Shown piece by piece: positions 1-64,000 of a DNA stretch of 64,000 nt. Source of the stretch: Pirellulaceae bacterium (lineage in GTDB: Bacteria; Planctomycetota; Planctomycetia; Pirellulales; Pirellulaceae). Position numbers and translations under genes: made by a program. The stretch covers positions 124,001 through 188,000 of the forward strand of contig JAGYIQ010000004.1 of the NCBI GenBank assembly GCA_018402565.1. The letters run 5' to 3'. The notes beneath the pieces were generated by a model, which saw only the letters and a list, made by a program, of their open reading frames with translations, was not told the DNA's origin and did not search any database. Within the stretch, counting starts at the first letter, position 1; each line of letters begins with the position of its first letter.

Positions 1-310
1 GGCATTGCTCGCCAGTCTCCGCCAATGGCTTCTCCACCATCACATGCAAGCCGCGTTCCAGGGCTTGCATCGCCAGCGAAAAGTGCGAGGCGGTCGGAGT
101 GGCGATCACCACCGCATCCACCAGCCCACTCGACAACAGCTGATCGAAAGTCTCAAAGGCGTGGACTGCCGGATAACGATCCTTGATCTGAATCAAACGA
201 TCCAAACTCTTGTCGCAAACCGCTGTCAACTTGCAGTCTGGAAGATCTGCAAAGCAGCGAACAATATTTGGACCCCAATAACCAAAACCGACAATTCCGA
301 CTCGGACCAT
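1..310 (-). CDS. Gfo/Idh/MocA family oxidoreductase, N-terminal part (cut by window start)
   Basis: The 103 visible residues begin MVRVGIVGFGYWGPN, a Rossmann NAD(P)-binding start with G-x-G-x-x-G spacing, followed by a VVIATPT strand and the EKPLA motif near residue 95. EKPLA carries the lysine that lies at the active site in glucose-fructose oxidoreductase/inositol dehydrogenase-like enzymes. Members of this family oxidise or reduce sugars and nucleotide sugars in the cytosol. The ATG at 308-310 starts the conserved first strand directly. It is the last visible gene of the minus-strand run and lies 84 bp after the sugar transferase stop, so a role in nucleotide-sugar or surface-glycan synthesis is plausible but inferred. 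The C-terminal substrate domain is outside the window, so the substrate cannot be named. Confidence 0.88.
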   Translation of the reverse strand, partial: MVRVGIVGFGYWGPNIVRCFADLPDCKLTAVCDKSLDRLIQIKDRYPAVHAFETFDQLLSSGLVDAVVIATPTASHFSLAMQALERGLHVMVEKPLAETGEQC

Positions 311-394
311 GCAACCACTCACTTTGCAAAAACTAGCACGACATTGACTTGCGTCCACACGGCCGCAAACCTTGTTTCAAATTCGATCTGGGCG

Positions 395-1174
395 CTATTC
401 GTTGTCTCGACGGACCAACAGCACCAGCGTCTTAATCAGTATGGACAAGTCCAACCACAGTGACCGACTTTCGACGTAGCGCACGTCCAGTTCGATCATC
501 TGTTCGAAGGTCAGGCGATTCTTGCCGTTGACTTGCCACAACCCAGTCACACCGGGGACAACTTCGAACCGACGCAGTTGTTCGGGTTTATAATCCTGCC
601 ACTCCATCACATCCGGCCGCGGCCCCACCAGACTCATGTTGCCCCGCAAAATATTCAGCAATTGAGGCAACTCGTCCAAAGACGTCTGTCGCAGGAATGC
701 CCCGCCGGGAATCACTCGGCTCCGCAAGTCCGGCTTCGTCAACACGCCATCACTCTCGGACAACTTGGCGACGTATTGGCGATGCTCGGCCGTCGCGCCC
801 GCCGAGCACTTCAACGTGCGGAACTTGTAGATCGTGAACTCATCGCCCATCAATCCCATCCGGCCTTGGGTAAACAGGGCCGGACCGCGTGACACCAGGC
901 GAATGTAGAGACCGATGGCCAACAACAATGGCGACAAAACGACCAGCAGCCCGCCGGCTACCACGCAGTCCAAAATCCGCTTCCACACCGGTGTCGGACG
1001 AGATCGCAGGCCACAAAAGGCCAGCGATCGATCCAGTGCCACCGAGGCGGGTTGCACCGACACGTCACCCGCCACCGTCGGGTCCATGACCCCACAGTCA
1101 GCGTTGGCTTCGGCAGTTACCCGGGCGCGGACCACCGGCCGGGTTTCGATCCGCAGATCGGACAATGTTGACAT
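395..1174 (-). CDS. polyprenyl-phosphate sugar-1-phosphate transferase (bacterial sugar transferase family)
   Basis: The protein has 259 residues. After a variable ~75-residue N-terminus, KRILDCVVAGGLLVVLSPLLLA forms the single re-entrant membrane helix of the WcaJ/PglC-type transferase core. It is followed by GPALFTQGRMG, the KFRTL motif, the catalytic SLDELPQL Asp-Glu pair, SLVGPRP and PGVTGLWQVNG. These enzymes move a phospho-sugar from a nucleotide sugar to undecaprenyl phosphate at the inner face of the membrane, which starts an exopolysaccharide or glycan repeat unit. Longer in-frame extension would run into the upstream PKS gene, and the ATG at 1174 fits the family, so I use it. Only the catalytic core is present, without the four-helix N-terminal WcaJ domain. 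It lies 149 bp downstream of the aminotransferase-thioesterase gene and is probably in the same transcript. Confidence 0.92.
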   Translation of the reverse strand: MSTLSDLRIETRPVVRARVTAEANADCGVMDPTVAGDVSVQPASVALDRSLAFCGLRSRPTPVWKRILDCVVAGGLLVVLSPLLLAIGLYIRLVSRGPALFTQGRMGLMGDEFTIYKFRTLKCSAGATAEHRQYVAKLSESDGVLTKPDLRSRVIPGGAFLRQTSLDELPQLLNILRGNMSLVGPRPDVMEWQDYKPEQLRRFEVVPGVTGLWQVNGKNRLTFEQMIELDVRYVESRSLWLDLSILIKTLVLLVRRDNE

Positions 1175-1323
1175 AGTTGATGCGAACTCACTGGTGTGTT
1201 GCCGAGCCTCCGACCACAGGTGGCCGGCCAACTCGGACTCTTTTAGTCTGATCCGATGCCCCACTTGCACAAGGCCCCTATTTGCCCCAAAACACCCAAA
1301 CTGCCCTAAAGTGACACTGTCAA

Positions 1324-4300
1324 TCAATCGCGAGTGGCGGTTTCCGCCAACCCTTGTGCGATTTCTCGTTGCAGCAGAGTGGCCAATTCCGCGACGAAGG
1401 GGCGCACCATCATCCCGGCCGGAAACACTCGCAACCGGTGCGTCTCGACCGCCTCTGCCTCGTATTCCGTGCTGCGGTGACAGCGGTAGTCCTGTTTCGG
1501 TCGGAAATGCACCAACCGGCCGGGGTACCTGGCGGGCAGATAAGCCTCCGCCAAGTCGTCGTGTTTGCGCCAGATCTCCGCCATATTGACCAGCCCCTCG
1601 CGTTGCAGCTTCTGGGTGCGAAACCAGCCGCCCACGGCAGCTCGCCACACACCCAGCCGCCGACCCAACGCCACGCATTTTGAGCCGATGAACTGGCGTT
1701 TCTCTCGCCACGGCAGCAAGAGGAAGTTGTAGCTGTGGAACAACAATCGCTGCCTTTGGTAGTCGGCGTTGACCCAAAACGTGGGGTGCGTCGAGGGTGC
1801 GTCCCGCCAGTTGTACGTCTCGATCAGCCCCAACAGCGCGACCGTCTCACCCTGTTGCCGCAACTGCTGGGCCACCTCCAAGGCCGTGGTGCCTCCCGAA
1901 CAGTAGCCGATCACCAGGTACGGTCCGTGCGGTTGGATCTCCCGCATGTCCTCAATGAACCGAGCGGCCAACGCCTCCAAGGTGTCCGGAATCGCCTCGC
2001 GGTAGATCGCCGGCGAATCGAGGCCGTAGACCGGTTGGTTATTCCCCAAACAGGCCGAAAGTTCGTGATAGACCAGGGTCAGTCCATCGGCGGCCGGCAT
2101 GCAAAACAGCGGCGGCAGTTCGCCCTCTTCCTGGATCGGGTTGATGGTCGACATCCGCTCGATCGCCGAGCCGCTTGTACGCACTTCGGCCACGGGCATA
2201 TCGACCCGCAATTGACTCGGAGACATCGTCTCGACCACTCGGATCAGGGATTCAGTCTTTTTTTTTTCGTCCGCTCCGCTGGCTCCAACCCGCTCGGCCA
2301 CGACGACACTACCGGCCCCCGAGCGACTGGGGTCGGCCGGTTCGGGGAAGAACCCCCCCGCGCGAATCTCGCGACAGCTCTCCTGCACCGCACGGATCAC
2401 ATGTTCGATATCCTCGTCGCTGTGTTCCGTCGATAGAAAGCAGTTATCGCCCCAACCTCGCGTGAAGACGCCACGATCCAACAAGTGGAAGTAGAGCATG
2501 TCGGCATACTCCACATCCGGCGGGAACATGAAGCGGAACAGCGACGTGAACTGGGCCACACGGATCGGGAATTGTTCTTGCTCGAAGAAGCGATTGAGCG
2601 TCTGAGCCAGATAGGTCGTTCGCTCGGTGAGCCGTTGCTGCAGTCCCGGACCTTCTTCTTTGACCCGCTTCAGCACCTCGTAGGCGGCCGCGATGGCCAA
2701 CGGATGACGCACAAACGTACCCGCGAAGAAGGTCATGTCGGCCTCGGGTTCCGAATCGTCCTCGTACCGCCAATTGCCACCGTCCAACGCGTCCATGTAC
2801 TCGGCCGTTCCCGCCAGAGCCCCGATCGGCATGCCGCCGCCCAGGACCTTGCCGTACGTCGCCATGTCGCCCCACACGCCGAACCATTCCTGCGCCCCAC
2901 CGGGTGCCGCTCGGAACCCAGTGATCACCTCGTCCATTACCAACGCAATCTGGTTCTCACGCGTCAACGTCCGCAACGCTTGCAGGAACTCGCGCGGCTG
3001 GGTGAACGGATCCGCACTTTGGACCGGCTCCACCAAGACGGCGGCAATATCGTGGGCCTCGCGACGAATGATCTCCAAGGTCTCGGCCGTCCCGTAAGGC
3101 AACACGATCGTGTTGTCGGAATAACAGCTCGGTACGCCCGGAGCCGCCGGAGCCGACCCCGCTCGGCCCGCGGCCGCTGGCGAACGCAACAGGACCTGGT
3201 CAAAGTTGCCGTGATAGTCCTTATTGAAATAGACCGTCTTGCTCTTGCCAGTCACGGTCCGCGCCAACCGCAGCGCGGCCATCACGGCTTCCGAGCCCGT
3301 GTTGCAAAAGGTGACACGGTCCTTCCGCGAGAACTGACAGAGCAACTCGGCGACCTCGCCTGTCAACGGTGTCTGCGGCCCAATCTCCACGCCGCGCAGC
3401 AACTGTCGCTGCACCGCTTCCGTCACGAAGCTGGGCGATTGACCGAATAAATTCAACCCAAACCCCATGGCGACGTCGACGTACGTATTGCCATCGATAT
3501 CGTAGAGCTTGCTGCCCTGAGACCGCTCCACCACAATCTGATAGACCATCGACTTCCAAATGCGTCGGTAGCCGGCCACCCCGCGCGGGTCCGCAAAATG
3601 CGGGCGATGCGTCTGCGCATGCCGCCGACTGCTGGCCGTCCGCTGCGTGTACCGAGCAACAAACTGGTCCAAGTGCCGCTGTTGCTGCTCGGTCAAACCG
3701 CCGCCCGCTCCTCGGCGCACTGGCTTGTAAGGACCAAAGCGTTCAAACGTCGCTCGTTTCTTATCGCCGGCTGCAGCCTGGCTCGCCGCCGCTGCCGACT
3801 CGGCTCCCCCAACTCCGGTTCCGCCCGCCACAGAGCGACTCGAGGTCGAACCGCTGGCCGGCGCAGTCACCGACGCGATGGCTGCCGCAATTGCTGGTGT
3901 CGGTGCTGGTACTGTTACTGGCGCTGGTGCCGGTACTGGAACGGGTGCGGGTGCTGGTGCTGGTGCGGTGACAGGGGCGGCGAGCGCGACCGGCGCTGGC
4001 AACGCTTCCGCGGGGCTCGACCAGGCCTCAGCCGGTGCGCCGCCCAGGTCGCTGGCGCCCTGCAACAACTCCAAGTGCTTCAACATCAATTGATTCTGTT
4101 GCCAGACAATCTCGGCCAACAGGCTCCCTGGTACCCCGAGCGGCCCGGTGGGAGCTGTAGAGAGCGGCCGAGTCGCGGGACTGGGAGGCGCCGACCGCGC
4201 CGCCCCAACCGAGAGACTCGTTCCCGACGATGCCCGGTCGTTGGACGAGGGGATCGCCTGGGATGCGACCACCCGCGGCGCAGCCGGCATGACCGCGGGC

Positions 4301-4842
4301 ATGACCACGGGTGCCGGCGCCGGCGCGACAGCGGGCACGACCGCGGGCAGGGCAGCGGCAGGGGTCGAGGCATGGGCCGAGTTCGCCGTGCCACCGGCGT
4401 CGTCGCACGAGCCGTCCCACTGGCAGTCACCCGCCTCGGCACACACCACCTCCGAACGCAGCAACTCCCGCTCGGCCTGCACAGGCGACACCGGCTCCGG
4501 GTTGGCGCTCGTACTCGCCGAGGCAGCGGCCGGCGTGGATGTGGCCGGCGTGGATGCGGCCGGCGTGGATGTGGCCGGCTCAAAGCTACCGTTTTCGGTC
4601 AAATAGTTGACGAGACCATCCACAGTGGCGATGTCCTCGATCAATTGGCGAAACGCCACTTTCACGCCCAAGCGACGCTTGATCCGCTGGCTGAGTTGGA
4701 TGAGGAATAGGGAGTCAAAGCCCAGCTCCAAAAAAGTAGAGGAGCGGTCCAATTGCGCGAGTTCCAATCCGGATGACTCGCGCAAAATCGTACTCAATTG
4801 CTGCTCGGCGGCCTGCCGAGCCGTATCGGTCAATGAAGGCAT
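1324..4842 (-). CDS. ACP - class III aminotransferase - thioesterase megasynthase subunit
   Basis: The protein has 1172 residues. An acyl carrier domain spans about 1-85, with the LGFDSL phosphopantetheine site at Ser44. A Pro/Ala/Thr/Val-rich linker (about 88-345) contains a short helical LAEIVWQQNQLMLKHLELL segment near 241-259. A class III PLP aminotransferase spans about 430-860, with TGSEAVMAALRLAR, the VMDEVITGFR Asp and the PLP lysine at 665 in YGKVLGGGMPIG. A type I thioesterase spans about 925-1165, with GYCSGG at 979-984. The family precedent is the glutamate-1-semialdehyde-type aminotransferase built into PKS/NRPS lines such as microcystin and mycosubtilin, which converts ACP-bound beta-ketoacyl into beta-aminoacyl chains. 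The thioesterase would then release the product. The nucleophile position is Cys981 instead of Ser, a known variant in some NRPS thioesterases. It follows the KS-AT gene after 66 bp and supplies the ACP that gene lacks. Confidence 0.92.
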   Translation of the reverse strand: MPSLTDTARQAAEQQLSTILRESSGLELAQLDRSSTFLELGFDSLFLIQLSQRIKRRLGVKVAFRQLIEDIATVDGLVNYLTENGSFEPATSTPAASTPATSTPAAASASTSANPEPVSPVQAERELLRSEVVCAEAGDCQWDGSCDDAGGTANSAHASTPAAALPAVVPAVAPAPAPVVMPAVMPAAPRVVASQAIPSSNDRASSGTSLSVGAARSAPPSPATRPLSTAPTGPLGVPGSLLAEIVWQQNQLMLKHLELLQGASDLGGAPAEAWSSPAEALPAPVALAAPVTAPAPAPAPVPVPAPAPVTVPAPTPAIAAAIASVTAPASGSTSSRSVAGGTGVGGAESAAAASQAAAGDKKRATFERFGPYKPVRRGAGGGLTEQQQRHLDQFVARYTQRTASSRRHAQTHRPHFADPRGVAGYRRIWKSMVYQIVVERSQGSKLYDIDGNTYVDVAMGFGLNLFGQSPSFVTEAVQRQLLRGVEIGPQTPLTGEVAELLCQFSRKDRVTFCNTGSEAVMAALRLARTVTGKSKTVYFNKDYHGNFDQVLLRSPAAAGRAGSAPAAPGVPSCYSDNTIVLPYGTAETLEIIRREAHDIAAVLVEPVQSADPFTQPREFLQALRTLTRENQIALVMDEVITGFRAAPGGAQEWFGVWGDMATYGKVLGGGMPIGALAGTAEYMDALDGGNWRYEDDSEPEADMTFFAGTFVRHPLAIAAAYEVLKRVKEEGPGLQQRLTERTTYLAQTLNRFFEQEQFPIRVAQFTSLFRFMFPPDVEYADMLYFHLLDRGVFTRGWGDNCFLSTEHSDEDIEHVIRAVQESCREIRAGGFFPEPADPSRSGAGSVVVAERVGASGADEKKKTESLIRVVETMSPSQLRVDMPVAEVRTSGSAIERMSTINPIQEEGELPPLFCMPAADGLTLVYHELSACLGNNQPVYGLDSPAIYREAIPDTLEALAARFIEDMREIQPHGPYLVIGYCSGGTTALEVAQQLRQQGETVALLGLIETYNWRDAPSTHPTFWVNADYQRQRLLFHSYNFLLLPWREKRQFIGSKCVALGRRLGVWRAAVGGWFRTQKLQREGLVNMAEIWRKHDDLAEAYLPARYPGRLVHFRPKQDYRCHRSTEYEAEAVETHRLRVFPAGMMVRPFVAELATLLQREIAQGLAETATRD

Positions 4843-4908
4843 ACAGATAACGCTCTGAGTTGGTTTGTCACGGTGTGTTTAGCTATCCGCCAGCGATGGA
4901 GCCAAGGC

Positions 4909-7855
4909 TCAACCACCCGACGGTGACGACCGAGCCAGCAGGTCAACCTGCCGTCTCATGATTTCTAGTTGGTGCTGAATCAGTTCGTGGCCGAACGGAC
5001 TCAGATCGCGGCTTGACCTCAAGCCGGATGCCCCGGAAAAGTCTGCTGGGAGAGGAGGTGTTTCATCGGTTTTCAGCGGGTCAGGATGATCGCTGGCCGA
5101 ATTTTGTCTAGGCGATGAATCAGGTGTTTCAATTGTCTGTTTGTCGTGTGGCTCCTCTTGGGGTTCTGCGGGCACCTCAAACCAATGACGGGTCCGCTCG
5201 AAGGGATAAGTGGGTAAGTGCAGTCGACGACGCGGTGTGGCGTCACCGACATGGGGAACGAGAAGCGGCACGCCCGCTTCCCACAGCTGACCCAGCGCCA
5301 CGGAGGCGTATTGGTCATCGTGTTCGGGTTGTTTGGCCGGCGGCAGGGCCGGGACGACGACTTGCGATCGGGCGGCGAGCGAGTGCTGCCGCACCAGGGC
5401 CGTCAAGGCTTGATGAGGACCAACTTCGCACAACACAGTGCGTGGTTCACGAGCCAACCAGTCGCGGAGCGCCGACGAGAATTGAACCGGACGCCGAATC
5501 TGCTGAGCCCAGTACTCCGGGTCCAGCGCTTCGGTCGCCGATAGCGCGGCCCCGGTGACGGTCGAGATCAAGGGCAGGTGCCCAACTTGCCAACGGCATT
5601 GGGCGATCACTTCCCCGAACGGCTCGATCGCGGGATCCATCATGGCCGAGTGGAAGGCATGCGACGTGCGTAAGAGTCGGGCGGAAACATCGTCGCCCCA
5701 TTCGCCGGCCTCGATGGCGACCTGCAGTCGCTCGATCTCCTGCCGTGGACCCGCGACCACTTGTAACTGCGGGGCATTAAATGCCGCGATCTCGACGCCG
5801 GCCGGCAATCGCCCAGCCACGGTGGCCGCATCGGCGGTAATCGCCAACATGCCTCCGGGTGGCAGGTCTTGCATCAAGCGTCCGCGGGCGGCGATCAAGC
5901 GAGCGCCGTCCTCCAGCGACACGATGCCAGCGATCGTCGCCGCCGCAAATTCACCGACACTGTGTCCCATGACGGCGACCGGCTCCATCCCCCAGTCCTG
6001 CAGCCAGCGGGCCAAGGCGTAAGAGACCATAAAGATGGCCGGTTGGGCCCAGGCAGTCTCGTCCAAGCGAGCCGAATCGGGAGATTGACCCCAGATCACC
6101 GGACGCAAGTCGCCCGGCAGATGCGGTCGCAGCGCCTCCGCAGCAGCGTCCAAGTGTGCAGCGAAGCGGCGATCGTTTGCGTACAAGTTCCGAGCCATCC
6201 CCAGATGCTGCGAGCCCTGCCCAGGGAATAAAAACAGCAGCCGCGGGACCCCACGACCCGTCGCCACTGGCGTCCGGCGCAGCCCCGACTCCAACGCCCC
6301 CCGCCAATCGGCCGCCGTCCGACCGGCCGCAGAAAAGCGGTACGGCAACGGCTTGCGACCCGTCAGCAACGTGTAGCTGGCATCGGCCAATGACAACGCT
6401 GGCTCAGCATCCAAACGCTCGATCCAAGCCCGCTGCAGCCGCTGCAACGCCGCCGGTGAATTGGCGGACAGGCAGAACAAGTGACTGGAATCAAGACTTC
6501 CAGCCGCCGGCTCGTTGGCCAGCGGTTGGCTGGGGGCTTCCTCCAGCACCAAGTGAGCATTGGTGCCGCCCACTCCGAAGGAACTCACGCCTGCCCGCCG
6601 CGGTACCGCCCCCAGATCGGCGGGGCTGCGGCCAAGCCGTGAGCGTCGACTGCACAAAGAACGGACTGGTGGCGAAGTCGATTCGCGGGTTCGGCTGAGT
6701 GAAATGCAGATTGGGCGGCAATTGATCATGGTGTAGCGCCAACGCGGTCTTGATCACAGCCGTCACCCCGGCCGCCACGTCCAAGTGCCCAAAGTTCGAC
6801 TTGAGTGAACCGATCGCGCAGTACTGCTGGCGATCACTCGATTGGCGGAAGGCCTGCGTCAAGGCCGTGACTTCGATGGGATCACCGACCAAGGTGCCGG
6901 TGCCATGTGCTTCTACGTATCGAATGGTATCAGCCGAGACCTGGGCTTTGGCGTGCGCTTGCAGAATCGCATCCCGTTGCCCTTCGATGCTGGGCGCGGT
7001 GTAACCCGCTTTCTGACCGCCGTCGTTGTTGACCCCCCAGCCGCGGATGACTGCGTAGATCGCGTCCCCGTCGCGTTGGGCATCGGCCAGTCGCTTCAGC
7101 AGCACGGCCCCGACGCCATCGGCGAAGATCGTCCCCTGGGCTGCCGCATCGAAGGTCCGGCAATGACCGTCGGGCGACAGGATGCTGTCCTCGGTGTGCA
7201 GATAGCCTTGATCTTGGGGAAACGTCAGACACGCGCCGCCGGCCAAGGCCATGTCGGACTGCCGCGATTCGAGACTTTGGCAGGCCTGAGCCACCGCCAC
7301 CAGCGATGTGGAACAGGCCGTTTGGACCGCCACTGCAGGGCCACGCAAATTCAGGTGGTAGGCGACCCGAGTCGCCAAATAGTCTTTGTCGTTGAGGATC
7401 TCGGCATTGAGATTGCCGCCGGGAAAAGAATCCGCCAGCGACCGGCGCAAGTCGGCATCGGCCGCCAAACGCAGAAAAATATAAGTATTCTGATGACAGC
7501 CAGCGAACAGTCCCACGCGTCCCTCGGTGGCGTCCGGCCGATACCCGGCATCCTCCAGGGCCTGCCAGCAGACTTCCAGAAACACGCGGTGCTGCGGGTC
7601 CATTTCCTGGGCGGATCGCGGCAGAATCCCAAAGAATGCCGCGTCGAAACAATCCGCCTGCTCGACCGTCGCCGCCTTGGCCACGTAGTTCGGGTCCTCT
7701 GGCAAACGACTGCCTTGCGGTGGGCGAATCGTCTTGACCCCACTGCGTCCCTCGAGCAGACATTGCCAGAACGCCGCGACGTCGCCGCAGGACGGGAAGC
7801 GTCCGGCCAGGCCGATCACGGCGATCTCGGTCAAGGGTGTCTCGGGGTGATTCAT
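4909..7855 (-). CDS. modular type I PKS subunit KS-AT, interrupted by a one-base frameshift at 6622-6625
   Basis: Read with one base removed from the G4 run at 6622-6625, this is one 981-residue ketosynthase-acyltransferase. The N-terminal part in the first frame (7855 to about 6625) is a complete KS catalytic region: TACSTSL with Cys181, VEAHGTGT and LKSNFGHLDVAAG. Its expected C-terminal end, PRRAGVSSFGVGGTNAH, is found only in the neighbouring frame. That frame continues into an AT domain with FPGQGSQ, the GHSVGE serine elbow and HAFHS, the signature usually linked to malonyl-CoA. The tail HQLEIMRRQVDLL looks like a docking coiled coil. There is no DH, KR, ER or ACP. The intact frames on both sides, with no other lesion, point to a recent indel or an assembly error. 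As written the two fragments would be 4909-6729 (without a good start) and 6491-7855. Confidence 0.9.
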
Positions 7856-7994
7856 GGTGCGTTACTTGGTGTCGTGCGTGGTTCGGTCAGCGATCTGCCA
7901 GCTCATTTGCGCCGGCACGTTCCCCAGCACCCACCGCTGGGCGGCGAGATGCGCGAACACTCTTCAATTTAATTGGGGAACGTCGAGTGACGCC

Positions 7995-8016
7995 GATGTT
8001 GATGAAAATCAACATC
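7995..8016. promoter_or_regulatory. perfect 9-bp inverted repeat with GAAA loop in the divergent intergenic region
   Basis: The 401-bp gap 7856-8256 separates the divergent KS-AT and Asn-synthetase-like genes and must hold promoters for both. No other gene is supported there. It contains GATGTTGAT (7995-8003), GAAA, ATCAACATC (8008-8016), a perfect hairpin or dyad. No T tract follows on either strand, so an intrinsic terminator is unlikely. An operator or a 5'-UTR hairpin of the minus-strand transcript is possible. Function is inferred from position only. Confidence 0.45.
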
Positions 8017-8256
8017 ACGGGAATAGGCCCCTACGCCAGAAGGTCCCACGCCAGGGGTACCGATCGGGCGACCGTTCACCGCTGGGAGGTAAGCTTCGGG
8101 TCGGGTGCGTTCTACGTGGCGTGAACGGTTACCGAACGGTGACTCACCTGAGTTTCAGCCGTTTCGCAGGCGCGTTACAATACGGAGCCATCGTCGCGAC
8201 ACGGGCATCGCCGGGATCGCGACTGCCGTTTGGATCCGCTTGCCCCCAGGACTCCC

Positions 8257-9612
8257 ATGAACAGCCCCACTCCCCTGCCCCACGCGCCGGTCGAACGCCT
8301 GATCAATTTGCTGGATCCCACCCGCAATTTGTTGTTCAACATGTCCTTGGAAGAGGCGGTGGAACGCGTGGGAAGTTGCCAGCCCGAACAGGTTCGCCAG
8401 ATCGATGGGCAGTTCGCCTTGCTGCATCGCGAGGGGCGACGCATCCGCATGGCTCGTTCGATTGGTCGCCCAATGCGTTATTTTTTGGCCAAACAAAAAG
8501 ATGGCCCAGTGCTGATCGTCGCCGAACGGATCGATCAAATTCGGCGCCAATTGGAACAAGACGGCCTCTTGGATCAGTTTCATCCCTCGTATACCCGCAT
8601 GGTGCCAGCCCATCATGTCACCGAGATCTCGTTGGTCGGCTGTCCCGATCCCAATCCCGTTTATCAACGTTTTGTGCAAAGCCAACGCGACACGTTGCCG
8701 CCGGACATCGAAGTGATCGGTCGCGAGTACCTGCAAACGGTGGCCGCTGAAATCCAGAGTTACTTGCGATCGATCCCCGTCCACGAACCGATTGGGGTCC
8801 TGTTCAGCGGCGGTATCGACAGTGGCGTGATCTTGCTGCTGACCTACCACCTGCTGCGTTTGGACGGGCAATCCCCCGCTCGACTCAAGGCGTTCACACT
8901 GTCCGTGGATGGCCAGGGCTCAGACAGTCAACAAGCGGCGGCGTTTCTCCGGGCACTGAATTTGGACATGCTGTTGGAGGTGATCGAAGTTCCCCTGGAG
9001 GATCTGGATTACCGTCGCGCCGTCCGAGTGATCGAAGACTACAAACCGTTGGATGTCCAGGCGGCCGTGATGACCGACGCCCTGTGCCACGGCATTCGCC
9101 AACGTTACCCGGATTGGAAGTACCTGCTGGACGGGGACGGCGGGGACGAGAATCTGCGGGACTACCCGATCGAAGAGAATTCGGAACTCACCATCCGCAG
9201 TGTCTTGAACAACCCCTTTTTCTACCAAGAGGGTTGGGGAGTCGACAAAATCAAGCACAGCCTGACCTTCAGCGGGGGCCAAAGCCGAGGGCATGTCCGC
9301 AGCTATGCGCCTGCCGCCCAGCACGACTTTGTAGGTTTCTCGCCGTTTTCCACGCCCAATGTCGTCGCCGTCGCCGAGGGCATCCCGTTCATCGAATTGA
9401 CCCAATGGCAGCACGACAAGTTGTACGAACTCAAAGGCCAAGTCGCCGCGGCCGGAATTCGTGTTATAACCGACATGCAGTTTCCGGTATTCCCGAAACA
9501 ACGATTCCAACGAGGAGCTCTTTCGGCGGAGCAATTCGCTCGTTTGTTTCCGCCGAATGAGCTGGCGTATCGGAATGTATTTCATGAGCATTTTCAAGTT
9601 GCAGCGAGATGA
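8257..9612 (+). CDS. asparagine synthetase/beta-lactam synthetase-like ATP-dependent amide-forming enzyme
   Basis: The protein has 451 residues. The PP-loop VLFSGGIDSG (SGGIDS at 184-189) and LDGDGGDEN mark the AsnB-type synthetase domain, which adenylates a carboxylate and lets an amine attack it. The N-terminal ~150 residues keep traces of the Ntn glutaminase fold (IDGQFALLHREG, RSIGRPMRYFL). The protein begins MNSPTP, with no Cys at position 2, so glutamine hydrolysis is not expected. Loss of that Cys with retention of the fold is what is known of beta-lactam synthetases and related cyclases. An in-frame TTG lies upstream at 8230. I prefer the ATG at 8257, although its ribosome site is weak. 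It is divergent from the KS-AT operon and probably acts on that product (inference). Ammonia-dependent amidation or macrocyclisation are the alternatives. Confidence 0.8.
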   Translation: MNSPTPLPHAPVERLINLLDPTRNLLFNMSLEEAVERVGSCQPEQVRQIDGQFALLHREGRRIRMARSIGRPMRYFLAKQKDGPVLIVAERIDQIRRQLEQDGLLDQFHPSYTRMVPAHHVTEISLVGCPDPNPVYQRFVQSQRDTLPPDIEVIGREYLQTVAAEIQSYLRSIPVHEPIGVLFSGGIDSGVILLLTYHLLRLDGQSPARLKAFTLSVDGQGSDSQQAAAFLRALNLDMLLEVIEVPLEDLDYRRAVRVIEDYKPLDVQAAVMTDALCHGIRQRYPDWKYLLDGDGGDENLRDYPIEENSELTIRSVLNNPFFYQEGWGVDKIKHSLTFSGGQSRGHVRSYAPAAQHDFVGFSPFSTPNVVAVAEGIPFIELTQWQHDKLYELKGQVAAAGIRVITDMQFPVFPKQRFQRGALSAEQFARLFPPNELAYRNVFHEHFQVAAR

Positions 9613-9639
9613 TCGTTGGTGACGTAGAAAGGGGCGCGG

Positions 9640-10485
9640 ATGGACGGCCCGGTGATTGTGGGCTTGGGTGAGATCCTGTGGGACATGCTGCCGGCGGGAC
9701 CGCGCTTCGGCGGAGCCCCAGCGAATTTTGCTTGTGCTGCGGCCCGCTTGATGGGGGATTTCGCCCAGATCCACTTGGTCTCGGCGGTCGGACAGGACGC
9801 ACTGGGTGAGCAGGCCCTGACGGAACTCCAAGGCTGCGGGGTCGGCACCGACCACATCCAAAGCAATCCCTGGCCAACCGGTCAAGTGCACGTCTCGTTG
9901 GATCAATCCGGGGTAGCGGAGTACGAATTTGGCGACGACCAAGCCTGGGATCACTTGTGCTGGACCCCGGCACTGGGGCGTCTAGCACAGGCCTGCCAAG
10001 CCGTCTGCTTCGGCACGTTGGGGCAACGCTCCGATGCTTCCCGCGTCGTGATCGAACGTTTCGCCTCCGCTGCCAAACAGGCCTGGCGAGTCTTCGACGT
10101 CAACATCCGCGAACCGCACTTCTCAATGCCCATCGCCCTCTCCAGCCTGCAGATCGCGAATGTGGTGAAACTCAACGAAGACGAACTCCCCCAAGTCGCG
10201 GCGTTGGTTGGCGTGTCGGGCTCGGATCTTGAGATGGCCAAACAAATTCGCCAACGCTTGCAGTTGGCGTACTTGGCCGTGACCCGCGGCCCGCAAGGGG
10301 CCTGGCTGCTCTCGGAAGAAGGCCTGAGCGACGTCGCTGCACCACCCATCGCGGCGAGCAACACCGTCGGCGCCGGCGATGCCTTCACCGCAGCACTGGT
10401 CCAAGGCCTCCTCGAAGGGAAATCATTGACGCGGATCAACGAACAAGCCGTCGCCGTTGCCTCGGCCGTCTGCCGCGACAACTGA
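9640..10485 (+). CDS. PfkB family carbohydrate kinase (fructokinase-like)
   Basis: The protein has 281 residues. The start VIVGLGEILWDMLP and the FGGAPANFA segment are the sugar-binding N-terminal signature of ribokinase/fructokinase-like enzymes. NTVGAGDAFTAAL at 241-253 is PfkB signature 2, with Asp247 as the catalytic base and GAG forming the anion hole. The enzyme phosphorylates a sugar with ATP in the cytosol. The early WDML/FGGAPAN pattern is common in fructokinases, but the substrate is not proven. It begins 27 bp after the Asn-synthetase-like gene behind a purine-rich GAAAGGGG site, so the two may be cotranscribed, although a link in function is not obvious. Length is slightly short for the family, with no missing motif. 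Confidence 0.9.
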   Translation: MDGPVIVGLGEILWDMLPAGPRFGGAPANFACAAARLMGDFAQIHLVSAVGQDALGEQALTELQGCGVGTDHIQSNPWPTGQVHVSLDQSGVAEYEFGDDQAWDHLCWTPALGRLAQACQAVCFGTLGQRSDASRVVIERFASAAKQAWRVFDVNIREPHFSMPIALSSLQIANVVKLNEDELPQVAALVGVSGSDLEMAKQIRQRLQLAYLAVTRGPQGAWLLSEEGLSDVAAPPIAASNTVGAGDAFTAALVQGLLEGKSLTRINEQAVAVASAVCRDN

Positions 10486-10497
10486 CCGGGAAATCAG

Positions 10498-10522
10498 CCG
10501 GCGTGCGTTAGCACCCGGTTTT
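10498..10522 (+). terminator. short Rho-independent terminator after the PfkB gene
   Basis: Thirteen bases after the kinase stop, CCGG (10498-10501) and GTGC (10503-10506) pair with GCAC and CCGG (10511-10518) around a GTTA loop with one bulged C. TTTT follows directly. The U tract is short, so termination may be partial. The motif could also be a small dispersed hairpin. Confidence 0.5.
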
Positions 10523-10614
10523 CGGCGGTGCCAAAGCACTAGGAGCAAATCCAGCATTCCGCTAGACTACGGACGCGTGGGCAGTTGCAACGTCTTGTGT
10601 TCGAGGAGCGCGGA

Positions 10615-11325
10615 GTGGTCTTTTTCGAGTCCCCCAAGGGAACAGTTCGGGTCGAGTTGGGCAATCGCTACCTGGCCGCTCTGTACGCCTGGCTATTGCC
10701 CGGTGCCGGTCACTTTTATCAAGGCCGGTACGCCAAAGGGCTGCTGTTTTCCCTGACGATCCTCACGGTTTACTTTGTCGGATTTTGGCTCGGGGACGGC
10801 CGAGTCGTCTACGCTTCGTTCAAGCAAAATGACGTGCGGTGGCAGTTCTTTGTGCAGTGCCTGGTCGGGGCCCCCACCTTTCCCGCCATCGTTCAAGCGA
10901 CCGCGGGTAGCGAAAACGCCCCGCCACTGTGGATTCGCAACTACCGCTACCCGCCCAACCAAGCCGGCCGGCCCGCCTTCAGTCGCATCGAAGATCCGGC
11001 CGAGGTCGAACGACTGGGCGCTGCCGCGATCCCCGATGGCTTCATGGCCGCCCCCTACGGCGAAGTCACACTCAGCGAACCCGATGTGCTGTCCGCCTGG
11101 CACGCGGAACTCGGGCACCTGTTCGACATCGCCACCCTTTACACCTTTGTCGCCGGACTGCTCAATCTACTGGTCATCTACGACGCCTTCGCCGGCCCGG
11201 GCATGCTGTTTGAAGGCGACGAAGAGGACGAGGAGAATCCAAGCGACGACGCCGAGACAACCGCCAAGACCGCCGAACCCAAAGACGCCGCGACGAGCCC
11301 AAAAAGCGGCGAGTCCAAAGACTGA
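10615..11325 (+). CDS. membrane protein of unknown function (resembles planctomycete DUF6677)
   Basis: The protein has 236 residues from the GTG at 10615, chosen because GAGGAG sits six bases upstream. In-frame TTG 10585 and GTG 10597 lack such a site. It begins near a KGTVRVELGNR strand and has a TM2-like LAALYAWLLPGAGHFYQGRYAKGLLF hairpin at about 20-45, a second membrane stretch (TILTVYFVGFWLG), a soluble middle, a third (IATLYTFVAGLLNLLVIYDAF) and an acidic Glu/Asp/Lys/Pro-rich tail. The AWLLPGAGHFYQGRY motif is typical of small planctomycete inner-membrane proteins without assigned role. It heads a short run with the next small membrane gene (60 bp apart). No catalytic residues are recognised. 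Confidence 0.75.
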   Translation: MVFFESPKGTVRVELGNRYLAALYAWLLPGAGHFYQGRYAKGLLFSLTILTVYFVGFWLGDGRVVYASFKQNDVRWQFFVQCLVGAPTFPAIVQATAGSENAPPLWIRNYRYPPNQAGRPAFSRIEDPAEVERLGAAAIPDGFMAAPYGEVTLSEPDVLSAWHAELGHLFDIATLYTFVAGLLNLLVIYDAFAGPGMLFEGDEEDEENPSDDAETTAKTAEPKDAATSPKSGESKD

Positions 11326-11385
11326 CCGACGCGGGCCAACCGACCGGCGAATTTTGGCTGAGTGAACGAACAAGGAATCAAAACG

Positions 11386-11583
11386 ATGCTGCAGCTACTC
11401 ACGTCTCCCTACATGCATATCGTGCCGCTGATTGCGGCCGCCGCCATCGTGTTCGGCGCGACAAGAGACGAACGCCCCGCGTACATTTTGGCCAACATCG
11501 TCCGCTCTGCCCTCTGGATGACCGTCTTCCTGGGCGGCATCATGTGCGTTCTCCTGGGTCTGGGCTGGTTCTTACGCGGTTGA
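11386..11583 (+). CDS. small two-helix membrane protein, unknown function
   Basis: The protein has 65 residues. The ATG at 11386 has AAGGA nine bases upstream, which is better than the in-frame GTG at 11362. It has two hydrophobic helices (about IVPLIAAAAIVFGAT and ALWMTVFLGGIMCVLLGLGWFL) joined by a short charged ERPAYILAN loop. It lies 60 bp after the larger membrane protein and 39 bp before a secreted EEP enzyme, so it is probably cotranscribed with both. No family is recognised with confidence. Position and topology suggest a subunit or partner of the preceding protein, but nothing in the sequence proves this. Confidence 0.65.
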   Translation: MLQLLTSPYMHIVPLIAAAAIVFGATRDERPAYILANIVRSALWMTVFLGGIMCVLLGLGWFLRG

Positions 11584-11622
11584 CCCGCATCGATCTCCTC
11601 CATCCACCAGAGGAAGGCACTT

Positions 11623-12435
11623 ATGACCACGCAGCCACTACCTTTGAATCTGATCCGCGTTTGGTGGGTCGTTTTGCTACTCATCCCGCAGCCGTCGGCT
11701 TGGCCTCAAGCCAGCGGCCAGAGCGACGCGGGCCAGCTGCGTGTGGTGACGTACAACATCCGCCATGCGCTCGGCACCGACGATCAAGTGGACTTGAACC
11801 GCGTCGGCCAGGTCCTGCAACGATTGACGCCGGATATCGTGGCCCTCCAGGAAGTGGATCGGGGAGCCACGCGGAGTGGTGGTGTCGATCAAGCCGCCGT
11901 TCTGGGCCAACAACTGGGCCTGCACCAAGCGTTCGGTTCTTTTATGGAATTTCAAGGCGGTCAGTACGGCATGGCCATCTTGTCGCGGTACCCCATTCTT
12001 AAGTCGACGGCCATTAAACTGCCCGACGGGAATGAGCCCCGCGTCGCCTTGGCGGCCGAGCTGCAAATGCCCGATGGCAGCCAACTACTGGTCGTCAATG
12101 TGCACTTCGATTGGGTCCGCGACGACCGCTTCCGCTGGGCCCAAGCCGAAGCCGTCAAGTTGTTTTTGGAGACTTGGCCAACCCCGTATCTCCTGTTAGG
12201 TGACTTCAACGACCTGCCCGAATCGCGTACCCTGAAGATGCTGGGGCGAGACCTGTTGGAAGCGGCCAAACCCGCCAACGATCGCTTCACGTTTTCCTCG
12301 ACCACCCCCGAGATCGAGATCGACTACATCTTCGCGGGCCCCGCGAATCGCTGGTCGGTCGACGGTGTCGAAGTGATCCAAGAACGTACGGCCTCGGACC
12401 ACCGACCCGTCGTGGCCACCTTGAAGCTGCGGTGA
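11623..12435 (+). CDS. secreted endonuclease/exonuclease/phosphatase (EEP) family protein
   Basis: The protein has 270 residues. A signal peptide (RVWWVVLLLIPQPSAWPQA) is followed by the EEP fold: RVVTYNIRH, IVALQEVD with the metal-binding Glu, YGMAILSRYP, the GDFND catalytic Asp/Asn pair, EIDYIF and the C-terminal SDHRPV Asp-His. Family members hydrolyse phosphodiester or phosphomonoester bonds in nucleic acids, inositol phosphates or sphingolipids with Mg2+. The signal peptide places it in the periplasm or outside. AGAGGAAGG stands six to eight bases before the ATG at 11623. All catalytic motifs are present. The substrate cannot be read from sequence. Confidence 0.9.
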   Translation: MTTQPLPLNLIRVWWVVLLLIPQPSAWPQASGQSDAGQLRVVTYNIRHALGTDDQVDLNRVGQVLQRLTPDIVALQEVDRGATRSGGVDQAAVLGQQLGLHQAFGSFMEFQGGQYGMAILSRYPILKSTAIKLPDGNEPRVALAAELQMPDGSQLLVVNVHFDWVRDDRFRWAQAEAVKLFLETWPTPYLLLGDFNDLPESRTLKMLGRDLLEAAKPANDRFTFSSTTPEIEIDYIFAGPANRWSVDGVEVIQERTASDHRPVVATLKLR

Positions 12436-12490
12436 CAACGCCCCGCGTCGGTCACCCGCCCGTTCGCCCACCATCATTGCAGGACACACC

Positions 12491-12721
12491 ATGAGCCCGA
12501 CAGCCGCCGACGAACATTGGGACGCGGGCGAGATGGGCTGTGGGGAACTGATCCTCAAACTCAAGGTCCGCGTCAAAAAAATGCCCCCCGCCGCGGTGCT
12601 GCGTCTGACGGCACTGGACGCCGGCGCGCAAGCCGATATTCCGGCTTGGTGCCGACTGACGGGCAACCCCTTGCTACACGAACAACATCCCGATTACTGG
12701 ATTCAGCGCAAACAGGAGTAA
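12491..12721 (+). CDS. TusA/SirA-like sulfur carrier protein
   Basis: The protein has 76 residues, the normal TusA size. The pattern D-x-x-x-M-G-C17-G-E-L-I-L-K-L-K, then AVLRLTALDAGAQADIPAWCRLTGNPLL, fits the two-layer alpha/beta TusA fold, including the conserved dipaW-c-r-l-t-G-n-x-l end. Classical TusA has a C-P-x-P motif. Here the cysteine is kept but the prolines are replaced (CGEL), so persulfide carriage is likely but not certain. It stands five bases before the DsrE-like gene, with AGGAG between them, and the downstream MetE-like protein carries a second TusA-like domain. The set suggests a dedicated sulfur relay. Confidence 0.75.
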   Translation: MSPTAADEHWDAGEMGCGELILKLKVRVKKMPPAAVLRLTALDAGAQADIPAWCRLTGNPLLHEQHPDYWIQRKQE

Positions 12722-12725
12722 TGAC

Positions 12726-13088
12726 ATGCCCGGCAAGTTCTGCGTCAACCTGACCCGTTCCTTGGACGATCCCGACCGAGCGACCGTCGGATTTGTGGTG
12801 GCCAACGCCGCCCTGGGATCCGACCAGGAGACCCTCGTTTTCCTCTCGACCGAAGGCGTGCGATTGGCCCAACAAGGCGTCGCGGAAACGATCCACGAGA
12901 CGGGCTTTGCTCCCCTGGCGGAACTCATGAGTGGCTTTATCGAAGCCGGCGGCTTGGTCTACGTCTGCTCGCCCTGTTTCAAAAAACGCGGCCTGACCGA
13001 GGACCAACTGATCCCCGGTGTGACCCTGGTCGGCGGCGCGAAATTGGTCGAGTTCCTGGCCGATGGCAGCCCCTGCGTCTCCTTCTAG
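12726..13088 (+). CDS. DsrE-like sulfur relay protein
   Basis: The protein has 120 residues and starts at 12726 after AGGAG. The pattern GKFCVNLTRSLDDPDRATVGFVVANAAL, LVFLSTEGVRLAQ and GGLVYVCSPCFKKRGL (Cys81, Cys84) is the DsrE/YchN-type alpha/beta fold with a C-terminal reactive cysteine. Such proteins accept or pass persulfide sulfur with TusA partners in the cytosol. It is placed between the TusA-like gene and the TusA-MetE fusion with gaps of 5 and 12 bp, which strongly suggests one transcript and one process. The CxxC-like pair is unusual, as DsrE proteins often have one Cys. Donor and acceptor are inferred from context only. Confidence 0.78.
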   Translation: MPGKFCVNLTRSLDDPDRATVGFVVANAALGSDQETLVFLSTEGVRLAQQGVAETIHETGFAPLAELMSGFIEAGGLVYVCSPCFKKRGLTEDQLIPGVTLVGGAKLVEFLADGSPCVSF

Positions 13089-13100
13089 GCTGCCCCCCCC

Positions 13101-14870
13101 ATGTCGCCCGCCAACGACCCGGCCAACAACGACCCGGCCAACTCGCCTGACTCCGCAACGCGGCCGCTGGCCGAGACGCCGATGTCGCGGGACCCGTCCA
13201 ACCCCAGTCCAATGAACCGGGCCATGGATTCAGCGAACACGGATTCAGCAAACTCGGATTCAGCGGCCACGGATTCAGCGTCTGGCCTGGCCCCGCACGC
13301 CTCGTTTGACGGCGGCGACCTCGATTGCGGCAACGGCCTGCTGCTGTTGATTCGTCGCCACATCGACCCGCTGGAAGTCGGCCAGCGGCTGGAGATTCGC
13401 TCCCGCGAAGCCTCGGTCCGCACCGACCTGCCCGCCTGGTGTCGCTTGACAAACAACCCCTTGGTCGGGCAGTCCATTCACGGCCCAGAGACCCGATTCG
13501 TGGTCACTAAAGGCGCTCGAACCACGCCAAAACGGGCCACAACGCCGATCGAATCGCCGTCGGCAATCGAGCCGGAAAAACGGACCGAGCCACAACACCG
13601 GATCGAGCCCAAGTCTGCGAGCGAGACCCAGGTGGCCGTGGGGACGACTGTAGCGCCCGAGGCCTCCGGCCCACGTGCCGCGGTCCCACTGCCCGACCTG
13701 CCCGCGGCGGTCCGCTTGCCCGCCCTGCCGGTGATGGGCATCGGCAGCTGGCCGCGACCGCGTTGGTTGATGCAGGCGTTGGCCGAGCGGCTGCAGGGTC
13801 GACTGAGCGAGGCGGAATTTCAAGCCACGGCCGATGACGCCGTGCGGCTGGTGGTCGACCACCAACAACGGGCCGGCGTGCAAGTTTTGACCGACGGCGA
13901 ACAACGCCGCGACAACTACGCCAGCTTCGTCGGCGGGATCCTGGACAACTGCCAACTCATTCCCCTGACCGATCTCTTGCCCTACGTCGACGATCCCGAC
14001 AAGTTTGCCGCCGAACTGCAAGCCTTGGATATTCCCGCCTCCGAGGTTCGGCACCCCGCCGTGTTCGGCCCCCTCGGTCGCTCGCGGCCCCTGGCGGTGC
14101 ACGAGTATCGCTTTGTCGCTGGCCTGGCCGACGCCCCGTGCAAGGTCGCCCTGCCCGGCCCCTACTTGCTGACCCGCACCATGTGGTTGGAATGCGTGTC
14201 CGATCGCGCGTACACCTGCCGCAATGCGCTGGCCCGCGATGTGGTCCGAGTGCTTCGCGAGGAATTGGTCGAACTCTTGCAGGCCGGCGTGGCGCTCGTG
14301 CAGTTCGACGAACCGGTGTTGACGGAAGTCGTGTTTGGGCAACCCAGCGAGAAGCGGTCGTTCATGTGCGGGGCCCTCAGCGAGCGACTCCCACCTGCCG
14401 AGGAACTGGCCTTTGCCCTGCGACTGTTCCAAGAACTCACCGCCGACTTGCCACAAGAGCGAATCGCTCTGCATATCTGCCGTGGCAACTGGACACCGGA
14501 TGAAAGCAAGGCCCTGTCCGGGAGCTACCAACCGCTGCTGGAATTCCTCTGCCAAGTCCCGGTCGGAAATTATTTTCTCGAGGCCTGCACGCCGCGAGCG
14601 GGCGAATGGGACATGCTGGCGGATCTACCGCACGACCGGCGACTGGGCTTGGGCATGGTCAATCAGAAAGTGGCCGCGGTAGAAGACTCGGCCAAGATCG
14701 TCGCTCGCGTGGAGGCCGCGCTGCAGCGTTTCGGCGACCGCTTGATGCTGACCCCCGATTGTGGCTTTGCCACTTTTGCGGACAATCCGCTCAGCAGTGC
14801 GGAAGTCGCCACCGCCAAACTGGCGGCGTTGACCCACGCTCGCGCGCAGATCTTGGGCCACGGACGGTAA
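13101..14870 (+). CDS. fusion of a TusA-like domain to a MetE-type (cobalamin-independent) methionine synthase catalytic domain
   Basis: The protein has 589 residues. The N-terminus (1-65) is low-complexity, with repeated DSAN/DPAN units. Residues about 68-125 form a second TusA-like domain with Cys76 (LDCGNGLLLLIRR, DLPAWCRLTNNPLVG). A Ser/Pro/Glu linker follows, then the MetE C-terminal barrel from about 205: MGIGSWPRP, LTDGEQRRDNY, VQFDEPVL. The zinc ligands expected for MetE are present as His458-x-Cys460 and Cys554 (TPDCGF), with Glu494 a possible fourth. The N-terminal MetE half is absent, as in core-MetE proteins. Known MetE transfers a methyl group from folate to homocysteine. The fused carrier suggests that sulfur arrives as carrier-bound thiol, or that the enzyme does a related thiol alkylation (inference). 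Upstream genes are TusA- and DsrE-like. Confidence 0.85.
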   Translation: MSPANDPANNDPANSPDSATRPLAETPMSRDPSNPSPMNRAMDSANTDSANSDSAATDSASGLAPHASFDGGDLDCGNGLLLLIRRHIDPLEVGQRLEIRSREASVRTDLPAWCRLTNNPLVGQSIHGPETRFVVTKGARTTPKRATTPIESPSAIEPEKRTEPQHRIEPKSASETQVAVGTTVAPEASGPRAAVPLPDLPAAVRLPALPVMGIGSWPRPRWLMQALAERLQGRLSEAEFQATADDAVRLVVDHQQRAGVQVLTDGEQRRDNYASFVGGILDNCQLIPLTDLLPYVDDPDKFAAELQALDIPASEVRHPAVFGPLGRSRPLAVHEYRFVAGLADAPCKVALPGPYLLTRTMWLECVSDRAYTCRNALARDVVRVLREELVELLQAGVALVQFDEPVLTEVVFGQPSEKRSFMCGALSERLPPAEELAFALRLFQELTADLPQERIALHICRGNWTPDESKALSGSYQPLLEFLCQVPVGNYFLEACTPRAGEWDMLADLPHDRRLGLGMVNQKVAAVEDSAKIVARVEAALQRFGDRLMLTPDCGFATFADNPLSSAEVATAKLAALTHARAQILGHGR

Positions 14871-14879
14871 GGAATCGAA

Positions 14880-15872
14880 ATGCTGACTCGGACCACGCAC
14901 GCCAAGTTGGAGGACCCGGTCACCGAATTGATGCGTCGCGAGTTCCCCTGCCTCCGTGTGAAACAAACGGTTGAACAAGCATTACAAGAACTCCGCCAAG
15001 CGCCACCGGAAGGGCGGATCATCTATTTTTACGTGATCGACGACCAACGTCGCCTGCATGGCGTGGTGCCGACCCGCCGGCTGCTGCTCAGTCCCGCCCA
15101 GACCGCGTTGGAAGACATCATGGTCCGCCAAGTCGTCAGCATCCCCGCGACGGCGTCGGTAAAAGAGGCCTGCGAGGTGTTCGTCGAGCACCGCTTGCTG
15201 GCCATTCCTGTGCTGGACGCCAGCGGCCAAATCATGGGCGTGGTCGACGTCGACTTGTACACCGACGAGTTGGCAGATTTGGATCGCCGCCAAGCCAGCG
15301 ACGACTTGTTCCAATTGATCGGTGTGCATCTCTCGGAAACGGAAGTCAATGACCCTTGGACCGCGTTCCTCAGCCGCTTCCCCTGGTTGATCGCCAATAT
15401 CGCTGGCGGAATCTTAGCCGCGTTCCTGACCGGTATGTACCAAGTCCAACTGGAAAAAGTGGTGGCCCTGGCGCTGTTCATCCCCGTGGTCCTGGCCCTG
15501 GCCGAGAGCGTGGCGATCCAATCCGTCAGCCTGGCCCTACAGGCCCTGCACGGGCGAAACCCGACCCTCCGCTCGATCGGGCGGAAACTCCAACTGGAGT
15601 CCGTGACCGGCATCTTGTTGGGCTTGGCCTGTGGAGCGGTCGTGGCCGCAGTCGCCGGCGTCTGGCTGCGCGACGCATTGGTCCCCCTCTGCTTGCTGGG
15701 CGGGATTGCCGGTGGAGTCACGGCGGCGGCTATGATTGGCGTCGCCATCCCCAACGTCCTGCGTTGGTTGAATCGCGAGCCCCAAGTGGCGGCTGGCCCG
15801 ATCGCCTTGGCGACCACCGACATGGTGACACTCATCTGCTACTTCAGCCTCGCCCGCTGGCTGATCGGCTAG
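14880..15872 (+). CDS. short MgtE-type divalent cation transporter with CBS pair
   Basis: The protein has 330 residues. Residues about 12-130 form two CBS domains (YVIDDQRRLHGVVPTRRLL, VVSIPATASVKEACEVFVEHRLLAIPVLD, MGVVDVDLY). Residues about 155-330 are the MgtE membrane domain with five hydrophobic helices and the LALFIPVVLALAESVAIQS and DMVTLICYF motifs that line the Mg2+ pore. The acidic N domain of full-length MgtE is missing, giving a shorter family variant. It would import Mg2+ or a similar ion through the inner membrane, gated by the CBS domains. It begins nine bases after the MetE-like gene with an AAGGAA site, so it is cotranscribed. No M-box riboswitch is seen. Confidence 0.88.
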   Translation: MLTRTTHAKLEDPVTELMRREFPCLRVKQTVEQALQELRQAPPEGRIIYFYVIDDQRRLHGVVPTRRLLLSPAQTALEDIMVRQVVSIPATASVKEACEVFVEHRLLAIPVLDASGQIMGVVDVDLYTDELADLDRRQASDDLFQLIGVHLSETEVNDPWTAFLSRFPWLIANIAGGILAAFLTGMYQVQLEKVVALALFIPVVLALAESVAIQSVSLALQALHGRNPTLRSIGRKLQLESVTGILLGLACGAVVAAVAGVWLRDALVPLCLLGGIAGGVTAAAMIGVAIPNVLRWLNREPQVAAGPIALATTDMVTLICYFSLARWLIG

Positions 15873-15939
15873 CGGGGCCATAGCGGCGTGACGCCCGTTT
15901 GACACCCGTTTGACACCTGGATTTGATCAACGGGGCCGA

Positions 15940-16088
15940 TCGGTCTGATAGGCCTGATCGGTCTGATAGGCCTGATCGGTCTGATCGGTCTGATCGCTCA
16001 TATGGGTCTTATGTGTCCCATGGGTTCATATAGGTCCCATAGGTCCCATAGGTCCCATACGTCCCATAGATCTAGCTCTTATAGGTCC
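15940..16088. repeat. imperfect 9-bp tandem repeat tract
   Basis: About 14 units drift from GGTCTGATA/GGCCTGATC on the left to GTCCCATAG on the right. No gene is supported between 15873 and 16162. The minus-strand reading gives Gly-Pro-Met repeats but runs through the tRNA, so it is not taken as a protein. Such tracts suggest slippage-driven growth. Confidence 0.8.
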
Positions 16089-16162
16089 TAAACGCCCCGA
16101 TTGAAACCAAGGGCAACAGAAGAGAAACAGCAACCACTTTTTTGGCAACTCACTTACCGAAG

Positions 16163-16235
16163 TGGTCAGGGGCGGGCTCGAACCGCCGACACATGGATTT
16201 TCAGTCCATTGCTCTACCAACTGAGCTACCTGACC
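16163..16235 (-). tRNA. tRNA-Phe (GAA)
   Basis: The minus strand folds into a 73-nt cloverleaf. The acceptor stem GGTCAGG pairs with CCTGACC, the D arm is GCTCAGTTGGTAGAGC, the anticodon stem ATGGA/TCCAT holds loop CTGAAAA with anticodon GAA, and the T arm is GGCGGTTCGAGCCCGCC. The discriminator is A, and CCA is not encoded. It is transcribed away from the envelope operon that starts at 16840. Confidence 0.96.
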
Positions 16236-16563
16236 GAGTCATATCTGCGGGGTAGTTTAGCGGATTGGCGTGGAGCGTCAATCGCTTCGCAGGCGTTTTT
16301 CCTTCGCCCGCCAAAAGTTTCTTGGATCCGACAGTAAAAATATTTGACAGAGGACCATTCCTCGGGTATCCTTAGGGCATCAACGAGGCCCGCCGCTCGA
16401 TGCACTGTCCGGACTCCAATGTCTTGCCTCGTCCTTGGAGTAGGGACATGCCGCATTCTGGCTGGGTTCACTTGAGAATGATTGCCCGGTGAGGATTTCC
16501 CAGGGGGATAGCTCGGGGATTATCGATCGAACGGCCGCAGCGGCTCTCGATCGCTTTTCACGG

Positions 16564-16648
16564 ACCGTAAGTTCCTCCGCACAGTAAGTTCCCCCGCACC
16601 GTGAGTTCCTCGGCACCGTAAGTTCCTCCGCACCGTAAGTTCCTCCGC
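16564..16648. repeat. five tandem copies of a 17-bp unit
   Basis: Five consecutive copies of ACCGTAAGTTCCTCCGC occur with one to three changes each. They lie in the 604-bp gap 16236-16839 upstream of the envelope operon. Nothing else recognisable as a gene is present in the gap. Confidence 0.85.
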
Positions 16649-16727
16649 ACCCATGTGGCTCGAAGGGCTTGCAGCGGTGCCATGATTGAATCGGCTGGGG
16701 GGTTCCGGCTAGAATCCATTTCTAGTC

Positions 16728-16785
16728 GGGCTGGGCTGATCGGGCTGGACTGATCGGGCTGGGCTGATCGGGCGGGCCGGGCATC
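16728..16785. repeat. GGGCTGATC-type tandem repeat before the envelope operon
   Basis: Several imperfect copies of CGGGCTGGGCTGAT lie about 60-110 bp upstream of the ATG at 16840, within the likely promoter or leader region of the operon. Confidence 0.65.
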
Positions 16786-16839
16786 AAGGGCGGAGGGCGT
16801 GGTTGGAAACTGAGTTCCATACAGCTAGATGAGTAGAAC

Positions 16840-18696
16840 ATGACGAGGCACATCGATTGCGGGACGCTGTCGCGGGGTCCTGCGTTTGGACGCAGACTGC
16901 CGATCCGGGCCTGGCGTTCCCTGACGACGCTCTTTTCTCCCGACGCCGCAGCGGGCCGCCCGTGTTGGGTGCTGTCGGCCATCTTCGCTAGCTTGCTGTG
17001 CCTGTGGCCGCAAACATCAGTGGCTCAAATCCAGTACGACCCCAATCACCCGGAGGTCAAGCGGATGGTGCGGGCGGCGGTGGCTTACCTGAAGTCTGAC
17101 CTCGGCGGCGGTTGGGGCGAATCCGTGCTCAGCGGTTTGGCGATTCTCAACTCTTATGACGACTATGGCTTTCGCGAAGACCCCGTCGTCAACAAGGCGG
17201 TCCAAACGGTCTTGAGCGCGATCCCTGACTATGCCCAGCGTGTCGCCGACGGCTTCGATGGCCACAACCTGCGGCAGCACAATCCAGACGACAAAAAAAT
17301 GTATCGTCTGTACGAACCCTGTGTCGCCTTGATGTTGTTGGTCGAGTACAACGACCAGGCCTACGACCGCGAGATTCGCACGCTCATCGATTTTATCGTT
17401 CGCCGGCAGGATGCCCGTGGCGGCTGGAGCTACAACCAGAGTCCGAACTCCGACACCTCGCAGACCCAATACTGCTGCTTGGCCCTCTGGCTGGCTCATC
17501 ACAAGGGCTTCGACATTCCGTTGGACCACAGTGTCAGCGCCGTGCGGTTCTGGATTGCCCATCAATTTTCGGACGGCAGCTGGGACTATCACCCGATCGG
17601 CAATCAGCGGGGCTCCGAACACGTGTCGCTGGTGTCGGCCGGTGCCGGCAGCCTTTACATGTTGGGCGATATTTTGGGGGTCAACCCGCCCCCCAAGCGC
17701 CTGGTCACGCGCAAGCAGGGTGATGTGTTCGCCGACTTGCCTTCGTTTGTCGAGCGATTGACCCCACGAGAGGTGGAGAACTTGCTGGCGGACCAAGCGG
17801 CGAAGAAGGAAGAAAAAGAAGTCCCCAAGGACGTGCCGGTGCAGGCCTTGAACGCCGCCAAGCAACGCGCCAACGGTTGGTTCGGACGCAACTTCCGCAC
17901 CGAGACGAATCATTGGGCCTATTATGCCTTGTACGGATTCGAGCGCTACGCGACGTTCCGCGAGAAGGTCGACGGCGCCGTCAGCGAAGTACCGGACTGG
18001 TACGACCAGGGGGTCGAGTACATCAAGCAGAAGCAGAACGCCGAGGGCTATGTCAACCAGATCGGCGAAGGCGGCCCACCGGTGCACACTTCCTTGGCGG
18101 TCTTGTTCCTGGTTCGTTCCACGCTGCGTTTGACCAACCTGCCCAAGGACGCCTCACTGGACGGTGGCATGGGCTTGGGACCCAAGACCAATATCCGCGG
18201 GGGCAAGGTGATCAACGAGGAAGAGAAACGCGACATCGCCGAGTTGCTCAATCGCGTCAAGGCCGACATGAGCCCAGACGAACTGCAGGACATTGCCGAT
18301 TCATTTCGCAACGCCGCGGTCTCGTCGATCAAGGACAAGTCCCGCTCCCAGCAGTTGCTGATGCTGAAGGAAATGGTCAAGAACGAGCACTGGCAGATTC
18401 GCATGGTCGCCGTGCGAGCATTGGGACAAGTCCGACTGATCGACAATTGCCCAGCCTTGATCTACGCCTTGACCGACCCCAACCCCACGGTGGTGCAAGA
18501 GGCCAGTATCGCGTTGCAGTTTGTCAGTCGCAAAACGCAAACGCCGCCCGTGCCGACCGCCAAACTGGTTGGGAACGAGTACGACACGGATGACGACAAG
18601 TACAAGCAGGGCATCCGTGAACTGTACGAGTACTGGTCGCAGTGGTACCTGAGCTTGAAGCCGGACGCCCAGTTGTTACCGGTGGACCTCAAGTAG
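16840..18696 (+). CDS. secreted terpene-cyclase-like alpha-toroid protein with C-terminal HEAT repeats
   Basis: The protein has 618 residues. A long N-terminal signal region ends in SLLCLWPQTSVAQ. About 65-480 contains repeated G-G-W/G-S-W units (DLGGGWGESVLSG, RGGWSYNQSPNSDTSQTQYC, DGSWDYHP, NAEGYVNQ), the QW-like helix pairs of prenyltransferase/squalene-hopene cyclase toroids. No DXDD cyclase motif is seen, so a binding or structural role is more likely than cyclisation. About 520-580 looks like a HEAT repeat (MVAVRALGQVRLIDNCPALIYALTDPNPTVVQEA). It is first in the operon that continues with TonB-, ExbB- and ExbD-like genes, which places it in the envelope energised by that motor. Function is unknown. 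Confidence 0.8.
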   Translation: MTRHIDCGTLSRGPAFGRRLPIRAWRSLTTLFSPDAAAGRPCWVLSAIFASLLCLWPQTSVAQIQYDPNHPEVKRMVRAAVAYLKSDLGGGWGESVLSGLAILNSYDDYGFREDPVVNKAVQTVLSAIPDYAQRVADGFDGHNLRQHNPDDKKMYRLYEPCVALMLLVEYNDQAYDREIRTLIDFIVRRQDARGGWSYNQSPNSDTSQTQYCCLALWLAHHKGFDIPLDHSVSAVRFWIAHQFSDGSWDYHPIGNQRGSEHVSLVSAGAGSLYMLGDILGVNPPPKRLVTRKQGDVFADLPSFVERLTPREVENLLADQAAKKEEKEVPKDVPVQALNAAKQRANGWFGRNFRTETNHWAYYALYGFERYATFREKVDGAVSEVPDWYDQGVEYIKQKQNAEGYVNQIGEGGPPVHTSLAVLFLVRSTLRLTNLPKDASLDGGMGLGPKTNIRGGKVINEEEKRDIAELLNRVKADMSPDELQDIADSFRNAAVSSIKDKSRSQQLLMLKEMVKNEHWQIRMVAVRALGQVRLIDNCPALIYALTDPNPTVVQEASIALQFVSRKTQTPPVPTAKLVGNEYDTDDDKYKQGIRELYEYWSQWYLSLKPDAQLLPVDLK

Positions 18697-18867
18697 GTCG
18701 CGACAGAGAACTTGGTCGCGTGAGTGGCGACAGAGAACAAGGTCGCGTGAGTGTAGGCTTTTCTTCACACCAGATGACAACGTCACGAGTCGGCGTCGTC
18801 GGCAACGAAAATGGCATCTGTTGTAATTTGACAGTCCAAAGACACGGCAGCGTCGAGGAGATGGAGC

Positions 18868-19737
18868 ATGAGCGAACAAGTGGAATTGGTAGCACGGCCC
18901 TTGATTCGGGTCGAAACCAAGGTCTCGCAGTACGAGCGAGTTTCCGGCGGCTTGGCGTCTGGAGTGATCATCATGGGCCTGTTGGCGGCCGTGATGTTTT
19001 TCATCTGGTACAGCATGCTCAAGCAGACGCGGTCCATCCCCGATTCCTTCGCCGCGTTTGCCGGTGAAACTTCGAACCCGGAAGGCGTCGCGGAAGACGT
19101 TGAAGAGCCGGGTGTCGAGGAGTTCCCCGAGGTGCAAGAACCCCAGTTGGCCGAGGCGTTGGAGTCGGTCGACGTGATTTCAACCGTCCGAGCCAACGAC
19201 AGCGTGGCCGGCGATGCCACCCAAATGGGCGCGGGCAAGGGCTTGGGGGATCGCCGCTCCAAGGGCATCGGTGGCGACGGCCCGACCGTCAACAAACCCT
19301 GGGAACGCTGGCAGATCCTGTATTCGGTCAACACCATGGGCGAGTACGCACAGCAATTGGATTTTTTCAAAATCGAATTGGGTGGTGCCGAACGAGTTGG
19401 GGATAACATCGTCTACCTGACCAACGTCTCCGGCACCGCCAACGTCAAGGCCGGCGCCAAACGTCTGGAGAAACGCATGTACTTCTCCCACACGATTCCG
19501 CAACTGCGGAACTGGGATATCAACCTGCTGAGGGCCGCCAACGTGGCCAATGCCGGTGAGCGGATCCCCGTCCAGTTCTACCCGACCGATATCATCAATC
19601 GCTTGGGGCAGTTGGAAAGCGAGCAGATCCAACGCGATAACAAGCGGATCGAGGACATCAAGAACACGGTTTTCAACGTGGTCGGGTCGCCGGGCAACTA
19701 CCGCTTCGAATTGTCCAAGATCACTTACGTCAACTGA
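18868..19737 (+). CDS. single-pass membrane protein, possible TonB-like partner of ExbB/ExbD
   Basis: The protein has 289 residues. GGAGATGGAG precedes the ATG at 18868. A cytosolic N-terminus of about 30 residues is followed by one helix (SGVIIMGLLAAVMFFIWYSML). Then comes an acidic linker rich in Glu/Val/Pro (about 70-110), a Gly-rich segment GAGKGLGDRRSKGIGGDG and a folded C-terminus (about 145-289) without recognised motif. One helix plus an extended acidic/proline linker plus a periplasmic end matches TonB/TolA topology in outline, though the usual TonB C-terminal motif is not visible. It lies between the toroid protein and ExbB. I infer that it passes ExbB/D-driven motion to envelope partners. 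The family is not recognised. Confidence 0.65.
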   Translation: MSEQVELVARPLIRVETKVSQYERVSGGLASGVIIMGLLAAVMFFIWYSMLKQTRSIPDSFAAFAGETSNPEGVAEDVEEPGVEEFPEVQEPQLAEALESVDVISTVRANDSVAGDATQMGAGKGLGDRRSKGIGGDGPTVNKPWERWQILYSVNTMGEYAQQLDFFKIELGGAERVGDNIVYLTNVSGTANVKAGAKRLEKRMYFSHTIPQLRNWDINLLRAANVANAGERIPVQFYPTDIINRLGQLESEQIQRDNKRIEDIKNTVFNVVGSPGNYRFELSKITYVN

Positions 19738-20122
19738 TGGAGTGGAGGTATGTTGGGGCGAGATATGGCGAGGTCGCGGATTGACCGCTGTACGAAACGA
19801 CGCTAGGCGGGGCCCGAAACGGGTCTAGTCCAGTTGCCGGCGGACAGCAGTCGCCCTATCTTGGCGACTTCCCGCAGCAGAACCAGTGCCCGAAACCAAT
19901 GGACGGAGAGCGAACAAACACTTTGAAAGCGGTGACCTGGCGGAGCGGGCTGAGCCGGTACAAATTGATGCAAGAAATCGATCGTTTTTTGCGCCGTTAG
20001 TTACCGCCAACAATTACACTTGGTCGGATAAATACTGGCGGCAATTGGGGCAAAAGCGAATCACGAGTGGCTGGAGTTTCACAAATCGGACGGGGCGTTG
20101 CAGAGAGAACGGATAACGCAGA

Positions 20123-20761
20123 ATGAACATTTTTGAAGTCGTAGGCTATGCTATCTATACCTCCATGGGCATCGTCGCCGCCTGGGGGGCCTATTGTTTG
20201 ATCGTGGTATCCTACCGCGTTCGTGAGAAAAAGTTCGCCTCGGACGCCACCCAAGGTGAGTTCCTGCAAGCCCTCGAGCAACCGCTGGCCCAAGGCGATT
20301 TTCGCTCGGCCAGTGACATCTGCACGGACGACCCGCGAGCTCTCTGCCAACTGTCCCAACTGGCGATCGACAACCGGTCGTTAGGGTTCAACAAGGTCCG
20401 CCAATTGGCTCAAGATCGCTTTCAACGCGACGTACTGTCGGACATCGACCATCGCATCAGTTGGGTCAACACGGTCATCAAGTCCGCTCCGATGCTGGGG
20501 CTACTGGGGACCGTGTTGGGCATGATGGGCGCCTTCGGCAAGTTGGCCGAAAGTAGCCAAGTCGAAGCCTCCAAATTGGCTGAAGACATCATGTTCGCCT
20601 TGATCACGACCGCCTTGGGACTGGCCATCGCTATTCCCCTGGTGTTGGCGGTCAACTCGATCAACATCCAAATCAAGAAGATGGAAGAGATGGTGGCCGA
20701 AGGACTCAACTTCTTCTTCGAAATGCTGCGGGAAGCGACGATCCGTTTCCCCTCCAAGTAG
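20123..20761 (+). CDS. MotA/TolQ/ExbB family proton channel protein
   Basis: The protein has 212 residues. Three membrane helices occur at about 7-30, 118-140 (NTVIKSAPMLGLLGTVLGMMGAF) and 155-190 (AEDIMFALITTALGLAIAIPLVLAVN), with a cytosolic loop between the first two. The GLLGTVLGMM and ALITTALGLAIAIP motifs line the proton path in ExbB/TolQ. With ExbD it forms the inner-membrane motor that drives TonB/TolA-type partners by proton flow. The 385-bp gap 19738-20122 upstream holds no supported gene and may contain an internal promoter. Two ExbD genes follow. Confidence 0.95.
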   Translation: MNIFEVVGYAIYTSMGIVAAWGAYCLIVVSYRVREKKFASDATQGEFLQALEQPLAQGDFRSASDICTDDPRALCQLSQLAIDNRSLGFNKVRQLAQDRFQRDVLSDIDHRISWVNTVIKSAPMLGLLGTVLGMMGAFGKLAESSQVEASKLAEDIMFALITTALGLAIAIPLVLAVNSINIQIKKMEEMVAEGLNFFFEMLREATIRFPSK

Positions 20762-20836
20762 CCGTCTCGGACTCACGCGGCCGCGACTCGGCCGCGTTGG
20801 ACATGACAATTGATTTGGCCCCCATTTGAGCAAGAC

Positions 20837-21325
20837 ATGAGTGAACGAGCGGGAAATACGGGCGTGTTCAAGCCGCGGCGGAAAGCCCAGGACTCGGAAT
20901 TGGACATTACGCCCATGATCGATATCACGTTCTTGTTGCTGGCGTTCTTCGTGGTCGCCTCCAAAATGCAGGAACAAGCGCCCATCCCCCTGCCCTATGC
21001 AAAACATGGCGAGGCGATCGCGGCGAAAGATGCCGTCATGATCAATATCGACCAAAACGCTCCCGATGTGGATGCCATGTTTTACCTGGGACGAACCATG
21101 GAGAAGGGCACGGGCATCTTCGAAACCGAAGAGGATCTCGAGGAACAAATCCAACAGTACGTCGAGCAGCAACTGGCGCAAAATGACAAAATCAAGTATA
21201 TCGTCATTCGCGCCGGCAATCAGACTCGTATGCGGAACATGAAACTGGCCAAACAAGCCGCCAATCGCGGGATCCCCGAAGGCCGCGAGATCACGCTCCA
21301 CGCGGCGGTCAACGAAGGGCAGTAG
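20837..21325 (+). CDS. ExbD/TolR family motor protein (first copy)
   Basis: The protein has 162 residues from the ATG at 20837; the in-frame TTG at 20810 is less likely. A basic N-terminus is followed by DITPMIDITFLLLAFFVVASKM, the single TM helix with the conserved proton-carrying Asp29. A periplasmic domain with a coiled, acidic EEDLEEQIQQYVEQQ stretch ends in MRNMKLAKQAANRGI, typical of ExbD. It follows ExbB by 75 bp and is followed by a second ExbD 26 bp later, the usual planctomycete arrangement of one ExbB with two unequal ExbD proteins. Confidence 0.93.
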   Translation: MSERAGNTGVFKPRRKAQDSELDITPMIDITFLLLAFFVVASKMQEQAPIPLPYAKHGEAIAAKDAVMINIDQNAPDVDAMFYLGRTMEKGTGIFETEEDLEEQIQQYVEQQLAQNDKIKYIVIRAGNQTRMRNMKLAKQAANRGIPEGREITLHAAVNEGQ

Positions 21326-21351
21326 CCCACTGAAAGTACAAGGGTCCAGGC

Positions 21352-22047
21352 ATGAGTAAATTCAAGAAAAACGGCCGCGATGGGGACGCCGATCCCAACC
21401 CCGATCAAAGTCTGTTTGACCTGGGGCAACCAAACGACCCCGATTTCCGCCAATTGGCTTCGGTCGCTGAAACGGCAGCGTTATCGCCCGCCCACGATCG
21501 CAACGAGGGGTCGGCTGCCCGCAAAGCCTCGGCCTCCGAGGGCGACAAGAAGTTCAAGCCCATGACCTGGAAAGGGTTTGAAGAGGAAGAAGAACCCGAG
21601 ACCCTACCGTTCGGTCAACGCGCCCCGCGCGAAGAGGCCGAAATGGACATGACGCCGATGGTCGACGTGACCTTCTTGCTGTTGATCTTCTTCATGGTCA
21701 CCGCATCGTTCAAATTACAAAAGGCCATCCAACAACAACCGGACTTGAGTGACGACCCCAGCGAAGTGGTCACCGATGATAAAGAAGAAACCGATGCCAT
21801 CGAAATTTACATCGATGAAAATGACAACTACACGCTCACATCCAGTGACGCGGGAGAGGAAGAGGCCGCCGGCAAGGTCGAAATGTGGCAGAAGTTGGCT
21901 CGTATGAAACAGGACAGCCCCAGTGTCAAACGACTGCTGATCAAGGCCAATGAGAACTGCTCCCATGGCGCGGTCATCCACGCCTGGGACGCCGGCGCCG
22001 ATGCAAAAATTTACGAGATCGCCATTTCGGTTGTCGGTGGACCGTAA
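21352..22047 (+). CDS. ExbD/TolR family motor protein (second, long N-terminus)
   Basis: The protein has 231 residues. About 95 residues of acidic, disordered cytosolic N-terminus precede DMTPMVDVTFLLLIFFMVTASF, with the conserved Asp at 105. The periplasmic part is acidic (DDPSEVVTDDKEETDAIEIYID) and ends in the ExbD-like SHGAVIHAWDAGADAKIYEIAISVV. The cytosolic extension is unusual and could bind a regulator. Together with the first ExbD and ExbB it should make a heteromeric proton-driven complex. Confidence 0.92.
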   Translation: MSKFKKNGRDGDADPNPDQSLFDLGQPNDPDFRQLASVAETAALSPAHDRNEGSAARKASASEGDKKFKPMTWKGFEEEEEPETLPFGQRAPREEAEMDMTPMVDVTFLLLIFFMVTASFKLQKAIQQQPDLSDDPSEVVTDDKEETDAIEIYIDENDNYTLTSSDAGEEEAAGKVEMWQKLARMKQDSPSVKRLLIKANENCSHGAVIHAWDAGADAKIYEIAISVVGGP

Positions 22048-22127
22048 GTGTTAGCGGCCACTCGGCCGCCGACGCAGTGGGGGATGAGGGCCGGGGTCAG
22101 TGATTGAATGTGGGAACGAGGAAAGCA

Positions 22128-25100
22128 ATGCCAGCTCGCGAATTTATTGAATTTTTAACCGACAAAAAGGCCGTTGCCGCCGATGTCATCGAGAAGGTGA
22201 TGGCCAAGGTCGCGCAGAGCCCGAAAGAGCCCACGGCCCAGGCGATCGTGACTTATATGGTCAAAAAGAAGTTTGTCTCGGTGCAGACCGGCGAGAAACT
22301 CTTGACCGAATTTCTCAATGATCCCGGACAAGACAGCGCTGCCCTACTGCAGTCCGAACTGCTCAACCCCACCCTCAGCTCGCAAGACCCCTCTCCCGCC
22401 GATCGCACGATCTTGGATCAAGGGCAGTTCGTCAGTAACCCCACCGGCTTTGTGGCCGATCCTCCCGCTCGTCCCGACATCGACTTCGGGAGCTCTCGAC
22501 CCAACGAGCCCGATCTGCCCTGGGGTGCCGGGTCCGCGGCCGGCGGCAGCTCCCTCTCCGAGGCCTCCTCAGGGAAAATCTCCTCCGCCTTCGCTGGCAA
22601 ACGTGTCAAGGGCAACCCGTGGCAAGGCGCCTGGCTGTGGGTGGGCGCCGGTCTGTTTCTCTTTTTCTCCGCCGTCGCCGTCGGCTTGGCCATCTATTTC
22701 AATACCCTCTCCGCCAACCAATTGTGGGACTTGGCAGACAGCTCGTACAAAAATGGTGGCTTCACCGATGCCAAGGCCAAGTTCACCGACTTCTATGCTC
22801 GGTTCCCCAACGAAGCCCGCGCCAGCCTGGCGAAGGTCCGCCTGACCATGTGCGACCTGTTCATTCCCTACCGCTCCAACGATCACGAACGTACCCTGGA
22901 GAAAGCCCTGGAACTGCTGCCGACCATCGAGTTGGAAGATCAGTTCGGCGACGCCCGCGAGGACCTGGCGGATATCCTGCCCAAGACCACCATCGGCCTG
23001 GCGCAACGGGCCCAAACTGCTGCCGATGTGCAACGCAAACGCGAACTCCACCAGAAAGCCTTGACGGCTCGAAGCCTGGTCGAGAACTCGATGTACATTA
23101 CCTCCAGCCAACGCTCCGGGGCGATCGTGGGCTCCATGATCGGCAAATCCAACGACCTGATTGATACGGTCGCTCGACAGCTCAACACGGAGTCGGCCAA
23201 GACCACAGCCCTCGAGGAAATCAACCGCTTTGTCGGGGACGGTCAGACGTCATCCGCTTTCGAGACCTACCGCCAATTGGTGATTTCTTACCCGGAACTT
23301 GAAGTGCGACGCGACGTCCGCGATGTCCGTCAACTGATCGCCCAACGCGAGCAGACGCTGGTGAAAAGCGTTGCATCGGATCTCACGCCCGTCGCTCCCG
23401 CCCCCAACCCGTCGGCCATTCTCTTGGCTACCATGAATGGCCCCACACTGAATCTCTCCGACAAGCAGGTGTTGCCGGTTGTCATCAACGGCACGGTGTA
23501 CGCGGTCCGCGCCGCCGATGGCCAAGTGTTGTGGCGGCGGTACGTCGGCTTCGAGTACGAAGGCTACACGCCCGAACCCGTCCCGGAGTCGGCCCCCGAA
23601 CGCTGGCTACTGGCCTCCGGTCGCGACAACGCCGTGCTGTGCGTTGACGCCCTGTCCGGCGATGTCGCCTGGCAGGTGACGCTGCCCGAAAAGTTTTGGC
23701 AACCGGTCGCCACCAAAGATTTCCTCTACGTGTCAACCGCCAACGGTTCCATCCACCAAATCGATGTCCAAACCGGACGCGGTATTCGCCAAGCAACGCT
23801 ACCCCAAGGAGTGACATCGCCCGTCGGCGTCAGCGCCACCGGCCAATACATCTACCAAGCCGGTGGTCACTGGTACTTGTACGTGTTGGAGTCGGAATCC
23901 ATGGCCTGCAAAGAGGTGTTCCTGCTCAATCATGACGCCGGGACAATCGTGCACCCGCCCATCGCCCAACGCGGTTTGATTTATATCGCGGAATCCAAAC
24001 CGCAGAACTCCAGCGTGCATGTCCTGAGCACCCAACAGAGAGGCTGGAGCCTCGAGCGCCCACAACCGCGTTACAACTTCGCTGGTCGGTTGAACAGCCC
24101 CTTGATGAGTTACGGTCGCGACGACTTGATTGTGGCCGACGACCAGGGAAATGTCTCCGTTTTATCGGCCATCGGTGACGAAGGAGAACGCCCCGTCGTA
24201 CAAGGGATCAGCACCAAGTTTCAACCCACTCCCGGGGTTGTCCCTCGCATGTTGATGGCACGTGGAGGGCACTTTTATGTGACCGGCATGGGTATCGTGC
24301 GTTTCGCTCTCCGCAAACAGCTGCAGTCATTCGAAAGCGTCACCGCCACCCACCCGACCGACACGTTTCTGGCCACCCCCAGGATGGTGGATGAGACGCT
24401 GTTCTATTTTCGTCGCCAAAAGGACGCTGCCGCAGCAACTCTTTCCGCCGCCGAAATGCTGAGCCTCAAGAGCCAATGGCAGGTCGATTTGGGCGCGGCC
24501 CTGGCGGGTTTGCCCTTCATGGTGCGAGATCGAGCCTACGTCATCAACAGCCAAGGCGATCAATTCGAGTTCGAACCCAACGGCGAACCGTTGCAATTGA
24601 AGACCCCGCTGCGACGCGGCTCCACCACCGGACAAATGTTCCAATTCACGCACACCTTGGCCACCCCCGAGGGCCTCGGGTTGGTCACCAGCCCGATGGC
24701 GAGACGGGAACGCATGGGTTTTAACCTGTTCGCCGAAAACGAAAACGCTCGTTCGCGACAGTCGACTTGGTCGGACGACAATCTGCCCCTGGCCTGCCCA
24801 CCGATCCTGTTCGGCGAGACAGCCGCGGTTTGCTCGCTCCAAGGTGAAGTGTTCCTGGTCAGCCTGCGAACCGGCAGCCGTACCCCCAGTGGCTTCCGTC
24901 CGCCGTTGGCCCCGGGCCAAACGGTCGCTTGGCACCCCCCGGTGGTTCTCGATCCGGAAACACTCCTGGCCATTCACGCCGGCGGCGAAGCTTACAAGCT
25001 TCAAGTCGTCCGCGGTGGATTGGCGAAGTCCGCCGAAAAAGTCTGGGAGGACACCAAAGTGCTGCGGCCCCCCGTCCGCGTCTCGAACGGTACCGCCGTG

Positions 25101-25553
25101 GTCCTGCGGACGCGAGCCGACGCGACTGAGGAAGAAGCACCCCCAACCTCCGCTGATAAGTTGGTCGTGCTGGACGCCGCCCTGGCCGAAATCGCCAACG
25201 TCACGCTACCCGAGTACGTTCGCAATGGTCCCTGGGCCGCCGCAGATGGCAGCCTGTTGCTGGAGACAAACGCCGGCAACTGGATCGTCGTCGGCGCCGA
25301 CTTGCAGATCCAAGCGACCATCCCCAGTGGCTCGCTGGGAGAAATCACCGGACAACCCGTCGCGGACGCTGGCCGATGGCACTTGGCCACCAAGTCCGGC
25401 TGGGTGGTCACCTTGGCCGCTGGGCAAATCGAACAACAAGTCGACCTGCGGCAACCCCTGCAGGCCGGACCCGCCCAACTGGGTGATCGCTGGATCGTCA
25501 CCACCCCCGATGGTGCCATCCTGTACGTCCCAGCAGCCACGGGGAAGGAGTAA
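22128..25553 (+). CDS. large membrane protein with PQQ-like beta-propeller
   Basis: The protein has 1141 residues from the ATG at 22128, which has GAGGAAA upstream; an in-frame TTG lies at 22104. The cytosolic N-terminus is a helical FIEFLTDKKAVAADVIEKVMAK domain of about 70 residues, followed by a disordered Ser/Pro segment and one TM helix (AGLFLFFSAVAVGLAIYF, about 185-205). A TPR-like helical part (about 210-430) comes next. The rest is repeated propeller blades with PQQ-type signatures (VYAVRAADGQVLWRRYVG, LCVDALSGDVAWQVTLP, IHQIDVQTGRG). It probably sits in the inner membrane with the propeller in the periplasm. It lies three bases before the next gene in the ExbB/D operon. Blade residues for binding real PQQ are not evident, so a scaffold role is likely. 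Confidence 0.85.
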   Translation: MPAREFIEFLTDKKAVAADVIEKVMAKVAQSPKEPTAQAIVTYMVKKKFVSVQTGEKLLTEFLNDPGQDSAALLQSELLNPTLSSQDPSPADRTILDQGQFVSNPTGFVADPPARPDIDFGSSRPNEPDLPWGAGSAAGGSSLSEASSGKISSAFAGKRVKGNPWQGAWLWVGAGLFLFFSAVAVGLAIYFNTLSANQLWDLADSSYKNGGFTDAKAKFTDFYARFPNEARASLAKVRLTMCDLFIPYRSNDHERTLEKALELLPTIELEDQFGDAREDLADILPKTTIGLAQRAQTAADVQRKRELHQKALTARSLVENSMYITSSQRSGAIVGSMIGKSNDLIDTVARQLNTESAKTTALEEINRFVGDGQTSSAFETYRQLVISYPELEVRRDVRDVRQLIAQREQTLVKSVASDLTPVAPAPNPSAILLATMNGPTLNLSDKQVLPVVINGTVYAVRAADGQVLWRRYVGFEYEGYTPEPVPESAPERWLLASGRDNAVLCVDALSGDVAWQVTLPEKFWQPVATKDFLYVSTANGSIHQIDVQTGRGIRQATLPQGVTSPVGVSATGQYIYQAGGHWYLYVLESESMACKEVFLLNHDAGTIVHPPIAQRGLIYIAESKPQNSSVHVLSTQQRGWSLERPQPRYNFAGRLNSPLMSYGRDDLIVADDQGNVSVLSAIGDEGERPVVQGISTKFQPTPGVVPRMLMARGGHFYVTGMGIVRFALRKQLQSFESVTATHPTDTFLATPRMVDETLFYFRRQKDAAAATLSAAEMLSLKSQWQVDLGAALAGLPFMVRDRAYVINSQGDQFEFEPNGEPLQLKTPLRRGSTTGQMFQFTHTLATPEGLGLVTSPMARRERMGFNLFAENENARSRQSTWSDDNLPLACPPILFGETAAVCSLQGEVFLVSLRTGSRTPSGFRPPLAPGQTVAWHPPVVLDPETLLAIHAGGEAYKLQVVRGGLAKSAEKVWEDTKVLRPPVRVSNGTAVVLRTRADATEEEAPPTSADKLVVLDAALAEIANVTLPEYVRNGPWAAADGSLLLETNAGNWIVVGADLQIQATIPSGSLGEITGQPVADAGRWHLATKSGWVVTLAAGQIEQQVDLRQPLQAGPAQLGDRWIVTTPDGAILYVPAATGKE

Positions 25554-25556
25554 CGG

Positions 25557-28091
25557 ATGAGGTCCCACACCCCCAAACAGACGCGGCCTGACAATCGGTT
25601 GGCACCACTGTGGGTCGGCATCATCGCCTGCCTGTTGACCCACCTGATAGTGGGCGGCCCGGCCGCGGCCCAGGATTCGGGCTACGATTACTTCAAGTAC
25701 GATTCGCGTCCGATCATCGATCGCGACCCCTTTGATTTGATCATTTTTTCTGGTGGGCAGAGCTACGAAATCCAGCCCCTCGGACTGCCGTTGGGCGAAC
25801 CCTTGCCGCGACGCGGGAAGGCGCTGTTCAAGCTGCTGGAAGAGCCGGACGCGACGATCACGTATGCGGCCCCCTGGACAAACATCGCGGAGATTCGGCC
25901 GTTTTCAGCGATCATCCTCGAGGTGGCGAAACGATTGGAAGCCAAGAACGACCTCTCCGAAGCCTACCGCTATTACAACTACTTGCTCAACCATCCGATG
26001 TTCGAGGGCCGACGGCCGGAAGTCGACTTATTCGAAATCATGGTCCGCGACGCGGGCACGGCGTTGATGGAGAATTTGTATTGGGACGCCTTAACTTGCT
26101 TCGAAGAACTGAAGTCCAAGTTCCCGGGACGCCGCTTCAACTTGGGCGATGAAGTCAAAACGGCCGGCGAGGGCATTCGATTCTGTGCAGCGAAATTGGT
26201 CGAGGAACGCTATCAAAAGAAGCTGTTCCGCGAGGTTCGAACGCTGCTGGCTACGATCTCCGAGCGGCATCCGCGTGAAACCGCGGAACTGAAGGAAGAG
26301 TGGACCGAACGAATCCGGCAGGACGCGTTACAATACCTTGATTCACTCAACGAGGCATTGGCCCAGGGCGATCCGGTGCTGGCTCAGGATCGACTGCGAC
26401 TGATGTTGGATATCGCGCCGGACCTGCCCCAGGCGATCGAACTGCGGAAGATGATCATCCAGCAGTACCCGATGGTCGTGGTGGGCGTCGACCAACTGCC
26501 CCAAACGCGAGATCCGCGGGTGATCGAATCCTGGGCGGCTCGCCGCACAGGCAAGTTGGTCCGCAAGTTGCTGTTGGAGTTTGTCCGCCAAGACGAAGAT
26601 GGCGGGATCTATCGGTTTGAACACGGTAGCATCGACGCCATCGGTGAAGAGGGGCGTGACTACCGCGTCCGCCTGCGGATGTCGGAGGAGGAATTCGATG
26701 ACCCTCTCCTCAGCGCAACACAATTGGCCCGTATGTTGGACTCGGTCGCCACCCCACGTCACAACTACTTCCATCCCGTCTGGGCTCGCGCTCTCCAAAC
26801 GGTGGAGATCGAAGGGCCCGACCGAGTCCGCTTTCGCTTGAACTATCCGTTTCTACTCCCCACCGCTCTGTTGCAGACTCCGCTGATGCCGACCGACCAA
26901 CCGGGTAGCGATGGTCCTTATCGCGTCCTCAAGGTGGAAGACGATCGCGTGTTGTACGAGCCGAATGTGACGACGGAGCCAACCCCGAGTATGACGCAGA
27001 AGCGACCGCTGTTGCTGGAAAAGCTGCAAGCCGATCCCAGCCGCGGGACCGAACTCCTGATCAGTGGCTCGATCGACGTTTTGGATCGCGTCTTCCCGGG
27101 AGAACTGCTGCGACTCCAACGACTGCCAGACATCGAAGTGCGACGGTACCAGATCCCCTCGGTCCATTGGTTGATTCCCAATCTTCGCAACGATTGGACC
27201 AAGAACCAAGCCTTTCGTCGCGGTTTGCTCTATGCCATCGACCGCGAGAAACTGGTGCGGCAAATCCTGACCGACGATCAGGACTTGGACGGCTATCAAG
27301 TCATCAGCGGACCGTTCCCCGTCGGCATGGACGAGAGCGATCCGTTGATGTACGCCAACAATTTTAAAATCCGCCCGGTTCCCTACAGCCAGGACTTGGG
27401 GGCGGTGTTTATCCAGATGGCCGCCAGCCAAATTCAAGCCTTGAATCGACGGATTGAAGAAGCCAAGATCCGCGCGGCAGTGGCTCGCGGCGAGATGACG
27501 GAAGAACAGGCCGCCACCGCCCGCAACCAGCTTGGACCCGCCGGCGAACCCGTCGACGCCCAAGCCTTGGTGGACCAAGCCACCACAGACAACCCTGACG
27601 ATGCCCCGGCACCGCAGGATCTCCCCCAACCCCCCGAATTGATTTTGGCCTACCCCAAAGGTGCCCAGCCGGAGACCATCTGCGGTTTCGTCGCCCGCAA
27701 CTGGGGTGCCATCGGCGTCAAGGTCAAGTTGCGTGAACTGCCGGAAGGCTTGGTGATGCCGCCCGATGACGACTATGACTTTGTCTTCGTCGAATGCACC
27801 ATGCAAGAGCCCTTGGTCGACGCGCGACGCATCTTTGGCCAAACCGGCCTGGTCAAAAATGTCAACTCTTCCGTGGAACACGCGCTCGACCGAATTGACC
27901 GCGTCCGCAACTGGCAGGGTGCGGGTGCGGCACTGAGAAACCTACACGAGAAGGTCTACAACGAAACCACGATCCTGCCGCTGTGGCAGGTCCCGCAGTA
28001 CTACGCCTTCCGTAGCGATGTCCGCAACTTGGGCTTCGATCTGAACACCCTGTATCAGAATGTCGAAGAGTGGCGCATCGAACTGGAGTAA
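25557..28091 (+). CDS. family 5 extracellular solute-binding-like protein with long N-terminal extension
   Basis: The protein has 844 residues. The signal peptide (WVGIIACLLTHLIVGGPAAAQ) is followed by a helical, repeat-like region (about 50-300). Residues about 310-840 then resemble the oligopeptide/dipeptide-binding fold: SADYQVR-type loops are weak, but LIPNLRNDWTKNQAFRRGLLYAIDREKLVRQIL and the final NNLHEKVYNETTILPLWQVPQYYAFRSDVRNL are typical of SBP_bac_5. No ABC permease or ATPase genes are near. It sits in the ExbB/D operon, directly (3 bp) after the propeller gene, so it may serve that envelope complex, not a classical ABC importer. The ligand is unknown. Confidence 0.82.
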   Translation: MRSHTPKQTRPDNRLAPLWVGIIACLLTHLIVGGPAAAQDSGYDYFKYDSRPIIDRDPFDLIIFSGGQSYEIQPLGLPLGEPLPRRGKALFKLLEEPDATITYAAPWTNIAEIRPFSAIILEVAKRLEAKNDLSEAYRYYNYLLNHPMFEGRRPEVDLFEIMVRDAGTALMENLYWDALTCFEELKSKFPGRRFNLGDEVKTAGEGIRFCAAKLVEERYQKKLFREVRTLLATISERHPRETAELKEEWTERIRQDALQYLDSLNEALAQGDPVLAQDRLRLMLDIAPDLPQAIELRKMIIQQYPMVVVGVDQLPQTRDPRVIESWAARRTGKLVRKLLLEFVRQDEDGGIYRFEHGSIDAIGEEGRDYRVRLRMSEEEFDDPLLSATQLARMLDSVATPRHNYFHPVWARALQTVEIEGPDRVRFRLNYPFLLPTALLQTPLMPTDQPGSDGPYRVLKVEDDRVLYEPNVTTEPTPSMTQKRPLLLEKLQADPSRGTELLISGSIDVLDRVFPGELLRLQRLPDIEVRRYQIPSVHWLIPNLRNDWTKNQAFRRGLLYAIDREKLVRQILTDDQDLDGYQVISGPFPVGMDESDPLMYANNFKIRPVPYSQDLGAVFIQMAASQIQALNRRIEEAKIRAAVARGEMTEEQAATARNQLGPAGEPVDAQALVDQATTDNPDDAPAPQDLPQPPELILAYPKGAQPETICGFVARNWGAIGVKVKLRELPEGLVMPPDDDYDFVFVECTMQEPLVDARRIFGQTGLVKNVNSSVEHALDRIDRVRNWQGAGAALRNLHEKVYNETTILPLWQVPQYYAFRSDVRNLGFDLNTLYQNVEEWRIELE

Positions 28092-28336
28092 GTGTCATGC
28101 GGGCCGACCGCCCGACCTCACGGGATAGCGGATGGTCGGTCAGAACAAAACGGCAAAGCAAGCGGGCAGACAATAGCGTAACCGAGACGGTAGGAAACAG
28201 GGCTGCTACGGGCTGGGGATGCGACGAGCCTCTGACAAGGAACGATGTGGTGTATTCGGTACAACGAATCGACAATCATGGCCTGACGACATTTGACCGC
28301 CCCACGACTGTTGGGCAGTCAATCGCGGGGCCCACG

Positions 28337-29950
28337 ATGACTCCCAGCCGCGACCAGAACCTCTCGGTCGACTTGCGTCTGCCGCTGTTGCTGTTGCTCG
28401 TCGCATTCGTCGGTCTGCTGGGCTGCCAATCCGCCGAGCCGGAAGTGGACGAAACACCGGCTACCGAAGTCACCACCAACGCCGCAGATGCCGCAGCGAA
28501 ACAGGAAGAACCGTCACTGCCCTGGTCGTTCCGGCCCTACCGAGTAGCCATCTGGCTCATCCCCGACGACCATCCCCGGTGGACATCGGCTGTCATGTCA
28601 ATGTTGAGCCAGCAATTGGACCGTGACTTGGGCTTGATCGAACCGGCCGCTTGGAAAACCACCACTCAAGTTGTCCCCAACCAGTGGCGCGACCTGTTGA
28701 CGACCTGGCAGAAAAATACCGCTGAGCTGCCCGTGGAATTCTACGAGGCATTGAAGCCATGGGATAAGTTGGTGCTGGTACGGTTGGGACATGCCGGCGC
28801 TGAATTGTCCTACGACCTCAACGAATTGGACGTCAACGGCTGGTCACTCGGCCCAACTTATTCGGGCACCACCGCCGAGTTCTTGCCACTGCCGGGACGA
28901 GTGGCCGACACCATCGCCCAAGCCTTTCGACCCATCGTCCGCATCGAACATTCCGAACAAGATATCGTCACAACGCGCGTACGAGCCCATGGCCTCATGG
29001 TCCGCTCCGAGCGGAATCCCGACGCCGAGCCGGGCAGCGATGCGGAGTTCGAATTGGTGGAGAATCGCACCAGCCCCTGTTGGATCGAAACCGGCGAGAT
29101 CTTTGAACCGGTCGTGCGACTGGCCAATCGCCGCCGCGTCTTTGAACTCAAGGGCATCGAGTCGCTCGATTTCACCATGCTGGTTCAACAGGATGCCGTC
29201 GATGGACCGTATGTTCGCGCCCGAGTCGTCTCGGTCAATCGTGCGGACGTGGCCCTGACACGCAAGAAGGGACGCAACACCGAAAAAATCGGGATCGTCG
29301 TTCGCACCCCTCCCGGCAACACCACCATTCGCTTGTTCACCCTCCGCGGCACCAGCGCCCGAGACCTGGCCGAATTCCCGCTCAACGGTTACCAAATTTA
29401 CAGCCGCTCGATTTATGGGACGGAGGACTCTTTTGAGTATCTCGGTAAAACCAACTGGGACGGCGTGATTGAAATCGAACCAGGCGACGAACGTGTTCGC
29501 TTGCTACTGGTCAAAAACGGCGAACGCAATTTGGCCCGTCTGCCGGTGATGCCGGGCTACAAGCCCGTAATGGAGAAGCTGTTGCCAGACGATGAGGAAC
29601 GCATCACCGCCGAAGGCGTCGTCTCCGGATTGAAGAGCGAAAGTCTGGACCTCTGGGCCCGACGGAAAGTTCTGGCCGAGCGGATTCGCTTGGCCTTGGA
29701 AAAGAATGAATTTGCCATGGCAAATCGGTACTACGAGCTGTACCGTCAAATGGTAGGCGTCAACCAATGGCGCGATTTGCTGGCCGATTACGAACGGCGT
29801 TTAGCCTCCAGTGAGAAGCGACAGCAGAAAAAAATCTCGGACATGTTCAAGGAACTAACAGAATTCGCCACCAAAGAGTTCAAATTGGATGACGATACCA
29901 AGGTTCAGGAAATGATGCTCAACGCCCGCCAGCAACGGCTGACGGACTGA
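28337..29950 (+). CDS. lipoprotein of unknown function, last gene of the envelope operon
   Basis: The protein has 537 residues from the ATG at 28337. This start gives a normal lipoprotein signal, LPLLLLLVAFVGLLGC with the lipobox cysteine about residue 32. In-frame ATG 28097 would add 80 residues without similarity to a signal region, so 28092-28336 is probably non-coding. The mature part is an alternating alpha/beta sequence with an acidic linker just after the Cys (EPEVDETPATEV). It contains a Lys/Arg-rich region and a helical C-terminus rich in Lys/Gln. No family is recognised. The position suggests an outer- or inner-membrane-anchored part of the ExbB/D-linked machine. Confidence 0.7.
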   Translation: MTPSRDQNLSVDLRLPLLLLLVAFVGLLGCQSAEPEVDETPATEVTTNAADAAAKQEEPSLPWSFRPYRVAIWLIPDDHPRWTSAVMSMLSQQLDRDLGLIEPAAWKTTTQVVPNQWRDLLTTWQKNTAELPVEFYEALKPWDKLVLVRLGHAGAELSYDLNELDVNGWSLGPTYSGTTAEFLPLPGRVADTIAQAFRPIVRIEHSEQDIVTTRVRAHGLMVRSERNPDAEPGSDAEFELVENRTSPCWIETGEIFEPVVRLANRRRVFELKGIESLDFTMLVQQDAVDGPYVRARVVSVNRADVALTRKKGRNTEKIGIVVRTPPGNTTIRLFTLRGTSARDLAEFPLNGYQIYSRSIYGTEDSFEYLGKTNWDGVIEIEPGDERVRLLLVKNGERNLARLPVMPGYKPVMEKLLPDDEERITAEGVVSGLKSESLDLWARRKVLAERIRLALEKNEFAMANRYYELYRQMVGVNQWRDLLADYERRLASSEKRQQKKISDMFKELTEFATKEFKLDDDTKVQEMMLNARQQRLTD

Positions 29951-29952
29951 TC

Positions 29953-30002
29953 CCAGCGGGTTCTTCCATCCCAGTTCCGCTGGACTTAACGGTCGTTTTT
30001 TT
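29953..30002 (+). terminator. candidate terminator at the end of the envelope operon
   Basis: Three bases after the lipoprotein stop, CCAGCGG (29953-29959) pairs with CCGCTGG (29977-29983), and GTTTTTTT lies at 29995-30002. The 12-base gap between stem and U tract is longer than ideal. A second small dyad, TTAACG/CGTTAA, brackets the T run. Confidence 0.4.
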
Positions 30003-30231
30003 CACGTTAACAACCGACTGTGATCTGGGGTTCAAAAGGGTTTGCAAGGGGTGGCGGGATTCGGCCGCATCCCCCCCTCCGAATATGGCCTTCAATCGCT
30101 ACAATATCGCTCCGTAGCAACGCCCCATTATCGAGAGGCAAGGAACCCCGGCGTTATCACCGGGTGGTTCGCGTGGGCCTTGTTGGCATCTTCGCCCCCG
30201 TGGCGGTTCACATCACAGCGAATGGAGTTAA

Positions 30232-31236
<1,005 letters not shown>

Positions 31237-31274
31237 TTGCCCCGACTGAACCTCGTTCGCGAGATTTCACCGCC

Positions 31275-31305
31275 AGAGCCACTCGTCAGAGTGGCTCTTT
31301 TTTTG
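31275..31305 (+). terminator. strong Rho-independent terminator of gap
   Basis: AGAGCCAC (31275-31282) and GTGGCTCT (31291-31298) form a perfect 8-bp stem with an 8-nt loop, followed by TTTTTT, 38 bases after the GAPDH stop. Confidence 0.93.
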
Positions 31306-31511
31306 TCACCGTTCCGAGCTGCCGGTCGCATTTCAAGATCGGTGCGCATGAGCAAGTCGGGTCGTTCGTGACCCTAAATCCTGCCAATCCCCAATCGGTA
31401 CTCCTACAAAATCAGGAAGATCCATTCTGCCTCCAATCACCGAGGTTTGCAAAAACGTCACTGCATCTACAACTTACCCGCCTCCGCAGTCTCCTGACCA
31501 TTTCACATCCC

Positions 31512-31582
31512 CGCCGATCAGCGCAGATCCGCGCAGATCCGCGCAGTTCCGCGTAGATCCGCGCAGGTCCGCGCCGATCAGT
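31512..31582. repeat. 10-bp tandem repeat, GCGCAGATCC type
   Basis: About six to seven copies of CGCAGATCCG with changes occur in the 738-bp gap 31306-32043. No gene is supported in this gap. It also holds the 12-bp repeat listed separately. Confidence 0.8.
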
Positions 31583-31711
31583 ATTCCCATCCACCGATTG
31601 TCCGACGATGCCCTCGCTGATTTGACCACTGCCCATTCGACTCTGCCCGCCATCAGCCTTCTCGCTCGACGCCTACCCGCTGCCCTTTCCCGCCTCCACG
31701 CCTGTCCGCCG

Positions 31712-31771
31712 CCCTGCCCGATTCCCTGCCCGATTCCCTGGCTGATTCCCTAGCTGATTCCCTGGCTGATT
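31712..31771. repeat. five tandem copies of a 12-bp unit
   Basis: CCCTGCCCGATT is repeated twice exactly and then three times as CCCTGGCTGATT or a one-base variant. It lies about 270 bp upstream of the GGDEF-EAL gene. Confidence 0.85.
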
Positions 31772-32043
31772 GTGCCGCTCCCGCAGCTTGCGCCGAACGC
31801 AGCTATGGCATCAATTTTGGCAATCGTACCGGCCGAGCGACGTTACGACTGGCGAACTCCGCCATGACCATGAAAAAACGCCGCAGTGTCTGTTTGCCGT
31901 AACCTAGGGTTCCCTGATTTGGTCCCCTACCCGAATCCTGCAACTGCTTCGGCGGTGATAGGATCCTGCAACCCGCGTGAGCCAAAATCTCCCAGCGGAG
32001 TTAGGTATTGGGGTAGACGTCAACTCCCAACGACGTGATATGC

Positions 32044-35000
32044 ATGAGCGACAGCAAACCCCAAAAACGGACAACCAGCCTGCTGCAATGTACGGAGCAA
32101 CCCGTACGTCTGAGCCTGACCTTGATCGGCCTGATGCTGGTACTGGTGGGTGCTGTCATTGTCATCGAGTATTCTCGCACAAAACAGGCGATGGAAGACA
32201 GCGTGGTCGTGCAGTTGCGTGCCAACGCACGGATGATCGCGACCAACCTCGACTTCTCAGCGTCGCCGGAGCGTCCTGACACACCGCTTGCCAACCCCGA
32301 GCGTCAGCGTGATTACCAAACAGAATTGGCCCAATTACTGCGTCCCACCGGACTGTTCATCGATGCTTCGATCGCGCGACTTACCCCCAAAGGTAGCCTG
32401 ACAGTCGTATCGGCCTCGCAAACTGAAAACGCCTCGTCGACCGGCAGAGCACCAGACCGTATCTACCGTCCAGAAATCGTAGCCAAAGCTCGCCAAACGA
32501 CCGAGCGCATGGTCGCCGATCGCGAGCTGCGGCTCCTCTTGTTATCCTCCGATGAGCCCGTTGTAATGACACCGGCGGTTTGGAGTCAGACGCCCAACTT
32601 TTTTCACGTTTTCGCACCTCTGGTATCGGAGACTGACGACTCTACCGGTGTCTTATGCTTGGTCTATCCGGGCGAACACTACCGCCAGGCTCAAGTCGAT
32701 TTGTGGTACCGCGTGTTGGGCACGACCGCGATGGGATCACTACTGGCAGTCGTCCTCGGTGGCTTGGTATGGACAAGTCTGCAGAATCAAACGAATGTCA
32801 TTCGCGCCAGCAAGAACATCCTGCAGGCTCTGAGTGTCAGCGAACAACGCATGAAGGTCTTCGTGCAACACGCGCCGTCGGCGGTCGCCATGTTTGACAA
32901 AGACTTGCGGTACATAGCCTACTCGCGACGTTGGTTACAGGCCTTCGATTTGGATGAAAACGTCGAATGGGCCGGGCAATCTCACTACGCGGCTGTACCG
33001 AACATTTCGTCGCGACTGAGAGAAATCCACCAGCGTTGTTTGGCTGGCGATTCGCACGTCATGGACCGCGAACACTCTCTGTCACCCAATGGCAAATCCC
33101 AGTGGTACCAATGGGAAGTCCACCCCTGGCGTGACTCCCAAGGTGCCGTCGGTGGTCTACTGATGTCGGCGCGCGACATTACACAAGAGATCGAACAACA
33201 GCAATTGGTGGAAGACCAACGCAACCGACTGGACCTGGCCGTCCAATCCGCCAACCTAGCGACTTGGGATCTTGACGTTTGCAATGAATTCATGCATTTT
33301 GCAGGTCGAGGCCTGACACTTATCGGCTTTGACCTCAGCGTCAAGTTTCTCAGTACGCGTCGTTGGTATGAAAAGATCCACCATGAAGACATCCATCGGG
33401 TCGACGAGGCATTTCACGCGTTATTGACTGGGAGGTCGTCGGAACTTCGTGTCGAATATCGCATGCGTCGTGTCGATGGCTCATGGGCCTGGCTCTCCTC
33501 CGTCGGTCGCGTCACGGCCTACGATGATAACGGTGTAGCCACCCGAGCCATGGGTATCTCGATGGATGTCAGCGCCGAAAAAGCCGCTGAACTGGCGTTG
33601 GAAACGGCCACCGCCGACGTCCATCGACTGGCTACCGCCATTGATTCGCACTCCGACGCCGTGTTATTGGCGAATCCCCAGGGACAGATTACTCGCGTCA
33701 ATCGCGCCTTCGAGGCGATCACGGGCTTCGCCCCCAACGAGGCATTGGGCGAACCGCTGGGAAGTCTGGAACACAGTCCGGCCCATGTGGCGACCTACCG
33801 CGACATGTGGAAGACCATCTTGTCCGGCCGACCGTGGGCGGGCCGGCAATGCAATCGACGTCGCGCGTCGCTGGAGACACCCGAACTCGATCGTCCCGAA
33901 CTGTATTGGACCGACGTTTCGGTTTCCCCCATCCGTTCTGCCGATGGTACCATCGACGGCTTCGTCTCGGTCCAGCGAGATGTGACCGAGGAAGTACTCC
34001 GTGAAGAGCGTTTGGCCGTCGCCGCGCGGACAGATGAACTGACAGGATTGGGCAACCGCCAATTCTTGCAAAGTCGACTGGAACGCGCCATCGAGCTGCA
34101 AAAGCGACGCCAGGACTACCATTTTGCGGTGTTGTTCCTGGACGTGGATCGCTTCAAGCTGATCAACGACAGTTTGGGGCATCAGGTCGGCGACCATGTG
34201 CTCCAAGAGGTCGCCAGCCGCCTGCGCAGCCTCCTGCGTGTCTACGATACCGTGCTGGTAAACAGTTCCCCGGAACAGGGCGCCGCCGTCCGCTGGGGCG
34301 GTGACGAGTTTGTCATCGTGTTGGATAATCTGGAACGTCCCGAAGATGCCGTGCGCGTCGCGGAACGCATCCTCACCGATCTGGCGCAACCCTATCACGT
34401 CGATGGTCACGTGGTACAGGCATCCGCCAGTATCGGGATCGTGTTCAGCTCGCGGCAGTACCGACAAGCAACCGACATTCTGCGAGATGCGGACATTGCC
34501 CTCTTTGAGGCAAAAAGCCGCGGCAAGGCCCGCTGGGTCATCTTCGACGAGTCGATGCAGGTAGCCGTCGAACGACGCCTCGAACTGGAGAACTCGTTGC
34601 GCTCGCAGCAGAACTTCTCGCAGTTCCACTTGGTGTACCAACCGATCGTCTGGGCCAACTCAACGCAACTCTGCGGAGTCGAGGCATTGCTCCGTTGGCG
34701 ACACCCCAAACTTGGCATGGTCTCGCCGCTGGAGTTCATCCCGATCGCAGAAGAATGCCACCTGATCACCGAACTGGGCCGCTGGGTCCTGGAACAAGCC
34801 TGCCGACAATGGTTGGAATGGCATCAATCCGCTCCCGATCTGGCCCCAGAATACGTCACGGTCAATATCTCGCGGATCCAACTGACCGACGCAGGCTTTT
34901 TGGCAGACGTCCAGACGATCCTGCAGGAGACGGGTATGGACCCACGGTGTTTGGTGTTCGAGATCACCGAATCGACCGTGATGAAGGACCCCGGCCGGAC

Positions 35001-35439
35001 CAAAGAACTGCTCCGTGAGATCAAAGCCCTTGGCATCCGCTTGGCCATCGACGACTTTGGCACAGGGCACTCGTCTCTGTCGTGCCTGCATGAATTCCCA
35101 TTCGACATTCTCAAGATCGATCGCTCGTTCGTCTCCAGCTTTGCCAAGTCACCGGAAGTGGTCTCGATGACGCAGGCCATCATCAACCTAGCCAGACACC
35201 TGGGGATGGCCTGTGTGGCAGAAGGCACAGAATTGGCATCCGAGGTCGAAGTCCTGCGGCGTCTGGAGTGCGACCTGATCCAAGGCTACTTCTTCGGTCG
35301 CCCAATGCCGCCAGACGAATTGATCGGGGTCGCGTGGCGCTCGCAAAAAATTGAACCGCTGCCAGCGAATTCACCCCTCCCAGGCCTGCCACTACAGTCG
35401 TCTGCCAACAACAGCACCGCCAGCTTTGTCCTCAACTAG
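32044..35439 (+). CDS. membrane PAS-GGDEF-EAL cyclic-di-GMP turnover protein
   Basis: The protein has 1131 residues from the ATG at 32044; in-frame GTG 32035 is the alternative, and both have weak ribosome sites. TM helices at about 25-45 and 225-245 bracket a periplasmic sensor of about 180 residues. Three PAS domains follow (about 270-395, 400-525, 530-660). The GGDEF motif is intact (752-756, in RWGGDEF), and the second domain has the intact EAL (880-882), NISRIQLTD, EITES and DDFGTGHSS with the metal-binding Asp pair. No RxxD inhibition site precedes GGDEF. It can in principle both make and degrade c-di-GMP in response to an outside signal. Its stop overlaps the convergent neighbour by eight bases. 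Confidence 0.95.
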   Translation: MSDSKPQKRTTSLLQCTEQPVRLSLTLIGLMLVLVGAVIVIEYSRTKQAMEDSVVVQLRANARMIATNLDFSASPERPDTPLANPERQRDYQTELAQLLRPTGLFIDASIARLTPKGSLTVVSASQTENASSTGRAPDRIYRPEIVAKARQTTERMVADRELRLLLLSSDEPVVMTPAVWSQTPNFFHVFAPLVSETDDSTGVLCLVYPGEHYRQAQVDLWYRVLGTTAMGSLLAVVLGGLVWTSLQNQTNVIRASKNILQALSVSEQRMKVFVQHAPSAVAMFDKDLRYIAYSRRWLQAFDLDENVEWAGQSHYAAVPNISSRLREIHQRCLAGDSHVMDREHSLSPNGKSQWYQWEVHPWRDSQGAVGGLLMSARDITQEIEQQQLVEDQRNRLDLAVQSANLATWDLDVCNEFMHFAGRGLTLIGFDLSVKFLSTRRWYEKIHHEDIHRVDEAFHALLTGRSSELRVEYRMRRVDGSWAWLSSVGRVTAYDDNGVATRAMGISMDVSAEKAAELALETATADVHRLATAIDSHSDAVLLANPQGQITRVNRAFEAITGFAPNEALGEPLGSLEHSPAHVATYRDMWKTILSGRPWAGRQCNRRRASLETPELDRPELYWTDVSVSPIRSADGTIDGFVSVQRDVTEEVLREERLAVAARTDELTGLGNRQFLQSRLERAIELQKRRQDYHFAVLFLDVDRFKLINDSLGHQVGDHVLQEVASRLRSLLRVYDTVLVNSSPEQGAAVRWGGDEFVIVLDNLERPEDAVRVAERILTDLAQPYHVDGHVVQASASIGIVFSSRQYRQATDILRDADIALFEAKSRGKARWVIFDESMQVAVERRLELENSLRSQQNFSQFHLVYQPIVWANSTQLCGVEALLRWRHPKLGMVSPLEFIPIAEECHLITELGRWVLEQACRQWLEWHQSAPDLAPEYVTVNISRIQLTDAGFLADVQTILQETGMDPRCLVFEITESTVMKDPGRTKELLREIKALGIRLAIDDFGTGHSSLSCLHEFPFDILKIDRSFVSSFAKSPEVVSMTQAIINLARHLGMACVAEGTELASEVEVLRRLECDLIQGYFFGRPMPPDELIGVAWRSQKIEPLPANSPLPGLPLQSSANNSTASFVLN

Positions 35440-38400
35440 ACTGCTTCGCCTTCCGTCGCAGGCGTTTGTCCAGATCGCGAAGGTAGACGTCCACCGTCTC
35501 GTCCAGATTACTGAAAAAATACCCCAACACTCGGGCCACCACACTTCCGTCGGTTTCGGTGTGAGTCAACTCCAACCGAGTCTCACGCGGTGACTGGGGT
35601 TCGACCCGCCAGGTGCGTCGGCCGATTCGTTTGAATCTGCCATGAAACTCCACCTCGTAAAACTGGCTCGCCACCTTCTGCATTATTTTTAGCCGCTGTG
35701 TCTGACCGTGAACCGAGACTTCCTCCCACGCTTCTTGCTCCTCGGTGGTGCTAAGCACCTTAACGGACTCCGCCGCGGAATTCCAAGCTTGGTCGTCGAA
35801 CGTGGTAATCACCCGGAAGACGCGCTGCGTTGAACCCGGCAGCATGACACTCCGAGTAACCACCCGAGTCCGCGGACGCAGGTATTGCAGTACCACAAGC
35901 GACAAGAAGCCGAGCGTCAAACTGACCAGTACAAAAGTTAGTGGATACCCGATCTGCCGTATCAACCCGACTGGCTCGCCGGTCGCCTCGCGAGATCTCC
36001 CCTCGTCGCTGGAGCCACCGGCCATGGACCCGAAGGGATCCTTGATAAAATTCAGCAATCCCACACCAGCACTTGGATCAGGTGCAATCCTCACGCGATA
36101 CACCTGTCCGACCTCAGAATCTCCACGAAAACTCCAGTGGACAATCCCATGCAGCGAACTGGCCCCCGTCCCGCCAACTTGAAACTCCGGCGGAAGCCGT
36201 GTTTTCACCAGCCGCTCGACTCTGTTCGTTTTCACATTGTAACGATACCAAGTCCACCCCGGAAAAATCAACCAATCCCCCTCAACAATCATCGTTCCCG
36301 CCCGATTTCCTGCCGCAGCATTACCTTGTTCTACCTCCTTAACATGGTCCACACCGATGACTCGCTTGGTTGGAATCGAGTTGCCACGGTCACTCAATTC
36401 CCACTCATACACGAAACTGGCCTTGCTCTGAAAGAGTTTTTTGTTGGCAATCACAGACTCGAACTGATAATGGGCGTCCTTCAACGGCATCACGGAGACA
36501 TGCCAACGATTCAGATCAATTCTTATCGGAGTCATCCGATCCCTGCCGACCAGCACACATTCCCCTCGGCCGTCGCTCCCTTTTGTCAACCAACTTGCTT
36601 CGAAACGCGTGTTGACTGACTTCGATGCTCGTTCGACCTCCTCCGGTACCTCCGACGCCAAGTACTCTCGAGCCTCATGGAAGACCCGAAAACCAATTTT
36701 AGGCCCCTGACGCTCCATCAACCCACACCAAGTACCGCCGTCAAACCAGCCGACAATCACGACCTTCCCTTTACCCACTCCGATGCCCCTAAAATCAATC
36801 CATGGAGGTAACTCGAGGGCTTCGTCACGAAACACCGGCACACCGTTGCGATCGTTGGCAGACACCTTGACCGTGCTCGACTCCCCACGCTCCAACAGCC
36901 ACACCAAGTCATCATCAATGAACGTATACCCCTTCTCTGGACTGATCGGGTGGAACGTACCAGTAGCGTTCAACCGATAGACTCGGTCATTATCACTCAC
37001 CAAGTCATGCCCTGGCCCATCCGCTTGCCACTTGGTTGAATCGTAATCCAGTTTGGGGACGAGCAGCGGCAGGGGATCGAACTTCAATCGTCCCAGCTCA
37101 GGTTCCGTTTCCGGGATCGGTGTGCCGGCGAACTTTGGGGCAGTCGTTCCAACGTCACCTCGACGCACACCTTTGTACTGCCGATCGAGTTCACGGCGAT
37201 AGCGAACCACCCGATCCAGCACAAAATCCAAATGGTCTTGGTTGGGTGGTACCAACCCCCGCGTTTCTGCTCCAGTCGACTGCCGAGCCTCCTGCTGCAA
37301 GGTCTCCAATTGCCTTTCCAAACTCGCAATGGACTCGTGATCTCTGGCCTGCTTGGAGTTGAAGCGATCATGCAGGCCCATCGGTATGGCGTGAAAGTGG
37401 TTGAAGATTGCCAAACGCATGTACAACCGCACGTGCCGATGGCTGGCGTTCTCATACCGTGCGTAGAAATCCCGCAGATCCTCGGCCCACATGCCGACCT
37501 CGATGCGTCTGCCCCTCATCGTGTCATAATCAAACGTGGCCAGATGCTGCCGAGGGAAGCTGGAGAAATCAAACAACCACATTCCCCGTTCGATCGTCGG
37601 GAAGTCTGGCGGAATCACATCCGTGATCAGGCGAATCGCTGCGATGCGACTGTCTTCTGAGCCGAAGTTGAACCACAGGTTCAAGCTGGCCACCGACAGT
37701 ACGGCTCGAGACCAAGCCACTCGCCGTTGCAATTCTTCCGCCGTGGTCGCCGTTGGATTCGGGTTCAACCTTAGAATCGCCGGTGAAATCTGTCGTACAA
37801 ATTGCAAGTCGGCCTCTAACGACCCCAGCGAGCGGACTAGCTCTACCGGCTTGAGATTGTATTTGGGCGACAATCGCCATTCTGCCACTTTGTAATCGGG
37901 GTCAAATGCCAATTCGGGAAAGCGGTTCAAAGCGTCGTCGTAAGAGATTTGGCGATTCCACACCAAGTATTCAAAATGCTCGCGCTGAAAGCTCCGAGCT
38001 TGAATCTCCATCGTTGTGAACGGGAGGACCTCGACCTGGAGCTTCTTATCACGCGTCTTGGTGACCTGGCCGTAATCATTGATCAACCGCAAACGCTCCG
38101 CTGCATCCGTCGGGTCCATCTGCAAGATCACTTCTCGGACTTGGGCGGTGGATTGGACCGCCCCCAATCGAAACAGCGTCTGGGCTCGATCTCGCAAAAA
38201 CGCCAACTGCTCCGGTCGGCTCATGCCACCCTCGCGGGCTTGAGCTTGCAGCAATTTTTCCACGATCCGCGATCGCAGCCAACCTTCCAACGCGACCAAC
38301 CCCAGCGTCGCGTGCTCCTCGCTGGACGGTCCAACCGATTGCGACCGCAACGTCACGTCGACTTGCGGTGGCCCGTGCTCTGCCTCAGAGATCACTCGAT

Positions 38401-39169
38401 AGTCGACGGCAAACAACCAGGGTACGATCCGCTCGCCCGCGGCATCGGTGACGTCCATTTCCCGATTCATGGCTCGAGTTTCCTGCCACTCGATCAAAGC
38501 GGTTCCGGGAATCGCCAAAATCTGTTCACTGAGATAATCATGAGCCACTCGCCCAATGTCCAAGTAGTCAAATCCAAGATTTTGGCATCCAAACGGGGCC
38601 AAACCAATCACTCGGTCAATCCGGGGAAACGTGTTGGCTGACTTGAGCCAGGTCGTGACATTGGCGGCACAGGCACTGAGATCCGTGAAGTCAAAATTGG
38701 CCGTCGCAATCCGAGCCACGAGGTCAGCGTCACAAACGAATACCCGTAGCTGCGGCGGAGCTTCGTCCCCTCGATTTGGGTCCCGCCGGTACTGACAGAC
38801 AATCAGGCGTTGGGCTCCGACTCGGCGACCCATCTCCATCGCCGTTTCCACAGAGCCCAGCTCCAACGATCGCTGCAACTCCAGTTCCAACTCAGCCAGC
38901 TGTGCTCGCTCCACCAGCTGGAATTCGGCTCCGGCCAACTGGACCGCCAGCAGATCGGTGAATCCGCTCTCGACCGCCAGTGCATCGCCTAGAACCGCCC
39001 AAACTCGAGTTTTGTCTGCCTGCCACCCTTCACCGCTGGACTCGCCCCCGGCGGCCCATCCGATAGTCGTCATTCGGTTTCCGCCCGCGACCAGCATGAC
39101 CAGTCCGGCCAGACAAACGAGGACTCTCCCCACCAGGGACAGCAACATCAGCGGCGACCGGCGAATCAT
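35432..39169 (-). CDS. very large secreted/membrane protein with FlgO/CsgG-like N-terminus and C-terminal SRPBCC domain
   Basis: The protein has 1245 residues from the ATG at 39169, chosen because GGAGGA stands eight bases upstream; a TTG lies at 39202. The signal peptide is MIRRSPLMLLSLVGRVLVCLAGLVMLVAGG. The N-terminal part (about 45-190) resembles curli/FlgO-like proteins in the pattern VESGFTDLLAVQLAG...LVERAQLAEL...RVGAQRLIVCQY. The middle (about 400-1050) is not recognised and has propeller-like stretches. One TM helix (FVLVSLTLGFLSLVVLQYL, about 1090-1110) is followed by a START/SRPBCC-like domain (SVMLPGSTQRVFRVITTFDDQAW, LELTHTETDGSV). The SRPBCC part would face the cytosol if the signal is cleaved and the helix spans. 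No function can be assigned. Confidence 0.72.
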   Translation of the reverse strand: MIRRSPLMLLSLVGRVLVCLAGLVMLVAGGNRMTTIGWAAGGESSGEGWQADKTRVWAVLGDALAVESGFTDLLAVQLAGAEFQLVERAQLAELELELQRSLELGSVETAMEMGRRVGAQRLIVCQYRRDPNRGDEAPPQLRVFVCDADLVARIATANFDFTDLSACAANVTTWLKSANTFPRIDRVIGLAPFGCQNLGFDYLDIGRVAHDYLSEQILAIPGTALIEWQETRAMNREMDVTDAAGERIVPWLFAVDYRVISEAEHGPPQVDVTLRSQSVGPSSEEHATLGLVALEGWLRSRIVEKLLQAQAREGGMSRPEQLAFLRDRAQTLFRLGAVQSTAQVREVILQMDPTDAAERLRLINDYGQVTKTRDKKLQVEVLPFTTMEIQARSFQREHFEYLVWNRQISYDDALNRFPELAFDPDYKVAEWRLSPKYNLKPVELVRSLGSLEADLQFVRQISPAILRLNPNPTATTAEELQRRVAWSRAVLSVASLNLWFNFGSEDSRIAAIRLITDVIPPDFPTIERGMWLFDFSSFPRQHLATFDYDTMRGRRIEVGMWAEDLRDFYARYENASHRHVRLYMRLAIFNHFHAIPMGLHDRFNSKQARDHESIASLERQLETLQQEARQSTGAETRGLVPPNQDHLDFVLDRVVRYRRELDRQYKGVRRGDVGTTAPKFAGTPIPETEPELGRLKFDPLPLLVPKLDYDSTKWQADGPGHDLVSDNDRVYRLNATGTFHPISPEKGYTFIDDDLVWLLERGESSTVKVSANDRNGVPVFRDEALELPPWIDFRGIGVGKGKVVIVGWFDGGTWCGLMERQGPKIGFRVFHEAREYLASEVPEEVERASKSVNTRFEASWLTKGSDGRGECVLVGRDRMTPIRIDLNRWHVSVMPLKDAHYQFESVIANKKLFQSKASFVYEWELSDRGNSIPTKRVIGVDHVKEVEQGNAAAGNRAGTMIVEGDWLIFPGWTWYRYNVKTNRVERLVKTRLPPEFQVGGTGASSLHGIVHWSFRGDSEVGQVYRVRIAPDPSAGVGLLNFIKDPFGSMAGGSSDEGRSREATGEPVGLIRQIGYPLTFVLVSLTLGFLSLVVLQYLRPRTRVVTRSVMLPGSTQRVFRVITTFDDQAWNSAAESVKVLSTTEEQEAWEEVSVHGQTQRLKIMQKVASQFYEVEFHGRFKRIGRRTWRVEPQSPRETRLELTHTETDGSVVARVLGYFFSNLDETVDVYLRDLDKRLRRKAKQSS

Positions 39170-39494
39170 GCGATAAAATCCTCCAGCAAAAAAGAACCTC
39201 AAACGGCTGCTAAATCCAGCCTACCCAACCCGGCAACTTCGGTCCAGCGACCTCCGGACCATCCTCCGAGCCCAACAGAGCGTTTCAGACTCGGAGGGAA
39301 GTGAAGTCCCCCCCGGGGCCAAGCTCCAGCATCCAAACCGCTGGATCTTTAAGTCTTGGTACCCAGAAACCAAAAAATTCTGAGGAGAATATTCCTCAGA
39401 TTCTCCGCCCCAGTCGGTTAAACTTCCGAGAACCCCGCGAGACTCTGCGTATTGACCGGACGACGACCCTCAGCTCGCAATAATAACCAACGCC

Positions 39495-40070
39495 ATGCTC
39501 GACACCGATGAACACCTGATCGCTCGCTGGAGGACGCTGGCTGACCAGGCCGCTTTGGCTCGGCTGGCAACCCGCTACCTCCCCCAGTTTTACCGCACGG
39601 CTCGCGCCATGATGTTGTCGCACAATCAATCTGAGGACATCGCCCAAGAGGTGATGCTGAAGGTTATTCGGGGGCTACCAGCCTTTGCGGGCACCAGCGG
39701 CTTCCGGGTCTGGAGCTACACGATTTTGCTCAATACGATCCGCAGCGAGTTTCGCCGTGGCAAACGACGCAACCACGTGAGTCTCGATGCGGAAGGGGAT
39801 TGGGGGCACCCGATCGACTCGCGATTGCCGGATCCCGCCGATCAGTCGCAAAAAACTGAGATTCAGGCGGCGTTTCACGCGGCCTTGGAAAAGCTGACCG
39901 ATCTACAACGGACGGCGCTGATCCTCATGCATATCGATGGCCTGACGGCGGGCGAGATAGCCCTCCTGCAGGAGTGCTCGGCAGAGGCTGTCTACCAACG
40001 CATAGCAGAGGCCAAACGCAAGCTAAAGTCCGATCCCAACTTGCGTTCTCTCTGGGTGGAACTCCCCTAA
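39495..40070 (+). CDS. ECF-type RNA polymerase sigma factor
   Basis: The protein has 191 residues. Region 2 (ARLATRYLPQFYRTARAMMLSHNQSEDIAQEVMLKVIRGL) recognises the -10 element. Region 4 (AALEKLTDLQRTALILMHIDGLTAGEIALLQECSAEAVYQRIAEAKRKLK) has the helix-turn-helix for the -35 element. It is followed after 14 bp by a one-helix membrane protein that is probably its anti-sigma factor, then a CsgG-like protein. The 325-bp gap 39170-39494 upstream lies between divergent genes, holds no supported gene and must contain both promoters. The inducing signal is unknown. Confidence 0.93.
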   Translation: MLDTDEHLIARWRTLADQAALARLATRYLPQFYRTARAMMLSHNQSEDIAQEVMLKVIRGLPAFAGTSGFRVWSYTILLNTIRSEFRRGKRRNHVSLDAEGDWGHPIDSRLPDPADQSQKTEIQAAFHAALEKLTDLQRTALILMHIDGLTAGEIALLQECSAEAVYQRIAEAKRKLKSDPNLRSLWVELP

Positions 40071-40084
40071 CTTGGCAAGCGACG

Positions 40085-40987
40085 ATGAACAACACAAATT
40101 CAAATTCAAACTCGGACTCAAACTCGCCGACTCCCCCACCCGATCCGCTCGACGGCTTGTTGGCGGACTGGAACGCACGAGTCGATTGCCCTCCCGACCA
40201 AGTCGCGCGGATGTGGGCGCGCGTTTCCGCAGCACTGCAGGCAGACCCCCACGAGGTTCGAGCCACCGAACTGCTGGGCCAAGTGAACGGCTTCACGGAA
40301 CATCCGTTGGCGGTGAACGAGGAGCCCCAGTCGGTCGACCCATCGCCGCGGCGATTGTGGCGTGGCCCCCTGCTGAGCGGCCTCCTAGCGGTGGTTGCCG
40401 CGGGCATCGCATTGGCTATCGGCCCGCTGTTCTTTAACGGCTCGGTTGTACCCAAGGCGGACGGACTGGCTGGTACGGTAACGGCCGAGGATCCCTTGCA
40501 GCAGTTTGCGTTTTCGGACGACGAATTGCATCACACACAAATCTTGGCTACTGAAATCCAACGTCTCTATTCCAAGCCCGTGGTGGCGAGGAAAACGGAA
40601 GCTGGCTGGGACATTGACGAGATCCAAACGACGGAGCTTGAAGTGACGGGCGAACGCCCGACCTTGGTCATCCGGTGCTTGGTTATGGAAGCGGCTGCCG
40701 CGGTGGATGGAGTGGCCCAACCTTGGCAAGTGGTGGCCCAAGAAGAGTTGATTACGAATGTCGAGTACCAACACTTTGCGGCCAAGGATCAACCGGGTGA
40801 CGTCGAGGCCTGGGTGCACTTGCTGCCGGACAACCGCTTATGGGCGGAGTGTCATGATGATGTGCGAGAAACCGCATTTGTGCTACAGCCGAACCAACCC
40901 AGCGTCTTATGGGAAGTGAAGTCCAACGGGTCCAGCAGTCGACGATTTGTCGTCGTCTTCGAATGCTTGGATCCCAACGATGCCTGA
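40085..40987 (+). CDS. one-helix membrane protein, probable anti-sigma factor of the preceding ECF sigma
   Basis: The protein has 300 residues. A low-complexity Asn/Ser N-terminus is followed by a helical cytosolic segment (PLDGLLADWNARVDCPPDQVARMWARVSAAL) of the size of a sigma-binding helix bundle. A TM helix (LLSGLLAVVAAGIALAIGPLFF, about 100-121) and a periplasmic domain of about 175 residues follow. No zinc HxxxCxxC motif is visible, so it is not a standard ZAS domain. It begins 14 bp after the sigma stop. The role is inferred from gene order and topology; the family is not recognised. Confidence 0.65.
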   Translation: MNNTNSNSNSDSNSPTPPPDPLDGLLADWNARVDCPPDQVARMWARVSAALQADPHEVRATELLGQVNGFTEHPLAVNEEPQSVDPSPRRLWRGPLLSGLLAVVAAGIALAIGPLFFNGSVVPKADGLAGTVTAEDPLQQFAFSDDELHHTQILATEIQRLYSKPVVARKTEAGWDIDEIQTTELEVTGERPTLVIRCLVMEAAAAVDGVAQPWQVVAQEELITNVEYQHFAAKDQPGDVEAWVHLLPDNRLWAECHDDVRETAFVLQPNQPSVLWEVKSNGSSSRRFVVVFECLDPNDA

Positions 40988-41093
40988 GCCCCCGAGGCAT
41001 GCGTTTGGGCGGATGGAGCGATCAGCGCCGCACACGACGAAATTCGTGACCGCCGCGAAACGGTCCAACGGATGGCACAACAGGGATACACCA

Positions 41094-42284
41094 ATGAACG
41101 TTAAGCGACAGAACCCACGGCAAATGAAAGGTGCAACGTACATGGCTACCAAAAACTATCTGCAGTTGATCGTCGGAGTGGCGATCTTGTGTGGCTGGGA
41201 GGGTGCGATTCGGGCCCAATCGGCTCCACCGCAGAACCCCTTTCCTATCTCCGCGGCCATCTTACCTTTCCAGGGACGATCGCCCATCTCCGGGACCTCG
41301 AACGAAAGTGGCACCGAGACGCGGACTCGAACGGAACAACTGTCGCGCACCGGCGCTCAGGAGACCGAGGATGCGAGGAAAGGATTTTTTGCTGATCGCG
41401 AGACTCGCTTGCGAGACCTGGCGAACGAAACGCGGACCACCACGGAGACAACCAGCCGGACGAACGACTCCAGTCGAGAAAAGGATATTGCCACGGCCGT
41501 TGTTGATCTACTGACCATCAAGCTGCTCATGTCAGACTACGTGATGCTGGTCGAGCGAGCGGAAATCGATCGTATTTTCGATGAACTAAAGCTGAGTCGA
41601 TCCGGCTTGGTGAACGCAGCCGAAGCGAATCAACTCGGTCGATTCTCGGGAGCCCGCTTGCTGGTGACCGGATCGGTGGTACGCATCGACAACGACCTGT
41701 ACTTGATCGCCAAGGTTATGGGTTCCGAAACCAGTCGCTTGGCGGGCGCTTCGGTCAAGGGACCGGCCAACGGGGATCTGGGCCAGTTGGTCGATAAGCT
41801 GGCCGCAGAACTGGAACTGGTCTTCAAAAATAAAGGGCTCTCTCTACTACCTCGCGTCGAGCAAGAGTCCGATTGGGTGTCCCGCATCCGCCAAGGATTC
41901 GCTGGTCAGGCACTGCCGACGGTGACCGTGCAGCTGCAGTCCAAGCGAGGCGATATCGATACCGCGGCCGTGACGGAACTGGAACGACTCCTGCGGGCAC
42001 TCGGCTTTGAGGTACTCGCAGGGGATCACCCCAATGCCGGCCGAGCGGAACTGGCGGTGGTTGGTGAGGCCCAATCCGAATTCGCCTATCGCCGCGACGA
42101 CTGGGTCGCCACCCGTTGCCGTATCGACTTGCAGATCCGCTCACAGAACACTGGCACCGTCTTGGCGTCGGACTCGGAGGCTTGCACCGTCTTCGACATC
42201 GGCGAAACACTCAGTGGCAAACAAGGCCTGCAAGACGCTATGCGGCGGCTGGCCGAGCGAGTCGCGGCGAAAATGACCCAGTAA
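41094..42284 (+). CDS. secreted CsgG/FlgO-like protein
   Basis: The protein has 396 residues from the ATG at 41094 (AGGGA upstream); an ATG at 41142 would give a shorter signal. The signal peptide ends in CGWEGAIRAQ. After a Thr/Arg/Glu-rich low-complexity stretch (about 65-130), the domain AVVDLLTIKLLMSDYVMLVERAEIDRIFDELKLSRSGLVNAAEANQLGRFSGARLLVTGSVV is the CsgG/FlgO/LpoB-type core, which builds pores or partners at the outer membrane. No lipobox Cys is seen, unlike CsgG. It is third in the ECF sigma gene set and shares this domain type with the large minus-strand neighbour at 35432, which suggests related envelope roles. Confidence 0.78.
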   Translation: MNVKRQNPRQMKGATYMATKNYLQLIVGVAILCGWEGAIRAQSAPPQNPFPISAAILPFQGRSPISGTSNESGTETRTRTEQLSRTGAQETEDARKGFFADRETRLRDLANETRTTTETTSRTNDSSREKDIATAVVDLLTIKLLMSDYVMLVERAEIDRIFDELKLSRSGLVNAAEANQLGRFSGARLLVTGSVVRIDNDLYLIAKVMGSETSRLAGASVKGPANGDLGQLVDKLAAELELVFKNKGLSLLPRVEQESDWVSRIRQGFAGQALPTVTVQLQSKRGDIDTAAVTELERLLRALGFEVLAGDHPNAGRAELAVVGEAQSEFAYRRDDWVATRCRIDLQIRSQNTGTVLASDSEACTVFDIGETLSGKQGLQDAMRRLAERVAAKMTQ

Positions 42285-42322
42285 CCCCCGCGGCTGGAGC
42301 CAATTTTCGTCCGCCAAGTCTG

Positions 42323-44125
42323 TTAGCGAACCACTAGTTCCGTCGAGTGTTCCTGGACTTGTCGCGGCGAGCAGATCTCCTCGTCGCAAACCTGATAGAT
42401 CAGCTTGACCGAGAGCGTGTGTGCACCCGGTGATGCGGACGGGGGTGATGCGGACGGAGACACACGCAACCGCTGCCGAAAGACCACTTGGTTCCTGTAA
42501 ACCGACGCGCCACCACTTGCCGGATCGGCCACCGCATCGTCGGCGATCCAATCGCCCGCCAATTCCACTCCGGCCGGTAGTTCCACTTCCAATTGTGTGG
42601 GTACGGCCACACCGCGGTGCGGTTGGCGACCGTAGATGTGCCAACCCCGAGCCACGTTCACTTGGACGACCAAGGAACACGTCTCTCCAGGCGATACCTG
42701 TGACGGCAACAGGCTGACCTGGACCGAAACCGGCTCTTGTTCGCTGGGTTCCCCAGGCGATAGAGCTGCGGACTTGCTCGCTCGGTCCTGCATCCGCAGC
42801 CCCTCGGTTGGGACCTGCTTCCGTTTGGCCAAGCGATCGATGTACCAACGAAATCCACCCGAATCCGAAAAAAACAGATAATCGCGATTCTCGCCGAGCC
42901 ACTGTCGCCACTCGGCAACCCACTGGTCGCTCGCTACCGTCACCTCGACCGCTGGGCCATCCGGAGCATAGCGTTTTAACAACGCCTTCGCCGTCGCATG
43001 ATCGGCACCGGACTGCTCCAACATCGACAACACCGACTCGAAGAACTCGATCTTTGCCGGCATCACCCCCAAGCGTTCCGCGTCCCGGTCGATGATTAAC
43101 TTCCCCGCATCGTCAATCGTGATGAAGGGCTCGGCCTTGACAAACCAGGCGGCCAGGTCGGCGTGACTAAGGCCTTTTGTGTCAGCGTACAACGACGGTG
43201 CCAAATACGCACTCAAGTAGCGATCCAAATCGCGACTGGGATCGGCCGCCAAACGACCGATCAGTTCGCGACCCAGGATTCGCTTCTTCGAGTAAAACAC
43301 ACTTGGGGTGTAAACGTTTGGACGGTCTTCGACAAATTGGGCGATGTAACAAATCGAATTTACTAACAAAGCGCGGCCATTTGCATTCAGTTGCGCGGGC
43401 GATTCTTCGAATCCAAAATGCATCAAATGGCCCTGACGCCAGACCGCTCCTGCTGCCGGCGTCTTGGCATTGACACCTCCCAGGATCGGCTCCAACTCTG
43501 GGACTTGATTGTGTTCCGTGACATAGGTACACCATCCTGGAGAAGCATTCGGTTGCGGCTCATCGATCAACGGCAAGACTTCGATTTCGGAGTCCTTGAT
43601 GACCGAACTCCAAGCGACGGGGACGGGAATGCGCTGAGTGGCTTTCAAATCGAGTGGGATTGGGGAGTTCAAAACGGCGTGGTCGCGTAACACGTACGCG
43701 AATGGATCCAAGCAGGTTCACCCCGCACCACCAATGGTCTCCCACGGCCCAGCCAGGATTTGTCCGGCGGAACCCAACAACACCGTCGGCGTGGACCACT
43801 GGGCCCGATCTCCTAAGGGTGACGGATAGTTGCGAGCGGCATCCCACTGGGCGCTCGGGTCATGGATTTCCATTTGGCTCCAATCGAGCAAGACGACATC
43901 GTAAGCTGCGGCCATTTCGGGCTTGAACAGCTCCCGTTTCATCGCAGACGATTGCACAAAGTTGGCCGCCAAAAATTCAGTAAAGGCCGACTCGCGAGCG
44001 TCATCATTGCGAGCCAAGTACAGGACTCGCAGCGGTTGTTTGGTCGGCTCGTCCACCGCCCAGGCACTCGTCGGTAAGCTGGTCATCAACCAGCCGAAAA
44101 GAAATCCAAAGAAAAGAACTCGCAT
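42323..44125 (-). CDS. secreted ThuA-like/DsbD-alpha protein with in-frame UGA: candidate selenoprotein
   Basis: Two open stretches, 44125-43721 and 43717-42323, are in the same frame and separated only by TGA at 43718-43720, giving 600 residues if decoded. The ATG at 44125 has GGAGG upstream, and a signal peptide follows (LFFGFLFGWLMTSLPTSAWA). Residues 30-280 resemble a ThuA/class-I-amidotransferase-like fold (LRVLYLAR, VVLLDWSQ, WRQGHLMHFGFE). Position 136, the UGA, sits in WETIGGAG-(UGA)-TCLDPF, just two residues before a Cys. The C-terminus (about 480-600) is a DsbD-alpha-like domain (GWHIYGRQP, YQVCDEEIC). The UGA replaces a Cys codon by one base if homologs carry Cys here (my expectation). 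A hairpin of SECIS type follows. The alternative is a pseudogene by nonsense mutation. The downstream part alone starts only with TTG at 43711 and has no signal peptide. Confidence 0.7.
43684..43720 (-). promoter_or_regulatory. candidate bacterial SECIS element following in-frame UGA
   Basis: On the minus strand, UGA (43720-43718) is followed by 17 nt, then CGCGTA (43700-43695), loop CGTGT, and TACGCG (43689-43684). The stem has six pairs, or seven with the flanking T-A. The loop has G among its first two bases, and 23 nt separate UGA from the apical loop. These values fall within the published bacterial SECIS consensus (loop 3-14 nt, G in loop position 1 or 2, UGA-loop spacing about 16-37 nt). 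Confidence 0.5.
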
Positions 44126-44191
44126 CGCCTCGCCTCCCATGGATAGGATTCGTTGACTCAAGTGAATAGTAAACATAAGCGTTCACGCCCC

Positions 44192-44232
44192 GCCTCGTGT
44201 CGTGTCGTGTCGTGTCGCCTCGTGTCGTGTCG
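44192..44232. repeat. CGTGT pentamer tandem repeat
   Basis: About seven near-perfect copies of CGTGT, interrupted by GCCT, lie in the 488-bp gap 44126-44613. The gap separates divergent genes and must hold the promoters for both. No other gene is supported there. Confidence 0.75.
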
Positions 44233-44613
44233 TGAAACAAGTGACTCGTAAACATCGACAACTACATGCTTCCCGAGCCGTTCGTGCGGGCACTTGGCGG
44301 CTCGGCCTCGACGCATTTCTAATCGATCACAAACGCAGAAGCAACCACCGGGCCAGGCCAATAAAATGCGGGAAACGCTGTCACGCATGCTCAAAGCAGT
44401 AACAGCTGGACGCTTTTTACGCTAGAAGCTGTCACCAACGGGTATCGCAACGCGACATTTCACGGAACCGCCGATTGCGTTGCGGGATTTGGCGTGCAAA
44501 TCGACTGGGTATCGGTTACATTAGTCGTATCGTTGTGTGTCCGCTGCGGGACACTCCCTGATCATTTGCCCGCGCTTCAAGCGCGTGGGCTCCAACCGCT
44601 GAGCGATAGACAG

Positions 44614-47600
44614 ATGCAGAACAGGCCACGAGAGACCAGCTTGCCACGAGGATGCGGGGACGGCGGCCTACCTAGAGCGGCGACGTTGGCGGGTGCTCGG
44701 TCTGCGTCTGGGCGGCTCCCGGCCGATCGAGCTAGATGGATAGGCACTGCCCTGGCCGGCACGGCCCGTGATCGCGATACGCGTTGGGTGTGCGGCTGGT
44801 TGCTGATTTTGGTGAGTGCTGCGTTTCATTGCCAGACCAGCTGCGACGCTGCCTGGTTTCCCCGGCAAGAGATCGACGGGGACTTGGAAACGCAACGCGA
44901 GCATTTCTTTGAATCGCGGATCCGCCCTGTCCTGGTCCAGCATTGCCTCGAATGCCATGGCGACTCGACCGTCCTTCAAGGCGGCCTGAGCTTGGAGACT
45001 CGCGACGCGTGGCTCCGCGGCGGCGACTCTGGGCCGGCCATCGTCCCGGGAGCTCCTGAAGAGAGCCTGCTGTGGCAAGCCGTCAGTTACCGCGACTCGC
45101 ACCTGGAGATGCCGCCCGATGGCCAACTCCCGGCAAATGTGCTGGCCGACCTCCAACGCTGGATCGCGGACGGGGCCTACGATCCTCGCACTGCCCAAAG
45201 CAACACGGCTGACGCTCCGTTAGGCAAACCAGACCAGTCACCGATCCGAGCGCTGGCCGTGGCCGATGCCCAGCAACACTGGGCGTACCGACCGCTAACC
45301 CCCGTCGATGTTTCGCCCGCACGGCACCAAGGCCAGCACCCGATCGACTGGCTGCTGCATGCCGCTCAAGTTCGCGCCGGCATCACTCCCGTCGAGGTCG
45401 CCGATGCCCGTCAACGGTGGCGCCGCTTGCACTTGGACTTGGCGGGACGGCTTCCCACTTACGAAGCTCTACAGAACCTGCCATCGGATCCCACACAGTT
45501 CGCCGACGCTTATACAACTGAGGTGGACCGCTTGTTGGCGGAAGTCGCTTACGGCGAGGTCCTGGCGCGGCTGTGGATGGATGTCGTCCGCTACGCCGAC
45601 TCGATCACGCTCCGCGGCTTTGTGCTCCCCCAGGCCTGGCGATATCGTGACTACTTAATTGATTCATTCCATGCAGATCGTCCATTCTCACAAATGATTG
45701 TCGAGCAACTCGCGGGCGATCTACTCCCCCCACCGACCGCCGAGGACTCGGCTCGCGACTCTGACGCAGCCCTCAAGCAACATCACAACCAATTGGTGGC
45801 CACAACGTTCTTGACCCTGGGCAACACCAATCTTGAAACCCAAGACAAACGCCTACTGGAACTGGATTACATCGATGAACAATTGGATGTGATTGGCCAG
45901 GCGTTCTTGGGTCAAACCATTTCCTGCGCTCGCTGCCACGATCACAAGTTCGACCCGATTCCGACTCGTGATTATTACGCCCTGGCCGGGATCCTCGATG
46001 GTGCAATTGGGTTGAAGCACGACAACGTTTCGACATGGGTCGAACTGCCCTTGCCGCTCGGCGCCGCCCAGGAGGCCGAGCGACAACAGCTGCAGCGTCA
46101 GTTGACGGAATCCGCCGAGACCCTGCGTGGCCTCCGCGCTGCCCTGCCCGCCAAGCTAGCCGAGCGACGCGGGATCCCCGTCGCAGAACTCGACGGTGTC
46201 GTGGTCGACGATCAAGACGCTGAATTCGTCGGCGATTGGCTCGAGTCGCAACACACCGCGCCGTACGTCGGCACAGGCTATCGCCATGATCGGAATCAAC
46301 AGCGGGGAGAAAAGTCTGCCACCTTCCAACCCGCCGGCCTGGCCCCCGGTGAATACGAAGTTCGCTTGTCTTACTCGGCCGGAGAAAATCGTGCCACCAC
46401 GACCTTGGTGGACGTGTTTAGCGCTGCGGGACAAACCTCCGTCCTGGTCAACCAACGTCAGCCGCCTCCCGAAGACGGCTTGTGGTACAGCTTGGGTACC
46501 TTCCGCTTCGAGACCGATGGCCAAGCCTACGTAATGATCTCCAATCAGGGTGCCGATGGGCATGTGATGGCCGATGCCGTCCAATTCCTGCCCGTTCCCA
46601 TCGCGAACCGAGCATCCGGCGCCGCCTCCGACTCGGGGGCGACGGAGGCTGTCACCACGAGCGAACAGGATCGGCGACAAGCCTTGGAAAGCCAGATCCA
46701 AGAACTGGAATCGCAACGTCGCCACTGGCAACAGCAGCTGGACCAGCAACCCAAGTACATGACGGTCGTGTCGAAGCCCACCCAGGCCGACCTGCCGATT
46801 CTGATTCGCGGCAACCACCAAATGCCATCCTCCATCGCACCCCGTGGCTTTCTCTCAGCCGTCTCGCTTCCTTCCGTTTCCTCGATTCCGGCTGGGGCTG
46901 ACGGTCGCTTGGCTCTGGCTCGGTGGATTGCCGCAGAGGAGAATCCGCTGACGGCCCGCGTCTACGTGAACCGACTCTGGGCCTGGCTCATGGGTGCTGG
47001 GCTGGTGACCACACCCAACGAGTTTGGAACCATGGGAGCGATGCCGACGCACCCCGAGCTGCTGGATTGGTTAGCCGCCGAGTTCCACCGCAGCGGGGGC
47101 TCGACAAAGCACATCGTTCGATTGATCGTCACGTCGGCCGCGTACCAACGCCGAGTGGAGTCAACGCCCCAACTGGCAACCATGGACCCCGACAATCGAC
47201 TGTACGCCCGCGGGCATCGACGGCGTCTTTCGGCAGAGGCGCTCCGCGATCAGATGTTGCGGATCAGTGGCGAGTTGGATGAAACGGTGGGGGGCTCGAC
47301 CATCGCCGCCAACACGGTCACCGATTACCAATACGAACATCGGTCCCTCCGCCAGAGCATTTATCAGCCCGTATTCCGCAATGCCTTGCCCGACCTGTTT
47401 GCCGAGTTCGACTTTGCCGACCCCAGTCGCTCGGTCGGGCGGCGGTCCCGCAGCACGGTGTCCACTCAGGCCCTGGCCCTCTGGAATTCGCCCTGGGTTA
47501 CCGCACGAGCCAACGCGACCGCTGCACGTGTCCGACAAATGGCACTAGCCAACACGACCGCTAACCAGGACGCCATGCTTGAAGTCGTTCGCCTGACTTA

Positions 47601-47826
47601 CCAACATTGCCTGCAGCGAGATCCTACGGGCACCGAGTTAACTCGCTGCCTTGCCTTTCTGTCGGAGGTAGCCGAGCCGAACGATCTGCCCGGTCGTTCC
47701 AGCGACGCGGTTGAACCGGCCGATTCCGCCTACGATCCACTGGTGGATTTGGTGCAGGCCCTCTTCGCCTCCCTGGAGTTCCGCTACTTGGACTTACCAC
47801 CACATATATCGGAGAGCCGCGAATGA
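44614..47826 (+). CDS. PSCyt1/DUF1549/DUF1553 planctomycete cytochrome protein
   Basis: From the ATG at 44614 the protein has 1070 residues. A GTG at 44494 is possible, and a later internal start just before WVCGWLLILVSAAF would give a more normal signal peptide, so the start is uncertain. The PSCyt1 heme-like motif VLVQHCLECHG is followed by DUF1549 (RLHLDLAGRLPTYEAL, DVVRYADS, CARCHDHKFDPIPTRDYYAL). A carbohydrate-binding-like insert (about 560-660) and DUF1553 (RGNHQMP, VNRLWAWLMGAGLV, IVTSAAYQR, RRLSAEALRDQML) come next. These proteins are a planctomycete hallmark, are exported, and are thought to act in polysaccharide breakdown or electron transfer, but no activity is proven. The stop overlaps the next start by four bases. 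Confidence 0.92.
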   Translation: MQNRPRETSLPRGCGDGGLPRAATLAGARSASGRLPADRARWIGTALAGTARDRDTRWVCGWLLILVSAAFHCQTSCDAAWFPRQEIDGDLETQREHFFESRIRPVLVQHCLECHGDSTVLQGGLSLETRDAWLRGGDSGPAIVPGAPEESLLWQAVSYRDSHLEMPPDGQLPANVLADLQRWIADGAYDPRTAQSNTADAPLGKPDQSPIRALAVADAQQHWAYRPLTPVDVSPARHQGQHPIDWLLHAAQVRAGITPVEVADARQRWRRLHLDLAGRLPTYEALQNLPSDPTQFADAYTTEVDRLLAEVAYGEVLARLWMDVVRYADSITLRGFVLPQAWRYRDYLIDSFHADRPFSQMIVEQLAGDLLPPPTAEDSARDSDAALKQHHNQLVATTFLTLGNTNLETQDKRLLELDYIDEQLDVIGQAFLGQTISCARCHDHKFDPIPTRDYYALAGILDGAIGLKHDNVSTWVELPLPLGAAQEAERQQLQRQLTESAETLRGLRAALPAKLAERRGIPVAELDGVVVDDQDAEFVGDWLESQHTAPYVGTGYRHDRNQQRGEKSATFQPAGLAPGEYEVRLSYSAGENRATTTLVDVFSAAGQTSVLVNQRQPPPEDGLWYSLGTFRFETDGQAYVMISNQGADGHVMADAVQFLPVPIANRASGAASDSGATEAVTTSEQDRRQALESQIQELESQRRHWQQQLDQQPKYMTVVSKPTQADLPILIRGNHQMPSSIAPRGFLSAVSLPSVSSIPAGADGRLALARWIAAEENPLTARVYVNRLWAWLMGAGLVTTPNEFGTMGAMPTHPELLDWLAAEFHRSGGSTKHIVRLIVTSAAYQRRVESTPQLATMDPDNRLYARGHRRRLSAEALRDQMLRISGELDETVGGSTIAANTVTDYQYEHRSLRQSIYQPVFRNALPDLFAEFDFADPSRSVGRRSRSTVSTQALALWNSPWVTARANATAARVRQMALANTTANQDAMLEVVRLTYQHCLQRDPTGTELTRCLAFLSEVAEPNDLPGRSSDAVEPADSAYDPLVDLVQALFASLEFRYLDLPPHISESRE

Positions 47827-49343
47827 ATTCACCCAAGATCACTGCCGTTGATCCGCTGGGGCCGGCCACCGCTGACCGTCGCCACTGGCTGAGCCAAATT
47901 GGCTGCGGCTTTGCGTCGTTGGCAACCCAATGCCTATTGGCCTCGTCGGCGACGGCACAGCATGAGTCCTCGTCGGTTGCCGCAGCCAACCGATCGGCAC
48001 CCGAAAATGGCTTGGACCGAACCAGCGAGTTTGCCTCCAGAACGCATCATCGTCCTGCGGCAAAACGCATTATTTTCCTATTTATGCAAGGAGGCGTCAG
48101 CCAGGTCGATACCTTTGACTACAAGCCATTGATCAACCAACGCGCCGGCGAGGTGCTCACGTTCAACGACGCTAGGCAGCTGGCCAAGATCGGACAAGCC
48201 ACGCCGCAACGCCTGTTGCCGACGCCCTGGAACTTCCAGCAGCATGGGCAGACGGGACGCTGGGTGTCGGAGCTATTCCCCCACCAAGCCACGCAAGTCG
48301 ATCGACTCTGTTTTTTGCATGCCGTTCACACCGAGGGCGTTGCCCACGGACCCGCGACCTTGTTTCTCCACTGCGGAGCCACTCAGTTTGTGCGGCCGTC
48401 TTTTGGTTCCTGGGTGCTGTACGGCTTGGGCCCGGACACCGAAAATTTACCAGGGTTTGTGTCCATTGCCCCGTCGCTGGGCAACGGCGGGCCGCGAAAT
48501 TTTGGCTCCGCTTTTCTACCGGCGCACTTGCAGGGTACGCCGTTGGGGTTAGCCGGCAGCGATCAGCTACAGTTAGCGAACCTACAGAGTCCCCGGACCA
48601 ATCGCCAAGAGCAAACTCGCCAAGCACTGCTGCGGGATTTAAACGCAGCCCAGTGGCAACCGTCCCGAGAAGCGGACGCCCTCACAGACGAGTTGGCTGC
48701 CGCGACAAAGTCACTCGAATTGGCTTGGAACATGCAAACCGTCGCTCCTGAGATCTTGGATTTCAGCAACGAGACCGCTGCCACCTTGCAGGATTATGGG
48801 ATCGATCAACCAGCCACGCGTTCTTATGGACGCCGCTGTTTGTTGGCCAGACGACTGTGCGAAGCGGGTGTCCGATTCATTCAAGTCAACTATGGCGACA
48901 ATTCGGCCAATCCCGCCTGGGACCAGCATTCGAATCTACCCAAACATGCCGATCATGCCCTGGCCGTCGATCGGCCCGTCGCCGCCCTATTGCAGGACCT
49001 AGCACAACGAGGCTTATTGGAAGACACCATCGTGTGGTGGGGGAGTGAATTCGGCCGCACTCCGTATTCGGAAAATAACGGCACAGGTCGCGACCACAAC
49101 CCCAACGGTTTCACCATGTGGTTGGCCGGCGGTGGTTTCCGACCCGGATTCGCCTTTGGGCAAACCGATGAGTTTGGTTTCCGCGGGATTGAAGGTCGGG
49201 TCCATTTGCATGACTTGCACGCCACCCTGCTGCATCAATTGGGCTTGGATCATACTCGGCTGACCTACAAACACGCGGGCCGTGATTTTCGCCTGACCGA
49301 TGTGCATGGCCGGATCATCAACAACGTCTTGACCAACGGATAA
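47823..49343 (+). CDS. DUF1501 family secreted protein (sulfatase-like fold)
   Basis: The protein has 506 residues. The N-terminal DRRHWLSQIGCGFASLATQCLLASSATA has the double character of a Tat-like export signal, with RRHWL in place of RRxFL. The body has the DUF1501 signatures KRIIFLFMQGGVSQVDTFDYKP, AVHTEGVAHGPATLFLHCG, RFIQVNYGDNSANPAWDQHSN and IVWWGSEFGRTP. DUF1501 is related to the alkaline phosphatase/sulfatase superfamily and nearly always pairs with a DUF1549/1553 gene. Here the ATGA overlap at 47823-47826 shows translational coupling. The substrate is unknown. Confidence 0.93.
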   Translation: MNSPKITAVDPLGPATADRRHWLSQIGCGFASLATQCLLASSATAQHESSSVAAANRSAPENGLDRTSEFASRTHHRPAAKRIIFLFMQGGVSQVDTFDYKPLINQRAGEVLTFNDARQLAKIGQATPQRLLPTPWNFQQHGQTGRWVSELFPHQATQVDRLCFLHAVHTEGVAHGPATLFLHCGATQFVRPSFGSWVLYGLGPDTENLPGFVSIAPSLGNGGPRNFGSAFLPAHLQGTPLGLAGSDQLQLANLQSPRTNRQEQTRQALLRDLNAAQWQPSREADALTDELAAATKSLELAWNMQTVAPEILDFSNETAATLQDYGIDQPATRSYGRRCLLARRLCEAGVRFIQVNYGDNSANPAWDQHSNLPKHADHALAVDRPVAALLQDLAQRGLLEDTIVWWGSEFGRTPYSENNGTGRDHNPNGFTMWLAGGGFRPGFAFGQTDEFGFRGIEGRVHLHDLHATLLHQLGLDHTRLTYKHAGRDFRLTDVHGRIINNVLTNG

Positions 49344-49520
49344 TACCCCGGTTAGCCAACTCCATACCGCTCGACACAGATTCCCACGACACAGATTTCC
49401 GAGGCACAGACAATTGTCCCAAAGTATTTGTGTTATAAACAGGTGTGACACGAACACCGGATAGATTTATCAACGCACCACAAACAACCGCATTTTGATG
49501 AAAAAGGCATATTTGGATCT

Positions 49521-50099
49521 ATGTCTGCAAAAAAGAGATCGTGGGCTGCCAGCCAGCCGGAACCCGTCAAAGTTGAACTGCCCGAAGAGGCCCAAGAAGC
49601 CGCCCGGTTGTTCCGCAGCGGGATGACGGTGCCTGGAATTGCCATGTGTTTGGGGCGACGTCCGCTAACGGTCACGCGGTGGCTCATTCACCAAGGGATC
49701 CAGGCGACTACGAGCTCGACGACCCTGGTGACCAAAGTCAAGGGAAACGTCCCGCGTATCAAGTACGTGCGTGAGATAGATCGGCTCACCCAAGATGCCA
49801 TTGTGGAAGCCTATCACTCAGGCTTGGACATGGGCACGATTGCCAAATTGCATGCCTATTCAGTGGCAATCGTTCGCAAATGCCTGCTGGATAGAGGGGT
49901 CACGCTGCGAACGGGGGCGCACCCCTCCAAATCTCCCTGTGTGCCCGTCGCCCAAATCAATCAAGTGGCAAAGCTGCGCCGAAAAGGCCATCGCATCCAG
50001 GCGATTGCGGAAGAATACGGGGTAACGGTGCAAACCATCTATCGCTGGCTGCGACGCCACCCCGATCCACCGGTCCGCAAGCCAAAAAAGAAGTCGTAA
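49521..50099 (+). CDS. DNA-binding-like protein with three helix-turn-helix units
   Basis: The protein has 192 residues. Three resolvase/Hin-type HTH units can be seen. The first (about 20-55) is AARLFRSGMTVPGIAMCLGRRPLTVTRWL. The second (about 90-125) is EAYHSGLDMGTIAKLHAYSVAIVRKCLLDRGV. The third (about 145-180) is KLRRKGHRIQAIAEEYGVTVQTIYRWLRRH. There is no catalytic recombinase or transposase domain, so it is likely a DNA-binding regulator or a relic of a mobile element. The C-terminus is basic (KPKKKS). The gene ends eight bases before a 143-bp palindromic repeat element. The targets are unknown. Confidence 0.7.
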   Translation: MSAKKRSWAASQPEPVKVELPEEAQEAARLFRSGMTVPGIAMCLGRRPLTVTRWLIHQGIQATTSSTTLVTKVKGNVPRIKYVREIDRLTQDAIVEAYHSGLDMGTIAKLHAYSVAIVRKCLLDRGVTLRTGAHPSKSPCVPVAQINQVAKLRRKGHRIQAIAEEYGVTVQTIYRWLRRHPDPPVRKPKKKS

Positions 50100-50106
50100 A
50101 AACACC

Positions 50107-50249
50107 TAGTGCTTTGTCACAGCCAGAACTTGGGGTGTGGCAAAGGGGTCAGGCGTCAATTGTGCGCAGCACCCGCAGGGCCGTTCCGGCAATTGACGCC
50201 TGACCCCTTTGCCACACCGATCCCAAAATTAAATTGTGACAAAGCACTA
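50107..50249. repeat. 143-bp palindromic repeat element, copy 1
   Basis: Terminal inverted repeats TAGTGCTTTGTCAC / GTGACAAAGCACTA enclose a second, 28-bp perfect palindrome (50135-50162 with 50190-50217, GTGTGGCAAAGGGG outward) around a 27-nt loop. No protein is encoded. It matches copy 2 at 51906-52046 over its full length with only a few differences. The structure is MITE- or REP-doublet-like, and the RNA would fold into one long hairpin, which could also terminate transcription from both sides. Confidence 0.92.
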
Positions 50250-50296
50250 GTATTTAACGGCTACCCCCACAGCGCCCGCCGCTCGGTGTGCCTGGC

Positions 50297-51358
50297 TCAC
50301 TCGTGCGGCTCCCCGTCGTAGGCGGCGGGGCTATGCCCAAAGGAGTAAAGGACATGGAAAACGCCATTGAAAGCCAGGACGGCCAAGAGTGAGACCACCA
50401 AGGTCGTACCGCTCACCCGTTCCTGCACCAACGTCCAGACAAACTGCAGGATGCAGAGTGCCGAGACGATCAAGAGGGTCGGCTTGCGGGAAATCCACTC
50501 GACAACGAGAGCCCCAAGCGGCGCCCCGACGGCCACGACGGGAGCCGCCGCCAACCAGTTGGCGAAGACCGCGGGCTCCACCGCATAACCCTGGGGGAAA
50601 GTCCATGCCAGTGCCACATTCGAGGCAATACCGACCAGGGAAGTGAAAGCCATCAACACGACCGACGTGGGAATCGCAATTTTTAAGTCCGCTCGATACA
50701 GCAGCACCAATGTCGCATAAATCAACATATCGATGCCCACACCGGTAATCGATGACACCACCCCGCCCACGAGGCCAACGATCCAGCCGATCGATCCGTC
50801 CCACGATCGCCAGTGTTGCGAGATCCCGTCGGCTGAGATGAGCTCCCGCAGTTTGACCAGATGCATGATCCCGAAACTCGCCCATACAACTCCAAATAGC
50901 AGCTTCACCCACAAGTCCGGGATCAAGGGAGCCACAAACGCAGCCCCCAGCGGCGTTCCCAGCAGTGCGCCGTAGAGCGCGGGCCGTAGCAAACTCCAGT
51001 GCAACGGGCGCCCGACCGTGAAGATATAGATCGACGCCGAGACCATCCCGATCGATTGCACCGCGAGTCCAAAGTTTCGACCCAGCGAACCAGGCATCTC
51101 AAACAGCAGGACCAAGACCGGGAAGCCGACCGTGCCTCCCCCCATCGGTGTCGAACCCGCAATGTAAGAACCGAAGGACATGGCCAATGCGATCGGCCAA
51201 TGCGAGCGAACCGTCTCCCAGTGACCACCCACCGCGACGATCGTCAACCAGGCGGAATAAAACAACACCAACCAAATCAGAAACGGACGAAGCTGACTGA
51301 CCCAGGCCAGGAAACCGCGAGCAGCTGCGGGCGAGGGATCTGCCAAAACGCGGCTCAT
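50297..51358 (-). CDS. TauE/SafE (TSUP) family sulfite/organosulfur exporter-like membrane protein
   Basis: The protein has 353 residues with about eight TM helices in two related halves. The family repeats are visible as GSYIAGSTPMGGGTVGFPVLVLLF (first half) and LVGGVVSSITGVGIDMLIYATLVLLYRADLKIAIPTSVVLMAFTSLVG (second half), with ALYGALLGTPLGAAFVAPLIP between. TSUP proteins move sulfite, sulfoacetate, taurine-derived or other small anions through the inner membrane. The start ATG at 51358 overlaps the MarR stop by four bases (ATGA), so expression is coupled to the regulator. The substrate is not readable from sequence. Confidence 0.9.
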   Translation of the reverse strand: MSRVLADPSPAAARGFLAWVSQLRPFLIWLVLFYSAWLTIVAVGGHWETVRSHWPIALAMSFGSYIAGSTPMGGGTVGFPVLVLLFEMPGSLGRNFGLAVQSIGMVSASIYIFTVGRPLHWSLLRPALYGALLGTPLGAAFVAPLIPDLWVKLLFGVVWASFGIMHLVKLRELISADGISQHWRSWDGSIGWIVGLVGGVVSSITGVGIDMLIYATLVLLYRADLKIAIPTSVVLMAFTSLVGIASNVALAWTFPQGYAVEPAVFANWLAAAPVVAVGAPLGALVVEWISRKPTLLIVSALCILQFVWTLVQERVSGTTLVVSLLAVLAFNGVFHVLYSFGHSPAAYDGEPHE

Positions 51359-51849
51359 GGCCGTGGCTCCACAACCTGGGCCTCATGCGGTCGTCTCACG
51401 ATTCTCAATAATCCGATCAACTGCTCTCGCTCCTCGTCGCTCAAATGCCCCAATTGCCGCTCGTGCATCGGGATGATCGCTCGGTCCATCTCATCCAACA
51501 ACGCCAGCCCCGCCGCGGTGATGCACACATCCACCCGCCGTCGATTGTCGCTCGGCCGAATCCGCTCGATCCACTTCCGCTGGCTCAGCCGATCCAACAT
51601 CCGCGTGATGTCCGGCCCGCGCGAGACCAAGTTGCGTCCCAGCTGCATCGTCGGCACCGCCCGCGGATGACTGGCTCGCAACAACCGCAACACGTTGTAC
51701 TGCTGGGCCGAAACGCCAAACCCCGCCAGACATTCGTCCTCGATCGCCTTCAACAGGTCGTACGTCCGCCACAGGTGCAGAAACACCCGCTGCGATGGAG
51801 AATCAAACGGTATCGCGCCATCCGCCGCGGGATCTGGGTCAGCCATCAT
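51355..51849 (-). CDS. MarR family transcriptional regulator
   Basis: The protein has about 164 residues from the ATG at 51849. ATG 51846 and GTG 51870 are also in frame, and a GGGGGA run lies directly before the ATG pair. The winged helix region is clear: GVSAQQYNVLRLLRASHPRAVPTMQLGRNLVSRGPDITRMLDRLSQRKWIERIRPSDNRRRVDVCITAAGLALL. The wing DNRRRVDV and the dimer helices at both ends are present. MarR proteins are usually repressors relieved by small phenolic or anionic ligands. Cotranscription with the TSUP exporter suggests that it senses the exported compound. The upstream 56 bp to the palindromic element should contain its promoter and operator. Confidence 0.93.
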   Translation of the reverse strand: MMADPDPAADGAIPFDSPSQRVFLHLWRTYDLLKAIEDECLAGFGVSAQQYNVLRLLRASHPRAVPTMQLGRNLVSRGPDITRMLDRLSQRKWIERIRPSDNRRRVDVCITAAGLALLDEMDRAIIPMHERQLGHLSDEEREQLIGLLRIVRRPHEAQVVEPRP

Positions 51850-51905
51850 TCCCCCAGTATCCCTCCCCACAGATCATTGTCAAGACGACATTTGTTGAAA
51901 CAAGC

Positions 51906-52046
51906 TAGTGCTTTGTCACAGCCAAAACTTGGGGTGTGGCAAAGGGGTCAGGCGTCAATTGTGCGAAGCACCGGCAGGGCCGTTCCGGCAATTGACGCCT
52001 GACCCCTTTGCCACACCGATCCCAAAATTAATGTGACAAAGCACTA
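51906..52046. repeat. 141-bp palindromic repeat element, copy 2
   Basis: The terminal repeats and inner palindrome are the same as in copy 1. It differs mainly by two missing bases near the right arm and a few loop substitutions. The two copies are in direct orientation, judged by the asymmetric loop and the GATCCCAAAATTAA segment on the right, and bracket the MarR-TSUP operon. Confidence 0.92.
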
Positions 52047-52148
52047 CATCCCGTTGATGGGGATCTGTCAGCTTGATGGCCGTCAACAGGAGCCTTCTTT
52101 CTGTGGCTCCACGTTGACTCCGCAGTCAGAATTTCATCGACAGACGTT

Positions 52149-53585
52149 TCAATCGCCGAGCCCCGACCGATTCAGATGCAACGTCGGTTCCGCCTTGCCG
52201 CTCCGTTCTCGGCCAGGGACGTCGGGGCCGTCACCGCGGGGTGCCGCCGGCCCAACCTGCCAGGCGTACGGCTGCGTCCAACATTTTTGCACCGGGCTCT
52301 CTGTGGTCGGAAACTCGGGAGCTTCCGAGCTTGTCACTTCCGCACGGACGTAGAGCTCGTCACCCGTACACTGATACTCTGCCCGCAATCCCTCCACGAC
52401 GGCCAAGACTTCGCCCAGTTCCGCGGAATAATCGAGTATCCCGGGCACGACTTCGCCGGTTGCCGGATCCAATCGAGCGGTCGTGCTAGTATCGTAGTTT
52501 TTTCGAGTCCCGATAAACCGAGTCGTGAATTGGGCCTCCCCATCGGGTCGGATCGCGATTGACAGTCGCCGAGTGACCGGGTCAAAAGCCAGTTCCGTCA
52601 ATTCGACTCCGGTGGACGAATAAAAATCACCGGCTCTCATCGCATCCAAGATCGCTTGAGTACTCAGCGACTCGGCCCGGACTTGAATCCAACCTCTCCC
52701 CGGCTTCGCTTTTTGATTTCCGTGATAATTGTGACTATCGTCGGTCGCCAAGCCATACATCGGCGGTGCGTTGTACTGGGTCAGCCGCAGCGTTGTGGTG
52801 ATGTCCCACATTCTTTCTAAGCTGTGGCGTTTCACGCTACCCAGATCTCCGTCTCCCTCAACACCGTTCCAGACCTCAAAAAAGCGATTCTCGAGCAGCC
52901 AAGCCAATTCTTCAGCACTGAGGCCCCGATCACTGAGATTCGGATGATTGAGCGACGGCAGGATATCGCGACCCGTTCGTTCCGCTTGCTCCGCCACGGC
53001 TCGCAAGTTGTTCCGCACCATATCGACAAACGATGCACCACCTTGTGGCTGCAAAACCTCGCCGATGTTGGTGGCGTTGATATGCACGCCTTTGTCCGTG
53101 ATTTCTTCAGACGGAATCAGCAGGAACTTGCCCGGAATCTCGAACGCCGCTTGGATTTTGGACAACGGCTGAAGCCGCACTTTCGACCCGGTCTCGGGCG
53201 TTCCTTCCATTTCAATCCAATCTGCTGGGAACCTCGCTTGATACCGCGGAAAGGCCTGTTTTCCGCCCCGCTTTTCCACCTCGGTCAACGATATCCACTT
53301 TTCGCCTTCACTGAGGATATTGTGATCGGACATCGCCAGAAAATGATAGCCTCGCTCCCGATACCAGTCGACAATCATCTCCGGAAAGTCATCGCCATCA
53401 CTCCACAGCGAGTGCGTATGGAGATTGCCTTTGTACCAACGTTTGGGGGCAGGATTCGCTTCCCCTTCACTCGGCGCACCCGCCTGTTGGGGCCACGGTG
53501 CAGCCAGGATTTTGGCGCAACTCTGACCAGACAGTCCGTGCAACAGATAAACCGCCGCCAATACGGCAACCCAAACACCTCGCAT
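52149..53585 (-). CDS. secreted PHP-domain metal-dependent phosphoesterase-like protein
   Basis: The protein has 478 residues. The signal peptide is VWVAVLAAVYLLHGLSGQSCA. The PHP core has GNLHTHSLWSDGD (His-x-His metal ligands), MSDHN, SLNHPN and LATDDSHNY, all expected metal ligands of the polymerase/histidinol phosphatase fold. The region after about 330 (beta-rich) is typical of planctomycete secreted PHP proteins. It would hydrolyse a phosphate ester outside the cytosol; the substrate is unknown. It ends 102 bp from palindromic element copy 2. The gap 53586-54038 after its start (453 bp) holds no supported gene except an upstream region for the MerC gene. Confidence 0.9.
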   Translation of the reverse strand: MRGVWVAVLAAVYLLHGLSGQSCAKILAAPWPQQAGAPSEGEANPAPKRWYKGNLHTHSLWSDGDDFPEMIVDWYRERGYHFLAMSDHNILSEGEKWISLTEVEKRGGKQAFPRYQARFPADWIEMEGTPETGSKVRLQPLSKIQAAFEIPGKFLLIPSEEITDKGVHINATNIGEVLQPQGGASFVDMVRNNLRAVAEQAERTGRDILPSLNHPNLSDRGLSAEELAWLLENRFFEVWNGVEGDGDLGSVKRHSLERMWDITTTLRLTQYNAPPMYGLATDDSHNYHGNQKAKPGRGWIQVRAESLSTQAILDAMRAGDFYSSTGVELTELAFDPVTRRLSIAIRPDGEAQFTTRFIGTRKNYDTSTTARLDPATGEVVPGILDYSAELGEVLAVVEGLRAEYQCTGDELYVRAEVTSSEAPEFPTTESPVQKCWTQPYAWQVGPAAPRGDGPDVPGRERSGKAEPTLHLNRSGLGD

Positions 53586-53851
53586 AACCGCTCTCCCGTC
53601 GCACCGTTGCTTGAAGCCCTCTCGACTAACACGTGCAACCGGCCCCGTACGTCACCCACCGCTGCACGGCGTTCAGACTACCCCCTCGCCTCCACGCTCT
53701 CAACCCACAATTGGTTAAGATTCAACGTAACCGTAACACCTGGATCGCACGGCCAACCACCACCCGGCCACCGCAGCGTCCCTCGTCGTAGGACGCCCCA
53801 GTCAGTCGCACCAACTCGGTCGGCAATTCAGGACCTCCCCAAACCGCTATT

Positions 53852-53864
53852 GCAATTCAATTGC
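53852..53864. promoter_or_regulatory. A/T-rich dyad upstream of merC-like gene, possible metalloregulator site
   Basis: GCAATT-C-AATTGC is a near-perfect 13-bp dyad followed by another TTGCATTTTAATAT stretch, about 175 bp before the MerC start, in otherwise GC-rich DNA. Resemblance to Fur/Zur-type boxes is only general. Confidence 0.25.
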
Positions 53865-54038
53865 TTTTGCATTTTAATATCCCTGTTCGAGGTGGCCGCC
53901 CAGCAACGTCGCCCGCCGAGGCCTGGAACTTGGCCAGGCCGCGGCGTGTACGCCGCAATCGACAGGCTTGCTAGATTCGGCGACCCAAAAAACCAACCGG
54001 ACCTCAGGTGTTTTTTGACGGACTGGATACCTTCGCTA

Positions 54039-54671
54039 ATGACGACGAACCCCATGACGCAGACCAACGACGGAACAACCCCAAGCCTGATGCCTGCCAT
54101 CCACTCGCTGGGCTCGGCGGGGACCGAACCCCGCGTCCACTGGAGCGATTCCCTGGGAATGCTGGCCTCGATCGGCTGCGCGATTCACTGCGCCGCGATG
54201 CCATTTGTGATTGCCTATTTGCCGTCGCTCGGGCTGAACTTTTTGGCGGACGAGTCGTTTCACAAATGGATGGCGGTGGCTTGTTTTGCGATTGCGCTGG
54301 CCGCTTTTGTGCCTGGCTTTCGACGTCACGGACGTTGGACGCCGGCCCTGATCGGCTCGATGGGACTGGCCGTGATTTCGATCGCCGCCTTTGGGTTTGC
54401 CGGTGATTGCTGCGCCAGTTGTAGTGTTGATACGACTTTGGCCAAGGGCTCGATTAACGAGTCCTGTCCAGATACCTTCTGTACCAAATGCGTACCAACC
54501 GGCGTCACATCGCCCCTGCCTGCAGGTATTGAGGTTGCCAATCAACCTGCCGCCTCGCAAACGTGGTTCGAGCCGCTGGTCCCCTGGCTGACTCCGCTGG
54601 GTGGTTTAATGCTGGTGGGTGCCCATCTTCTGAATCATCGTTCGGGCTGCCCGAAAACCTGTTGCCGCTGA
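54039..54671 (+). CDS. MerC domain membrane protein (mercury/metal transport family)
   Basis: The protein has 210 residues from the ATG at 54039; ATG 54054 is also possible. The MerC motif SLGMLASIGCAIHCAAMPFVIAYLP (Cys47, His50, Cys51) starts helix 1, and three further hydrophobic segments follow (KWMAVACFAIALAAF, LIGSMGLAVISIAAFGF, LTPLGGLMLVGAHLL). MerC proteins carry Hg2+ or other soft metals through the inner membrane, and many non-mer members have no proven substrate. The loop after helix 3 and the C-terminus are unusually rich in Cys (CCASCS, CPDTFCTKC, CPKTCCR), which supports metal binding. No other mer genes are near. Confidence 0.85.
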   Translation: MTTNPMTQTNDGTTPSLMPAIHSLGSAGTEPRVHWSDSLGMLASIGCAIHCAAMPFVIAYLPSLGLNFLADESFHKWMAVACFAIALAAFVPGFRRHGRWTPALIGSMGLAVISIAAFGFAGDCCASCSVDTTLAKGSINESCPDTFCTKCVPTGVTSPLPAGIEVANQPAASQTWFEPLVPWLTPLGGLMLVGAHLLNHRSGCPKTCCR

Positions 54672-54767
54672 CCGAGCCGCAAGGGACTGGCCGCATGGAG
54701 TTGTTACCATGGACCAATCGATCGTTCCCCAGATCGCACTTCTCCGAACGATAAGGCACGGGGTGGC

Positions 54768-55094
54768 TCAGACGTCCATAAACGCGTCAAAAACAAGCCC
54801 AAAGAACTTGGGAAACAGGCTCCCCAGAATCGCGCCAATCACAAATGCAACCGCGGCAATCGAGAGTAGAGCCATTAAACTGCCGGGCACGCCAATCAAC
54901 AGAATGTAGGCAACGGTACCGCCTATCGCCAACAAAACTCCCCCAAAAACGCCAGCAAGTACCCGTTTAACGTAGCCCTTTCTCTCCCAAACCGGATTAT
55001 TTGACGCCGAATCAATCGCCCTACCAACCGTATCCGAGACCCAGGCCGAGTCAAGGACACCCCAGCGACGCATACCGGTTCCCAATCTCTGCAT
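54768..55094 (-). CDS. small membrane protein of unknown function
   Basis: The protein has about 108 residues from the ATG at 55094, with a longer in-frame start at 55133. The N-terminus is polar (DSAWVSDTVGRAIDSASNNPVWERKGYVKR). Two hydrophobic helices follow (VLAGVFGGVLLAIGGTVAYILLIG and LMALLSIAAVAFVIGAILGSLF). No motif or partner is recognised. It points away from the sigma factor at 55407. The 312-bp gap 55095-55406 shows no gene and should carry promoters for both. Confidence 0.55.
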   Translation of the reverse strand: MQRLGTGMRRWGVLDSAWVSDTVGRAIDSASNNPVWERKGYVKRVLAGVFGGVLLAIGGTVAYILLIGVPGSLMALLSIAAVAFVIGAILGSLFPKFFGLVFDAFMDV

Positions 55095-55406
55095 TTCGCA
55101 ACCGCCAAGCCCCGCTTCCAGCCCCTCGACCACCGCGCCGCTGCTGCGATCGGCTCGACGCGACGCCCCCGCAGCCCTGGGGCCCGGTATCCGCCGAGCT
55201 CGTTCAAAAAGAAATCTTCTTATTAGGTCAACTGCCCACCCACTTGGACTGTCAATGGAACTACGGACACGACTCGATGGCGAATGAGAACACCGTTTGC
55301 TGCCTTAACCGCGTCGTCAAAAAAAATTGCTGTCCCCATTTTGGCGTGTCGCGTGAATAATCCAAGGCGGCGCGTCGGGTGAACGAAATCTTCCTGTGGC
55401 GAACTC

Positions 55407-55940
55407 ATGAAGCCAGAACAAGTCTTCGAAATACTGATTCGCGAGAATGCCGACATGCTGCTCGCGTATTTGCGGTCCGTCGTACGCGATAAGGACGCGG
55501 TTGATGATCTCTTTCAGGAATCGATGCTGGTGGCTTGGAGGAAGATCGAGCAATACGATCGGGATCGTCCGTTCGGTGCTTGGCTGCGCGGGATCGCCAG
55601 AAATTTGGCGTTAGGTCACTTCCGCGAGCGTGCCGGGCACGGTCAACCACTGGACAGTGCAGCATTGGAATGGCTCGAATCGCGATTCGCTCAAGTCCAG
55701 GGGCTGGGCGGCGACACGCTGGGAGAAAAGTTGTCGGCCCTGCGAGATTGCGTTGAAGCATTGCCGGAACCCTATCGGCAACCGGTGCGGATGCGGTACA
55801 CCGACTCATTGCCACTTCCTGAAATTGGCAAATCGCTGCAATTGACGGCGGAGGCATTGAAGAAACGATTGACCAGGGCCAAGTTACGCCTGGCCGATTG
55901 CTTGGAACGTAAACTGGCCGCAGTAGGTGAACTGACATGA
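55407..55940 (+). CDS. ECF-type RNA polymerase sigma factor
   Basis: The protein has 177 residues. Region 2 is ILIRENADMLLAYLRSVVRDKDAVDDLFQESMLVAWRKIEQYDRDRPFGAWLRGIARNLAL. Region 4 is LRDCVEALPEPYRQPVRMRYTDSLPLPEIGKSLQLTAEALKKRLTRAKLRLADCLE. The DLFQES and RPFGAWLRGIARN motifs are typical of planctomycete ECF sigma factors. The stop overlaps the next gene's ATG by four bases (ATGA), and the operon continues into a cytochrome/copper monooxygenase gene that may be its main target (inference). Confidence 0.95.
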   Translation: MKPEQVFEILIRENADMLLAYLRSVVRDKDAVDDLFQESMLVAWRKIEQYDRDRPFGAWLRGIARNLALGHFRERAGHGQPLDSAALEWLESRFAQVQGLGGDTLGEKLSALRDCVEALPEPYRQPVRMRYTDSLPLPEIGKSLQLTAEALKKRLTRAKLRLADCLERKLAAVGELT

Positions 55941-56950
55941 ATAACGACCCCCCATCACTCGACAGACTTCGCGAGTCCTACATCGATGCCCTGCTATCCG
56001 TCGCCTACGACGAGGACCAGGGGTCCGTGGCGGAGCGGATTGAGCGAGTCATGCAGCGTATCGAACAGGAAAAGGGGGTTGCCTCCGATCGATCGTCTAA
56101 CGCTGCCCCGACCACGACTCGCAAAACCTGGAATCGTTGGATTTCAATTGCAATTGCGGCCTCTTTGCTTGTCGGAATGTCGTTTGTGCTTCAATCTGTG
56201 AGCCCGATCCAACCGGCACTCGCGGCAATCGAGAAAAGCATCGCGGCGGCGGCAGAACAAATCGCGAGAAAATACCTCGTGACTGTCACTTATAAATCGG
56301 GTGAACAATCGTACGAGATCGAGAATGACCTGTACGTCAAGGGGCACGACCGATTCGCACTGCGACATCCCGCCGTTGTACCTGGAGCGGATTTGTGGTT
56401 GGGCAAAAATGGGGATGCGACATGGGTCGTCCCGGCAATCGGTCCCGTTCTGACGGGTAACGACCTGGCACTCAGCCGCTGGCTGAGTGCCCAAGAACAA
56501 TTGTCAACGCCGTATTTGCATGTCACGACCGTTTTGGACCGCATGTCGCGCGGCTATCAACTGAGGGAACTGGGCGAGTCGACGATTGGCACTCGCGAAG
56601 GCAAAGACGTCGTCTGCCGACATGTGGTGGGCGAGCGAAAAAATCTGGCAAATACAAACTTACCTGCAACCATTGAACTATGGTCCGACAAGGCATCGGG
56701 AGTGGCGATCCGCATCGAAGCATGTTGGTCGTTAGCCGCATCCGAATCGGGTCGTGAAAAAGTTGTCATCGAATTCGTTGATCAACCGGAGTTACCAGAT
56801 AACTGGTTTGAAGCGGAAGGCCATTACTCGGGCTCACGCGGGACAATCACCTTCGACACAAGCCCTTTGAACACAAGCCCTTTGAACTCGAGCCCTTTGA
56901 ACTCGAGCCCTTTGAACACAGACACCTTCAACACAAAGGACAAGCCATGA
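55937..56950 (+). CDS. one-helix membrane protein, probable anti-sigma factor
   Basis: The protein has 337 residues. The cytosolic N-terminus (DRLRESYIDALLSVAYDEDQGSVAERIERVMQRIEQ) is a helical segment fit for sigma binding. A TM helix (ISIAIAASLLVGMSFVLQSV, about 69-88) and a beta-rich periplasmic domain of about 210 residues follow. There is no zinc motif. The C-terminus has four SPLNT/SPLNS pentapeptides, encoded by 15-bp tandem repeats (about 56863-56925), an expandable tail. It is coupled by ATGA overlaps to both the sigma gene and the downstream oxidase gene. The role is inferred from position and topology. Confidence 0.7.
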   Translation: MNNDPPSLDRLRESYIDALLSVAYDEDQGSVAERIERVMQRIEQEKGVASDRSSNAAPTTTRKTWNRWISIAIAASLLVGMSFVLQSVSPIQPALAAIEKSIAAAAEQIARKYLVTVTYKSGEQSYEIENDLYVKGHDRFALRHPAVVPGADLWLGKNGDATWVVPAIGPVLTGNDLALSRWLSAQEQLSTPYLHVTTVLDRMSRGYQLRELGESTIGTREGKDVVCRHVVGERKNLANTNLPATIELWSDKASGVAIRIEACWSLAASESGREKVVIEFVDQPELPDNWFEAEGHYSGSRGTITFDTSPLNTSPLNSSPLNSSPLNTDTFNTKDKP

Positions 56951-58674
56951 AGAAGCACCAATACGCCATTCGCCCCATTGCGGGCATTGTCCGCCGATTC
57001 CTTCGCCTCCAGTGCACGTTGGTTGCACTGTTAGTCGGCTGCGGGAGTCTCGCCACACAAACGAGCTGGAGTCAAGACTCTGGTCGAGCCACCAGCCAAT
57101 CGAATCCAGAAAAAATGGTAACGTTCTCCAGCGACGTGGCCGCGATCATTTACGACAAATGCTCGTCCTGCCATCGACCGGACCAAGTCGGCCCCTTCTC
57201 GCTGTTGACTTACGACGACGTGCGCCAGCGGGCGGCGACGATCGAAGCCGTCATTGAGGACAACTACATGCCGCCCTGGAAACCCGTCAATCATAACGTT
57301 CAGTTTTTGAACGATCGCAGCTTGAGCAAGTCGCAGAAGGACATCATTCGCCGCTGGATCGCCGCTGGCTGTCCCGAGGGCGACAGAGCTGCCATTCCAG
57401 CACCGCCAGAATTTCCCAATGGTTGGAGCCTCGGCCAGCCCGATCTGGTAGTCAAAATGAATGGCAAATTCGCTGTTCCTGCCGATGGTCCAGACATCTA
57501 TCGATCGTTTGTGTTTCCACTTCAGCTCACTGAAGACAAATGGGTCAAAGCGGTCGAGTTGCGCTCGAGTGCACAGTCGGCGATGCATCATGCGTTGTTC
57601 TTCCTGGACAGCTCCGGCAGCGCGAGAAAAATGGACGGCTCCGATGGCACAGCCGGCATCTCTGGGATGGGATTTCTCGGCGACTTTGGCGGCGTGGCAG
57701 GGGGCAACTCACCAGCCATCGGCGGTCTAATGAATCGACTTGCCGCTCGGCGAAACCCAGCAGGGGCGAGAGCCAGCGACGAGGGGGGGATCGACAATGC
57801 CCTGGCTCGCAGCCTAGGTGGTTACGTGCCGGGTGCGATACCAGCCAAATTGCCTGGAGACTTGGCAATGCCACTTCCCAAAGGCTCGGATATTGTCATG
57901 CAGACGCACTTCCATCCATCCGGAAAACCCGAGACCGAGCAAGCCGAGTTGGCTTTGTACTTTGCAGATCGGCCCCCCGCCAAACAACTGGTGACGATCC
58001 AAGTCCCGCCCATGTTCGGCTTCGGAGCTAATATCGATATTCCGGCGGGAGAAAAGGCCTACCGTGTCTCGGAATCGTTCACGCTTCCCGTCGATGTTCA
58101 AGCCGTCAGCGTCGGTGGGCACGCCCATTACGTCTGTCGAGAGATCAAGATGATCGCACGAACACCAGCTGGGAAGGAAATCACTTTGATGCAGATTGAC
58201 GATTGGGACTTGGATTGGCAGGATCGTTACCTGTTCGCCGAGCGAATCGAATTGCCTGCCGGCACCGTACTCACCACCGATATCGTCTATGACAACTCGG
58301 CGGAAAACCCAGAAAATCCTCACCACCCCCCCCAACCCATTCGATGGGGTCGTCAATCGACCGATGAAATGGGGAGCGTCACATTGATGGTCACGTCCAG
58401 TGATGAAAGTCAGCGGGCAGACCTGGAGGACGCCGTCAGGCAACACTTTACGAAATCGATCATTGATCGATTCTCGACCGGCGATGGGATCCGCCAAATG
58501 CTGCTGCAGCTCGATGACAATCGCGACAACAAGTTGCAAAGGTCCGAAGCTCCCGAGCGGATGAGAGAGCAAATGTTCGACAGGCTCGATCAAAACTCCG
58601 ACGGTGCGTTGGATTCAACCGAGCTCGGTCGACTCGGTGACCTAATTGAACGCTTTCGACCTCGGAAACGGTGA
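56947..58674 (+). CDS. secreted cytochrome c - copper type II monooxygenase-like protein with EF-hands
   Basis: The protein has 575 residues. After a signal region (TLVALLVGCGSLATQTSWSQ) a heme c motif CSSCH occurs at 72-76, with a distal Met in NYMPPW. Two PHM/DBM-type monooxygenase core halves follow. Copper-ligand candidates are MHHALFF, VMQTHFHPSG and VGGHAHYVCR. The C-terminus has two EF-hand-like loops (DDNRDNKLQRSE and DQNSDGALDSTE). Family knowledge says such proteins hydroxylate or oxidise organic substrates with two coppers and an electron donor, which the heme domain could supply. It is coupled to the anti-sigma-like gene. The substrate is unknown, and no activity is proven for planctomycete members. 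Confidence 0.87.
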   Translation: MKKHQYAIRPIAGIVRRFLRLQCTLVALLVGCGSLATQTSWSQDSGRATSQSNPEKMVTFSSDVAAIIYDKCSSCHRPDQVGPFSLLTYDDVRQRAATIEAVIEDNYMPPWKPVNHNVQFLNDRSLSKSQKDIIRRWIAAGCPEGDRAAIPAPPEFPNGWSLGQPDLVVKMNGKFAVPADGPDIYRSFVFPLQLTEDKWVKAVELRSSAQSAMHHALFFLDSSGSARKMDGSDGTAGISGMGFLGDFGGVAGGNSPAIGGLMNRLAARRNPAGARASDEGGIDNALARSLGGYVPGAIPAKLPGDLAMPLPKGSDIVMQTHFHPSGKPETEQAELALYFADRPPAKQLVTIQVPPMFGFGANIDIPAGEKAYRVSESFTLPVDVQAVSVGGHAHYVCREIKMIARTPAGKEITLMQIDDWDLDWQDRYLFAERIELPAGTVLTTDIVYDNSAENPENPHHPPQPIRWGRQSTDEMGSVTLMVTSSDESQRADLEDAVRQHFTKSIIDRFSTGDGIRQMLLQLDDNRDNKLQRSEAPERMREQMFDRLDQNSDGALDSTELGRLGDLIERFRPRKR

Positions 58675-58681
58675 GATGGGT

Positions 58682-58722
58682 TAGTGGTCTGTCACCACTT
58701 AATTTTGGGATGGGCGTGGTTG
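58682..58722. repeat. degenerate end of the ~142-bp palindromic element (third copy, remnant)
   Basis: TAGTGGTCTGTCAC and the following TTAATTTTGGGAT, then G-rich GTGG, match the right arm of copies 1 and 2 in inverse orientation at roughly 30 of 38 positions. The rest of the element is absent. It lies eight bases after the monooxygenase stop. Confidence 0.6.
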
Positions 58723-58791
58723 GCCGTGAACCCATCGTCCGCGGAAGCTCAGCAACCAATGCGTCCACACGACGCGAAAGGTGATTCCAGC

Positions 58792-59475
58792 ATGTGCAAG
58801 ACAAATCTTCGGAGAGCCATCGTTACGGCTGCTTGCATTCTGAACCTGGTGGCGACAGTGGGCCAGGCGTCGCCACCGCAACAGGACTGGGAGTTCACGG
58901 ATGTTGCGGGGCAAAACCATGCCCCTTTTGAGGACCAGACGACCCGAGCCGTTGTCTTGGTCTTCATATCCGTCGACTGCCCGATTGCCAACGCCTATCA
59001 GCCGCTGCTGAAAAAATTGGCCCGTCAGCATGCCGACCACGGAGTACGCTGGTTCATGATCCATCCACATTCTGGGACAACACCCGAGCGGGCCATCACA
59101 CACGCTCGGCAGTTCGAGATCGAGGTGCCGATCGTCGTCGATCCCCAACAGACGATCACTCGTCGGGTAGGCGCGCGGGTCACCCCAGAAGTCCTCGTGT
59201 TCGCCGCCGGAGAGAAAGAGGCCGTCTATCAGGGACGTATCGACAATTTGCATGCCGGTTTTGGCAAAAAGCGAGCCGCAGCGACGACCCACGAATTGGC
59301 GGACGCCTTACAAGCGATCGTTGACAGGCAGCCGATCCAGGTCAAACGGACCGAGCCGATCGGGTGCTTCATCGCCTTCGAGGATACCGTCGACGAATTC
59401 CCGACGGACGACGATTGGCTGCAAGTTGACGACACGAATGTCGTCGCCCCGGCAGATCGCTGGCAGCAGAAATAA
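58792..59475 (+). CDS. secreted redoxin-domain (thioredoxin-like) protein
   Basis: The protein has 227 residues from the ATG at 58792 (AAAGGTG upstream). The earlier in-frame GTG at 58684 lies inside the palindromic remnant. The signal peptide is IVTAACILNLVATVGQA. The redoxin fold is recognised from WEFTDVAGQNHAPF, VVLVFISVDCPIANAYQPLL with a single Cys63, VRWFMIHPHSGTTPE and PIVVDPQQTITRRVGARVTPEVLVF, with the cis-Pro in VTPEV. One active Cys suggests peroxiredoxin-like or binding activity, not a CxxC oxidoreductase. Planctomycetes often pair this protein with cytochrome/copper monooxygenases like the gene just upstream, so a shared electron or copper pathway is plausible. Confidence 0.88.
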   Translation: MCKTNLRRAIVTAACILNLVATVGQASPPQQDWEFTDVAGQNHAPFEDQTTRAVVLVFISVDCPIANAYQPLLKKLARQHADHGVRWFMIHPHSGTTPERAITHARQFEIEVPIVVDPQQTITRRVGARVTPEVLVFAAGEKEAVYQGRIDNLHAGFGKKRAAATTHELADALQAIVDRQPIQVKRTEPIGCFIAFEDTVDEFPTDDDWLQVDDTNVVAPADRWQQK

Positions 59476-59563
59476 CTGGGCGTTTCAACGCCAAAAGGGG
59501 AGTCAAGGTGTCGGCCGGAGACAGTCACAAGGGACACACATCCTTCGCGGGAGAGGAAGCCGG

Positions 59564-60793
59564 ATGAATCAATCACCGCCTTTCCCCGACAAAAACCGTA
59601 TTCACAACGTCCCGATTGAGAACCTTGGCATGTACCAGATCACGCAAAACCAACTGACCCAACTATACCTGGAACAGAAACCACCCTGCATCTCGCTCTA
59701 CCTACCGACGCATCAACGCCATCCGGAAAACCAGCAAGACGCGATTCGCTTTAGAAATCTGCTCCAGACGCTCGGGATCAAAATCCAGCAGCTTTATCCA
59801 GACATGTCAATGGAATACGAACGGTCAAAGCTGCAGAGCCTCTCGTACGACATCGAATTCTGGAACCGGCGAACCGAGTGACTCGCGATTCTTTGCTCTC
59901 CGGACGGCATGCACCAGTTTGATCTTCATCGAGCCGTCGTGGAATCGGTCGATGTGGCCGATGGCTTTAACTTGAAGCCGCTGTTACTGGAATTGCAGGC
60001 GGCGGACCGTTACCACGTGCTGGCACTCAGTCGGCATGAAGCCAAGCTATTTGAGGGAAATCGCAATTCGTTACATGAAGTCTCTGTGAGTCATTTCCCA
60101 TCCACCATCGACGATGCGCTGGGATCGGAACTGACGGAGCAGCACCTAACGGTGGCATCATACGGTGCCGGAGCAGCCCGTGCGGGGAATGGTGGAACAA
60201 CCCCATCTGTCCACGCGCACGGAGACAAGACCGATGAAGTGGACAATGACCGCGACCGATTCTTCCGCTCGATCGATCGCAGTATCCTCGAACACCACTC
60301 ACGCCCGTCAGGACTACCCCTGATGCTGGCAGCGTTACCCGAATATCAGGAGCCATTCCACGCCATCAGCCACAACCCTTTCCTGATGACGATCGGCCTC
60401 ACTAGAAGTCCAGACTCCTTGAAACTCGACCAGATGCGTTCGGCGGCATGGCAGGTCATGGAACCTCAGCTTGAGGAACGGATGGCCAAACAAATATCCG
60501 ACTTCAAAACCGCTGAAGCACAGAGCTTGGGTACCAGCGATTTAGCCGACCTAGCTGAGGCGTTGGTGGCTGGCCGAGTCAAACGCTTGCTAATCGAGGC
60601 CGATCGCCTGATTCGCGGAAAACTAGACCCGCTGACGGGCGTTATCGAGATCCTTCCAGCAGACCAAGTCGACTCCGTAGATCTTTTGGACAGAATGGCA
60701 GCAATGGCGTTAAATCTGGGGGGCGATGTGGTGATTGTCCCAGCCGAGCAAATGCCCGCAACCAGTGGTGCAGCCGCCTTCTTCCGTTACTGA
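59564..60793 (+). pseudogene. baeRF-type (archaeo-eukaryotic release-factor-like) protein, interrupted by in-frame UGA
   Basis: The ATG at 59564 has GAGAGGAAG upstream. The frame stays open to 60793 (409 codons) except for TGA at 59879-59881, codon 106. The sequence on both sides is continuous baeRF family: QKPPCISLYLPTHQ, IEFWNRRTE-(UGA)-LAILCSPDGMHQF, FNLKPLLLELQAADRYHVLALSRHEAKLFEG and DLAEALVAGRVKRLLIEADR. Family members usually have a Gly at the UGA site (T-D-G-L-A), so GGA to TGA by one base is the simplest cause, and a Sec role is unlikely. An active ribosome-linked or stress role of this family is only predicted. If real, the lesion leaves a 105-residue fragment. A restart at ATG 59909 could give the C-terminal part. 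Confidence 0.75.
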
Positions 60794-60864
60794 TGCCGAA
60801 TGACGCCCTGCCAAGCGACGCACGCCCTCACGGCGATGACTTTCCCCTGCGTCCGCGATGAGCC

Positions 60865-63060
60865 TCATTGCACCCCCGCGGCGGTGATGTGAGACTTTCC
60901 TGGTGGACGGTCTTCTGGGAGTCGTGCCATCGTGGACGGGATCGCCGCATCGGTGAAGAAGGCGGGCTTGGGTTGACAAATCCGATCCGCGGCATCTTGG
61001 GCGGTCTCATTTCGCTCCACACGCAGGATTGGACCACTCGCGGAATAAGTCGTCGAGACTTGCCACAACACGTCGTCATTCATCTTCAGCTTCAAGTAAC
61101 TCGTGTGAGGGGTATAGCGAATACGTTCCTGAACCGGACCAAACCCCGGACCAAACCCCGGACCAATCCTCGGACCAAAGTGATCACGTACAATCTCTTG
61201 CTTCTCCGAACCCCGCAGGACCACGGCCTCCAAACGCAGCGGGGCTTGCTCATCCACCACAAATCCCAACTGCTCGAGACGCTCGTGCAATGCTCTGGCG
61301 ACTGTTTCCGACGCATTGCCCAAGTGATTTAGCTCAACCGCCAGCGAGATTCGGCTCCCACGGCCGAACACGAGCATCTCCGCCGCACTGAGGTCCGCCG
61401 TATTCCGAACAATTTCTTGTCGACGACTTTCGTTGATCAACTCCAGTCCGAAAACGCGATCGGGTGTCACAATCCAAGTGGTCGAGCCGGTCTGGGCGCG
61501 ATACAACTCGTTGGCCAGCGAGAAGTTCCAAACAACCACTTGCAGTTTCGGATCAACAATTCGTCCGCCATTCACCAGCAACAAAGAATTGTCGGCCCAT
61601 ACCACAGAGTTGATCGCATACCCGGTTTCAAATGAGAACAGCGATTGTCCGTTTGTCAGATCGAACCCATGGACAGCCGCCCCGCTGGACGCCACCAATG
61701 ATCGGCCATCAGGTGAGACATCCAAGTTCCTTAACGAAGCCATAAATTTCTGCTGTCCTCGAATTTGACCGACGAGGGTTCCGTCCTTTAGTCGCAAAAT
61801 CCACAGGGACCCTTTTTGAAAGAATACGATATGAGAATGGTCGCGACTGAGGCCCCATGCGCCCGGATTGGACACCGAGTAAACGCACACTTGCTTTTCT
61901 AGATCCCACAATGCTAAATGACTGCCGATCGTAAACAAGTGCTGATCATCGACAAACAACGACGAGTGGGCAGTGAACCGATCCCGTTGCGAAAAATTGC
62001 CAAACTTCCAGGCATTTTCCGGTACCAACTGGTCGTTAGCGAGTTTCCAAAACACGAGCCCTCCCGAGCCAACGCCAAACGAATTGTGAATGGTAACAAC
62101 CGATTGTTTATCCGGCGAAACCACCACATCGTTCACCTCTTTGAAAGGCAACGTAAAGTCCCCAAAGACCTCGTCGCTGTCTGTATCGACCAGGATCGCT
62201 TGTGACGTATCGTGAAAAGGATTGGTCCGGTAAACCGCGAGCAGTTCGCCGGAATTGCCACTGTAGAAGAGCCGAGACCTCGTGTGCGGCTGATAATCCG
62301 CACTAAATCGCGCCGGCGGCAAGTCGATCGACTTGTCGTTGACGTACTCCCGTTGCGGACCGGGTACATAGCTAAACAAGGCGGAGTCGAGCGAGACTTC
62401 TTTGGCGATTTTGACGGTGCGGCCTTCGATCGGCAGTTCTCCGTCTCCAAAGACCTTCAGGTCGGGCTCGGCTTGGGGTGCCTGCATGCCACCCAGAGAC
62501 GAATCGACACTGCCTGAGGGCTGACTCGGTTGGATCGACGTTCCACCTTCAAACGGATTGGTTTCCACGGCCACCTTCGCGCGGACTTCACTCAGATGGG
62601 TTCGGTCGGCTTCGCTCAGTTTATCGAGAGCGATCGTGATGAATTTATCGTCTTTCTTCAGTAGCTTTACTTCGGTATCGGTGAGATCAAGGATCGTGGC
62701 TTCAACTTGGAATTTGCCAGTGGCGTCTGTCCAGGTTCGATACTCCTCCGGAAAGCCTTGTGGTTTGGCCGAGCTAACCAACTTGGCTCGACGGGGAGGA
62801 ACGAGATGCCGAACCTTACGACCGAAAAAATCTGCCTCGACGCGACACCATCCGCCACCCACCAATTCAATCACAACCTGTTGCTGCTTCTCGCCGTGGA
62901 ATTCGAATTCGATCCGATCGCCGACTTTGAACTTTGCGGCTTGGTTCTGGGCAACTACCCAACCGTTCAATAATCCCACCCCGATCAAAGTCACCAAAGC
63001 CAACAGCCGGCCGGCCGGCGAAGGAAATACGACACTACCAATCCCAGCCTGACGTAACAT
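60865..63060 (-). CDS. secreted SHD1-domain protein with WD40-like propeller
   Basis: The protein has 731 residues from the ATG at 63060; TTG 63075 is possible. The signal peptide is LLALVTLIGVGLLNGWVVAQ. A tudor-like KFKVGDRIEFEFHGEKQQQVVIELVGGGWCRVEADFFGRKVRHLVPP comes first. An SHD1 (SLA1 homology) repeat at about 108-160 follows: YRTWTDATGKFQVEATILDLTDTEVKLLKKDDKFITIALDKLSEADRTHL. Propeller-like blades (about 220-560) and a C-terminal region of about 150 residues complete it. The C-terminal region has GLVRGL-like Gly-Pro-rich GFGPGFGP repeats (about 635-650). SHD1 is common in secreted planctomycete proteins and probably binds proteins or glycans. The gene is divergent from a second SHD1 gene. 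Exact function is unknown. Confidence 0.87.
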   Translation of the reverse strand: MLRQAGIGSVVFPSPAGRLLALVTLIGVGLLNGWVVAQNQAAKFKVGDRIEFEFHGEKQQQVVIELVGGGWCRVEADFFGRKVRHLVPPRRAKLVSSAKPQGFPEEYRTWTDATGKFQVEATILDLTDTEVKLLKKDDKFITIALDKLSEADRTHLSEVRAKVAVETNPFEGGTSIQPSQPSGSVDSSLGGMQAPQAEPDLKVFGDGELPIEGRTVKIAKEVSLDSALFSYVPGPQREYVNDKSIDLPPARFSADYQPHTRSRLFYSGNSGELLAVYRTNPFHDTSQAILVDTDSDEVFGDFTLPFKEVNDVVVSPDKQSVVTIHNSFGVGSGGLVFWKLANDQLVPENAWKFGNFSQRDRFTAHSSLFVDDQHLFTIGSHLALWDLEKQVCVYSVSNPGAWGLSRDHSHIVFFQKGSLWILRLKDGTLVGQIRGQQKFMASLRNLDVSPDGRSLVASSGAAVHGFDLTNGQSLFSFETGYAINSVVWADNSLLLVNGGRIVDPKLQVVVWNFSLANELYRAQTGSTTWIVTPDRVFGLELINESRRQEIVRNTADLSAAEMLVFGRGSRISLAVELNHLGNASETVARALHERLEQLGFVVDEQAPLRLEAVVLRGSEKQEIVRDHFGPRIGPGFGPGFGPVQERIRYTPHTSYLKLKMNDDVLWQVSTTYSASGPILRVERNETAQDAADRICQPKPAFFTDAAIPSTMARLPEDRPPGKSHITAAGVQ

Positions 63061-63494
63061 AAACCGCCCGTTCAAATGTGAGGAAATTGGGAATTTGTCA
63101 ACCGACGTCTGGCCTTATTATAATCGTAACCATTCGTGAAACAAGCGATGGTCGATGGTCGACCACCAGCGAGCGGTTAGATTGAAAGTGCGAAGATTCT
63201 GCCACGATCGATCCGGAGCACCCCGTCGACGAGTCTGATTTTTGTACCCATTCCACCACCCGGCTAAGGGCGGTCGGGGCATTTACGTCCCAGCCGACAC
63301 CTTGATTCCCCTGTTTTCTAGATTAGGATTTAAGGACGCGCATTCGCGTTGTCGGACGACCGGGACGACCTGGCAACTGGGGCGGTTTGGGGCTGGCGGG
63401 TGTTCAGAATGGCAACGCTCGACCGCTGGCCGTCCGGAAAGTAGAATTTCGCGCGGATACGGGGTACTTGGGACTTACCGCAGAAGGTTTTGTA

Positions 63495-64000
63495 ATGATT
63501 TTGATGTCGAGTCTCGTTTGGTTGGTGGCGTTGCTGTTGGCTCCCGTGGCACAGGACGCGGAATCCCGGACCTGGAAGGCCGGAAAAGCCGCCTACTCGA
63601 TCAAGGGCGAACTGTTTGCCTACAACGACACCACCGTCGTCATCAAACGAACCGGCTCGGAAAAGCTGGTGGCGATGGAAATCGCCGAGCTGGCGGAAGC
63701 TGACCAAAAGTTCATTGCTGACAAACGGGAACAGGATCAGCGAGAAGCCCAAGTGCCATCGGCAGAGGACTGGCATACCTGGACTTCGGCCTCGGGTTGG
63801 CAGATCCGCGGACGAGTGCTGGCGTATGGCCGAAAAGACCTGGTGGTCGATCGCAAGCTGGGCTCCGTCACGATCAACGGCAAAAACTTCAGCAACCTCG
63901 ACGCATTGCATCAAAAGTTGGTACTCGCCAGTCTCTCGAAGCTGGAGGGCAAGACCATCGCCGACGATTCGGACCTGCGAACCTTGGCCGTTTCGTTTCA
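63495..64000 (+). CDS. secreted SHD1-domain protein, N-terminal part (cut by window end)
   Basis: About 168 residues are visible from the ATG at 63495, with AGAAGG ten bases upstream. The signal peptide is MILMSSLVWLVALLLAPVAQ. Two SHD1-like repeats follow: RTWKAGKAAYSIKGELFAYNDTTVVIKRTGSEKLVAMEIAELAEADQKFI and HTWTSASGWQIRGRVLAYGRKDLVVDRKLGSVTINGKNFSNLDALHQKLV, each about 55 residues with W-T-x-x-x-G and L-x-x-x-D features. It is divergent from the other SHD1 gene across a 434-bp gap (63061-63494) that holds no supported gene. The C-terminus lies outside the window. Confidence 0.85.
   Translation, partial: MILMSSLVWLVALLLAPVAQDAESRTWKAGKAAYSIKGELFAYNDTTVVIKRTGSEKLVAMEIAELAEADQKFIADKREQDQREAQVPSAEDWHTWTSASGWQIRGRVLAYGRKDLVVDRKLGSVTINGKNFSNLDALHQKLVLASLSKLEGKTIADDSDLRTLAVSF

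Follow-up and report, generated by a model that had tools for sequence, protein, structure and literature searches.

A UGA-containing gene family of Planctomycetota, with cysteine forms in Bacteroidota, predicted to encode an apparently uncatalogued selenoprotein with a ThuA-like fold and a DsbD-alpha partner

The whole stretch of DNA analyzed here, 64,000 nucleotides from a Pirellulaceae bacterium (hereafter the window), carries on its minus strand a gene in which an in-frame UGA, the codon for residue 136, almost certainly encodes selenocysteine (Sec), judging from comparative sequence evidence. This reading, which a first-pass annotation of the window had proposed, follows from the finding of only UGA or Cys at the aligned codon of the homologs, from a SECIS hairpin past the UGA, from covariation in its stem, from the co-occurrence of the UGA forms with tRNA-Sec, and from the presence of the Sec machinery genes. 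The encoded protein, which from its sequence is probably exported, would carry a Sec-x-Cys (UxC) pair. The gene is composed of the following features:

42323..44125, minus strand: whole selenoprotein gene, stop codon included, 600 residues with Sec136 (from the translation)
44057..44125, minus strand: likely signal peptide MRVLFFGFLFGWLMTSLPTSAWA, judged by eye from the sequence
43325..44038, minus strand: N-terminal ThuA/class-I-glutamine-amidotransferase-like domain, residues ~30-267, predicted from fold matches, which bears the UxC motif
43718..43720, minus strand: UGA codon, read as selenocysteine residue 136 (UGA or Cys is aligned in every full-length homolog read)
43712..43714, minus strand: Cys138, the partner in the Sec-x-Cys pair, invariant in alignments A1, A2, A5, and A6
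43683..43701, minus strand: predicted bacterial SECIS hairpin with a 7 bp stem and loop CGTGT, the loop 23 nt past the UGA
42815..43300, minus strand: mostly helical region, residues ~276-437, from the secondary structure of the model and conserved columns
42347..42700, minus strand: DsbD-alpha (DsbD_N) domain, residues 476-593 (PF11412, 43.3 bits; Z 11.0 to 1jzd)
42371..42388, minus strand: Cys pair C580-x4-C585 of the DsbD-alpha domain, located in the sequence inside the DsbD_N match

Translated from 44125 down to 42323, with TGA taken as Sec, the gene holds a single internal TGA, and residue 136 stands in the context GGAG-U-T-C-L-D (longer motif GGAGUTCLDPFAY). The first-pass annotation had described one TGA splitting an otherwise continuous frame; its positions were correct, and the strand, which it had left unstated, is minus. 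The listing of open reading frames breaks the genes of this family at the UGA, which makes it likely that each is annotated in two pieces. The homolog L018 aligns with the window protein on both sides of the UGA (49% identity, query residues 28-450). Further along the window protein, the final stretch of the helical region reads W-x2-W ... LFFSD-x-GGFRWYID.

Using the window protein as the query, matches were found in 70 of the 199 genomes of its taxonomic family, mostly via DsbD_N, and a first scan of contigs with the same query returned no relative. Of 241 genomes searched with a profile of the family core, 11 held full-length homologs; the aligned codon is UGA in four of these and Cys in seven. 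Among 392 genomes of the phylum, the core profile matched 58, and the full-length homologs there amount to 19 rows in 16 genomes, 18 of which rows have an internal TGA, the one without being that of genome G610. The remaining phylum matches do not span the full length, and the majority are short segments from the C-terminal half. A stretch of ~55 residues surrounding an invariant Arg-Tyr (core profile positions ~315-372, ~42890-43090 of the window) gave weak matches (E ~1e-3 to 1e-8) in most of 42 other phylum genomes. Finally, a contig scan with a motif pattern yielded 39 confirmed loci, of which 10 carry UGA and 29 carry Cys, a ratio that is not a frequency since the pattern required Cys codons; 28 of the 29 Cys loci belong to Bacteroidota, where the Cys forms include those of Flavobacterium, Pedobacter, Sphingobacterium, and Chitinophaga.

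The aligned codon is UGA in 22 distinct family genes, that of the window included, and Cys in 37 genes (28 from Bacteroidota and 9 from Planctomycetota), and no residue other than Sec or Cys was found at position 136 among the full-length members read. Twenty of the UGA genes are assigned to Planctomycetota on the strength of kinship or of the contig title, the UGA forms spanning 10 families of this phylum, and two (L120 and L121) lie on contigs labelled only 'bacterium'. The motif varies around this position, reading KLDWLUMCLDSYAHG in other homologs and KLDWLCLCLDADAHH in Bacteroidota. On a tree of 46 rows built with the motif letter masked, the distribution of Sec and Cys requires six changes, at least three of them forced by well-supported branches. 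A decoding of UGA as Trp was rejected, as UGA aligns with Cys and not with Trp, and TGA is the terminal stop in L074 and L077. The distant relatives L083 (genome G497) and L084 (genome G394) have no UxC and align to the family only after the motif; the fold can thus exist without the motif, and these two proteins may represent its use without a redox pair.

As L118 is the same as L072 over the 150 bases around the motif, the 23 UGA rows represent 22 distinct genes, and L118 was left out of the count of SECIS constraints. Over the same 150 bases, L117, L148, L150, L151, and L152 equal L073, L075, L076, L074, and L082, respectively, and these five had been excluded from the UGA set beforehand. 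The context filter removed L154 (Cys, short frame), leaving 36 of the 37 Cys genes in the statistics. Further full-length paralogs (L168, L169, and L170) have both the UGA and the hairpin, and the partial paralogs L085 and L067 have UGA at the aligned codon, L067 with a second TGA nearby; all of these paralogs were kept outside the statistics.

The genome from which the window derives (7.18 Mb in 223 contigs, 93.5% complete) encodes the Sec machinery that the first-pass annotation had pointed to as the genes to look for: a tRNA-Sec (70.6 bits, with ARAGORN in agreement, tca anticodon), SelA (553.7 bits), SelB (an open reading frame of 729 residues), and SelD (187.2 bits), the frame of the latter appearing by eye to place a dehydrogenase-like part ahead of a Cys-type SelD. 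More generally, tRNA-Sec was found in all 18 checked genomes with UGA forms (67-77 bits, SeC by ARAGORN) and in one of the eight checked genomes with Cys forms, G610, a comparison that covers the hosts of eight of the 37 Cys genes. The same annotation had looked to homologs with Cys at position 136 in species lacking Sec, and homologs do carry it, seven of them in genomes of the window's taxonomic family whose best tRNA-Sec match is a tRNA-Ser of 43-49 bits. The association between tRNA-Sec and the UGA form gives p 1.2e-5 by Fisher's exact test over 26 genomes and p 0.003 within the family of the window, both values serving only as a guide because related genomes are not independent. With a base rate of tRNA-Sec of 228 in 392 genomes of the phylum, its presence in 15 of the 15 UGA genomes there gives p 2.4e-4, also a guide only. 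Two genomes of the same genus as the window, G051 and G118, have a tRNA-Sec (70.1 bits) and no homolog of the selenoprotein gene, and hence probably use Sec in other proteins.

The bacterial SECIS model, as outlined in PMC13188914, has a loop of 3-9 nt, an upper stem of 4-16 bp, a G in the first two loop positions, a spacing of 16-37 nt, and a minimum free energy of -7.5 or lower. The hairpin of the window gene, TCGCGTA-CGTGT-TACGCGA, pairs 43701-43695 with 43689-43683; with its 5-nt loop, G at loop position 2, and -8.8 kcal/mol, it agrees with every published constraint. Its geometry (7 bp, loop CGTGT, G at loop position 2, 23 nt from the UGA to the loop) is that described in the first-pass annotation. 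In a lenient approximation of the published model, which asks for at least four pairs in all and tries many sub-windows, the SECIS constraints were passed by 22 of 22 UGA genes and by 2 of 36 Cys genes. L077 is a weak case, as its expected hairpin has -2.4 kcal/mol and it passes only via another hairpin, and the pairings of L029, L080, and L081 are slightly shifted.

The stem (nt +17 to +35) showed 134 of 161 pairs in the 23 UGA rows (22 distinct), against a mean of 102.8 (sd 4.3, maximum 118 in 5000 draws) when synonymous codons were resampled from each gene's own usage, while no excess was seen in the 36 Cys genes (97 of 252 pairs, null mean 95.8). For the window gene alone, the pairing excess does not reach significance (7 of 7 pairs form, as also happens in 15% of the draws) and the folding-energy p is 0.053. 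The mean folding energy is -10.5 kcal/mol in the UGA genes versus -2.9 kcal/mol in the Cys genes (Mann-Whitney p 5e-10), and the z-scores of the two sets against the null also differ (p 0.0017); single-gene energies reached p <0.05 in 9 of 23 UGA rows, but also in 6 of 36 Cys genes. In alignment A4 (22 rows, 21 distinct), the covariation score of the stem is 0.368, where structures slid to other positions score at most 0.173 and none of 500 shuffles scored as high, and 24 cells are altered on both sides of the stem, compared to a shuffled mean of 8.2. Two other measures on this alignment did not stand out from the shuffles: the number of pairs with a double change (4, shuffled mean 3.4, 211 of 500 shuffles as high) and the number of pair types (8, shuffled mean 8.2, 377 of 500 as high). 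In all 23 UGA rows (22 distinct), the codon that opens at loop position 2 has G as its first base and encodes Gly, Val, or Asp; 6 of the 36 Cys genes share this first base. Its constancy in the UGA rows suggests an influence of the RNA signal on the protein sequence.

The first-pass annotation had also called the protein ThuA-like, which the fold comparison supports and the sequence comparison does not. Pfam found DsbD_N alone on the whole window protein, and no Pfam ThuA model matched this protein at E 1 or the 26 core members at E 0.1, so that we reject ThuA membership by sequence; searches of the core in Pfam, NCBIfam, PADLOC, and PDB sequences gave nothing useful, and a plain Foldseek search, too, found no match at E 0.001. 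For the window protein, the model is of moderate quality (pLDDT 73.5, pTM 0.47, with the UxC loop, residues 132-146, at pLDDT <50), and its N-terminal domain reaches Z 10.8 to the ThuA-like structure 1t0b. The model of a Flavobacterium ortholog is good (pLDDT 90.8, pTM 0.86), and its N-terminal domain matches 1t0b with Z 12.8 (rmsd 3.4, 197 aligned), tied with 4jqs (12.3), 2gk3 (12.2), and 4pxy (12.0); apart from 2gk3, these top matches are ThuA-like. The next matches, at Z ~10-11, are amidotransferases, including GMP synthase and anthranilate synthase, together with other enzymes and proteins. These models support a ThuA/amidotransferase-like fold for the family core. Though 1t0b, 4jqs, and 4pxy are among the closest solved folds to the N-terminal domain (Z 12.0-12.8), the identity is 11-12%, no Pfam ThuA model matches, and these ThuA-like proteins are not known as redox proteins.

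The C-terminal domain had been described as DsbD-alpha-like with a Cys pair of its own, and this was borne out: residues 476-593 match DsbD_N with 43.3 bits (cut-off 25) and include Cys 580 and 585, and the model of the C-terminus gives Z 11.0 to 1jzd, the DsbC-DsbDalpha complex. The domain thus resembles the DsbD-alpha of DsbD (1jpe, 1jzd) by Pfam and by fold and keeps the Cys pair, but in the window protein it follows the Sec domain as a fusion and lacks the membrane part of DsbD. For that membrane part, the window genome has one DsbD_TM match (81.5 bits).

A DsbD_N match also comes after the core in L117-L121; in L153, it precedes the core in one frame (26.0 bits, cut-off 25), and in some homologs, such as L052, DsbD_N is a separate upstream gene. 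In Bacteroidota, the Cys form has a DsbD_N sequence next to it at 28 of 28 loci, and a DsbD match of >1 kb is present at 7 of them. Within flanks of up to 4 kb, the same 28 loci contain a TlpA-like thioredoxin (23), SusD (19), SusC (13), an M16 peptidase (6), and an S9 peptidase (1). Searches with Flavobacterium queries found no DsbD_N match around 9 of 18 Planctomycetota (or unlabelled) loci, some of them on short pieces (L148, L150, L151, L152, L155, L049, L051, L054, and L055). The fusion of DsbD_N in both orders and its occurrence in adjacent genes point to an electron-transfer partnership with the core, and this tight link makes the function directly testable. A recurrent cluster, for which we came across no name, was also observed in the Bacteroidota loci L122, L123, L128, L129, L131, L143, and L146, with varying subsets of SusC/SusD, TlpA-like thioredoxins, the C-x-C protein of this family, DsbD_N, full DsbD, and an M16 peptidase.

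We regard the selenoprotein as a probable exported, DsbD-fed periplasmic oxidoreductase, in which the Sec-x-Cys pair would act on a substrate, and we infer both its reaction and its substrate. SelB, charged tRNA-Sec, and the hairpin past the UGA would insert Sec136 during translation, a step for which the comparative evidence is strong. The Sec136-x-Cys138 pair in the ThuA/amidotransferase-like domain would then cycle between the selenol/thiol and the selenylsulfide. Electrons would enter the periplasm via a membrane relay of the DsbD/CcdA type and pass through the DsbD-alpha domain to the Sec-x-Cys pair, which would reduce a periplasmic substrate. Our guess for this substrate is disulfide-bonded imported peptides or proteins, favored by the SusD, TlpA, and peptidase neighbors in Bacteroidota. 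A broader proposal, which we put forward tentatively and would not yet bet on, is that the family constitutes a new periplasmic reductase system of two phyla, made of a ThuA-like domain with Sec/Cys-x-Cys and its own DsbD-alpha electron donor. The two would be coupled through fusion, in one order or the other, or through adjacent genes, the substrate would be imported disulfide-bonded peptides or another oxidized substrate, and many Planctomycetota would use the selenium form and Bacteroidota the sulfur form.

The protein could also be a selenoprotein that uses its Sec-x-Cys pair to bind a soft metal or metalloid, the DsbD-alpha partner only keeping the pair reduced. A His that follows the C-x-C is invariant in alignments A5 and A6, and together they could form a metal site; the opposite strand carries efflux genes near the Cys forms L135 (a CusB/HlyD-type protein and an RND protein) and L155 (a P-type ATPase), and the SusC/SusD neighbors point to the uptake of something. 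We nevertheless consider metal binding unlikely, as the efflux genes were noticed at two of the loci whose neighbors were inspected, whereas, of the 28 Bacteroidota loci, all have DsbD_N and 23 have TlpA. More improbable still is a hydrolase or transferase in which the Sec or Cys would be the nucleophile, like the Cys of class I glutamine amidotransferases. The fold matches would suit such an enzyme (Z 10.0-12.8 for ThuA-like folds, ~10-11 for the GMP synthase and anthranilate synthase amidotransferases), as would the invariant E, K, and R residues. However, after the central strand, at what we take to be the nucleophile elbow of class I glutamine amidotransferases, where a Cys would be expected, the window protein reads GSAG, with no Cys, and the UxC lies ~16 residues further on; moreover, the second Cys is invariant, and a single nucleophile would not need it.

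It is hardly credible that the UGA is a true stop, whether between two separate proteins, in a pseudogene, or through a sequencing error. Start-like codons do come after it, a TTG at 43711 in the window and, in L119, an ATG immediately behind the UGA. Against this stand the continuous Cys forms, the SECIS covariation, the co-occurrence with tRNA-Sec, and the recurrence of UGA at the aligned codon of 22 distinct genes, which no single sequencing error can produce and which led us to reject a sequencing error, a pseudogene, and a split gene alike. The oxidoreductase function, with UGA read as Sec, remains our preferred reading.

The first-pass annotation knew of no Sec protein with this architecture, and we found none either in Table 1 of PMC13188914, where 119 prokaryotic selenoprotein families or subfamilies were catalogued in 2026 and which lists no ThuA-like/DsbD-alpha UxC protein, or in NCBIfam 20.0, of which no selenoprotein model matches the window protein (E 1) or the 26 core members (E 0.1). 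In that table, UxC is the motif of a thioredoxin-like protein (PF13192) and of a Cu/Zn efflux transporter (NF033936), and a UxC site in a ThuA-like fold is not among the catalogued motifs as tabulated there. With the catalogued selenoproteins, as PMC13188914 presents them, the family shares a Sec-decoded UGA, a SECIS just downstream, Cys homologs, and a redox-type motif. Among the papers searched, none contained both selenoprotein and ThuA as words. Selenoproteins have been reported in two planctomycetes (PMC4807772), and the family, which appears uncatalogued, may have been listed earlier without a name in the supplement of that paper or in a groundwater survey cited in PMC13188914. The family would thus add to the known selenoproteins one with UGA forms in Planctomycetota and Cys forms in Bacteroidota.

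By name, two known selenoproteins come close to this architecture. The CTP synthase C-terminal-related glutamine amidotransferase selenoprotein (NF004836) has the amidotransferase class and Sec in common with it, but its motif is GxUxG instead of UxC, and the 26 core members have no match to NF004836 at E 0.1. The TsoB rhodanese/DsbD fusion-like selenoprotein (NF045694) likewise joins a Sec domain to a DsbD-related part, but it is of the rhodanese type with two Sec (UxxxxU), and the family described here has no NCBIfam match.

Around the gene in the window, a CsgG-domain protein (PF03783) adjoins it at 40947-42284 on the plus strand, and the divergent neighbors at 44494-49343, also on the plus strand, encode a PSCyt1-PSCyt2-Golvesin_C-PSD1 protein and a DUF1501 protein according to Pfam. 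Upstream of the start of the selenoprotein gene, at ~44190-44235, the DNA contains short tandem repeats of the GTGTC type.
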